Source: Firmicutes bacterium ZOR0006
GTDB taxonomy: Bacteria; Bacillota_I; Bacilli_A; Culicoidibacterales; ZOR0006
NCBI GenBank assembly: GCA_000798955.1
Contig: JTLC01000002.1
Span: 1 to 41,932, forward strand
Direction of reading: 5' to 3'
Length of the DNA stretch: 41,932 bases
Part shown: positions 1-41,932 of the stretch, in pieces
How positions within the stretch are numbered: the first letter of the stretch is position 1
How the letters are laid out: each line of letters begins with the position of its first letter
Program-made: the position numbers and the translations under genes
Notes under the pieces: generated by a model
Seen by the model: only the letters and a program-made list of their open reading frames with translations
What the model was told of the DNA's origin: nothing
The model's database searches: none

Positions 1-77
1 ACGCTTTCGGGTGTGTTGAGTTGATTAAAAACAAAAGCGAGAAATTGGTGAGTAACAACACCTTCTCTCGCTTGATT

Positions 78-854
78 TTAATTTTTTTGTGCTGCACGAC
101 GCTCTGCTTGGCGTTCTGCAATCCCTTTAAAAATAAGTTGTTTTGCTTCCATTACTGATTCTTTTGATGGTTCAATCACTGTTTCAAGGGGATATTCCAT
201 TCCCATCATATCCCATTTGTTCGCACCCATCCGATGATATGGCAGTACTTCTAATACTTTGGCATAGTTTAAATCACCAATAAATTTTCCTAGTTGGTAT
301 AAATCATCCTGATCATCACTATAACCTGGTACTAGCACATGACGTATCCAAAATGGAACTTTCTGCATATCAACAAAACGAATAAAGCTCAGCATATGTT
401 CATTTGGTTGCCCAGTTAAGATTTTATTTTTTGCTGAATCAATATGTTTAATATCAATGAGTAATAAATCTGTCACCGCTAATAATTGCTTTAACTTTTC
501 TTCTTGGTGTTGATTTCCCGGCTGAAAAACAGCACCACTTGTATCGATGCAAGTATGTACACCTTTCGCTTGTAACTTTGTAAAAAGCTCAGTGATAAAA
601 TCAATCTGTAAAAGTGGCTCTCCACCACTTACTGTGATTCCACCTTTACGGTAAAAAGCGATATTTTTTTCAAATCGTGTGATGACTTCATCTGTCGTAA
701 TTGTATTCCCATCTTTCATTAGCCATGTATCGGCATTATGGCAGTATAAACAGCGCAGTGGACATCCCTGTAGAAACAAAACCATCCGTGTTCCTGGACC
801 ATCGACATTGCCAAATGATTCAATTGAATGATAGCGACCTTCCATAGTTTTCAC
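78..854 (-). CDS. pflA: Pyruvate formate-lyase activating enzyme (radical SAM)
   Basis: This enzyme uses S-adenosylmethionine and a [4Fe-4S] cluster to place the glycyl radical on pyruvate formate-lyase. The N-terminus has the family pattern HSIESFGNVDGPG, and the radical-SAM cysteines appear as CPLRCLYC (C-x3-C-x2-C), followed by a glycine-rich SGGEP motif that binds SAM. At 258 residues it has the usual length. Two starts are possible: GTG at 854 behind GAGGA, or ATG at 845 behind AGGTG; the proteins differ by only three residues. It lies downstream of both pfl genes on the same strand, but a terminator separates it from them, so it is probably made at a lower level by read-through or from its own promoter. 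Its substrate here should be the separate 80-residue glycyl subunit. The identification is very secure. Confidence 0.96.
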   Translation of the reverse strand: MKTMEGRYHSIESFGNVDGPGTRMVLFLQGCPLRCLYCHNADTWLMKDGNTITTDEVITRFEKNIAFYRKGGITVSGGEPLLQIDFITELFTKLQAKGVHTCIDTSGAVFQPGNQHQEEKLKQLLAVTDLLLIDIKHIDSAKNKILTGQPNEHMLSFIRFVDMQKVPFWIRHVLVPGYSDDQDDLYQLGKFIGDLNYAKVLEVLPYHRMGANKWDMMGMEYPLETVIEPSKESVMEAKQLIFKGIAERQAERRAAQKN

Positions 855-910
855 CTAACTTTCCTCAATTCTTTTATATATATAAGACCTTCACAATATA
901 ATTTCCCAAG

Positions 911-942
911 AAAAAACCTCTAGACCGTAAGTCTAGAGGTTT
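911..942 (-). terminator. Intrinsic terminator between glycyl-radical subunit and pflA
   Basis: A 12-bp perfect stem (914-925 with 931-942) and a 5-nt loop are followed by a U-run on the minus strand. It sits just after the stop codon of the glycyl-radical subunit gene. It should limit transcription into pflA and so set a high lyase to activase ratio. Confidence 0.85.
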
Positions 943-952
943 GAGGATCAAC

Positions 953-1195
953 TTACATTGAACCGTGGAATGTACGTGCAATAACATCATTTTGTTGTTC
1001 AGGTGTTAATTTGCTGAAGTTTACAGCATATCCTGATACACGTACTGTTAATTGTGGATATTTTTCTGGATGTTGTTGTGCATCGACTAACGTTTCACGT
1101 GAGAATACGTTTACGTTTAAGTGGTGCCCTCCTTGTTCAACATATCCATCTAGCATTGCGACTAAGTTTTCAATTTGTGATTGGTTTACTGACAT
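953..1195 (-). CDS. Stand-alone glycyl-radical subunit of split pyruvate formate-lyase (GrcA/YfiD-like)
   Basis: The 80 residues correspond to the last part of a normal pyruvate formate-lyase. They include the glycyl-radical motif RVSGYAVNF, with the radical glycine near residue 55, the preceding HPEKYPQLT and a C-terminal RTFHGSM. The gene has its own ATG and a good ribosome site (GAAGGGAGTG). It starts 78 bp after the stop of the catalytic-subunit gene, which lacks exactly this domain. In E. coli, YfiD/GrcA is a spare glycyl domain that repairs oxygen-cut enzyme; here it should be an obligatory subunit, because no intact lyase is encoded beside it. It is the expected target of PflA. The family assignment is secure; the obligate-subunit role is inferred from the gene structure. 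Confidence 0.93.
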
Positions 1196-1273
1196 TTTTG
1201 AACACTCCCTTCATTTAATCTACAGTTTTATTGTACTGCTTAAAGAAACCCCTTGCAAATAATATGCTTGGAA

Positions 1274-3394
1274 TTATTCTTCGTCCACACCTACGCTTAA
1301 GTTTGGAATACGGCATGCACTATTTGGTGCGCAATCTTCCGCTACTGGTGCAATATCATCTAGACTTAATTCACCAGCGATGATTTCAATATCTTTCCCT
1401 AACGCATTTGGTACGATTGAGAATGTATTTGAAATTCCATCAGCTGCGTGGTTGAATGGTAACTTGGCAACTGAAGCTAATGAAGCTACAGCTCCTGAGC
1501 TATCACGACCGTGCATTGGGTTTGCACCTGGTGCAAATGGTTCACCAGCACGACGCCCATCAGGTGTATTTCCTGTTTTCTTACCATATACAACGTTTGA
1601 TGTAATCGTTAAGATCGACATTGTTGGCTTTCCATCACGGTATGTATAATGTTTACGGATTTCACCCATGAAGAATTCAACTAATTCAACAGCGATATCA
1701 TCTACGCGGTCATCATCATTTCCGTATTTTGGATAGTCTCCTGTTGTCGCGAAGTCAGTGATTGTTCCTTCTTCGTCACGAATTGCTTTAACATCTGCAT
1801 ATTTGATCGCACTTAATGAGTCAGCTACTACTGATAATCCAGCAATACCTGTTGCGAAGTAACGTAATACTTCTTTATCATGTAATGCCATTTGAATGCG
1901 CTCATATGCATATTTATCATGTGAGTAGTGAATCGCATTTAATGTGTTCACATATAATTCTGCTAACCAAATCATCATATCTTTGAAACGTGGCATTACT
2001 TCATCGTATGTTAAGACATCGCCTTCAATTGGACGGAATTTCGGTCCAACTTGTGCTTTTGATTTCTCATCCACACCACCGTTGATTGCGTATAATAAAC
2101 ATTTTGCTAAGTTTGCACGTGCTCCAAAGAATTGCATTTCTTTTCCGACACGCATTGGTGATACGCAACATGCGATTGCATAATCATCACCATGTGTAAC
2201 ACGCATGATATCATCGTTTTCATATTGAATTGATGATGTTAAGATTGACATTTTCGCACAGAAATTTTTGAATCCTTCAGGCATAAGTTTCGACCATAAC
2301 ACTGTTAAGTTCGGCTCTGGTGCTGCCCCTAAGTTTTGTAATGTATGTAAATAACGGAATGAAGAACGTGTTACTAACGGACGTCCATCAAGTCCAACCC
2401 CACCAATTGATTCAGTTACCCAAGTTGGATCTCCTGAGAATAAGGCATTGTATTCTGGTGTACGAGCAAATTTTACAAGACGTAATTTCATGATGAAGTG
2501 GTCAACGTATTCTTGTGCTTCTTCTTCAGTGATGACACCGTTTACTAAATCACGTTCAATATAAATATCAATAAATGTTGACGTACGTCCTAAAGACATT
2601 GCTGCCCCATTTTGATCTTTAATTGCTGCTAAGTATCCGAAGTATAACCATTGGATTGCTTCTTTCGCATTTGCTGCTGGTTGTGAAATATCATAACCGT
2701 AAGCCGCCGCCATTGTTTTCAACTCAACTAATGCACGAATTTGTTCATTTAATTCTTCACGTTCACGCATAACTGCTTCTGTCATTGTTCGTGATGTACT
2801 GTTTAATTGTTTTTTCTTATCAGCAACTAAATAGTCAATTCCGTATAAAGCTACACGACGATAATCCCCAATAATACGTCCGCGCCCGTACGCATCTGGT
2901 AATCCTGTGATGATTCCTGATTTACGTACTGCACGCATATCAGCAGTATAAATATCAAATACTCCCGCATTGTGTGTTTTACGATATTTCGAGAACGTTT
3001 CCACAACTTCTTCATCAACTTCATATCCATATGCTTGCGCTGCTGCTTGAGCCATACGAATTCCACCGAATGGTTGTAATGAACGCTTGAATGGTTTATC
3101 TGTTTGGAAACCAACAATTGTTTCTAATTCTTTTTGTAAGTATCCTGCACCGTGTGATGTAATTGTTGAAACAACTTTTGTATCCATATCTAATACACCA
3201 CCAGCATCGCGCTCTTGTGTATTTAAATCCATTACTTGTGCCCATAAAGTTGTTGTTGCTTCCGTTGGACCAACTAGGAATGAATCATCACCTGTATATG
3301 GTGTGTAGTTTTTTTGAATAAAGTTACGAACGTCAACTTCTTTTTGCCAACGCGAACCTTTGAAATCTTGCCATGCTTGTGTCATAATTTTCAT
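1274..3394 (-). CDS. pflB: Pyruvate formate-lyase catalytic subunit lacking the glycyl-radical domain
   Basis: The enzyme converts pyruvate and CoA to formate and acetyl-CoA in anaerobic fermentation. The 706-residue product follows the PFL barrel closely, and the catalytic cysteine pair is seen as IACCVSPM (Cys409-Cys410). Homology continues to the conserved [10 protein letters not shown] stretch and then stops. The last ~40 residues form an acidic, cysteine-containing tail unrelated to PFL and end in a normal stop. The missing ~65-residue glycyl domain is encoded by the next gene. Normal PFLs are about 750-760 residues. Both open reading frames are clean and the downstream gene has its own start and ribosome site, so this looks like a true split, not a frameshift. 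ATG 3394 is preferred because the leader hairpin aligns it with the Shine-Dalgarno; ATG 3385 is an alternative. Confidence 0.95.
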
Positions 3395-3433
3395 TCGCTA
3401 CATATCTTCATGCGAAGGTATGTAACTCCTCCT
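3392..3433 (-). promoter_or_regulatory. Hairpin-bridged ribosome binding site of pflB
   Basis: A perfect AGGAGG (3428-3433) lies 33 nt before the ATG at 3394, too far for direct use. The gap holds an inverted repeat (3414-3423 with 3400-3409; nine of ten positions pair, one C-A mismatch) with a GCAU loop. Folding it leaves a 9-nt effective spacing. A six-codon ORF (MKICSE) begins in the loop at 3411, and its TGA overlaps the pflB ATG, so translational coupling is an alternative reading. The repeat could also be a DNA operator. Confidence 0.6.
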
Positions 3434-3514
3434 CTCTTAAATCCACTTCATACATTTTCATCATACTCGATTTTCCTTGGAGCACTCCCCTCAAAGAAAC
3501 CGATTACAGTTAAA

Positions 3515-3543
3515 ATTCTATCACTTTTTCAGACGAATTTCAA
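3515..3543 (-). promoter_or_regulatory. Promoter of the pfl operon
   Basis: TTGAAA (3538-3543) and TAGAAT (3515-3520) are separated by exactly 17 nt on the minus strand. Transcription would start near 3508 and give a leader of about 114 nt before pflB. Confidence 0.75.
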
Positions 3544-3661
3544 GAAATATTCTTATTTGCACCTTTTTTTTATCACTCTGGCAAAATCCGACTTTTTTTT
3601 TCAAAAAAGTTCATTTTTCTCTTGCTAATCTAGGAATTAAACTTAAAATTCACGGAAAATT

Positions 3662-4012
3662 TTAGTTGTTTTTTCTCCATTCAGGGTATTCTAAATAGGT
3701 AAGTTTTTGAATTTGTTGCTTTGTTTGCACAAAAGCCACTGCGGTGAAAGTTCCTTCAGCAGTATAGGCCATGATCTCTGCTTGTTGATAGTCAGGCCAC
3801 ACTTTCGCTAATTCACCTATCGCTTCACTCGTACATTCGTAGAGTGCTCCATAAAATTTGTCGTTATCATCGCCATCCGGTAGTAAGCTTGGCTTTTCAC
3901 CATCCGTGAATAATTTACCAAATCCAACCGCACGTTCAGCAACTTTTTCAATCTGATATGTGGCACATAATTCTGCAGTCAATAATCCATAGTCAAATAG
4001 TTTTACATTCAT
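3662..4012 (-). CDS. Hypothetical protein, 116 residues
   Basis: I do not recognise this soluble, acidic protein. It has no signal peptide, membrane segment or obvious catalytic motif. It is rich in aromatic and acidic residues (for example LLPDGDDNDKFYG) and ends in a basic tail. The ATG at 4012 follows a good ribosome site (AAAGGAGATGA), which supports a real gene. It lies upstream of the pfl promoter on the same strand but is a separate unit, since pfl has its own promoter 120 bp downstream. The gene upstream of it ends with a likely terminator. Function unknown. Confidence 0.75.
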   Translation of the reverse strand: MNVKLFDYGLLTAELCATYQIEKVAERAVGFGKLFTDGEKPSLLPDGDDNDKFYGALYECTSEAIGELAKVWPDYQQAEIMAYTAEGTFTAVAFVQTKQQIQKLTYLEYPEWRKNN

Positions 4013-4075
4013 TGGGTTTCATCTCCTTTTCTGTCATTATCATACACCTTTTCACCATTTTACAAAAGTAACAAC

Positions 4076-4118
4076 AAAAAAGTATCCACTATGACAGCAT
4101 TTGTCGTGAATACTTTTT
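4076..4118 (-). terminator. Likely terminator of the two-TM protein gene
   Basis: The imperfect stem AAAAAGTAT(T)CAC / GTG(G)ATACTTTTT has a loop of about 17 nt and ends in a U-run on the minus strand, 20 nt after the stop at 4137. Confidence 0.6.
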
Positions 4119-4136
4119 ATGCTATGTGTTTATCGT

Positions 4137-4454
4137 TTAATAATTGTCATCATATTCTTGCGATCGTTGCTGCAATGCCGTTATCTCTTCTTCAACTTCA
4201 TCAACCCAGACACGTACACGTGTGATACCCATATCTAGTAGGGCAGCGAAACTAAAGAAAACAATCGCAATACCGGCATAACTTCCATAAAAGACATCTA
4301 ATTGAATAAAATTCACTGCGACAATCGCAATTGATGCCATTCCAATTAAAAACAGCGCCCATTTTGCAAAAATGAGGGTATTGCGCAATGAGACGATTCC
4401 GGCGCGTTCTTCTTGTAATTCCTGTAAACGTTCATTTCTTCCCATAACAGGCAC
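4137..4454 (-). CDS. Small membrane protein with two transmembrane segments
   Basis: The protein has 105 residues (102 if ATG 4445 is used instead of GTG 4454; both have purine-rich upstream sites). A charged N-terminal segment of about 25 residues precedes two hydrophobic segments, roughly residues 29-50 and 56-75. An acidic C-terminal helix rich in E and Q follows, which could form a short coiled coil. No family is recognised. It is divergent from the small basic protein gene at 4705 across a 250-bp AT-rich gap. It may associate with the inner face of the membrane; function unknown. Confidence 0.75.
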   Translation of the reverse strand: MPVMGRNERLQELQEERAGIVSLRNTLIFAKWALFLIGMASIAIVAVNFIQLDVFYGSYAGIAIVFFSFAALLDMGITRVRVWVDEVEEEITALQQRSQEYDDNY

Positions 4455-4642
4455 CCCATTTCCTTTTTTACTTGTGCGTGTATCTTACGCTTTTTTTTTC
4501 TGAGATGCAAGCGTGTTGCTTGATGTTATGGAAACTTTCAATTTTTACGAAAACTGATTTATTTTTCGGGAAAAATCTTTGCTATTTCTTAAAAATCGCC
4601 CTATCGCAAGTAGGTTTAGCTGTTTTTTCATCAGATTATTTT

Positions 4643-4670
4643 TTTTACCATTCTGTTTCTGTGCTACAAT
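4643..4670 (+). promoter_or_regulatory. Promoter of the 57-residue protein gene
   Basis: TACAAT (4665-4670) is preceded by TGC, an extended -10 pattern, with a T-rich -35 region near 4643-4648. Transcription would start about 30 nt before the ATG at 4705. The rest of the 4455-4704 gap holds a short inverted repeat (4561-4576) and T-runs, with no further gene visible. Confidence 0.5.
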
Positions 4671-4704
4671 ATGAACGTTAATTTTATTAAAGGAGCTTAT
4701 CCGT

Positions 4705-4878
4705 ATGAAGCAATCAACTCATAACAAAAACCTTGAAGGTATGCAAAAATTACTTGCAGCAAAAAAAGCAAATCAACCAAAAACTCACAATGCAATTAAA
4801 ACACCAACTAAATCAATTGGTGAGGGTTCACGTAGCCGTAAACGATACCAAAAAAGTGGTATGTTTGACCAAAGTTAA
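4705..4878 (+). CDS. Small basic protein, 57 residues
   Basis: A 57-codon ORF begins with ATG 4705, nine nt after a strong AAAGGAG, and ends in TAA followed closely by a terminator. The product is very basic and hydrophilic, with many K, N, Q and T residues. The C-terminal half reads SIGEGSRSRKRYQKSG, an RNA- or DNA-binding-like cluster, and there is no hydrophobic core. Clean promoter, ribosome site and terminator make it a single-gene transcript. I do not recognise the family. A ribosome-associated or nucleic-acid-binding role is only a guess from composition. Confidence 0.75.
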   Translation: MKQSTHNKNLEGMQKLLAAKKANQPKTHNAIKTPTKSIGEGSRSRKRYQKSGMFDQS

Positions 4879-4883
4879 TTTCG

Positions 4884-4906
4884 AACAGCGTCAGCTGTTT
4901 TTTTAT
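4884..4906 (+). terminator. Terminator of the 57-residue protein gene
   Basis: Stem AACAGC/GCTGTT (4884-4889 with 4894-4899), loop GTCA, then a seven-T run on the plus strand. A second, wider pair TGAGCCA/TGGCTCA follows at about 4911-4965. Confidence 0.75.
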
Positions 4907-5040
4907 TTAGATGAGCCAGAACATCCGGATTTCAGTCATGGACAGTTCAATTGGCTCATTTTCAATGTATAATAAAAGCGAAGCAAATATTTACCATCAT
5001 ATGTTATATTCAAAATATATAAACTGAAAGGAAATTTCGT

Positions 5041-5427
5041 ATGAAACAACAACTTGCCCTTGTCACCTTAGTCGTTGACGACTATGATTCGGCTATCACT
5101 TTTTACCGAGATATTCTTGGGTTTGAATTAGTCGAAGACACCTATCTCCCGCTTGAATCGAAACGTTGGATTGTCGTCAAGCCAATTGGCAGTTCTTGTG
5201 GCTTCGTGCTTGGACGTGCGAGCTCACCAGCACAAATTGCTGCTATTGGAAACCAAACTGGTGGGCGTGTCAGCTTTTTCTTGCAAACTGATGATTTTTG
5301 GCGTGACTATCACGACTACCAAAGGAAAGGTGTTCGCTTTATTCGCGATCCAAAACAAGCTGATTATGGTATTGTCGCTGTTTTCCAAGATATATATGGT
5401 AACCTTTGGGATCTTCTCGGTGACTAA
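5041..5427 (+). CDS. VOC (glyoxalase/bleomycin-resistance fold) family protein
   Basis: The 128-residue protein has the VOC pattern: a first strand ending in VDDYDSAITFYRDILGFEL and a C-terminal strand ending in VFQDIYGNLWDLLG, where the last strand usually supplies a metal-binding acidic residue. Members include lactoylglutathione lyases, dioxygenases and resistance proteins, and the sequence does not settle the substrate. AAAGGA lies 8 nt before the ATG. The gene ends 36 bp before mnmM on the same strand, so the two are probably co-transcribed. No signal peptide; expected to be cytosolic. Confidence 0.85.
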   Translation: MKQQLALVTLVVDDYDSAITFYRDILGFELVEDTYLPLESKRWIVVKPIGSSCGFVLGRASSPAQIAAIGNQTGGRVSFFLQTDDFWRDYHDYQRKGVRFIRDPKQADYGIVAVFQDIYGNLWDLLGD

Positions 5428-5463
5428 TACCACATACATATTATTATAAAGGGGCACTTTACG

Positions 5464-6036
5464 ATGACTTTACAAAAAATTTTACCTTTTGCACACAACT
5501 TATTAGCTAAAGCACTCAAAAATGGGGGTATTGCTGTTGATGCCACAATGGGAAATGGTAATGATACTTTACGCTTAGCTGAACTTGTTGGACGTCGTGG
5601 CCATGTCTATGCCTTTGACATCCAAGCGCAGGCACTCACTCAGACGAAAGAACGACTCCAAACAGCCGGTCTGTTAGAACGTACTAGCCTCTACCTCCAA
5701 GGTCATGAAACGGTTTCAAGTGTTATCCCACCGGCACATCATGGTCACGTTCAAGCCGCTATTTTCAATTTAGGGTATTTACCTGGAAGTGACAAAAGTA
5801 TTGTGACGACACCACACACAACTTTAGCAGCAATTGAACAGCTTTTACATTTACTTTCTCCAACTGGAATTATTATTCTCGTGATCTACCACGGTCATGA
5901 TGGTGGGAAAGTTGAACGTGATATGTTATTACCATTTGTGGCTCAATTACCACAACGTGATTTTCACGTCTTACAATATCAATTTTTAAACCAACAAAAT
6001 AATGCTCCCTTTATTATTGCGATCGAACGCAAATAG
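5464..6036 (+). CDS. mnmM: tRNA 5-aminomethyl-2-thiouridine methyltransferase MnmM (YtqB family)
   Basis: This 190-residue class I SAM methyltransferase has motif I as VDATMGNGNDT, the acidic end of strand 2 as AFDIQ, and the YtqB-family signature NLGYLPGSDKSIVT. In Gram-positives this family carries out the final methylation that makes mnm5s2U at tRNA wobble position 34, a step done by MnmC in E. coli. A good ribosome site (AAAGGGGC) precedes the ATG. The gene follows the VOC gene and ends at a bidirectional terminator facing the convergent dehydrogenase gene. The family call is strong; the exact tRNA product is inferred from the family. Confidence 0.9.
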   Translation: MTLQKILPFAHNLLAKALKNGGIAVDATMGNGNDTLRLAELVGRRGHVYAFDIQAQALTQTKERLQTAGLLERTSLYLQGHETVSSVIPPAHHGHVQAAIFNLGYLPGSDKSIVTTPHTTLAAIEQLLHLLSPTGIIILVIYHGHDGGKVERDMLLPFVAQLPQRDFHVLQYQFLNQQNNAPFIIAIERK

Positions 6037-6046
6037 GATCAGTACT

Positions 6047-6079
6047 AAAAAAAATCGGTCTATAATAGACCGATTTTTT
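6047..6079. terminator. Bidirectional terminator between mnmM and the SDR gene
   Basis: A perfect stem (6054-6062 with 6066-6074, extended by A/T pairs) is flanked by an A-run and a T-run. It can therefore end transcription from both sides between convergent genes. Confidence 0.9.
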
Positions 6080-6081
6080 GT

Positions 6082-6909
6082 TTAGAATGATGTCCAACCA
6101 CCATCTGTTTGGACTGTTGCCCCTGTCATATGCGTCGCATCATCTGAAGCTAAAAATAAAATTGAGGCGGCTTGTTCTTCAGCAGTCGCATTTCTTTTTT
6201 GCATCGTTTGCGTTTTTTGCCCTGCCATTGATTGTACCTTTGAAAGATCAACCCCAGCAGCAAGTGCTTCGGCTTGGCGGGCTTTGACTAAAGCAAAAGC
6301 TTTTTCTACCATTGGTGTATCCGTACCAGCTGGATTAACAGAATTAATTCGGATACCATATTGGGCATAATCAAGAGCAAGATTTTTTGTTAGGCCATTG
6401 ACTGCATGTTTTGAAGCTACGTATGCCGGATTGCCTGGTAGTCCGGTTAAGCCGGCAATTGATGCATTATTGACAATTACCCCACCTGTTCCTTGTGCAA
6501 TAAATTGGTCAAGCTCATATTTACAGCAATAATAAACGCTATAAAAATTATTGGCCATCGTAAAATCCATATCTGCTTTCGCAAGTTTATGCAGTGGCTG
6601 TGGATTACCCATTACACCTGCATTATTGATCGCAATATCCAGTTTACCATAGGTTGCGATTGTCGTCTCAATCACTTGAGCACAATTTTCTTCTAGTGAA
6701 AGATCGGTATTCAAGTAAATCCCTTCACCACCATTTGCATGAATCTCAGCTAAAACAGTTGCTCCCTCATTCGGTAAAATATCAACTAAAACAACTTGTG
6801 CCCCTTCTAAGGCCGCACGCTTAGCTGTCGCTGCTCCAATTCCAGCTGCAGCTCCGGTAATAATCATCACTTTGTTCGCAAAACGATTGGTAAAAAATGT
6901 TTGTTCCAT
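6082..6909 (-). CDS. Short-chain dehydrogenase/reductase (classical SDR)
   Basis: The 275-residue enzyme has a Rossmann TGAAAGIG cofactor motif near residues 19-26, an Asp at the end of strand 2 (LVDI) that favours NAD(H), NNAG near 94, and the catalytic set N-S-Y-K with the active site seen as YVASK. The C-terminal part has the usual PAGTDTPM and FLASDDATHMTGATVQTDGG segments. The substrate cannot be told. The ATG follows AAGGGAG. A promoter with TATACT (6952-6957) lies upstream. It is a single-gene unit between terminators. Confidence 0.92.
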   Translation of the reverse strand: MEQTFFTNRFANKVMIITGAAAGIGAATAKRAALEGAQVVLVDILPNEGATVLAEIHANGGEGIYLNTDLSLEENCAQVIETTIATYGKLDIAINNAGVMGNPQPLHKLAKADMDFTMANNFYSVYYCCKYELDQFIAQGTGGVIVNNASIAGLTGLPGNPAYVASKHAVNGLTKNLALDYAQYGIRINSVNPAGTDTPMVEKAFALVKARQAEALAAGVDLSKVQSMAGQKTQTMQKRNATAEEQAASILFLASDDATHMTGATVQTDGGWTSF

Positions 6910-7012
6910 TGTTATTCTCCCTTATCCCTCGTTATTTTTTTCTTTTGTAGTAGTATAGCGTATATTTAGTAAAAAAAACATTTTTTTCGTATTTATTCAG
7001 CTATTTCAAATC

Positions 7013-7046
7013 AAAAAAACTGAAGATTTTCAACCTTCAGTTTTTT
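7013..7046 (-). terminator. Terminator of pstS
   Basis: Stem AAAAAACTGAAG/CTTCAGTTTTTT with a loop of about 9 nt, ending in a U-run on the minus strand, directly after the pstS stop. Confidence 0.88.
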
Positions 7047-7057
7047 GGTATACTTTT

Positions 7058-7882
7058 TTAGTTTACTGAGATGAAATCTTCAGCAACAATTTCTTGTGCT
7101 TCTGGTGTTGTTGTCCAGTCTAAGAATTGTTTTGCCGCATCACTTAATTCATCTTCTTGGTAAACTAAGATGAATGGACGAGCAATTAAATATGTTCCAT
7201 TGCCAACATTCTCTGCTGATGCTTCAGCACCTTCGATTGCGACAGCTTGTACTGTTTCATCAACTGATCCTAAAGAGATATAACCAATTGCATTCGGGTT
7301 TTGTGCAACTTCAGCTTTTACCCCACCAGTTCCGTTGAACTCTTTTGCATTTGTTGTCATTTGATCTTTGATACCAACAATTTCTTCAAAGGCTCCACGT
7401 GTTCCTGACGCTGACTCACGTGCCACAACTGCGATCGCTAAGTCTGGTCCGCCAACTTCGCTCCAGTTAGTGATTTCCCCTGTATAAATTTTCGCTACTT
7501 GCTCAACTGTTAAATCTTGAACTGGGTTATCTGCATTCGTAATGATTGCAATCCCATCTAAAGCGATTACTTGCTCTGTTACCCCTGATTTTTCTTCTGT
7601 TTTTAAATCACGTGATGACATTCCTAAGTCAACTGTACCTTCTTGTGCGGCTTTAATTCCGTCTGAAGATCCTGAGGCACTGACTTTTAAATCAATTGTG
7701 CTATTTTCAGCTTCAAAAGCTGGTTCTAATTGTTCCATTAATGCATTAACTGATGATGATCCTGATATTGTAACTGTTGATGATGTTTCTGCATCACCGC
7801 TTGCTGTGTCGTTCCCACATGCTGCTAATCCTGTTGATAACCCTAAAACTGCTACTAATGCCATAAGTTTTTTCATCTTCAT
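7058..7882 (-). CDS. pstS: Phosphate-binding lipoprotein PstS
   Basis: The 274-residue protein starts with a lipoprotein signal peptide (MKMKK, hydrophobic core, lipobox LAAC; lipid-modified Cys at 22), then a Ser/Thr-rich linker. The mature part has PstS phosphate-site features: ISGSSSVN near the start, SRDL, and ARESASGTRGAFEE in the middle, followed by IGYISLG. It should capture phosphate outside the membrane for a PstCAB importer. No pstC, pstA, pstB or phoU gene is adjacent, which is unusual because these normally follow pstS. It may work with a transporter elsewhere or as a phosphate sensor. Possible Pho-type and Fur-type sites lie upstream. Confidence 0.93.
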   Translation of the reverse strand: MKMKKLMALVAVLGLSTGLAACGNDTASGDAETSSTVTISGSSSVNALMEQLEPAFEAENSTIDLKVSASGSSDGIKAAQEGTVDLGMSSRDLKTEEKSGVTEQVIALDGIAIITNADNPVQDLTVEQVAKIYTGEITNWSEVGGPDLAIAVVARESASGTRGAFEEIVGIKDQMTTNAKEFNGTGGVKAEVAQNPNAIGYISLGSVDETVQAVAIEGAEASAENVGNGTYLIARPFILVYQEDELSDAAKQFLDWTTTPEAQEIVAEDFISVN

Positions 7883-7966
7883 AACCTCTTTATTATGTTT
7901 AAAATTATAGATGCCTTGTGGAATCTATCTCCTTGTTCTCATCTACAGGTCTTAGTTTACCAAGAT

Positions 7967-8010
7967 TTTGTTAATAGATAATCGTTATCATTTAAAAGTG
8001 GTGTTAATAA
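7967..8010 (-). promoter_or_regulatory. Candidate Fur-type box and Pho-type repeats upstream of pstS
   Basis: Positions 7976-7990 read TGATAACGATTATCT on the minus strand, 13 of 14 fixed positions of the Bacillus Fur-family box TGATAATnATTATCA. The same stretch has TTAACA, TTTAAA and again TTAACA in register with an 11-nt period, as in PhoP-bound tandem repeats. Which regulator acts, if any, cannot be told. Confidence 0.4.
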
Positions 8011-8056
8011 ATGAAAAAATTTCGTGAATAGAATTAGCTAGCGATTTACACAGTTC

Positions 8057-8626
8057 TTACACTTTGAGATTTGCTTGATATTGGGCAGCTCGTCGCATCC
8101 GTTCTTCAAACATCTGATTAAACATAATATCCGTGACACTTTCAGGGCTCTCACTCATACCATTACGAACCCATTCATAAATAACACCAAAAATGCCAAA
8201 TGTGTGAAATGCCTGTACAAACGGATTTAACTCTTCTTCTGTCGCTGGTTTTGCTTGCTCTGCAAATTCATAAAGGGCCTGAATCAATAAATATAATAAG
8301 TCATTTTCATACAGTGAGATAAATAATGGACGATTCATATAAAAAAAGCGCATAAATTCCAGTGATGATTCATAACTTGGACCCGTTTCGGGAAAACGAT
8401 TATCTAATTGCTGGGCCCACTGTTCCATAACGTACCGTAATTTAAAAACAATAACTGCTTCTTTTGAATGAAAATTCCGATAATATGTTGCTCGTCCGAC
8501 GTTTGCACGTTCTGTAATTTCGGTAATTGTTATCTCTTCTATTTTCTTTGTCTCTAATAATTGTAATAAACTATCTGCTAAACATTCTTTTAAAAATTCA
8601 TTCGTCACGTTTCGACGTGTTTTCAT
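8057..8626 (-). CDS. TetR/AcrR-family transcriptional regulator
   Basis: The 189-residue protein has an N-terminal TetR helix-turn-helix: ITITEITERANVGRATYYRNFHSKEAV, split around the recognition helix, is the typical pattern. The helical ligand-binding C-terminal region is variable. ATG 8626 is chosen because it follows GGGGGA and fits the family; a longer upstream frame runs through the operator and is not used. It is divergent from a two-gene ABC exporter, and a 38-bp palindrome lies between them. It very probably represses the exporter, and perhaps itself, until a drug-like ligand binds. Confidence 0.92.
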   Translation of the reverse strand: MKTRRNVTNEFLKECLADSLLQLLETKKIEEITITEITERANVGRATYYRNFHSKEAVIVFKLRYVMEQWAQQLDNRFPETGPSYESSLEFMRFFYMNRPLFISLYENDLLYLLIQALYEFAEQAKPATEEELNPFVQAFHTFGIFGVIYEWVRNGMSESPESVTDIMFNQMFEERMRRAAQYQANLKV

Positions 8627-8668
8627 GAGACAAAATCCCCCTTTTTGTTTCTTTTTCACTTTTAGTAC

Positions 8669-8697
8669 TTGACCCTTGCACCGAGTTATAGTATTTT
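8669..8697 (+). promoter_or_regulatory. Promoter of the heterodimeric ABC exporter operon
   Basis: TTGACC (8669-8674) and TATTTT (8692-8697) are spaced 17 nt apart. The predicted start at about 8704 falls on the left edge of the TetR palindrome. Confidence 0.55.
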
Positions 8698-8703
8698 GAA
8701 TCA

Positions 8704-8741
8704 AATGCAACATTTGTCTCATTTGAAACAGATGTTGCATT
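8704..8741. promoter_or_regulatory. TetR operator palindrome
   Basis: The two 19-bp halves match at 16 of 19 positions. The outer ten pairs (AATGCAACAT/ATGTTGCATT) are perfect, and the centre reads TGTCTCATTTGAAACA. Its position between the divergent regulator and exporter, just downstream of the exporter promoter, fits a repressor site. Confidence 0.75.
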
Positions 8742-8788
8742 CATTATCCTTAACATCTTATTACTTGTCAACATGGAGGGAAAATACA

Positions 8789-10540
8789 ATGAAGATTGTT
8801 TTACAACACGTCACAAAACGTGACTGGCTTTTTTTAGCCATTAGTTTTATTTTTATCATTTCTCAAATATGGCTTGACCTCAAAATTCCTGAGTTCATGT
8901 CAGAAATTACCCGCTTGATTCAAACGCCTGGTAGCGAACTTCAACCAGTGTTAACAAGCGGATTTTATATGCTCCTTTGTGCTCTTGGGAGTATGGCTGC
9001 AGCAATTTTTACTGGTTTTTTCATTGCTAAAATTGCAGTCGGTGTGTCGATGCGTTTACGAGCATCTATTTTTGATAAGACACTCGACTTTTCAACTGCA
9101 GAATTAAATAAATTCTCAACTGCGAGTTTGATTACACGTTGTACCAACGATGTGACTCAAATTCAAACATTAGTTGCGATGGGACTCCAAACATTTATCA
9201 AGGCACCAATCTTAGCTGTTTGGGCAATTACAAAAATTTCAAGTTCAGCATCTGCTTGGACGATCACAACTGCGATTACAGTTGTCTTAATTGTCATTAT
9301 TTTGGCTTCAGCAATCGCTGTCGTCTATCCAAAAACAATTCGTCTCCAAAAGTTAACTGATCAACTGAACCGAATTGCTCGTGAACATTTAATGGGATTA
9401 CGTGTCATTCGTGCCTACAATGCCGAAAATTTCCAAGCAGAAAATTTTGAAGAAGCAAACAGCGAGTTAACAAATACAAACTTAGCAATTAACCGCACGA
9501 TGGCCTTCTTGACACCAGTCTTAACTTCAGTGTCTTCTGGACTATCACTGGCGATTTATGCTGTTGGTGCCTTCTTAATTCAAGATGCTGTTGGTCCTGA
9601 TAAGTTGAATTTATTCTCTGACATGATTGTGATGTCTTCGTATGCAATGCAAGTTGTCTTCTCATTCATCATGCTTGTTTTCACATTTATCATGTTACCG
9701 CGTGCTGTTGTTTCTTTACGCCGAATTACTGAAGTGCTAACAACGCCGCTTTCGATTCCAAATGGAACAAAAACAGTTGGAACAGAATCAGGAACAATTG
9801 AATTTGACAATGTTTCTTTTAGCTATCCTGATGCCGAAGAAGCTGTTCTTGAAAACATTAGCTTCAGTGCCAAAAAAGGGGAAACTGTTGCCTTTATCGG
9901 TGCAACTGGTGCTGGTAAGACGACTTTGCTACAAATGATTCCGCGTTTCTATGATGCTACGACAGGTAGCGTTCGTGTTGATGGTGTTGATGTCAAAGAA
10001 TACGATGTTCACGCACTTCGCAATCGAATGAGTTATATCACGCAAAAGAGTATTTTATTCAGTGGGACAATCACTGATAACATTGCTTATGGTGATAATG
10101 GCCAAGGTGAAATCACTGCCGAAGCAATTAAAAAAGCTGCTGAAATTAGCCAAGCTAGTGACTTTATTGCACAAAAAGAAGGACAATATGATGCCCATGT
10201 AGCCCAAGGAGGAAGTAACTTCTCTGGTGGTCAAAAGCAACGTCTTTCAATTGCTCGTGCCGTCGCTCGTGATCCACAAATTTATTTATTTGATGATTCA
10301 TTCTCAGCACTCGATTATAAAACTGACAAAGTTTTACGCCATGCATTACGTGATGCGGCCAAAGATGCCACATTATTAATTGTTGCCCAACGTATCGGAA
10401 CGATCCGTAATGCGGATAAAATCATCGTGCTTGATGATGGGAAAGCTGTCGGAATTGGGACACATAGTCAGTTACTTGCTGATTGCCCGGTTTACCGCGA
10501 AATTGCTCAATCACAATTATCAGAGGAGGAATTAGTCTAA
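8789..10540 (+). CDS. Heterodimeric ABC exporter subunit with degenerate nucleotide site (BmrC/LmrC/EfrC type)
   Basis: The protein has 583 residues: an N-terminal six-helix exporter domain followed by a nucleotide-binding domain. Walker A is GATGAGKTT near 371 and the signature is FSGGQ near 477. The Walker B catalytic glutamate is replaced by Asp (FDDS, near 500) and the H-switch histidine by Gln (VAQR, near 532). These changes mark the subunit that forms the non-hydrolysing site in heterodimeric multidrug exporters. ATG 8789 follows GGAGGG with 8-nt spacing; the longer frame starting at 8669 crosses the promoter. Its stop overlaps the next start (TAATG). The exported substrate is unknown. 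Confidence 0.94.
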   Translation: MKIVLQHVTKRDWLFLAISFIFIISQIWLDLKIPEFMSEITRLIQTPGSELQPVLTSGFYMLLCALGSMAAAIFTGFFIAKIAVGVSMRLRASIFDKTLDFSTAELNKFSTASLITRCTNDVTQIQTLVAMGLQTFIKAPILAVWAITKISSSASAWTITTAITVVLIVIILASAIAVVYPKTIRLQKLTDQLNRIAREHLMGLRVIRAYNAENFQAENFEEANSELTNTNLAINRTMAFLTPVLTSVSSGLSLAIYAVGAFLIQDAVGPDKLNLFSDMIVMSSYAMQVVFSFIMLVFTFIMLPRAVVSLRRITEVLTTPLSIPNGTKTVGTESGTIEFDNVSFSYPDAEEAVLENISFSAKKGETVAFIGATGAGKTTLLQMIPRFYDATTGSVRVDGVDVKEYDVHALRNRMSYITQKSILFSGTITDNIAYGDNGQGEITAEAIKKAAEISQASDFIAQKEGQYDAHVAQGGSNFSGGQKQRLSIARAVARDPQIYLFDDSFSALDYKTDKVLRHALRDAAKDATLLIVAQRIGTIRNADKIIVLDDGKAVGIGTHSQLLADCPVYREIAQSQLSEEELV

Positions 10541-12279
10541 TGAAAGCGACGTTAAAACAATTATTTTCTTATTTACGCCACTATCGTATTTTATTAATCA
10601 TTGCGATTATTTTAGCGAGCTGTAGTGCTATTTTCGCCGTTATCACGCCTGACTTCCTCAGTGAAATTACAACGGAAATCCAAATAGGATTAATGGGGGA
10701 AATGAATACTGATGCCGTTTTACGTCTCACATTTATTGCCGGTTTACTCGTTCTTGGAAGTATGATCTTCGGATTTGTGCAAAACTTCATGATGGCGACA
10801 ATTTCACAACGTACTTCACAACGTTTAAGAAGTGAAATTAATGCGAAAATTGATGCTATGCCACTCGCATATTTTGACCGAACAACTTATGGGGAAACTT
10901 TAAGTCGTGTCACAAATGATGTTGATACATTGGCTACAGCTCTAAATAGCAGTATCGGTCCTCTAATTAGTAGTTCAATTATGATTATCGGAACGTTGTT
11001 CATGATGTTCTATACGAACTGGATTATGGCAATTGCTGGTTTAAGTGCTACAATCTTAGGGTTCACACTCACGATGACAATTATGAAAAAGAGTCAGCCA
11101 TTCTTCTTATCACAACAAAAAGAACTCGGGGCGTTAAATGGACATATTGAAGAAGTATTCAGTGGTCAAACTGTCGTTAAAGCGTATAATAATGAAGCTG
11201 GTGTGCGTGAATATTTCCACGCTAAAAATACCGAGCTGTATAACAGTGGTTGGAAAGCACAATTTCTCTCTGGATTAATGATGCCAATCATGGGATTCAT
11301 CTCTAACTTTGGTTATGTTGTCGTTTGTATTACTGGTGCAGTTCTCGTTTTAAATGGCTCAATTGAAATTGGTGTGATTGTCGCATTCATGCTCTATGTA
11401 CGTCTGTTTATGAATCCACTTGGTACAATCGCCCAAGCATTCGGTGCACTCCAACCTGCAACAGCAGCTGGGGAACGAATCTTCACATTATTAAATGAAG
11501 AAGAGCTTGCAAATGAAACACAAAAAACAGCACATCTTGATACAGTTCAAGGTGATGTTACATTCACAAACGTAAACTTCAGCTATACACCGGAACGAAC
11601 AATTATTAATGACTTCTCAGCTCATGTTCATGCCGGTCAAAAAGTTGCCATCGTTGGTCCAACTGGTGCCGGAAAAACAACGCTTGTAAACTTATTAATG
11701 CGCTTCTATGAACTCAATGGTGGTTCAATTGCTATTGATGGTGTACCAATTGCGGATTTAACACGAGAAAATGTCCACGGATTATTCGGAATGGTGTTAC
11801 AAGATACGTGGGTCTTTGAAGGAACAGTCCGTGAAAACTTAGTCTATGCGACACCAAATGTCAGCGACGAACAACTGAAAGCCGTTTGTAAGGAAGTTGG
11901 TCTCTATCACTTTATCAAAACGTTACCACACGGATTTGATACGGTACTCGATGAAAAAACGGCCTTATCTTCAGGACAAAAGCAATTAATTACGATTGCT
12001 CGTGCGATGATTGAAAATGCGCCACTATTGATTTTAGATGAAGCCACTTCTTCAATTGATACACGTACTGAAAAAATCATTCAAAATGCAATTGATAGCT
12101 TAACAACGGGCCGGACATCATTCGTGATTGCTCACCGTTTATCAACAATTAAAAATGCTGATCTCATTTTCGTTATGAAAGATGGCGATATTATTGAAAC
12201 TGGTAACCACGATGAACTCATCGCAGCCAAAGGTTTCTATTGTGATCTGTATAATAGTCAGTTTGATCAAGCCGACTAG
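10540..12279 (+). CDS. Heterodimeric ABC exporter subunit with catalytic nucleotide site (BmrD/LmrD/EfrD type)
   Basis: The 579-residue partner of the preceding subunit has the same layout: transmembrane exporter domain (about 1-320) and NBD. Walker A is GPTGAGKTT near 372, Walker B ILDEATSS carries the catalytic Glu, and the H-switch AHRLSTI is intact. Its signature is changed to LSSGQ (near 475). In the dimer this altered signature faces the degenerate Walker site of the first subunit, so one site is active and one is not, as in known heterodimers. It overlaps the upstream gene by one base and has GAGGAGG inside that gene's end. A terminator follows, closing a two-gene operon under TetR control. 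Confidence 0.95.
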   Translation: MKATLKQLFSYLRHYRILLIIAIILASCSAIFAVITPDFLSEITTEIQIGLMGEMNTDAVLRLTFIAGLLVLGSMIFGFVQNFMMATISQRTSQRLRSEINAKIDAMPLAYFDRTTYGETLSRVTNDVDTLATALNSSIGPLISSSIMIIGTLFMMFYTNWIMAIAGLSATILGFTLTMTIMKKSQPFFLSQQKELGALNGHIEEVFSGQTVVKAYNNEAGVREYFHAKNTELYNSGWKAQFLSGLMMPIMGFISNFGYVVVCITGAVLVLNGSIEIGVIVAFMLYVRLFMNPLGTIAQAFGALQPATAAGERIFTLLNEEELANETQKTAHLDTVQGDVTFTNVNFSYTPERTIINDFSAHVHAGQKVAIVGPTGAGKTTLVNLLMRFYELNGGSIAIDGVPIADLTRENVHGLFGMVLQDTWVFEGTVRENLVYATPNVSDEQLKAVCKEVGLYHFIKTLPHGFDTVLDEKTALSSGQKQLITIARAMIENAPLLILDEATSSIDTRTEKIIQNAIDSLTTGRTSFVIAHRLSTIKNADLIFVMKDGDIIETGNHDELIAAKGFYCDLYNSQFDQAD

Positions 12280-12282
12280 TCG

Positions 12283-12320
12283 AAAAAAAGAGCTACTTAC
12301 GAAAGTAAGCAGCTCTTTTT
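12283..12320 (+). terminator. Terminator of the ABC exporter operon
   Basis: Stem AAAAGAGCT(A)CTTAC/GTAAG(C)AGCTCTTTT with a GAAA loop and a T-run, just after the stop at 12279. Confidence 0.9.
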
Positions 12321-12378
12321 GTTTCTTGTGATTTATGGTATTGTTAAGCAAATAAACTTGAGAAAGTGAGTACTGGTG

Positions 12379-12996
12379 ATGACAGAAAAAGAGAAAATGC
12401 TATCTGGACTACTCTATGATTGTGGTGATGCCACTTTATTGGCTCAGTGGCACAAAGCGAAAGATTTAACGCGAACATTCAATCAACTTCCTTCCACTGA
12501 TACGAAACATAAAAACCAAATTTTACAGCAACTGTTAGGCAAAAGTGGCACTAATTTATGGATTACCCCACCTTTTTTTGTTGATTATGGCGAAAATATC
12601 TTCTTTGGTAACAACTGCGAAGTCAATTTAAACTGTACATTTTTGGATGCAAATCGAATTCAAATTGGGGACAATGCCCTAATTGCTCCCAATGTTCAAA
12701 TTTATACTGCCTTTCATCCAACCCATGCTGCCGATCGATTTGGAGACATAAATGCAGCTGACAGCTTTACCTTTTGTAAAACCCAAACTGCTCCAGTAAT
12801 AATTGGAGATAATGTTTGGATTGGTGGTGGTGTGATTATCCTTCCCGGTGTCACGATTGGGGATAATGTTGTGATTGGGGCTGGAAGTGTCGTCACACAT
12901 GATATTCCCGATCATACAATTGCTTATGGAAACCCCTGCCGAGTTATCCGCGAAAATAGCCAACACAACTGCGAAATAGTAGAAATAAAAAATTAA
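12379..12996 (+). CDS. Hexapeptide-repeat O-acetyltransferase (maltose/galactoside acetyltransferase family)
   Basis: The 205-residue protein has the N-terminal Mac domain (EKMLSGLLYDCGD) and a left-handed beta-helix of hexapeptide repeats (IIGDNVWIGGGVIILPGVTIG in outline), ending in GNPCRVIRE. The likely catalytic histidine is in YTAFHPT. The family moves acetyl from acetyl-CoA to a sugar hydroxyl; the substrate is unknown. ATG 12379 is preferred over GTG 12376, with only a weak ribosome site. A paralogue lies at 14969-15547 on the other strand, with an ABC-2 exporter pair between them. It has an insertion near the catalytic loop (RFGDINAADSF) and a polar tail that the paralogue lacks. Confidence 0.9.
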   Translation: MTEKEKMLSGLLYDCGDATLLAQWHKAKDLTRTFNQLPSTDTKHKNQILQQLLGKSGTNLWITPPFFVDYGENIFFGNNCEVNLNCTFLDANRIQIGDNALIAPNVQIYTAFHPTHAADRFGDINAADSFTFCKTQTAPVIIGDNVWIGGGVIILPGVTIGDNVVIGAGSVVTHDIPDHTIAYGNPCRVIRENSQHNCEIVEIKN

Positions 12997-13007
12997 TACT
13001 GACAACC

Positions 13008-13038
13008 AAAAAAGCAACACCGCAATGTTGCTTTTTTT
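13008..13038. terminator. Bidirectional terminator between acetyltransferase and ABC-2 permease genes
   Basis: Stem AGCAACA/TGTTGCT (13013-13019 with 13026-13032), flanked by an A-run and a T-run, lies between convergent genes. Confidence 0.85.
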
Positions 13039-13043
13039 AGTCA

Positions 13044-13904
13044 TTATTTTCTTTTTCGTGAGATATTCCAAATAGCTAATACGGCGAATAAGCAACCACT
13101 TCCGATTAAAACACTGATACTTACCCATGGTGTGACCATCGTATCGTTGAAAAACAACTCGACACCCATGAATGTTTTAAACTCGGTCACAGCACTCAAC
13201 GGTGCATCAGCAAAACTAATTGCGATTGGCTTTTCCATAATAACTTGACGAAATAGTGCTGCTGCATGTGAGACTGGAAAGAGTTTAACGACAAACTGAA
13301 CTGCTTCAGGTAAGTTTCCAATTGGCAAATAAATGCCGGCTAAAAAGCCAATAATGGTTCCAACAATCGTACTCGCTGTTGAAAAAGCGTTATTACTTTG
13401 AAAAAATGAGACAAAAAACAAGACCATTGCTGCATTTGTTATTGTCGTCAGTATAATCAAACCGAGCACTTTAAGTAGTGTCCAAAACGTCATGAATTCA
13501 CCACCATTAACTACGAGATACACTTCAACAAGAATAAGTGTCACGATGCTCATAATTAAACCAATGACAATGGCACTGCTGATATAACCACTAAAAATCG
13601 TTTGGCTCTTTAGTGGTGAGGCTGTAAAGTCCCTTGTAATCTTCTTTGTTCGGTCTTCAATCATAATACCAAATGCACCCATTGTCGTCGTCACTGACGT
13701 TACCGATAAGAGTCCTGCCATAATCCATGAATCCATGAGTTGGCGTGTTGCCTGCAATCCTGAATCAGCGAGGCTTTGTGTCCAGACATCACCAAGAAAC
13801 AAAGCATACATTCCAATAATAATGAACACAGCAAGCAAAGAAAAGAAAATTGCTGAACGATCACGAAAGAAAATTTTTAAATTACGTACTGTAAATACAC
13901 GCAT
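13044..13904 (-). CDS. ABC-2 type transporter permease
   Basis: The 286-residue membrane protein begins with a short amphipathic segment (RNLKIFFRDRSAIFFSLL) followed by six hydrophobic segments, as in DrrB/YhgE-like ABC-2 permeases. A cytosolic loop contains IEDRTKKITRDFTASPLK, which typically contacts the ATPase. ATG 13904 overlaps the stop of the ATPase gene (TGATG), and AAGGAG lies inside that gene's end, so the two are translationally coupled. The pair probably exports a drug, lipid or small peptide; the sequence does not tell which. Confidence 0.92.
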   Translation of the reverse strand: MRVFTVRNLKIFFRDRSAIFFSLLAVFIIIGMYALFLGDVWTQSLADSGLQATRQLMDSWIMAGLLSVTSVTTTMGAFGIMIEDRTKKITRDFTASPLKSQTIFSGYISSAIVIGLIMSIVTLILVEVYLVVNGGEFMTFWTLLKVLGLIILTTITNAAMVLFFVSFFQSNNAFSTASTIVGTIIGFLAGIYLPIGNLPEAVQFVVKLFPVSHAAALFRQVIMEKPIAISFADAPLSAVTEFKTFMGVELFFNDTMVTPWVSISVLIGSGCLFAVLAIWNISRKRK

Positions 13905-14818
13905 CACGAACGCATCTCCTTTCCGGTTATCATGATAAACACATCATCCATTGTACCTTTGATTACTTCAAAACTCTCTAATTCTGTTAGACATGCTGTA
14001 ATCACGGGTACAGCATCTAGCGTTGATTGAATATTGACCTCAAATGTATCGGCTATTTGATGATATGTCAGTTGAAACTGTTGTAAGACTGCTGCTACTG
14101 CATTGACATTTTTGGTTGCGAGAATGAGTTTATCTTTGGAATAGTGTTCTTTTAATTCTGCGGGTGTGCCTTTAGCCGTGATGTGTCCTTCATCAATGAT
14201 GACCACATAGTCAGCTCGTGCTGCTTCTTCCATATAATGTGTCGTCATGAAAATTGTCATCTGATTTTGTTTTTGAATGTCTTGTATCGTTTCCCACACC
14301 GCTTGACGCGTTTGCGGATCAAGTCCTGTTGTTGGCTCATCCAAAAATAAAATTTTCGGTGTATGAATTAACGCTCGGGCAATATCACAGCGTCGCTTTT
14401 GCCCACCTGATAATTTCCCATATGGTCTTTTTAAGAGTTCAGTCACTCCGGTTAAATTCGCAGTTTTTTGAACTGCTTGATGCAGTTCCTTACCATGCAA
14501 GCCATAAAAGCTTCCTCTTGTTTGCAAATTTTCTTCAACTGTCAATAAATTATCGAGGACACCTTCTTGAAAGACCGCACCAATCATTTGTCGGATTTGT
14601 TGATCATGTGTACCAACTTCCCACTGAGCAACAGTAATACTGCCACTATCCGCTTGGAGCAATGTGCAAATCATATCAATAGTAGTAGATTTACCGGCAC
14701 CATTTGGACCTAAAAAAGCAAATAATTTCCCTGTTTCAACATAAAAATCCAAACCTTGAACTGCTTGAATTTTACCATAGCTTTTATATAAATTTTTGAC
14801 CTTGATTATTTTTTCCAT
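13904..14818 (-). CDS. ABC transporter ATP-binding protein (DrrA/ABC-2 exporter type)
   Basis: The 304-residue ATPase has Walker A GPNGAGKST (about 38-46), a Q-loop (VFQEGVLD), signature LSGGQKRR, Walker B LFLDEPTTGLDP and the switch TTHYMEEA. A C-terminal domain of about 80 residues follows, typical of DrrA-like ATPases. It starts behind AGGTGGGG and is the first gene of a two-gene operon with the ABC-2 permease. The pair forms a homodimeric or two-plus-two exporter at the membrane. Confidence 0.95.
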   Translation of the reverse strand: MEKIIKVKNLYKSYGKIQAVQGLDFYVETGKLFAFLGPNGAGKSTTIDMICTLLQADSGSITVAQWEVGTHDQQIRQMIGAVFQEGVLDNLLTVEENLQTRGSFYGLHGKELHQAVQKTANLTGVTELLKRPYGKLSGGQKRRCDIARALIHTPKILFLDEPTTGLDPQTRQAVWETIQDIQKQNQMTIFMTTHYMEEAARADYVVIIDEGHITAKGTPAELKEHYSKDKLILATKNVNAVAAVLQQFQLTYHQIADTFEVNIQSTLDAVPVITACLTELESFEVIKGTMDDVFIMITGKEMRS

Positions 14819-14918
14819 TTTGCTGCCCCACCTTTTTGAAAAGTATTGTTAGCTAGTATAGCGGAATCTCATCCAACAGACAAGCATGATTCGGCTGTTG
14901 ATTCAGCTTCCAATATGC

Positions 14919-14946
14919 AAAAAAAAACTCCACTCTTCATGAAGTT
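14919..14946 (-). terminator. Terminator of the second acetyltransferase gene
   Basis: A 7-bp stem (14926-14932 with 14940-14946, one G-U pair) is followed by a nine-U run on the minus strand. Confidence 0.75.
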
Positions 14947-14968
14947 TTTATCATCATTATTCTTTTCG

Positions 14969-15547
14969 CTACCGTTGCGTATCACCAGGTGTTAATGTCC
15001 GAATAACGCGACATGGATTGCCAGCTGCAATGACATTTTCTGGTAAATCTTTTGTGACGATACTCCCGGCACCAACTACGGTATTCGCTCCAACTGTGAC
15101 TCCTGGCATAACTTTCACGTCACCACCAAACCAGACGTTATCCCCAATTGTAATTGGATACGCATATTCCAATCCACTATTTCGCTGTTCAATATCAAAC
15201 GGATGTCCTGCAGTGTACAGTCCACAGTTTGGTCCAAAGAAAACATAATTTCCAATCGTTACTTTTGCATCATCCAAAATAATTAAATTATGGTTGGCAT
15301 AAAAATGATGACCAATCTGAATATTATAACCATAATCGGCATAAAATGGTTGCTCGATAACAAAATTTTCACCAATATTCGCCACAAGCCGTTGGATTAA
15401 TTCGGTACGCTCCTGAAAGTCTGCGACTGAAAGCTGATTATATTGCTGACACATCTGCTTACAATACGTTCTTTCAGCAATTAATTGTGGATCATAGTTA
15501 TTATTGTATAAAAGTCCTAAGCTAGCTTTTTCTTTTTCTGTTAACAT
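14969..15547 (-). CDS. maa: Hexapeptide-repeat O-acetyltransferase (maltose O-acetyltransferase family)
   Basis: The 192-residue protein has the Mac domain (TEKEKASLGLLYNNN), a left-handed beta-helix with repeats such as ITIGDNVWFGGDVKVMPG, the catalytic histidine in YTAGHPFD, and the common end AAGNPCRVIR. It acetylates a sugar or thiogalactoside-like acceptor with acetyl-CoA. It is paralogous to the plus-strand enzyme at 12379 and closer to standard Maa in length. AAGGAG lies 7 nt before the ATG. It forms a single-gene unit with its own terminator. The maa symbol reflects the family; the true acceptor is unknown. Confidence 0.9.
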   Translation of the reverse strand: MLTEKEKASLGLLYNNNYDPQLIAERTYCKQMCQQYNQLSVADFQERTELIQRLVANIGENFVIEQPFYADYGYNIQIGHHFYANHNLIILDDAKVTIGNYVFFGPNCGLYTAGHPFDIEQRNSGLEYAYPITIGDNVWFGGDVKVMPGVTVGANTVVGAGSIVTKDLPENVIAAGNPCRVIRTLTPGDTQR

Positions 15548-15599
15548 AATTTTGCTCCTTTTTTTCTTGATTATACTACGTCTATCGTATTTAAAGCGA

Positions 15600-15643
15600 G
15601 AAAAAAAATCACTGTTTACTTGCTACCGCAAACGAACAGTGAT
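15600..15643 (-). terminator. Terminator of the PTS permease gene
   Basis: A perfect 9-bp stem ATCACTGTT/AACAGTGAT (15635-15643 with 15608-15616) with an 18-nt loop and an eight-U run on the minus strand. Confidence 0.85.
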
Positions 15644-15654
15644 CTTTCATTCTA

Positions 15655-17085
15655 TTATTTTTTGAGTACAGCTTTTATTCCATCAGCCACAAATTCAACC
15701 TGTGTTCCGACAATTACTTGTGCTGTTGTCTTGTTCAGTTTCATGACACCTTTTGCTCCAAGTTTTTTCAGTGCTCCTTCATCAATTAAATCTGAATCAA
15801 CCACATCTAAACGCAAGCGTGTAGCACAGTTATCAACTTTGACAATGTTTGTTGCTCCACCCAAGCCAGTAACATAGTGCTCATATAACTCTTGTTCTGT
15901 ATATGAAAGTTGTTGTTCTGGTTCTTCTAACATATCCTCATCATTTTCACGCCCTGGTGTTGGTAAGTTTAACTTTACAATTAACGTATAGAAGACGGTA
16001 AAATATAACCCGGCCATCCCAGCACCAACTGCTAAAATTAAGAGTGGCTTTGTCGCTAAACTAAAGTTTAACATATAATCAATGGCACCTGCTGAGAATG
16101 TGAAGCCGTGTAAAACTCCAAGGCTATCAGTGATGAACATTGATAAGGCACTTAAGACTGCATGTGCCACGAGTAAGACTGGTGATAAGAAGATAAATAA
16201 AAATTCAAGTGGTTCTGTTACCCCTGTTAAGAATGATGTTAGAGCTAATGATAAGAGCATCCCGGCAACTGCTTTACGCTTATGCTTTTTAGCTGCAAAA
16301 TACATCGCTAATGCTAAGGCAGGTAATCCAAACATCATAATTGGGAAGAATCCAGCCATGAAGTGACCCGCTGTTGGATCACCGGCGAAGAAGCGGTTTA
16401 AATCACCTGTTGCTCCCGCGAAATCTCCTAATTGGAACCAGAAGAAACTATTAAAGACATGGTGTAGCCCTAACGGTAAAAGTAAACGATTGAAGAAGGC
16501 GAAGAAGGCTGCTCCAAATGCACCAAATCCAGCAATTCCCATTGATGCTTCTGTTAAACCACCTTGGATACTTGGCCAAATCATCGCTAAAGGTATCGCA
16601 ATCACTACCGAAATAATTCCAGCCATGATTGGTACTGCACGGCGGCCACCAAAGAAGGCTAAGAACTCTGGGAGACGAACACCACGGAATTTATTGTATG
16701 AGAGTCCACCAATAATCCCTGCTAATATTCCACCTAAAAAGGAAATATTTAATGTTGTAGCAATTGCTTCCTCAAAATTAATTCCCCAATACGTAACGGT
16801 AATATGCGTGAGCGTTAAGTATGAGACTAATCCGGCAAGTGCTGAAGCCCCATTTTGATCATCTGATAAACCAACAGCTACACCGACTGCGAATAACATC
16901 GGCAAATTATCAAAAATAGCACTCCCTGCTGATCCAAAGTACGGTAATATTTGGTCAACAAACGGAATAAAGTTTAACGCCGTTATTACATCTGCTTGCC
17001 CTAAGCGGAGCATTAATCCGGCAATTGGTAATACTGCGATTGGTAAAACGAGCGATTTTCCAATTTTTTGTAAAAATTTCAACAT
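15655..17085 (-). CDS. nagE: PTS N-acetylglucosamine-type permease, fused EIIC-EIIB
   Basis: The 476-residue protein has an EIIC membrane domain (about 1-375) that begins MLKFLQKIGKSLVLPIAVLP and contains the conserved GVTEPLEFLF. An EIIB domain follows, with the phospho-cysteine in VDNCATRLRL. No EIIA is attached, so phosphate must come from a separate or shared EIIA. The closest pattern is the GlcNAc permease; glucose or maltose types are possible. ATG 17085 is chosen because GGAGG lies 8 nt before it; ATG 17094 touches the ribosome site. It has its own promoter with a GntR-like site and a terminator. Confidence 0.88.
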   Translation of the reverse strand: MLKFLQKIGKSLVLPIAVLPIAGLMLRLGQADVITALNFIPFVDQILPYFGSAGSAIFDNLPMLFAVGVAVGLSDDQNGASALAGLVSYLTLTHITVTYWGINFEEAIATTLNISFLGGILAGIIGGLSYNKFRGVRLPEFLAFFGGRRAVPIMAGIISVVIAIPLAMIWPSIQGGLTEASMGIAGFGAFGAAFFAFFNRLLLPLGLHHVFNSFFWFQLGDFAGATGDLNRFFAGDPTAGHFMAGFFPIMMFGLPALALAMYFAAKKHKRKAVAGMLLSLALTSFLTGVTEPLEFLFIFLSPVLLVAHAVLSALSMFITDSLGVLHGFTFSAGAIDYMLNFSLATKPLLILAVGAGMAGLYFTVFYTLIVKLNLPTPGRENDEDMLEEPEQQLSYTEQELYEHYVTGLGGATNIVKVDNCATRLRLDVVDSDLIDEGALKKLGAKGVMKLNKTTAQVIVGTQVEFVADGIKAVLKK

Positions 17086-17110
17086 CTCTTTCATCCTCCA
17101 TTTTTCATTC

Positions 17111-17162
17111 TTGTATAGACATGTTACCAACCAATGTTAATTGTTCGTCAATATTGTGTCAA
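17111..17162 (-). promoter_or_regulatory. Promoter and GntR-like operator of the PTS permease gene
   Basis: TTGACA (17157-17162) and TAACAT (17134-17139) are exactly 17 nt apart. Downstream of the start, TTGTATAGACA (17111-17121, plus strand) resembles HutC/GntR sites such as those of NagR or TreR. Repression relieved by a sugar phosphate would fit a PTS gene. Confidence 0.6.
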
Positions 17163-17191
17163 TTATTTATGAATTTATTTGAATGATTCTT

Positions 17192-17223
17192 GCAATATTT
17201 TTCATTAATGAGAAAAATATTGC
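17192..17223. repeat. Perfect inverted repeat upstream of the PTS promoter
   Basis: Arms GCAATATTTTTC and GAAAAATATTGC (12 bp, 8-nt spacer) are followed on the plus strand by GCTTTTTTAG. A second palindrome of 22 bp of A/T-rich sequence lies at about 17256-17277. They may be operators or orphan terminators; no gene enters them from the plus strand. Confidence 0.6.
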
Positions 17224-17410
17224 GCTTTTTTAGATTTTTTCGGCTTTTTTATCCGAAAAATGAAAATTTTCATTTTTGCTCTTGGAACGAAATTACCTAA
17301 TCACATATTGATTTTCAAAAGAGATTGTTCACTTATTTCACATAAAAACCTACCTGTTCTTAGCTTTTTATAGCTATTTGAATCACTCTACTTCAGATGC
17401 TAAATTGCTG

Positions 17411-17533
17411 TCTTATATTGGCATTTTGATAGGTTAACTTTTTATACCACCTGCTTTACTTCATGGTAGCATCACAGTCAGTCACGCTCTTCTATAACGT
17501 GATTCAGCCTAGTAATTAGCTGAAAATCGAAAG
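17411..17533 (-). repeat. Duplicated intergenic element, copy A
   Basis: About 123 bp resembles copy B at 17813-17947. Shared blocks include GGCATTTTGATRGGTTAA, TTTTTATACC, and a long block ending in CTATAACGTGATTCAGCCTA with one nearby change. It has no ORF. In copy A the partner arm of the CATTTTGATGGGT hairpin is missing. It could be a decayed duplicate, a small mobile repeat or a small RNA. Confidence 0.7.
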
Positions 17534-17793
17534 TGGCTGAACTCATTTTTTGCATTCAGTCATTTCCTTATTTTCGTCGCTATTATTTAAGTGATTGAGT
17601 CGATGCTTGCATCAATTGCGAATGAAAAATAATCATTTTCACAAAACTTATTTTTGAGTGAGAATGAGTTTTTTCTAGAAATTGAAGACAAAATCACGTT
17701 ATTGCTTTTTCACCTCAAATATTCTGGTGTGAAAATCGACTTCAGACGCTCTCTTTTTTAAAACGTGCTTCCTGCTTCAAGGCTCAAAAAAAC

Positions 17794-17836
17794 ACCCATC
17801 AAAATGACGCAATCTTAAATTGGCATTTTGATGGGT
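17794..17836 (-). terminator. Terminator-like hairpin at the edge of repeat copy B
   Basis: A perfect 13-bp stem ACCCATCAAAATG/CATTTTGATGGGT (17824-17836 with 17794-17806) ends in GTGTTTTTTTG on the minus strand. No ORF directly precedes it, so it may end a small RNA or act as a backup for guaA. Confidence 0.7.
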
Positions 17837-17947
17837 TAATTTTTTATACCGCCTTGCTGCTATCCTTCTTTACTTTGTGATAGCACCGCAGTCAGTCACT
17901 CTCTTCTATAACGTGATTCAGCCTACGAGTATTCGCAAAAACGAAAG
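17813..17947 (-). repeat. Duplicated intergenic element, copy B
   Basis: About 135 bp matching copy A, with a short insertion near 17855-17868. On the minus strand it reads from CTTTCG through GGCTGAATCACG and ends in a strong terminator-like hairpin. This is consistent with a small-RNA gene, though I find no good promoter. Confidence 0.7.
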
Positions 17948-17984
17948 GAGATACGGGTGACATCTCAGCTACCTGTATCTCCTT
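17945..17984 (-). terminator. Long hairpin downstream of guaA
   Basis: Arms of 14 bp (17971-17984 with 17945-17958, one mismatch) with a 12-nt loop, followed on the minus strand by TCGTTTTTG. It is terminator-like and separates guaA from repeat copy B. Confidence 0.6.
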
Positions 17985-18090
17985 CCTAATTTTGCCTACC
18001 GCACTCGTTGCTGACTTAATACTTAGTTTTCAGCACCGGCTTCATCACTTAGTGGATTTGAAACGAGCTTCACACTTCGAGACTCGTCAA

Positions 18091-18138
18091 AACAAAAAGA
18101 CAGCTCCCACCACTTTTTTGTGGTCTGAAGCTATCTTT
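18091..18138 (-). terminator. Terminator of guaA
   Basis: A two-part stem: outer AAAGA-AGCT/AGCT-TCTTT with one mismatch, and inner ACCAC/GTGGT around a six-base A-run. It is followed by UUGUUUUG on the minus strand, about 70 nt after the guaA stop. Confidence 0.7.
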
Positions 18139-18206
18139 CCTTTTTTGACATTCCGTCTCGATGTTACTTTATTGCTTTGGGTAACAACGTGCTCAGGCTC
18201 TCTTGA

Positions 18207-19751
18207 TTATTCCCACTCAATTGTTGCTGGCGGCTTAGAGGTAATGTCATAGACGATTCGGTTAACTCCTTTGACTTCATTGACGATGCGAACTGATACT
18301 TTTTGTAGCATTTCCCATGGTAATTTAGCAAAGTCCGCTGTCATCCCATCGATTGATGAAACGGCACGAATCCCTAATGTGTAATCGTATGTTCGTTGAT
18401 CACCCATAACCCCAACTGAGCGGAGGTTGGTTAAAACCGTGAAGTATTGCCACACGTCTTTTTGTAAACCGAAGTTCACAACTTCTTCGTGTAAGATAGC
18501 ATCTGATTCACGAACGATGTGTAATTTTTCTTCAGTGATATCACCGATGATGCGGATTGCTAATCCTGGTCCTGGGAATGGTTGACGCCAAACGAGTTGT
18601 GGCGATAATCCTAACTCAATTCCTAATTGACGCACTTCATCTTTGAATAAAGTATCAAGTGGTTCAATCAGTTTGAATTCCATATCTTCTGGTAATCCAC
18701 CTACGTTGTGGTGTGATTTGATTGTTTGTGCTGTTTCTGTCCCAGACTCAACGATATCAGTATATAACGTTCCTTGGGCGAGCCACTTCACGTTTTCTTC
18801 TTTCGCTAAACGTTTTTGCTCATCATCAAAGGTGTAGATAAATTCATTTCCGATAATTTTCCGTTTTTCTTCTGGATCACTGACACCAGCAAGCTTGCTC
18901 ATGAAACGTTCGCGAGCATCGACTTTAATAATGTGCATATTGAATTCTTCACCGAAGACATGCATCACCATTTCAGCTTCATTTTTACGTAATAAATTGT
19001 GATCGACGAATAAACACGTTAACTGGTCACCGATTGCTTTATGTAATAAGGCGGCGACAACTGATGAATCAACACCACCACTTAATGCACATAAGACATG
19101 ATCTGTTCCAACTTGTTCACGAATTTTTGCAACTTGCATGTCGATGAAGCTTTTCATCGTCCAATCACCTTTCGCTTGACACACTTCATAAATGAAGTTC
19201 TTAATCATTGCTGTTCCGTGTTCACTATGTTGCACTTCCGGGTGGAATTGTACCGCATACATTTTACGGTTTTCATCATGCATCATGACGATTGGCGTTG
19301 TATCCGTTTGGGCATCAATGCTGAATCCTTCAGGTACTTCAACAACATGGTCACCATGACTCATCCACACAACTTGTTGTTCAGGTAAGTCTTTACATAA
19401 TGGTGTTGGATGCACGATTTCGATTTCTTTGCGTCCATACTCACGTGAGTGGGCACCTTCGACTTTTCCACCGTAGTGGTGTGCCATATACTGCATTCCA
19501 TAACAAATTCCCATTACTGGAATTCCTAGATCAAAAATTGCTGGATCAGGACGGAATGAACTTTCATCGTAGACACTATTTGGTCCTCCTGATAAAACAA
19601 TCCCTTTTACGTTTCCTAAAGCTTGAATTTCTTCAGCTGTCATTTTATGCGAACGTAATTCTGAGTAAACACCGAGTTCACGAATACGGCGGGCAATCAA
19701 TTGATTATATTGACTCCCGAAATCTAAAACAACAATCATTTCATTTTTCAT
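18207..19751 (-). CDS. guaA: GMP synthase (glutamine-hydrolysing)
   Basis: GuaA converts XMP to GMP with ATP and glutamine. The 514-residue chain has an N-terminal class I amidotransferase domain (catalytic Cys in GICYGMQYM near 84; FHPEVQHSE for His/Glu). An ATP pyrophosphatase domain with the P-loop [14 protein letters not shown] follows, then the dimerisation domain ending IEWE. The ribosome site is weak. It lies 20 bp after ade and completes the guaB-ade-guaA group controlled by the guanine riboswitch before guaB, so its product would feed back on its own expression. Confidence 0.98.
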
Positions 19752-19771
19752 GGGTTGAGTTCTCTTTTCTT

Positions 19772-21481
19772 TTAAATTTCTAGTTCGGTACTCACAAATT
19801 GGAACTGTTCAACATCGAAAAGTCCTTTATTTGTCAGTTTTAATTTTGGAATCACTGGAAGTGATAAAAATGAGAGGGTCAAGAAAGGATTAAATGCCGC
19901 ACTAAACCCTAATGTCGTCAGTGCTTGATGTAATTCTTCCAAGTTTGCAAGCACTTCCGGGATTGGCCGGTCTGTAATTAAGCCAGCAACTTCGAGTTGT
20001 AGTTGTGCGATTACTTTTCCTTGATTTACAACAACAATTCCACCATTGATTTGGGCAATTGCTTGGGCAGCGACTTGCATATCAGTATCATTCATTCCCA
20101 TGACTAATAAGTTATGAGAATCGTGAGCAATGGTTGTCGCTATTGCTCCTGTTTGCAAACCAAACCCCTTCACAATCGCCATTCCTAAACTCTGCTGTGC
20201 TTTCGTATGACGTTCAATTACTGCCATTTTCGCCAAATCAGCTTGAGTATCACCGACAAAGTTAGTCGTTGGCGTGACTGTTACGATGGCTTCATTGGTT
20301 TGGAGATGATTCGGAATAATTTCAATTGCCCGCACCTGCGTTGAGGCTAATGGGAACGTAAAATCAATATTATCAGGAATGTGAACACTATTCCCTAATG
20401 ATTTTGTAGTCGGTTGTTTTCCTATCGCTGCATAATCAACTTCAATTCCATCTTTATAAATAGCGCGAATTGACATCGTGGTTAAATCACTTACTAGTAA
20501 ACAATCTGCTTTGAGACCAGGCGCGATTGCACCACGGTCATGGAGTCGATAGCATTGTGCTGTATTCAAAGTTGCCATTCGAACAGCTAACAGTGGATCA
20601 ACGCCGGCTCGAATCGCAATGCGAATCGCATTATCAATACTTCCTTCCCGCAATAAATCATCTAAATGTTTATCGTCGGTACATAAGCAAATCCGATTAT
20701 TGTTTGCCAAATTCACTTCTTGTAATAATTCTTCCAAATTTTTTGCGGCTGTTCCTTCGCGCATGAGGACATACATGCCTCGACGTAAACGCATTAAGAC
20801 TTCTTCGTGGTGTTCACATTCATGATCAGTCATCACACCAGCAGTAATATAACCATTCAGTTGCTCAGCTGTCAGTCCCGGTCCATGACCATCAACAACC
20901 AGATTGCGGTCTTTCGCAGCTTGTAATTTAGCAATGACATCCGGATCTGTATTCAAAACTCCAGGATAATTCATCATTTCTGCGAGTCCGAGCACCCGTG
21001 GATGATCGTATAATGGTGCTAGATCTGCCGCATTCAATACAGCTCCACTTGTTTCAAACGCTGTTGCTGGGACGCATGATGACGCCATAACGAAGACATC
21101 GAGACCAATATTTTCACTCGCATCAAGCATATATTGAATACCTTCAACACCTAGGACATTGGCAATTTCATGCGGATCACTCACGACACTTGTCACACCA
21201 TGTTGCAATGACAAACTCGCAAATTTACTTGGGGTCACGAGTGAAGATTCTAAATGAACATGAGCATCAATTAAACCAGGAATCAGATAGTGTCCTCGTG
21301 CATCAACAATTGTTTCTGCCTGAGGATACTCACCAATGCCCACAATAATCCCATCACTAATCGCCACATCACTCACATATGTCGTTAATGTAAAGACATC
21401 AACAATTGTTGCTTGATGAAAGACCAAATCAGGTAGCTGTTGCTTCATCGCAACTTGAATCAGTTTCGTTAAAGCTTCCAT
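19772..21481 (-). CDS. ade: Adenine deaminase
   Basis: This amidohydrolase deaminates adenine to hypoxanthine and ammonia. The 569-residue length is right for the Ade/YicP family. Metal-ligand motifs are visible: [12 protein letters not shown] (HxH), VVDGHGPG and DHECEHHEE, plus [12 protein letters not shown]. The C-terminal [25 protein letters not shown], in outline, is also typical. ATG 21481 follows AAGGAG with 8-nt spacing; GTG 21490 is less likely. It sits between guaB and guaA, which suggests salvage of adenine into the guanine branch through hypoxanthine and IMP, all shut down when guanine is plentiful. Confidence 0.96.
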
Positions 21482-21511
21482 GTTCCTCACTCCTTTACTT
21501 ATGAAGCAATT

Positions 21512-22990
21512 TTATTTTGAATAATTTGGTGCTTCTTTCGTAATTTGAATATCATGTGGATGACTTTCACGTAAACCGGCACCAGTAATTTTAACAAATT
21601 TTCCATTTACTTTCAGATCAGCAATCGTTGCCGTTCCACAATATCCCATACTTGAACGTAATCCCCCCATTAATTGGTAAATCACATCTTCTAATTTCCC
21701 TTTATGTGGGACGCGTCCTTCGATTCCTTCAGGAACTAATTTTTTGGCTTCTTTAGCATTTGATTGGAAGTAACGATCCTTACTTCCGCGTGCCATCGCC
21801 GCTAATGATCCCATTCCGACATAGACTTTATATCGACGGCCTTCAAGTAACACTTCTTCTCCTGGCGCTTCTTCTGTCCCAGCTAATAGCCCCCCGAGCA
21901 TGACACAGTCAGCACCGGCAGCGATTGCTTTTGGAATATCACCAGATAATTTAATTCCACCATCGGCGATTACACCAACACCGGCAGCTTTACAAACTTG
22001 AGCGACTTCATTCACAGCTGAAATTTGCGGAACACCAACACCGGCAACAACGCGTGTTGTACAGATTGAACCTGGTCCAACCCCAACTTTAACAGCATCT
22101 GCACCAGCAGCGATTAAATCTTTGGCAGCTTCTGGTGTGACAATATTTCCTGCAATAACGTCTAAAGCTGGAAAGTTTGTTTTAATTTGTGCAACAGCAT
22201 TTAAAATACCTTCTGAATGACCATGTGCTGAATCGACTGTAACCAGGTCAACACCTGCTTTTACTAAAGCAGTTACACGTTCAATTAAGTCAGCACCAAC
22301 ACCAACAGCAGCTCCACAACGTAAGCGTCCTTGGCTGTCTTTACATGAATGCGGATAATTTTGCACATTATCAATATCTTTGATTGTAATTAACCCACAT
22401 AAACAGTTATCTTCATCAACAATTGGTAATTTTTCAATACGATTTTCCAATAAAATGGCCTTTGCCTCTTCTATTGAAGTTCCGACTGGTGCTGTAATTA
22501 ACTTTTCTTTTGTCATCACATCGGCAACTGGTGTTTCATCTAATGTACGGTATTTCAAGTCACGATTTGTAATAATTCCGACCAGTTTTCCGTGTTTTGT
22601 GACTACTGGCAATCCTGAAATACGGTATGTCGCTAAAATTTCTTCGGCCGCAATCAATGTTGATTCTGGGTGTAACGTAATTGGATTGGTAATCATTCCA
22701 TTTTCTGAGCGTTTCACGCGATCAACTTCTTTTGCTTGCTCTTCGATTGACATATTTTTGTGAATAATCCCAATTCCACCTTGGCGTGCTAAAGCGATTG
22801 CCAGTTGTGATTCAGTTACAGTATCCATTGCTGCTGAAAGTACCGGGATGTTTAAACGGATATTTTTTGTTAATTGCGTTTGCAATGAAACCTCATTAGG
22901 TAGTACTGCTGAACGTTGCGGAATCAATAATAAGTCATCGAATGTATATCCTTCTAAAACAATTTTCCCATTCATATCTGGATTATTCAT
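21512..22990 (-). CDS. guaB: IMP dehydrogenase
   Basis: GuaB oxidises IMP to XMP with NAD+, the committed step to guanine nucleotides. The 492-residue protein begins with the TFDDLLLIP motif, carries two CBS modules inserted at about 95-210, and has the catalytic loop GPGSICTTR with the active Cys. The flap and [12 protein letters not shown], then the C-terminal [19 protein letters not shown] (in outline), follow. ATG 22990 lies 9 nt after AGGAGG; a longer upstream frame runs through the leader. It is the first gene of guaB-ade-guaA and has a guanine-class riboswitch with a traced terminator in its leader. Confidence 0.98.
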
Positions 22991-23050
22991 TTGTATATGC
23001 CTCCTGTATGCATTTCCCCCCACGACACGAATAGCTGTTTTTATGTATAG

Positions 23051-23114
23051 AAAAAGCGCACCTTAGCCACTGTGAAAAAAGCATGTAATTTTCGCAATGA
23101 ACGTAAGGTAACGC
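23051..23114 (-). terminator. Riboswitch-controlled terminator in the guaB leader
   Basis: On the minus strand GCGUUACCUUA (23104-23114) pairs with UAAGGUGCGC (23056-23065), giving about ten pairs with one bulge, then five U. Its 5' arm contains UACCUUA, which can instead pair with UAAGGUA of the aptamer P1 strand (23173-23179). Ligand-stabilised P1 would therefore free the terminator arm and switch the operon off. Confidence 0.75.
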
Positions 23115-23173
23115 TAAAAAGCATAACTTTTGTGTAGATGTTAGCATTCACAAAAGTAAGCCTAAAAAACGAT

Positions 23174-23243
23174 ACCTTATAGCCCTTCTATTTACGGTTT
23201 CAGGGTAGAGACTCTTGGACCAATTACCAAGTATATATAAAGT
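23174..23243 (-). promoter_or_regulatory. Guanine-class purine riboswitch aptamer, guaB leader
   Basis: P1 is ACUUUAUA/UAUAAGGU, P2 CUUGG/CCAAG with a UUGG-type loop, J2/3 contains CUCUACC, and L3 is CCGUAAAU. P3 is unusual: three or four canonical pairs followed by a tandem G-A/A-G mismatch. The base equivalent to position 74 is C (GCUAU), which marks guanine rather than adenine binding. Confidence 0.88.
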
Positions 23244-23289
23244 GTCAGATTATTCGTGTGTCGGGAATATTTAATTTTTATTAGTATTT

Positions 23290-23318
23290 ATACTACTGCT
23301 GTCAGTCGTTGATGTCAA
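23290..23318 (-). promoter_or_regulatory. Promoter of guaB-ade-guaA
   Basis: TTGACA (23313-23318) and TAGTAT (23290-23295) are spaced 17 nt. The start near 23283 lies about 40 nt before the aptamer. The remaining 22991-23457 gap holds the riboswitch platform and, facing the other way, the promoter of the hydrolase gene. Confidence 0.75.
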
Positions 23319-23380
23319 TCATTTTCGTCTAAAATCGTTATTTTTCTTGAATTCATTGGCGACTCTAACAGAGAAAGCGG

Positions 23381-23409
23381 TGTTTTATTCTTTTTATTTA
23401 TGCTAAAAT
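23381..23409 (+). promoter_or_regulatory. Promoter of the alpha/beta hydrolase gene
   Basis: TAAAAT (23404-23409) has the extended -10 TGC before it and a poor -35 (TGTTTT) 17 nt upstream. It is divergent from the guaB promoter. Confidence 0.45.
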
Positions 23410-23457
23410 ATAAACTAACTACTAATTTAGATTATAAAAAAATGAGGTTTAACTGCA

Positions 23458-24429
23458 ATGAAACAAAAATTCAGAAAAATTTTGGCAATCATATTTATCA
23501 GTTTCATCAGTTTCGTCTGTTTATTCATAATCGTAACTGTTATCACGCTCAATATGCGTCTCACATTCACGGAGCAGTATGATTATCAGGATGATGCTCC
23601 TGGCCAATACATTACTGTTCAAGGTTATGACCTCCACTACCAAATTATTGGTGAACCTACAGAAAAACCACCAATCCTCTTCCTTCATGGTTTCAATGCT
23701 GCTGCGAGTCATGAATGGAGTAAAATTGCTCCTTATTTAGCAGAGTATCAACTTATTTTAGTTGATCACCTCGGGATGGGCTATTCACAGCGTATACTTG
23801 AGCCCAATCCAATTTTGTCAATTCAAGGTCAAAGTAATTTATACGCTGATTTTATTAAACAACTCGGCTATGATCATGTTAATCTCATTGGGGTCTCATA
23901 TGCTGGGGCAATCGCGACCCAATTGGCTTTTGATGCACCTGACTTAATTAACCAATTAATCCTGATTGGACCACAGCTCCTTGAACTCGGTGGTGGTGGC
24001 TTTTCAACGCTTTCTCGTTTACCTTTTGGAATCGGGAGTGGCTTCACTTACTTTGCTATGGGGGCTGGATTTTTTGGTACAGAGTTATATGCCTTGGATT
24101 GTAATTTTGAGCCTATTGGTTTTTGCCCGAGTGAAGAAGATCGTGCTATTCGACAACGTCAAGCTGAAATTCGGGGAACAACAGCAAGTTTTATGGCATA
24201 TAATACTACCCCCCAACAAACGAGCCTACCCGATGCCTTACAACATCTTCAAATCCCAACACTCTTTATCTATGGAGAAGCGGACAGCCTTCAAGGTGGT
24301 GCCATGCAAACCGTTCAAACGTTATTACCTACTGCCGAAATGCAGATTATTGCCAATAACTACCATACTCCACATCTCCAGTCACCGGAGGCAACCGCCC
24401 AACCGATTCGGGAATTCTTTGATGAATAA
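23458..24429 (+). CDS. Membrane-anchored alpha/beta hydrolase
   Basis: The 323-residue protein has a lysine-rich start and one hydrophobic segment (about 8-31) that should anchor it with the enzyme outside the membrane. The hydrolase domain shows the oxyanion-hole motif LHGFNAA, the nucleophile elbow GVSYAG (Ser about 146), an acidic residue in YGEADSLQ, and a C-terminal His in NNYHTPHL. The cap region contains two cysteines that could pair. GAGG lies 11 nt before the ATG. It forms a single-gene unit between a divergent promoter and a terminator. The substrate (ester, lipid or peptide) is unknown. Confidence 0.9.
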   Translation: MKQKFRKILAIIFISFISFVCLFIIVTVITLNMRLTFTEQYDYQDDAPGQYITVQGYDLHYQIIGEPTEKPPILFLHGFNAAASHEWSKIAPYLAEYQLILVDHLGMGYSQRILEPNPILSIQGQSNLYADFIKQLGYDHVNLIGVSYAGAIATQLAFDAPDLINQLILIGPQLLELGGGGFSTLSRLPFGIGSGFTYFAMGAGFFGTELYALDCNFEPIGFCPSEEDRAIRQRQAEIRGTTASFMAYNTTPQQTSLPDALQHLQIPTLFIYGEADSLQGGAMQTVQTLLPTAEMQIIANNYHTPHLQSPEATAQPIREFFDE

Positions 24430-24430
24430 C

Positions 24431-24464
24431 AAAAACCACGCTCAGTAATAAGCGTGGTTTTTTT
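24431..24464. terminator. Bidirectional terminator after the hydrolase gene
   Basis: A perfect 12-bp stem AAAAACCACGCT/AGCGTGGTTTTT. Its edge overlaps the stop codon of the convergent small membrane protein gene at 24463. Confidence 0.9.
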
Positions 24465-24648
24465 AGTGTTTATGATCGAATAATGTTAAATAAACAAAAA
24501 TGCCTCCTGAAAGCACAAGAATAACTAAAATCGTTCCCAAGGTTACTAAAATCCCTTGCCAGACACCATATCCAAATGCTCCAAAAGAGACAAATCCTGT
24601 GAAAATTGAAGCGATGATAATAAAAATAATGCCCAATAGGATTTTCAT
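24463..24648 (-). CDS. Small membrane protein, 61 residues, two transmembrane segments
   Basis: The product begins MKILLGIIFIIIASIFTGFV and has a second hydrophobic stretch (about 30-54), with a short polar tail FDHKH. ATG 24648 follows AAAGGA with 9-nt spacing, whereas the longer frame starting at 24708 has no ribosome site. No family is recognised. Most of the chain is within the membrane. The stop codon lies in the shared terminator. Confidence 0.65.
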   Translation of the reverse strand: MKILLGIIFIIIASIFTGFVSFGAFGYGVWQGILVTLGTILVILVLSGGIFVYLTLFDHKH

Positions 24649-24999
24649 TTGTCTCAGTCCTTTCTTTTTCCTAATATCATATTCCATATTATACGCTTTT
24701 ACTTCCAAATTTCGATGGTATTTGTTGTATATTTTCTTTTAAAATATACTGAAAAAAATTGTACTTCACAAAAAAAACACAACTTCTTTAGTAAACATTT
24801 ATTGTTTCTCAGAAATGAACTTTGTATACTGAATTTAGAGGTGTTAAAGTTATCTTTGAACTCCTCTACTCTTACTTAATTTTTTTATTCATTTTATTTT
24901 GTTTTCTCTCTTTTTTATCTTTCTGCTTTTGTATTTTACTTGTTGTTTCGCGACAACAAACAATTCGCGTTGACGAAGCGAATTGATTTATCTCCTTAT
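24649..24999. other. AT-rich intergenic region with inverted repeats
   Basis: No gene is seen. It holds a perfect inverted repeat GTATATTTT/AAAATATAC near 24720, probably in the promoter of the 61-residue protein. Two adjacent hairpins follow: TTGTTG/CAACAA (24940-24959) and CAATTCGC/GCGAATTG (24961-24985). A T-rich plus strand lies between them. Confidence 0.6.
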
Positions 25000-25032
25000 A
25001 AAAAAACGACCGAGTGCATCGGTCGTTTTTTT
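25000..25032 (-). terminator. Terminator of the pur operon
   Basis: A perfect stem AAAAAAACGACCGA/TCGGTCGTTTTTTT with a 5-nt loop, just after the purD stop at 25040. Confidence 0.93.
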
Positions 25033-25039
25033 CATATCC

Positions 25040-26317
25040 TTATTCTTTTGCTTTTAAAAGGGCTTTATCACCAATATCTGTCCGCCAGAAAACTGCTGTT
25101 TGTGAAAGCTCTGCTAATGCTTCTTTTAGTTGTGCTTGAGCTTGGGCTAGCGTTGGCGCTTGTGTTACTAAAAATGCTGCTCGACCACCATTCACAGTCC
25201 AGTGCTTGTCTTGAAGTTTCGTCCCTGCATGAAACACTTGAATATGTGTCCTATCAGCTAGTGTTTCTAATCCAACAATTGGTTGCCCCAATGTCGTTAC
25301 AGTACCAGGATAGCCAAGACCGGCTAAACAAATTCCAAGGCTTTGCTGATTCGACCATGTAATTTCAGGCGTTTTATCAGCTAAAATATCTTCAATAATC
25401 GTAACAAGATCACTTTCTAATCGTGGGAGTAAAATTTCTGTTTCTGGGTCACCAAAACGGGCATTGAATTCAATTGTCTTCACCCCTGTTTTAGTCAACA
25501 TACACCCTCCATAAAGAAAACCAGTGAATGGTCGCCCTTCTGTCACTAAGGCAGTAGCCATCCGTTGCATAATCGTTTCTAATGCTTGTTGGCGAGCAAC
25601 CTCGCTAATTTGTGGTACGTCACTATACGCCCCCATGCCACCGGTATTTGGACCAAGATCACCATCATATGCCCGTTTATGGTCTTGTGAAAGCAGCATT
25701 GGATATACTGCTTGTCCATGAACGAAAGCCATAAATGAGAATTCTTCACCAACTAAACACTCTTCAATCACTACACGAGCTCCAGCTTGACCAAAGCTGG
25801 CATCAATTAACATCGATTGTAATGCTTGTTGTGCTTCTTCTAACGTTGTTGCAACAACAACACCTTTTCCTGCTGCCAGACCATCCGCTTTAATTACAAT
25901 TGGTACTCCTTGTGTTTTTACATATTCCCATGCTTGATCGTATGCCGTAAACACAGCGTATGCTGCTGTCGGAATATCATATTTCGCCATTAAATCTTTC
26001 GCATATTGTTTACTCGCTTCAATTTGAGCAGCTGCTTGTGTTGGCCCAAAGATTGCCAATCCAGCTGCTAAAAATGCATCAACAACACCAGCGCTGAGGC
26101 TATTTTCTGGTCCAACAATTGTTAAATCAATTTTTTCTTTGAGCGCAAAGGTTACCAGTTGTTCAATTGCTGTTTCTTCAATTGCCACACAAGTAGCTAA
26201 TTGAGCAATCCCATCATTCCCAGGTGCTGCAAAAATTTCGGTAACTTTTGGTGATTTAGCTACTTTCCAAACAAGAGCATGCTCTCGCCCACCACGGCCA
26301 ATTACTAATACTTTCAT
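25040..26317 (-). CDS. purD: Phosphoribosylamine-glycine ligase (GAR synthetase)
   Basis: PurD joins glycine to phosphoribosylamine with ATP, step 2 of IMP synthesis. The 425-residue ATP-grasp enzyme starts MKVLVIGRGGREHAL and has the lid and metal region IKADGLAAGKGVVV, LSQDHKRAYDGDLGPNTGGMGAYS (in outline) and EFNARFGDPETE. It is the last gene of the pur operon, 24 bp after purH and before a strong terminator. Length and motifs are normal. Confidence 0.98.
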   Translation of the reverse strand: MKVLVIGRGGREHALVWKVAKSPKVTEIFAAPGNDGIAQLATCVAIEETAIEQLVTFALKEKIDLTIVGPENSLSAGVVDAFLAAGLAIFGPTQAAAQIEASKQYAKDLMAKYDIPTAAYAVFTAYDQAWEYVKTQGVPIVIKADGLAAGKGVVVATTLEEAQQALQSMLIDASFGQAGARVVIEECLVGEEFSFMAFVHGQAVYPMLLSQDHKRAYDGDLGPNTGGMGAYSDVPQISEVARQQALETIMQRMATALVTEGRPFTGFLYGGCMLTKTGVKTIEFNARFGDPETEILLPRLESDLVTIIEDILADKTPEITWSNQQSLGICLAGLGYPGTVTTLGQPIVGLETLADRTHIQVFHAGTKLQDKHWTVNGGRAAFLVTQAPTLAQAQAQLKEALAELSQTAVFWRTDIGDKALLKAKE

Positions 26318-26341
26318 TGTCGTTCCTCTTTTTCGTTTCGT

Positions 26342-27865
26342 TTAGTGTTTGAAGTGGCGTTCACCAGTGAAAATCATTGCAATGCCATGGGCATCCGCTG
26401 CGGCAATCGAATCAGCATCTTTAATTGACCCTCCTGGTTGGATAATCGCTGTGATTCCAGCTGCGGCAGCTGCCTCTACTGTATCTGGCATTGGGAAGAA
26501 AGCATCTGATGCTAATACACTTCCTTGTGCCTTTTCACTTGCTTGCTCAATTGCAATTTTAGCCGCACCAACACGATTCATTTGCCCGGCACCAACACCA
26601 ACAGTTTGCGCTTCATTTGCTAATACAATCGCATTTGATTTCACATGTTTCACAACTTTCCATGCAAATTGGAGTTGTGCTAATTCTGTTGCTGTTGGCT
26701 GACGTTTCGTTACAACTTCGTATGTGTCTGTTAATGTTGTATTCGCATCTTGTACTAAGAAGCCGCCAATTACTTGCGTAATTTGTTGGCTTTTTTGACG
26801 TGGGCGTGACATGTCTGTTGTCAATAATCGTAAGTTAGCTTTTTGTGTTAAAATTGCCAATGCCTCATCGCTAAAACTTGGGGCGATGATTACTTCTAAG
26901 AAGATTTTTTGCATTGCCGTTGCCACAGCTGCATTCACTTCTTGATTTGTTGCAATAATTCCGCCAAAAATCGAAATTGGATCTGCTGCATACGCACGTG
27001 CCCAAGCCTCATCAATTGTTGTACCAACGCCAACACCGCATGGATTCATGTGTTTCACGGCTACTACAACTGGTTCTTGAAATTCACTCACAATTTCTAA
27101 AGCTGCATTCGTATCTTGGATATTGTTATATGAAAGTTCTTTTCCGTGTAATTGTTTGGCACTTGCTAATGAATAGGGCGCTGTTGCATCTGTTTGATAA
27201 AACCGAGCTTGTTGATGTGGATTTTCACCATACCGTAGCGTTTGCTTTTGCTTTGCTTGAATGGTAATGACTTCTGGCTCAAGTTGCGCTTGCTCTTGAA
27301 GATACGTTGCAATCATAGCATCATAGGCCGCCGTTTGTGCGTAGACTTTTGCCGCTAAACGTTGACGTGTCGCAAAATCAACTTCGCCTGTTTCTAATAG
27401 CGCTGTTGCCACCTGTGAATAATCACTTGGATCACAGACAACCGTGACACGTTCATGATTTTTAGCTGCACTGCGCAACATTGATGGTCCACCTATATCG
27501 ATTTTTTCTACACATTCTGCATACGTTGCCTCAGGATTCGCTATTGTTTGGGCAAATGGATATAGATTCACACAGACTAAATCAATTGGTAAAATTTCAT
27601 GTTCCATAATTTGAGCTTGATGATGTTCATTTGTCAAAACTGCGAGTAATCCGCCATGGACTTTCGGGTGCAACGTTTTGACCCGTCCATCTAGAATTTC
27701 GGGGAATCCGGTCACTGAATCAATTGTTTGAACTGGTAATCCAGCTGCCTCTAGTGTGGCATACGTTCCGCCTGTCGAAATTAATTGATACCCGGTTGCA
27801 ACTAATTTTGTCGCAAATTCAACTAAACCTGTTTTATCTGATACACTCAATAATGCTCGTTTCAT
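26342..27865 (-). CDS. purH: Bifunctional AICAR transformylase/IMP cyclohydrolase
   Basis: PurH performs the last two steps to IMP. The 507-residue chain has the N-terminal IMP cyclohydrolase domain (ALLSVSDKTGLVEFA; DGRVKTLHPKVHGG) and the C-terminal AICAR formyltransferase domain (KHMNPCGVG, YGENPHQQARFY). It needs 10-formyl-tetrahydrofolate, which FolD encoded nearby helps supply. It overlaps purN by four bases, so translation is coupled. Confidence 0.98.
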   Translation of the reverse strand: MKRALLSVSDKTGLVEFATKLVATGYQLISTGGTYATLEAAGLPVQTIDSVTGFPEILDGRVKTLHPKVHGGLLAVLTNEHHQAQIMEHEILPIDLVCVNLYPFAQTIANPEATYAECVEKIDIGGPSMLRSAAKNHERVTVVCDPSDYSQVATALLETGEVDFATRQRLAAKVYAQTAAYDAMIATYLQEQAQLEPEVITIQAKQKQTLRYGENPHQQARFYQTDATAPYSLASAKQLHGKELSYNNIQDTNAALEIVSEFQEPVVVAVKHMNPCGVGVGTTIDEAWARAYAADPISIFGGIIATNQEVNAAVATAMQKIFLEVIIAPSFSDEALAILTQKANLRLLTTDMSRPRQKSQQITQVIGGFLVQDANTTLTDTYEVVTKRQPTATELAQLQFAWKVVKHVKSNAIVLANEAQTVGVGAGQMNRVGAAKIAIEQASEKAQGSVLASDAFFPMPDTVEAAAAAGITAIIQPGGSIKDADSIAAADAHGIAMIFTGERHFKH

Positions 27866-28449
27866 TCGTTTTTCCCTAACTTTCGAAAAATTTTTTGTAA
27901 CGTTTCTGGATATAATTGATGCTCAATTCGATGAATATAGTGTTCAATCGTCTCACGTTCCCAAACTGGATTTAACAGTAACCCTTCTTGGGCAATAATT
28001 TCACCTGTATCCATTCCCTCATCAACATAATGCACGGTCACACCCGTAATTTTCGCCTGGGCTGCAATTGCCTGATCGATGGCATCTTTCCCTTTAAAAT
28101 ATGGGAGTAATGACGGGTGAATATTCACAATGCGTTGGGGATAGGCTTGGAGTAACGTTGGGCCAATTAACCGCATATATCCCGCTAAAACAATGAACTC
28201 AACACGCTTCTCTTGTAAAAAAGTAAGAATCTCATGTTCATATGCCGTTTTACTCGGGTACTCGCTTGGAATGACCTGTAAGCAAGGCACTCCATGATTT
28301 GCTGCTGTCTCAATAACCGGCGCTGCCTTGCGATCACAAATAATTCCAACAACTTCTGCATCTAAACGTTGGGCTTGGATAGCCTCATAAATGGCTTCAT
28401 AATTACTGCCTCTTCCTGAGGCGAAGACGGCAATACGAATTTTTCTCAT
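27862..28449 (-). CDS. purN: GAR formyltransferase (folate-dependent)
   Basis: PurN formylates glycinamide ribonucleotide using 10-formyl-tetrahydrofolate. The 195-residue chain has FASGRGSNYEAI at the phosphate site and the catalytic IVLAGYMRLIG...NIHPSLLPYFKG...HYVDEGMDTGEII pattern (Asn, His and Asp of the active site). It overlaps purM by four bases upstream and purH by four downstream. Length is normal. Confidence 0.97.
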   Translation of the reverse strand: MRKIRIAVFASGRGSNYEAIYEAIQAQRLDAEVVGIICDRKAAPVIETAANHGVPCLQVIPSEYPSKTAYEHEILTFLQEKRVEFIVLAGYMRLIGPTLLQAYPQRIVNIHPSLLPYFKGKDAIDQAIAAQAKITGVTVHYVDEGMDTGEIIAQEGLLLNPVWERETIEHYIHRIEHQLYPETLQKIFRKLGKNE

Positions 28450-29468
28450 ACTTCAATCACCACCTGTGAATCAAGTGTTACTTCACCAATCACAAACGCT
28501 TGTTGATTTTGTTCAGTTAAAATTTCTAATGCCGTTGCAACTTCTTCTTTATTGACAATCAACATAAATCCAATTCCCATATTAAAGACACTGTACATTT
28601 CTTCCCAAGAAATTTGACCAAGCTCACGCAAATAGTCAAAAACAGCTGGTTTTGGCCAGTGATGGTGATGGAAAGTAGCTCCAAAGCCATTTAATGTTCG
28701 AGGTACGTTTTCATAGAAACCACCACCCGTAATATGTGCTGCTCCCGTGACTTCAACACGTTCCATGACTGATAAAACAGCATTGACATAAATTTTTGTT
28801 GGTTCTAATAAGGCATCAAGGACAGTTTGTCCCAATTTTTCTTCGTCTTGAGTCACATCAATTCCTGCATCACTCACAAGCTTACGAACTAATGAATATC
28901 CATTACTGTGGATGCCTGACGATGTTAAACCAAGGATTACTTGTCCTGGGCGTACTTTTGTCCCAGTAACAAGCTTTGTTTTCTCAACTGCACCAACAAC
29001 AAATCCAGCTAAATCATAGTGACCATCAGCATACATTTGTGGCATTTCAGCCGTTTCACCACCAATTAATGCACATGATGCAAGTTCACATCCATCAGCA
29101 ATTCCAGCAACAATTTTTTCGATTTTTTCTGGTTGATTATGTGCACAGGCAATATAATCGAGGAAGAAAAGTGGCTTTGCCCCTTGAGCAATAATATCAT
29201 TGGCACACATTGCCACCAAATCTTGGCCGATTGTCTCATGACGATCATGCTCAATAGCTAACAACAGCTTTGTACCAACTCCGTCCGTTCCCGAAACCAG
29301 CACTGGTTGTTGATAGCCATATGCTGATAAATCGAACATACCGCCAAAAGCACCAAATAAATCTTGGCATCCTTTTGTTTTTGTTCGTTCAACGTGTTTT
29401 TTAATTCGCTCAACTGCCTCATATCCAGCTTCTAAATCAACACCTGCTGCTTTATATAATTCACTCAT
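28446..29468 (-). CDS. purM: AIR synthetase (FGAM cyclo-ligase)
   Basis: PurM closes FGAM to aminoimidazole ribonucleotide with ATP. It has about 340 residues with the family motifs SGTDGVGTKLLLA, GQDLVAMCANDI, GLTSSGIHSNGYSLVRK and HITGGGFYENVPR. ATG 29468 (second of two adjacent ATGs) has better spacing from GGGGGAG than 29471. It lies about 20 bp after purF and overlaps purN. Confidence 0.97.
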   Translation of the reverse strand: MSELYKAAGVDLEAGYEAVERIKKHVERTKTKGCQDLFGAFGGMFDLSAYGYQQPVLVSGTDGVGTKLLLAIEHDRHETIGQDLVAMCANDIIAQGAKPLFFLDYIACAHNQPEKIEKIVAGIADGCELASCALIGGETAEMPQMYADGHYDLAGFVVGAVEKTKLVTGTKVRPGQVILGLTSSGIHSNGYSLVRKLVSDAGIDVTQDEEKLGQTVLDALLEPTKIYVNAVLSVMERVEVTGAAHITGGGFYENVPRTLNGFGATFHHHHWPKPAVFDYLRELGQISWEEMYSVFNMGIGFMLIVNKEEVATALEILTEQNQQAFVIGEVTLDSQVVIEV

Positions 29469-29489
29469 CATTTCTCCCCCATGTTTCTG

Positions 29490-30899
29490 TTATTTTTTCT
29501 CGCGGTTTGCCGCATCATATGATTCATATAAATTTGTTGGAAAATCACCATTGAAACATGCCGTACATTGTCCACAATTTTTCCCAAGATTTCCACTACG
29601 ACCAATACCACGTAATAACCCTGCTAAACTAATAAACGCCAGTGAGTCTGCCTCAATATACGTAGCTAATTGTGTTTCATCTAACCGACTTGAAATTAAT
29701 TCATCAAAAGTCGACATATCAACACCATAGAAACACGGATACTTGATTGCCGGTGCCGCAATGCGCACATGTACTTCCGTTGCCCCTGCTTCTTTAAGCA
29801 TGCGGACAATTCGTTTTGAAGTCGTTCCACGGACAATTGAATCGTCAATCATAATCACACGTTTACCCGCAACAATTGATCGTACTGCAGAAAGTTTCAT
29901 TTTCACACCTTGTTCACGTAATTCTTGTGTTGGTTGGATAAATGTTCGGCCAATGTAGCGATTTTTAACTAATCCAATTTCATATGGAATACCGCTGACT
30001 TCTGAATATCCAATTGCCGCAGAAATACTTGAATCAGGAACACCAATAACAATATCAGCCTCGACTGGTGACTCAGCTGCTAGAATATGACCTGTATTGC
30101 GGCGAGCCCGATGGACATTGATGCCTTCAATATCACTATCAGGTCGCGAGAAATAAATATATTCCATCGAACACATGGCATGTGTTGTTTGTTGTGCGTA
30201 CGCTACTGAATTTAGTCCTTCATGATTGACAGTGATTACTTCTCCTGGTAACACATCACGAATAAATGTTGCACCCACAATATCAAGTGCACACGTTTCT
30301 GAAGCAAAAATATACGCTCCATTCAGCATCCCAATTGAAAGTGGTCGTAAACCATGGCGATCACGGGCAACATAGAGTGTATCCCCGTGAAGTATGACAA
30401 AAGCAAATGCACCTTCGAGCAGTTGCAATGATTCACATAAACGTTGAATCATTGTTCCTTGTCCACGAAATAATAAGTGCGCTAAAATTTCGGTATCCGA
30501 TGTTGCTTGAAAAATACTCCCTTGCTGCTCAAGGTGGCATTTTAATTCATGGGCATTCACAATATTGCCATTATGAGCAATACCTAAATCACTCCCCGTG
30601 AATCGCTGAAATAACAACGGTTGTACATTGTTGTAACCCGCACCACCAGCCGTTGCATAGCGAACATGACCAATAGCATTACGACCCGCCAGGTGCTGGA
30701 GTACATGATCATTATAAATTTCACTCACTAAACCTTCACCTTTGTGTAAGTTTAATTCACCTTCATCACCACTGATGATACCCGTACCTTCTTGTCCACG
30801 ATGTTGGAGACTATGTAAACCGTAATAGGTTAAATGACTTGCTTGTGGATGGTTGTACACCGCAAAGACGCCACATTCTTCATGTAATTCACCAAACAT
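29490..30899 (-). CDS. purF: Amidophosphoribosyltransferase
   Basis: PurF makes phosphoribosylamine from PRPP and glutamine, the first committed step. The 469-residue chain is of the Bacillus type: a short propeptide MFGELHEE before the nucleophile Cys9, and cysteines for a [4Fe-4S] cluster in AMCSMEY, KYPCFYG and CGQCTAC. The PRPP loop reads VIMIDDSIVRGTTS. AGGAGG precedes the ATG by 6 nt. It follows purC by 10 bp. Allosteric nucleotide inhibition is expected from the family. Confidence 0.98.
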   Translation of the reverse strand: MFGELHEECGVFAVYNHPQASHLTYYGLHSLQHRGQEGTGIISGDEGELNLHKGEGLVSEIYNDHVLQHLAGRNAIGHVRYATAGGAGYNNVQPLLFQRFTGSDLGIAHNGNIVNAHELKCHLEQQGSIFQATSDTEILAHLLFRGQGTMIQRLCESLQLLEGAFAFVILHGDTLYVARDRHGLRPLSIGMLNGAYIFASETCALDIVGATFIRDVLPGEVITVNHEGLNSVAYAQQTTHAMCSMEYIYFSRPDSDIEGINVHRARRNTGHILAAESPVEADIVIGVPDSSISAAIGYSEVSGIPYEIGLVKNRYIGRTFIQPTQELREQGVKMKLSAVRSIVAGKRVIMIDDSIVRGTTSKRIVRMLKEAGATEVHVRIAAPAIKYPCFYGVDMSTFDELISSRLDETQLATYIEADSLAFISLAGLLRGIGRSGNLGKNCGQCTACFNGDFPTNLYESYDAANREKK

Positions 30900-30909
30900 G
30901 TTCTTCCTC

Positions 30910-31614
30910 CTACGCTTGTAAGCGCGCTAAAATTTCTTCATATGCTTGGGTCACTTCACCTAAATCTTGGCGGAAGCGATCTTTATCAAGCTTGCGAGCT
31001 GTTGTTTGTTCCCAGAAGCGACATGAATCGGGACTAATTTCATCAGCAAGGACGACTGTTCCATCTTGTTTCATACCAAATTCGATTTTGAAGTCGACCA
31101 GATCAATACCAACTTCAGCAAATCGATGTTGTAACAACGTATTAATTGCAAGTGTCAGTCGTTTAACTTCACTTAATTGCGTTGGTGTAATTAAACCTAA
31201 GGCTAAGGCATGGTCATCGTTGATAAGTGGATCACCTAAGTCGTCATTTTTATAACAAAGTTCAAAAATTGGTTGTTGGAAACGCGTTCCTTCTTTAACT
31301 GCTAAACGTTTCGTAATGCTCCCTGCAGCAATATTTCGAATAATGACTTCTAATGGGAAAATTGTAACTGTGTGACATAATTGTTCGCGTTCACTTAATT
31401 GTTCGATTAAGTGCGTCGGAATTCCATTTGCCGCTAAATATGTAAATAATTCTTGAGTAATCGCTGCATTTAAGCGGCCTTTATCGGTAATCACTGATTT
31501 CTTAATGCCATTAAATGCTGTTGCATCATCTTTATAATACATAATCACTTGTTCTGGATTTTCTGTTGCATAAATTTGCTTTGCTTTGCCTTCATAGAGT
31601 AAGTGCTGTTTCAT
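30910..31614 (-). CDS. purC: SAICAR synthetase
   Basis: PurC couples CAIR with aspartate using ATP. The 234-residue chain starts LLYEGKAKQIYAT and contains VIIRNIAAGSITKRL, VDFKIEFG and LADEISPDSCRFW, all typical. Its start overlaps the purL stop (TAATG), so translation is coupled. Normal length. Confidence 0.98.
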   Translation of the reverse strand: MKQHLLYEGKAKQIYATENPEQVIMYYKDDATAFNGIKKSVITDKGRLNAAITQELFTYLAANGIPTHLIEQLSEREQLCHTVTIFPLEVIIRNIAAGSITKRLAVKEGTRFQQPIFELCYKNDDLGDPLINDDHALALGLITPTQLSEVKRLTLAINTLLQHRFAEVGIDLVDFKIEFGMKQDGTVVLADEISPDSCRFWEQTTARKLDKDRFRQDLGEVTQAYEEILARLQA

Positions 31615-34600
31615 TATTTTTCTCCTTTAATTTGTCCTGTAAAGTAGTCAACTCCACTTTGGAATAGTGGTTGTTCATGATTTCCTGGGTGATTTTGGAA
31701 TACCCCTTGACGATAACGCTCACTATGGGCCATTTTCCCAAGAATTCGGCCATCTATGCTGGTAATTCCTTCAATTGCATGGAATGAACCATTAGGGTTA
31801 TATTGTGGATTCATTGTTGCTTGACCATCAAAATCAACATACTGCGTTGCTACTTGACCATTCGCAAATAATTGAGCAATTGTTTGTTCATCAGCCATAA
31901 ATTTTCCTTCACCATGTGAAATAGCAATATCATGAATCGTTCCGGTTTCACATTCCTGTAACCACGGCGATTTATTTGAAGTAATTCGTGTTTGTACCAT
32001 TCGTGCAACGTGGCGGTTACTGTCGTTACGGAATAATGTTGGATCATCAGCTTTGACCAATTGTGCTTTTCCGTGTGGCAATAAACCTGACTTGATAAGT
32101 GCTTGGAAGCCATTACAAATTCCAAGAATTAATCCATCACGCTTGAGTAAATCTTCAATTGCTTTGGCAATTTCCACATTTTGTAAAACAGTTGCAATAT
32201 ATTTTCCACTTCCGTCTGGCTCATCACCTGCCGAGAATCCACCTGAAAGCATTAAAATTTGTGACTGGCGAATTTCTGCTGCAAAAGCGGCAATAGCTGC
32301 CTGTAATTGCTCTGGTGTTTGATTCGCAATGACAACTTGTTTTGTTGTTGCTCCGGCAGTTTCGAAAGCATACTGGCTATCATATTCACAGTTTGTGCCG
32401 TAGAAGACTGGTAAACATACATGTGGCTGAACAGGTTCACTTGCTGTCAAAATTGTTGCTGATGTATAGAGTGTTTGTGTTGGTGTGATTAATTTCTTTG
32501 GTTCGTGATACAGTGGATAAATTGGTGCTAATGGTGTTTGCCACCATGAAATTAATGTTTCGATTGTAAATTGTTCCCCATTGATTGCAACCTGATTGCC
32601 GCCAGTCATTCCAACTAATTGGCACTGTTCGTTTTCTAACGGTGTTGGTGAAACAAGGATAAAACTTCCAAAATCACGAGCAAATAGTGACAGGTCTGTT
32701 TTGAGATCTACACCAATTTTATTTCCAAATGTCATTTTAGCTATTGTTGCGAAAATCCCCTCATTTTTACAACTTGCAACAGCTTCAACTTGTTTATTTG
32801 TAATTAAGCTTTGGACAATGTCAAAATTTTGTGCTAGTTGTGAATAGTTTGGTGTTTCATCCCCCAGTCGCGTATGTGGTAAATAGTACACATATGCTCC
32901 AGCTGTCTTAATTTCTGGTGACATCACCGTTTGTGTACTTCCTGTCGCTAAACCGAACGCAATTAAAGTTGGTGGTACATCTAACTCTTCAAAGCTCCCA
33001 CTCATACTATCTTTACCACCAATTGCTGGCAAACCAAATTGGTCTTGTGCTTGAATCGCTCCTAATAAAGCGGCAAATGGTTTCCCAAAACGTTTTGGAT
33101 CTGCATTTAATCGTTCGAAGTATTCTTGGAATGAGAAACGTGTATTTCGCCAGTTAGCTCCGCTAGCAACTAATCTTCCAAGTGATTCAATGACAGCATA
33201 ACTTGCACCATGGAATGGTGACCAAGCAGATACTTCTGGATCAAATCCATGTGCTAAAAACGTTGCCGTTGTTGTTTCTTTCAATGTCGGAATTTTTTGG
33301 ACACTACATTCAGCTTCACTCAGTTGGTATTTTCCACCATATGGAAGGAGTACTGTTGAGGCCCCAATTGTTGAATCAAACATCTCACCCATTCCTTGTT
33401 GGCTCGTACTATTTAATGCTTGTAAACTCTGTTGTACTTGGGTCGTGATGCTACCTGCATACAAAGGAGCAAATGGTGTAAATTGTTCATCAATTGCTTC
33501 GACTTCAATTGTTGTTTCTTGATAAGCACCATTTGTATCTAAGAATGCACGGCTCATATTCACAATTGTTTCGCCTTGCCAGTTCATCACTAAGCGTGGT
33601 TCTTGCGTGACTGTTGCTACTTGAACAACTTCTAAATTTTCAGCATAACAAGCAGCCATAAATGCGGCAACATCTTTCGTTTCAACAACAACTGCCATTC
33701 GCTCTTGCGACTCAGAAATAGCAAGTTCTGTTCCGTTGAGGCCACTATATTTTGTTGGTACTTGATCAAGATTGATAATCAAGCCATCTGCTAACTCACC
33801 GATAGCAACACTGACACCACCGGCCCCAAAGTCATTCGCCTTTTTAATTAGACGCGTCACCTCTGGATTGCGGAATAAACGTTGAATTTTACGTTCTTCA
33901 GGAGCATTTCCTTTTTGCACTTCACTACTTGCGACTGTTAAGGATTCAGTTGTGTGTACTTTTGAAGAACCCGTTGCTCCACCGACACCATCACGCCCAG
34001 TACGACCACCAAACATTAAAATAACATCACCGGCTTCTGGTTCCAGCCGTTGCACGTGACTTGCAGGTGCAGCACCAACTACAGCACCAACTTCCATGCG
34101 TTTTGCTACATACCCTGGATGAAAAATTTCTTTGACATATGTTGTAGCCACTCCAATTTGATTTCCATATGACGAATACCCATGAGCAGCAGTTTTTGAA
34201 ATTGTACGTTGTGGTAATTTCCCTGCTAACGTTTGTGATAGCGGTTGGGTAATATCACCAGCACCCGTAATTCGCATTGCTTGATACACATATGAACGCC
34301 CTGATAGCGGATCACGGATTGCTCCACCAACACATGTTGAAGCACCACCAAATGGCTCGATTTCTGTTGGATGATTATGGGTTTCGTTTTTGAACATCAC
34401 TAACCATGGTTCACTTTGCCCATCAATATCCACATCGACATAAATACTACAAGCATTGATTTCGCTTGAAACTTCTAAGTCTGCTAATTGTCCAATTTGA
34501 CGTTGATGTTTCATCACAACTGTTGCCATATCCATTAATGACATCGGCTTTTGATTTTGATGAACATCACTTCGTAGTGTTTGATACCGTTCATATGCTT

Positions 34601-35336
34601 GCTGTACAGCTTTCATCATCGTCGTATCCGCAATTTTTACATTAGTAATATGAGTTTCAAATGTTGTATGGCGACAGTGATCTGACCAATACGTATCTAA
34701 CACTTTTAATTCAGTTTCTGTCGGATTACGTTTTTCACTTTGAAAATACGTTTGTACATGTAACAAATCAGCAAATGTCATCGCTAACCCATAATCTGCT
34801 AGTAAGCGCTGTAATGTTGCCGTATCAGCTTCAATAAAACCTTCTAGGACCGGTACTGGCTCAATTGTTGGTTGACTAGCGGCAATGATTGGCGCTTGCC
34901 AGTCTTTGAGTTGTGATTCGATTGGATTAATACAATACTCTTGGATTGCTTGTTGCTGTTGTTCCGTAATCGTACCTGCAACTAAAATAAGTTGTCCACA
35001 ACGAACTGTTGCTTGTGTATCAGCTTCAATTAAACGTAAACATTGCATTGTACTATCAGCACGTTGATCAAATTGTCCTGGTAACAATTCTTGAGCAAAA
35101 GCAAAATAATCAGTTGTATCAACGCTCTCACTGATAGTATCGGTTACTGCTTCAGCCAAGACGCTCGCTTTCGCATACGTCAATAATTCATCACTCACAT
35201 TCGTAATATCATAAATGACGAAGAGACGAATTTGTGTGATTGGAATTTGTAAAAAAGTTTGTAATTCATGTTGGAGCGCCTGGGCTTGGGTATTGTATTC
35301 TGACTTCTTTTCAACGAATAAGCGGATCGTTTGCAT
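31614..35336 (-). CDS. purL: FGAM synthase, large single-chain form
   Basis: PurL converts FGAR to FGAM with glutamine and ATP. The 1240-residue chain joins three parts. An N-terminal PurS-like region (about 1-150) is followed by two AIR-synthase-like halves (about 200-950; SDHCRHTTFETH, FKNETHNHPTEIEPFGGA and FGGRTGRDGVGGAT are visible in outline). A C-terminal amidotransferase follows, with its nucleophile in GICNGFQ near 1075 and SHGEGKF after it. Bacillus and lactobacilli instead use separate PurS, PurQ and small PurL. AGGAGG lies 10 nt before the ATG. It is the first gene after the operon-internal riboswitch and overlaps purC. Confidence 0.97.
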   Translation of the reverse strand: MQTIRLFVEKKSEYNTQAQALQHELQTFLQIPITQIRLFVIYDITNVSDELLTYAKASVLAEAVTDTISESVDTTDYFAFAQELLPGQFDQRADSTMQCLRLIEADTQATVRCGQLILVAGTITEQQQQAIQEYCINPIESQLKDWQAPIIAASQPTIEPVPVLEGFIEADTATLQRLLADYGLAMTFADLLHVQTYFQSEKRNPTETELKVLDTYWSDHCRHTTFETHITNVKIADTTMMKAVQQAYERYQTLRSDVHQNQKPMSLMDMATVVMKHQRQIGQLADLEVSSEINACSIYVDVDIDGQSEPWLVMFKNETHNHPTEIEPFGGASTCVGGAIRDPLSGRSYVYQAMRITGAGDITQPLSQTLAGKLPQRTISKTAAHGYSSYGNQIGVATTYVKEIFHPGYVAKRMEVGAVVGAAPASHVQRLEPEAGDVILMFGGRTGRDGVGGATGSSKVHTTESLTVASSEVQKGNAPEERKIQRLFRNPEVTRLIKKANDFGAGGVSVAIGELADGLIINLDQVPTKYSGLNGTELAISESQERMAVVVETKDVAAFMAACYAENLEVVQVATVTQEPRLVMNWQGETIVNMSRAFLDTNGAYQETTIEVEAIDEQFTPFAPLYAGSITTQVQQSLQALNSTSQQGMGEMFDSTIGASTVLLPYGGKYQLSEAECSVQKIPTLKETTTATFLAHGFDPEVSAWSPFHGASYAVIESLGRLVASGANWRNTRFSFQEYFERLNADPKRFGKPFAALLGAIQAQDQFGLPAIGGKDSMSGSFEELDVPPTLIAFGLATGSTQTVMSPEIKTAGAYVYYLPHTRLGDETPNYSQLAQNFDIVQSLITNKQVEAVASCKNEGIFATIAKMTFGNKIGVDLKTDLSLFARDFGSFILVSPTPLENEQCQLVGMTGGNQVAINGEQFTIETLISWWQTPLAPIYPLYHEPKKLITPTQTLYTSATILTASEPVQPHVCLPVFYGTNCEYDSQYAFETAGATTKQVVIANQTPEQLQAAIAAFAAEIRQSQILMLSGGFSAGDEPDGSGKYIATVLQNVEIAKAIEDLLKRDGLILGICNGFQALIKSGLLPHGKAQLVKADDPTLFRNDSNRHVARMVQTRITSNKSPWLQECETGTIHDIAISHGEGKFMADEQTIAQLFANGQVATQYVDFDGQATMNPQYNPNGSFHAIEGITSIDGRILGKMAHSERYRQGVFQNHPGNHEQPLFQSGVDYFTGQIKGEK

Positions 35337-35361
35337 TAGGTATTTTCCTCCTCAAAGTAAA

Positions 35362-35389
35362 TAAAAAAAGCGACCAGTTGGTCGCTTTC
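35362..35389 (-). terminator. Attenuator terminator in the purL leader
   Basis: Stem GCGACC/GGTCGC with a four-base loop, extended by A/T pairs, ends in a seven-U run on the minus strand. It lies about 26 nt before the purL start and 60 nt after the guanine aptamer. Confidence 0.88.
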
Positions 35390-35450
35390 ATCTCAGGAAA
35401 ATGCTTTCATTTCGGCAAAAACAACGTTTTTGGCAGCAAGAAAAACACTT

Positions 35451-35517
35451 CCACATAGTCCCCGAGTTATGGCTCAGGGGTAGAGACTTTCAGACCAATT
35501 TCTGAAGATATATGTAG
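35451..35517 (-). promoter_or_regulatory. Guanine-class purine riboswitch aptamer, purL leader
   Basis: P1 is CUACAUA/UAUGUGG, P2 CUUCAG/CUGAAAG with an AUUGG-type loop, J2/3 is CUCUAC, and P3 is CCCUGAG/CUCGGGG with a shortened loop CCAUAA. J3/1 ACUAUG has C at position 74, hence guanine class. It lies within 35 nt of the purB stop. A weak promoter (TTGACT, 17 nt, TGAATA) may overlap the end of purB. Confidence 0.92.
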
Positions 35518-35542
35518 TCGGTATTCATTCTAAATAGATATC

Positions 35543-36841
35543 TTAGTCAATTAAACCAAGACGAGTAAAAATTGCATCAACGTTTTTCACGTGATAACTT
35601 GGGTCAAAACAATCTGCAATTTGGGCTTCATTTAATGTTGCTGTAATTGCTTCATTGGCTTGAACTAAACGTTGGAATGGTACTTGTGTTTCCCACGCTT
35701 GCATTGCTAATGGTTGCACGGTATCATACGCTTGCTCACGTGCCCATCCAGCATCAATCAGTGTTAACATCACACGCTGCGAGAAAATTAACCCTAATGT
35801 TTTATCCATGTTCGCACGCATGTTATCCTCGAATACTGTTAATTGATCAATAATTCGTGTAAAGCGTCCTAACATATAGTCTAATAAGATTGTCGCATCA
35901 GGAACAATGATTCGTTCTGCCGCTGAATGCGAAATATCACGTTCATGCCATAAAGGGACATTTTCGTAGGCTGTCACCATGTATCCACGAATAACACGGG
36001 CACATCCAGTAATATTTTCCGAACCAATTGGATTACGTTTATGTGGCATTGCACTTGACCCTTTTTGACCCTTAGCAAAGTATTCTTCAACTTCGCGGAC
36101 TTCACTCCGTTGTAAGTGACGAATTTCTACTGCCATCTTTTCTAACGTTGTTGCAATTCCCGCTAATGTTGCCATATAAAAGGCATGACGATCACGTTGC
36201 AGTGTTTGGGTTGAAATATTAGCATGATGAATGCCCAAGTTTTTACATACATATTCTTCAACGAATGGTGGCGTATTGGCGAATGTCCCAACAGCTCCAC
36301 TAATCTTCCCAACTTCAATATCGCGGCTTGCTAATTCAAAGCGCTCAATTTGACGACGAATTTCATCGTACCATAACGCTAATTTTAAACCGAATGTTGT
36401 TGGTTCAGCATGTACACCATGTGTTCGTCCCATCATAACTGTATGCTTATGTTCTTTTGCACGACGTCCGAGTACTGTCTTTAGTGCCTCTAAATCAGTG
36501 TGTAAAATTTCATTCGCTTGTTTATATAAGTATCCATATGCTGTATCTACAACATCAGTAGATGTTAAACCATAGTGAACCCATTTCTTTTCTTCACCTA
36601 GTGTTTCACTTACTGCACGTGTAAAGGCAACGACATCATGACGTGTTTCTTGCTCAATTTCCAAAATGCGATCAATATCAAAACCAGCATTTGCACGTAA
36701 GGCTTTTACGTCTGCTTGAGGAATTTCTCCCATTTCAGCAAATGCTTCTGCTGCTAAAATTTCTACTTCTAACCAGGCTTGGTAACGATTTTCATCGCTC
36801 CAAATTTGTGCCATTGCTTCTCGAGTGTATCGACTAATCAT
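35543..36841 (-). CDS. purB: Adenylosuccinate lyase
   Basis: PurB acts twice: it splits SAICAR to AICAR and adenylosuccinate to AMP. The 432-residue chain carries the superfamily signature [18 protein letters not shown], the TSTDVVDTA segment and [17 protein letters not shown] 36841 follows GGAGG; the frame is open further upstream, but that overlaps purK heavily. It overlaps the purK end by 8 bp (ATGATTAG) and is the last gene before the internal riboswitch. Confidence 0.98.
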
Positions 36842-37985
36842 TTCTTTTTCCTCCAGTACTTGAATCACAATATCCTAATCTATTATACACAATTTTTGCA
36901 TTTTTTTCTGCAGAAGCTTGTGGTGTGTCAATAAAGGTCACATGTCCCATTTTTCGATTGACCTTCATCTCTCCCTTTTGATAACAATGCACATATGCAT
37001 TGGTTGGTAATTCCGGTACCATTTGGAGAAATCTAGGCATATCTTGGCCATATAAATTTATCATTACCGTTGCTTGTCGCAAGCTCGTATCACCCAGTGG
37101 CCAGCCACAAATTGCTCGTATATGCTGCTCAAACTGGCTCACAAAACAGCCTTCAATCGTATAATGCCCTGAATTATGTGGCCGTGGTGCTAATTCATTA
37201 ATATAAACCGTTTCGCCAGCAATAAAACATTCAATTGCCATTGTCCCAATTAATTCATGATGTTCCATCAGTTTTTGTGCTAACGCTTCAACTTGATTGA
37301 CAATTCCTTGTGAACAAGGTGCCGGTACGAGTGTTCGTGCTAACATTTGATTGCGGTGTTCATTTAATCCAATTGGAAATGTCGTCATCTCACCAGTTAC
37401 ACTTCGTGTCGTAATGATTGAAACTTCATAATCAAATTGGATAAATGCTTCTAATACACAATCCGCTGGTAAAAGTTGTTGTGCTTTCTCAACATCGGCT
37501 GGTGTGTACAACACACACTGTCCTTTCCCATCGTATCCCCCAAAACACGTTTTCAAAACGGCCGGATAACCAATTATTTGTAATGCTGTTTCAAGCTCGG
37601 CCTGAGTTGTAACTGCTTGAAATGGTGCAATCGGAATATCGAGTTGTGCTAAAGCTTGTTTTTCACGAAGTCGATGTTGCGTTAAGTGTAATGGCTTGGT
37701 CCCTTGTGGCAAATATCCTGTCATCATAACTTCTTCCAAAGCAGTAGCAGGAATATTTTCAAATTCATACGTTAGAACGTCTGCTTTTTCTGCAAGCAAT
37801 TGTAAACCTTTTTGATCATCATAAGCAGTGACAATGTGCTCATCTGCTACTTGAGCAGCGCAACAATTTTCCTGTGGATCAAGAATAACGACATAAAATC
37901 CCATTGATTTAGCAGCTAATGTTAACATTTGTCCTAATTGTCCACCACCAATGATGCCAATTGTTTGATAAGGTGTAATGATCAT
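36834..37985 (-). CDS. purK: N5-carboxyaminoimidazole ribonucleotide synthase
   Basis: PurK makes N5-CAIR from AIR, ATP and bicarbonate. The 383-residue ATP-grasp protein has the N-terminal [13 protein letters not shown], the ATP-binding [15 protein letters not shown], and [18 protein letters not shown]. It overlaps purE by four bases and purB by eight, showing tight coupling. PurE then converts its product to CAIR. Confidence 0.98.
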
Positions 37986-38479
37986 GACCGAACCTCAGCT
38001 AAGTCACTCGTCGCTTCAACTGCTTGTTTCATCGCTGTACGGTAGTTATCAAGTTGGGTAGCGATATTCACATCTGTCATCCCTAACAGTTGTGCGGCCA
38101 GTAAACCGGCATTTTTTGCTCCTGCTTCACCAATAGCTACGGTTGCAACTGGCACCCCAGCTGGCATTTGCACGATTGAGAGTAACGAATCGAGTCCATT
38201 TAATGCTCTTGATTGTACTGGCACCCCAATAACTGGTAAGGTTGTACACGCAGCAACCATTCCTGGTAAGTGCGCGGCACCACCAGCACCAGCAATAATC
38301 ACTTGCAAGCCATTTTCTCGCGCTTGCTTCGCATATGTAATCATTGCTTCCGGTGTCCGATGAGCTGAGATAACTCTGACATCATAGGTAATCGCTAATT
38401 CATCTAATACTGTTGTTGTTGCTTTCATTGTTTGATAGTCAGATTGACTGCCCATAATAATTCCTATTTTCGGTTTCAT
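37982..38479 (-). CDS. purE: N5-CAIR mutase (PurE class I)
   Basis: PurE rearranges N5-CAIR to CAIR. The 165-residue chain has [34 protein letters not shown] and [30 protein letters not shown] in outline, all of class I. AAGGAG lies 9 nt before the ATG. The upstream leader carries an aptamer, a leader ORF and a terminator, so expression should respond to guanine. Confidence 0.98.
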
Positions 38480-38520
38480 TTATTCGCGCTCCTTTTCTGG
38501 CCATTTCCACGACATACAAC

Positions 38521-38567
38521 AAAAAAACACAGCAATGGCGTTTAAAAAACACGCACTCTTGCTGTGT
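38521..38567 (-). terminator. Attenuator terminator between leader ORF and purE
   Basis: Arms ACACAGCAA and UUGCUGUGU (38559-38567 with 38527-38535, 9 bp) enclose a smaller GCGU/ACGC stem and are followed by a seven-U run. The 5' arm is made of codons 15-18 of the leader ORF, and the leader stop codon lies in the loop, so a translating ribosome would block folding. Confidence 0.88.
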
Positions 38568-38610
38568 GGTTATTCGATAGTTTGATAACGGGTGTTGTTG
38601 TCGCGTACAT
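38542..38610 (-). CDS. Leader peptide of the purE operon (22 codons)
   Basis: The ORF reads MYATTTPVIKLSNNHTARVRVF and ends in TAA. A perfect AAGGAGG lies just before it (ATG 38610, 6 nt from AGGAGG), one of the best ribosome sites in the window. The peptide is not obviously functional in itself. It has three ACA threonine codons in a row, but no long run of a single amino acid as in classical amino-acid attenuators. Its end overlaps the terminator before purE. A segment upstream (38631-38638) can pair either with the aptamer P1 strand or with the leader start codon region (38605-38610). Translation of the ORF is therefore probably the regulated event. No protein evidence exists; the call rests on ribosome site, position and overlap. 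Confidence 0.65.
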   Translation of the reverse strand: MYATTTPVIKLSNNHTARVRVF

Positions 38611-38694
38611 GGTCATCCTCCTTGAATTCGCGATGCACACGGAAAAATCTTTCGCCTAGCTCAAAAAAAGTGCTAAGCAAAAAAGTTAGGTACA

Positions 38695-38760
38695 TCGTAG
38701 TCGATTTCTTTACGGGAAATCGGTAGAAACTTGCAAGCCATATCCTTGCTATTATACGAG
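38695..38760 (-). promoter_or_regulatory. Guanine-class purine riboswitch aptamer, purE leader
   Basis: This is the closest of the three to the classic form: UAUAAU in J1/2, P2 with the AUAUGG loop, GUUUCUACC in J2/3, P3 CGAUUU/AAAUCG around CCCGUAAAG, and ACUACGA with C at position 74. P1 has five strong pairs (UCGUA/UACGA). No good terminator directly follows; the hairpin GCUUAG/CUAGGC downstream has no adjacent U-run. Confidence 0.95.
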
Positions 38761-38810
38761 TTTGGCATGACGACATGGCGCCCGCCTTATTAATAGTTTT
38801 TTCACTTATG

Positions 38811-38839
38811 ATAATAACAACATTAAGGTAAATAGACAA
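38811..38839 (-). promoter_or_regulatory. Promoter of the purE leader and operon
   Basis: TTGTCT (38834-38839) and TATTAT (38811-38816) are exactly 17 nt apart on the minus strand, between the folD stop and the aptamer. The start should fall near 38804. Confidence 0.7.
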
Positions 38840-38866
38840 GTCTTTTTTAGGTTTTCACAATCTCCC

Positions 38867-39736
38867 CTATTTTTTTTGGTGATTTGCACAAAGAAAAGCG
38901 TTTTCTTTGCTTTGGTTTTTTGCTGCTACAACAGTATTTGTCATTAACATTGCTACTGTCATTGGGCCAACGCCACCAGGAACTGGTGTAATTGCACGAA
39001 CTTTTTTTTCAACATCATGAAAATCAACATCGCCAACTAATTTTCCAGCAATGCGATTAATACCAACATCAATCACTATTGCATCAGTTTTAACCATTTC
39101 GGCAGTAATAAAGTTCGCCCGGCCAACAGCGACAATTAAAATATCGGCAAGTTGTGTTAATGCGGATAAATTTTGCGTTTGCGAGTGGCAGACTGTTACA
39201 GTTGCATTCGCTTGTAGTGCTAATAACGCTACTGGTTTCCCAACAATGTTACTGCGCCCAACAATAACAACATGTTTTCCTTGTAAAGAAATCTGCTCAC
39301 GGCGACACAGTTCAATAATTCCTTTTGGGGTACATGGTTCCAAATCAGTTTCATGAATCAATAATTCACCCAAGTTTGCCGGATGAAAGCCATCAACATC
39401 TTTCTCACGTGCAATTGTTTGCGCAATCCGGTGTTCATCAAATGTATCGGGAAGTGGTAATTGCACAATAATACCGTGGACATTCGAATCTTGATTGAAA
39501 CATTCCAACTCATTAATGAGCTGCTCTTGTGTAATTGTTCCCGGAAAATTAGCAATTACCGCATGGATCCCAACTTGATTCGCAGCAGCCATTTTCCCCC
39601 GAATATACGCCTCACTTGCCGGGTGATTGCCAACTTGAACAATAACTAGATGCGGCTTGTGGACCATTTTCTCTACTTCTTGGGCTAACTCTTGATAAAT
39701 CGTTTGGGCATGGGCTTTTCCATCAATTCTTTTCAT
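38867..39736 (-). CDS. folD: Methylenetetrahydrofolate dehydrogenase/cyclohydrolase
   Basis: FolD interconverts 5,10-methylene- and 10-formyl-tetrahydrofolate with NADP+. It has about 289 residues with the family motifs EAYIRGKMAAANQVGI, VQLPLP, DVDGFHPANLGEL, PCTPKGI and GRSNIVGKPVA, ending with GVGPMTVAMLMTNT. ATG 39736 behind GAGG gives the more usual length; ATG 39751 also has an acceptable site. It lies directly upstream of the pur genes and would supply the formyl donor for PurN and PurH, but has its own promoter. Confidence 0.97.
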   Translation of the reverse strand: MKRIDGKAHAQTIYQELAQEVEKMVHKPHLVIVQVGNHPASEAYIRGKMAAANQVGIHAVIANFPGTITQEQLINELECFNQDSNVHGIIVQLPLPDTFDEHRIAQTIAREKDVDGFHPANLGELLIHETDLEPCTPKGIIELCRREQISLQGKHVVIVGRSNIVGKPVALLALQANATVTVCHSQTQNLSALTQLADILIVAVGRANFITAEMVKTDAIVIDVGINRIAGKLVGDVDFHDVEKKVRAITPVPGGVGPMTVAMLMTNTVVAAKNQSKENAFLCANHQKK

Positions 39737-39778
39737 CTTCCTATTCCTCATTTCTCAACCTCATTTGACATCTTTTCT

Positions 39779-39807
39779 ATTATAATCGATTGCAGATTAT
39801 TCGTCCA
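39779..39807 (-). promoter_or_regulatory. Promoter of folD
   Basis: TATAAT (39779-39784) with a modest -35 TGGACG (39802-39807) at 17-nt spacing on the minus strand. Confidence 0.6.
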
Positions 39808-39844
39808 TCTGATTACTTTCTTCAAAGTTATTGTTTTTGTCTAC

Positions 39845-39873
39845 TTGTTGCTGCTCACTTTTTTTCGTATAAT
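39845..39873 (+). promoter_or_regulatory. Promoter of the nucleotidase gene
   Basis: TTGTTG (39845-39850) and a perfect TATAAT (39868-39873) are 17 nt apart, divergent from folD. The transcript would have a short leader of about 26 nt. Confidence 0.75.
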
Positions 39874-39905
39874 TTGGATATACCCGATGAAAGCGATGGA
39901 CATTT

Positions 39906-41414
39906 ATGCAACTCTCATTATTTCATACAACTGACTTCCATTCTCGTTGTACAACAAAAAATTTATTGACTGGTGAAAATTATGCCAGCTCTTTAGCTCA
40001 CGTTGCAACTTTCTTTGCTCAACGTCAAACAACACTCGATAATTCATTAATAATTGATACTGGTGATTTTTTACAAGGATCAGCCATTACCGCTTATTTG
40101 CAATATACTCAACCACAAATGACACATCCCGTCATTTCTTTTTTTAATCACAATCACTATGATGCGGTCATTCCTGGAAATCACGAATTCGACTATGAAC
40201 CAGCAACGCTTACTTCACTCTTATTGCCACTGCAAGCACCACTATTAGCTGCCAATTTACAAACACCGCTTCCTAATGTGGCATCACATCTCATTGTGGA
40301 AAAGCAAGGGATTCGCTTTTTGATTATTGGTCTCACCATACCGGTTAACACCCAAAAATATCACTTTGCTGAAACTGAAACTATCTTACAAGAACTCCTA
40401 CAAACAATCCCCGAAACACACTATGATTGCCTAATTTGTGCCTTTCACGGTGGTTTCACTTATGATCCTTTGACTAAACAACAGCTCTTTCCCGTTGATT
40501 CATTAAACATTGGCAATCAACTTCTCGAAAACTTCCCGATGATTGATATTTTATTGACTGGTCATCAGCACCAAACCCTTTTTGGTCATGCCTGTCACAG
40601 CTTTTACAGTCAAGCTGGTAGCTATGCTCAAAGTTTGAATGAACTTACTCTCACGCTCGATTACAATGCGCTAACACAGCGTTGGTCTTTAGGCGATGTG
40701 ACTTGTCATACACACGATTTAGCTACATATCTGCCAGACCCTGAATTTGTCACTACTACTGCAACAATATTTGAGAAAACAAAAATTTGGCTCCAAGAGC
40801 CCCTCGCAAAAATCGCAACACCATTAATCAACTTTCAGCCAGATGCATGTTTCCAATCACCCCACCGACTTATTGATTTACTTCAAGATTTTCAACAAAC
40901 GTGGGGGCGCACACAAATTAGTACCGTAAGTATTCCAAAGTCCTTTGCTCTTACTGATAGCCAATTTTGTCGCCATCAACTTTTCCAAGCATTTGCATAT
41001 GATGATTTACTAGTCACAGTTTCCCTAAAAGGCTCAGAATTATTAACAGCACTTCAACGCCTTGGTGACTTTTTTTACTATAATCAACTGACACAACAAA
41101 TCGAACGAACTGATGAACCAAATTACTTTTATGACTTATGGTCAGGTATTACTTATACGATTCACGTTCCCGCTCATAATGAAAAAAATTGGGTTACAAT
41201 CGAAAAAGTTGGTCACGAAGCATTCTCACCAACGGCTCAGTATGAAGTCACAATGAATTGTTTCCGTGCCTGTGGTGGCGGCGGTTATCCTAACTTTCAA
41301 GAATATATTACGCGACAATCGAGCGTTCCAATTCAAATGCTCTTTGCTGATTTTTTACAACAACTTTCACCAAATTATGAAATTCAAACGCAAACCGCAC
41401 TGACCGTTTGCTGA
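39906..41414 (+). CDS. Cytosolic 5'-nucleotidase/2',3'-cyclic phosphodiesterase-type metallophosphoesterase (YunD-like)
   Basis: The 502-residue protein has a two-metal phosphoesterase domain with TTDFHSR, DTGDFLQGS, GNHEFDY, FHGG and GHQHQ (metal ligands). A C-terminal 5'-nucleotidase domain includes the aromatic substrate region YDLWSGITYTIHV and the end motif FRACGGGGYPNF. Unlike UshA or CpdB it has no signal peptide, so it should act inside the cell, as proposed for Bacillus YunD. Dephosphorylation of nucleotides would fit the purine setting. The ribosome site is poor. An overlapping short frame ending at 39935 precedes it and may be meaningless. Confidence 0.9.
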   Translation: MQLSLFHTTDFHSRCTTKNLLTGENYASSLAHVATFFAQRQTTLDNSLIIDTGDFLQGSAITAYLQYTQPQMTHPVISFFNHNHYDAVIPGNHEFDYEPATLTSLLLPLQAPLLAANLQTPLPNVASHLIVEKQGIRFLIIGLTIPVNTQKYHFAETETILQELLQTIPETHYDCLICAFHGGFTYDPLTKQQLFPVDSLNIGNQLLENFPMIDILLTGHQHQTLFGHACHSFYSQAGSYAQSLNELTLTLDYNALTQRWSLGDVTCHTHDLATYLPDPEFVTTTATIFEKTKIWLQEPLAKIATPLINFQPDACFQSPHRLIDLLQDFQQTWGRTQISTVSIPKSFALTDSQFCRHQLFQAFAYDDLLVTVSLKGSELLTALQRLGDFFYYNQLTQQIERTDEPNYFYDLWSGITYTIHVPAHNEKNWVTIEKVGHEAFSPTAQYEVTMNCFRACGGGGYPNFQEYITRQSSVPIQMLFADFLQQLSPNYEIQTQTALTVC

Positions 41415-41418
41415 AACT

Positions 41419-41452
41419 AAAAAAAAGCCATTCCAATCGGAACGGCTTTTTT
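41419..41452. terminator. Bidirectional terminator between nucleotidase and PTS EIIC genes
   Basis: Stem AAAAAGCC(A)TTCC/GGAA(C)GGCTTTTT with loop AATC, flanked by A- and T-runs between convergent genes. Confidence 0.9.
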
Positions 41453-41453
41453 A

Positions 41454-41932
41454 TTATGCTGAAACTGTTTCTGTTTCTGTTTCTTGACTTACCATTTGCT
41501 TATCATACGCTTTAAAGAATGGGAAGTAAATTGCTACGGCAATAATAATATTGACAACGCAGAGCAAGAAGGCAAAGAATGCGCCTGATTCAACTGACAT
41601 TGCGGCTCCAATTGGTCCTGGTAATGTCCATGGTGCACGAGCAACCATTGGCCCAACTAAACCGAAGTTCATCGCTAATGCTGCTGTTGTAATCATTACT
41701 AATGGTGCTAAAATGAACGGAATGATTAAAATTGGGTTCATTACGATTGGTGCACCAAAGATAATTGGTTCATTGATATTAAATAATGATGGTACGAATG
41801 TTACACGTCCTAATTGCTTGAGGTACTGTGACTTCGCGAAGAATGCCATTAAAATTGCTAAACCAATTGTTGCTCCAGATCCTCCGATCCATACGAACCA
41901 TTGGAAGAATTGCTCTGTGTACATATTTGGAA
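41454..41932 (-). CDS. PTS EIIC permease, cellobiose/lactose family (partial, cut by window edge)
   Basis: Only the C-terminal ~158 residues are inside the window, and the frame stays open to the last base. The visible part has the family motif VPSLFNINEPIIFGAPIVMNP (in outline), the sugar- and histidine-contacting region of the CelB/LicC type, then hydrophobic segments and a polar tail KQMVSQETETETVSA. Full EIIC proteins of this family are about 430 residues, so ATG 41924 is an internal Met, not the start. The sugar is probably a beta-glucoside or chitobiose-like disaccharide, but this is family inference. Confidence 0.88.
   Translation of the reverse strand, partial: PNMYTEQFFQWFVWIGGSGATIGLAILMAFFAKSQYLKQLGRVTFVPSLFNINEPIIFGAPIVMNPILIIPFILAPLVMITTAALAMNFGLVGPMVARAPWTLPGPIGAAMSVESGAFFAFLLCVVNIIIAVAIYFPFFKAYDKQMVSQETETETVSA

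Follow-up and report, generated by a model that had tools for sequence, protein, structure and literature searches.

A probable relay from a guanine-type riboswitch through a translated leader ORF to an intrinsic terminator upstream of purE in Firmicutes bacterium ZOR0006

In this study, the leader of the purE gene of Firmicutes bacterium ZOR0006 (GCA_000798955.1, contig JTLC01000002.1, positions 1–41,932; this whole 41,932-nucleotide stretch is referred to as the window, and the leader lies on its minus strand) was analysed. It probably acts as a relay, in which a purine riboswitch controls translation of a short leader open reading frame (ORF), this translation controls an intrinsic terminator, and guanine switches purE off. 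We judge the leader to be an expression platform that is new for purine riboswitches; its causal steps, in which guanine is bound, the leader is translated and this translation prevents termination, are inferred. We also lean towards the view that similar leaders of purE and purL, seen in three or more families of a single class, form a recurrent, undescribed class of purine-riboswitch platforms, in which the ligand would govern the loading of ribosomes onto a leader ORF that is not conserved, and these ribosomes would in turn control an intrinsic terminator.

The features of the purE leader, in the order of transcription, are as follows:

38811–38839, minus strand: probable promoter, TTGTCT (38839–38834), 17 nt, TATTAT (38816–38811), with an extended -10 (consensus scan)
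38678–38779, minus strand: purine riboswitch aptamer, guanine type (RF00167, 74.9 bits; gathering score 37)
38759–38755 and 38699–38695, minus strand: P1, 5' strand UCGUA and 3' strand UACGA, respectively
38690–38697, minus strand: extension of the P1 3' strand, CGAUGUAC, the predicted partner of anti-P1 when P1 is not formed (fold and duplex)
38641–38689, minus strand: A-U-rich linker hairpin closing the P1'/anti-P1 helix, predicted in both species compared below despite 59% identity
38631–38641, minus strand: anti-P1 / anti-start strand CGUGUGCAUCG, whose partner is either the P1 3' strand or the leader start (duplex predictions, opening energies, conserved block)
38638–38631, minus strand: 8-bp core of anti-P1, GUGCAUCG
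38611–38622, minus strand: Shine-Dalgarno (SD) sequence AGGAGG of the leader ORF (38622–38617) with spacer, -11.2 kcal/mol
38542–38610, minus strand: leader ORF, ATG, 22 codons plus UAA, MYATTTPVIKLSNNHTARVRVF
38521–38567, minus strand: intrinsic terminator with arms ACACAGCAA (38567–38559) and UUGCUGUGU (38535–38527) and a run of seven T (38527–38521)
37982–38479, minus strand: purE (TIGR01162, 219.1 bits), followed by purK, purB, purL and purC

The specificity position J3/1 is a C (in GACUACGA), as in the guanine type, while the adenine-type loci L002 and L037 carry a U. The purE aptamer is a guanine-type purine riboswitch, for which guanine binding is predicted from the sequence. Six purine riboswitches were found in the ZOR0006 genome, and none of the other five is accompanied by a comparable strong-SD ATG leader ORF, the one weaker case being an 8-codon ATG ORF beside a guaB-type gene. 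Three of the riboswitches (35436–35535, 23160–23260 and 38678–38779) lie in the window, within one strand-consistent cluster of purine genes, where they precede purE, purL and a guaB-like gene. In the sister species G001, a further purine riboswitch precedes a gene resembling formate-tetrahydrofolate ligase that lies upstream of purE. Adenine-type aptamers with GAUUACG (L002, G000:C48; L037, G001:C39; L016, G002:C1) precede a gene start resembling FAD-dependent oxidoreductases. The TPP riboswitches of G000 and G001 have no leader ORF.

The sequences named in an earlier note on this DNA were all found where it had placed them, on the minus strand. It had claimed that the aptamer is followed by no usable terminator; as a qualification, the linker before the leader ORF does contain an A-U-rich hairpin of 13 bp that runs into UUUUUCC and makes a poor terminator. 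Its description of a strong-SD, 22-codon ORF whose codons 15–18 form the 5' arm of the terminator was likewise confirmed. The leader stop codon UAA lies in the terminator loop. The SD duplex is the third strongest among 23 scored ORFs of the window (purE itself has -8.8). About 60 nt separate the end of the leader stop (38542) from the purE start (38479), without stop/start overlap. A consensus terminator scan called no terminator anywhere in the purE leader, missing even the good one at 38567–38521. The promoter candidate scores 9/12 against the consensus, which is not above the shuffled count, and is 72% identical in G001. Within the 5' leader, the segment 38761–38803 (GUCGUCAUG) can pair with the leader-start region in full-length folds; it is not conserved in G001.

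The whole arrangement (aptamer, P1' extension, anti strand, SD, 22-codon ORF and terminator register) recurs in the purE leader of G001. This is the single genome available for comparison within the genus, and lineage covariation accordingly rests on one pairwise comparison. Identity between the two species amounts to 97% in the aptamer (P1–P1') and 92% in the block from anti-P1 to the start, and the SD block is identical at 23/23 positions with one indel (96%). Values for the linker (59%), codons 3–13 of the leader (59%) and third codon positions of purE (45%) are far lower.

Two mutually exclusive pairings are predicted around the leader start. When P1 is not formed, the extension of its 3' strand pairs with anti-P1; this interaction between CGAUGUAC (38697–38690) and GUGCAUCG (38638–38631) had been proposed in the earlier note and is supported by fold and duplex predictions. 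When P1 is formed, anti-P1 is predicted in ZOR0006 to pair across the leader start (CGUGUGCAU with AUGUACGCG, 9 pairs). The masking of the start that had been suggested, GUGCAU with AUGUAC, therefore stands as a pairing, albeit a longer one, and its exact helix is missing from G001, where the start hairpin is longer, consists partly of other pairs and has an A-A mismatch at one of the ZOR0006 pairs. A second proposal, masking of the SD by UUUUCC (38641–38646), was abandoned, as this element is absent in G001 and does not appear in the folds. The comparison of the two species indicates that the predicted mechanism is conserved and the exact masking helix is not.

The predicted cost of opening the region from the SD to +10 rises from 5.2 kcal/mol with P1 blocked to 10.1 with P1 formed in ZOR0006, and from 6.0 to 10.3 kcal/mol in G001; none of 40 linker shuffles matched the difference in either species. 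These are equilibrium predictions that miss cotranscriptional effects and are not fully specific, since a terminator-type control from the same genome (L001, the G000:C7 permease leader) gave a difference of the same size (+4.8 kcal/mol, matched by 1/40 shuffles). With the complete 5' leader included in the fold, the difference falls to about 1.6–3.4 kcal/mol in ZOR0006 and is ~5–7 in G001. The control leader itself has a terminator without anti-P1 overlap and a gene start that is predicted to be 4.8 kcal/mol harder to open with P1 formed, and its mechanism may be other than ordinary.

The terminator, on the other hand, is predicted to be independent of P1. Its probability in the two P1 states is 0.954/0.953 in ZOR0006 and 0.992/0.997 in G001, and anti-P1 (38638–38631) does not overlap it (38567–38521). 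At equilibrium, the riboswitch is thus predicted to have no direct action on the terminator. Since the terminator probability is equal in both P1 states, some relay must carry the signal, and translation would be the obvious link between the leader start and the terminator.

According to the proposed mechanism, in the absence of guanine the P1 3' strand would pair with anti-P1 (38638–38631) in a long hairpin, leaving the SD and AUG of the leader open, and a ribosome would translate the 22 codons. While decoding codons 15–22, or at the UAA in the loop, it would block pairing of the terminator 5' arm, and RNA polymerase would reach purE. With guanine bound, P1 would keep its 3' strand, the freed anti-P1 would pair across the leader start and initiation would fall; the untranslated terminator would then fold and purE would be off. 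It would be the act of translation that matters, and the peptide itself would do nothing. One point against such a relay is the possibility that, in some Bacillota, RNA polymerase runs ahead of the ribosomes, in which case the time available for the relay would be short.

An ordinary transcriptional riboswitch, in which the P1 state controls the terminator directly or kinetically and the leader ORF is incidental, is an unlikely explanation. It draws on the facts that most surveyed purine riboswitches of the class have no such ORF, that the stretch from aptamer to leader contains a weak hairpin with a U5 tail, and that cotranscriptional effects escape equilibrium folding. It is opposed by a strong terminator that lacks overlap with anti-P1 and has a probability of 0.95 in both states, by an SD and start that are nearly as well conserved as the aptamer, and by the recurrence, in unrelated leaders, of an SD-led ORF with its stop at a terminator.

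This recurrence became apparent from purine-riboswitch loci collected across the class (144 distinct leaders, 139 of them with an identifiable gene). An ATG short ORF with an SD duplex of <= -10 kcal/mol is present in 11 of the 139 leaders, compared with 0.32 expected from dinucleotide-shuffled leaders. Seven leaders, including those of ZOR0006 and G001, show the full relay layout with no ordinary terminator before it. The others are the purL leaders of 4/4 genomes examined in family f9 (L008, L011, L017 and L244) and the purE leader of G068 from a third family (L258, a locus also listed as L171), the gene names in f9 and G068 being taken from reading protein starts. Across the seven, the hairpin of P1' extension and anti strand has -11.9 to -25.9 kcal/mol, and the duplex of anti strand and leader start -9.1 to -14.5 kcal/mol. 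Part of the P1 3' strand is often found again at the leader start (AUGUAC in ZOR0006, GAUGAAA in L008, AAAAGUA in L244 and GACAAA in L017). The stop codon lies within the ribosome footprint of the terminator 5' arm in all seven: in the loop (ZOR0006, G001, L017 and L258), in the 5' arm (L244), or upstream of this arm by 8 nt (L008) or about 10 nt (L011). Opening-energy differences range from +3.1 to +5.7, with 0, 0, 0, 0, 1, 5 and 2 shuffle matches per 40; the weaker results are those of L244 (5/40) and L258 (2/40). In L258, the terminator is predicted to fold weakly (P of about 0.3 in both P1 states). The leader ORF of L258 has 56 codons, begins with MNNSK-like repeat units and stops in the terminator loop. 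The f9 leaders and the members of the genus are related among themselves, and the seven cases therefore represent perhaps three independent ones. The core of the model advanced in the earlier note, namely leader translation and purE expression without guanine, and a masked leader start, a folded terminator and no purE expression with it, is supported by comparative and thermodynamic predictions for ZOR0006, G001 and these five further genomes of two other families.

The relay appears to be uncommon, because most of the matches fetched after a pattern scan of 395 genomes of the class run directly into a full-length gene. A translational version with the full gene behind the SD (families f13 and f22) was rejected, as the opening-energy test showed no switching. 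The reading that every leader ORF behind a purine aptamer is a relay was also rejected, given that L253, L254, L263 and L305 show no clear switching; several of the excluded leaders have an ordinary terminator before the ORF. In L253, L254, L263, L282, L305, L315 and the purE leader of G002 (L039), an apparently ordinary terminator is followed by a strong-SD short ORF, which in several cases reaches a second terminator before the gene. In those leaders of the L253 type that were tested, the ORF start is not a target of the predicted switch. In L283 and L284, strong-SD ORFs of 54 and 59 codons follow an ordinary terminator and overlap the gene start, which suggests translational coupling.

The leader ORF might also be gated as proposed and act through another output (Rho termination, mRNA decay or re-initiation at purE), with the terminator serving as a constitutive attenuator. 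This would agree with a predicted switch that acts on the leader start, and coupling of a riboswitch to an upstream ORF (uORF) via re-initiation is known from M. tuberculosis ppe2. We nevertheless give it a low probability, in view of the ~60 nt between leader stop and purE start, the SD of purE's own (-8.8) and the position of the stop codon at an intrinsic terminator in all seven leaders.

A functional small protein under riboswitch control would account for the strong SD and the intact frame of the leader ORF, and is very improbable: the ZOR0006 peptide has 7/22 residues in common with that of G001 (MNAMTTHKQSKQEFYAAEVCAF), compared with 87% identity of PurE, it has no Pfam match, and other leaders encode unrelated peptides. 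The length of 22 codons and the position of the stop codon in the terminator loop are the same in both species. Judging from the two sequences, it is the translation start and the overlap with the terminator that are conserved, not the peptide. Codon-specific attenuation was rejected, as neither MYATTTPVIKLSNNHTARVRVF nor MNAMTTHKQSKQEFYAAEVCAF contains a pathway-related codon run. A PurE search of named genomes (non-exhaustive, and possibly omitting near relatives) revealed no close relative with such a leader. Finally, direct antitermination by pairing of anti-P1 with the terminator 5' arm is hardly credible: five pairs can be drawn (GUGUG/CACAC in ZOR0006, GUGUA/UACGC in G001, both sides changed between the species), but they form a short helix over a long loop that is not seen in the folds, guanine would activate, which is the wrong polarity for purE, and no counterpart was noticed in the f9 leaders.

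If the riboswitch–leader–terminator relay is real, a metabolite signal passes from RNA to the ribosome and from there to RNA polymerase. A riboswitch platform is normally assigned to either the transcriptional or the translational type; the purE relay would be both in series, with a translational switch made to act on transcription. Tight coupling of transcription and translation would be required for it in a Gram-positive lineage, where such coupling is debated, and this could be tested with one reporter. Rfam riboswitch models stop at the aptamer, because of which relay platforms are easily missed. The same applies to the 45–65 nt to which a recent full-length survey limited the sequence following purine aptamers (PMC13273304), as this is too short to extend to the terminators described here.

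The earlier note knew of no purine riboswitch working through a leader peptide, which agrees with the papers searched: a literature search covering few subscription journals, so that absence is not proof, returned no case in which a purine riboswitch works via a leader ORF, and neither leader peptides nor uORFs come up in a review of expression platforms from 2024. With the xpt-pbuX type of purine (guanine) riboswitch (RF00167), the ZOR0006 leader shares the aptamer, the P1 strand exchange and, at purine genes, the OFF logic. In the textbook form of that platform, however, the exchange partner of P1 belongs to the terminator/antiterminator (PMC10907184), whereas in ZOR0006 the exchange strand overlaps the leader start and the terminator is separate.

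Closest among known systems is the ppe2 B12 riboswitch of M. tuberculosis, where an anti-TIR strand, otherwise held by an anti-anti-TIR, masks the initiation region of the uORF uPPE2, on whose translation the downstream gene depends (PMC11260477). As there, the ligand state is predicted to alter access to the start of a short ORF in ZOR0006. The ppe2 system differs in its ligand class (B12) and in its output, which is termination-reinitiation at an AUGA overlap and not control of an intrinsic terminator (PMC11260477). Leader-peptide attenuators of the trp/his type, exemplified in Firmicutes by a predicted histidine leader upstream of hisS/hisZ (PMC2965389), resemble the ZOR0006 leader in the SD-led short ORF that overlaps a terminator arm; unlike them, it has no regulatory codon run, and its initiation would be gated by the aptamer without codon-dependent stalling. 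The tandem attenuators of Salmonella mgtCBR likewise combine translation of a leader ORF with transcription attenuation in one 5' UTR but, as described, have no purine aptamer gating leader initiation (PMC3641672). On this analysis, the ZOR0006 purE leader would best be filed as a purine riboswitch with a new, attenuator-like expression platform, whose input appears to be initiation and not codon-dependent stalling.
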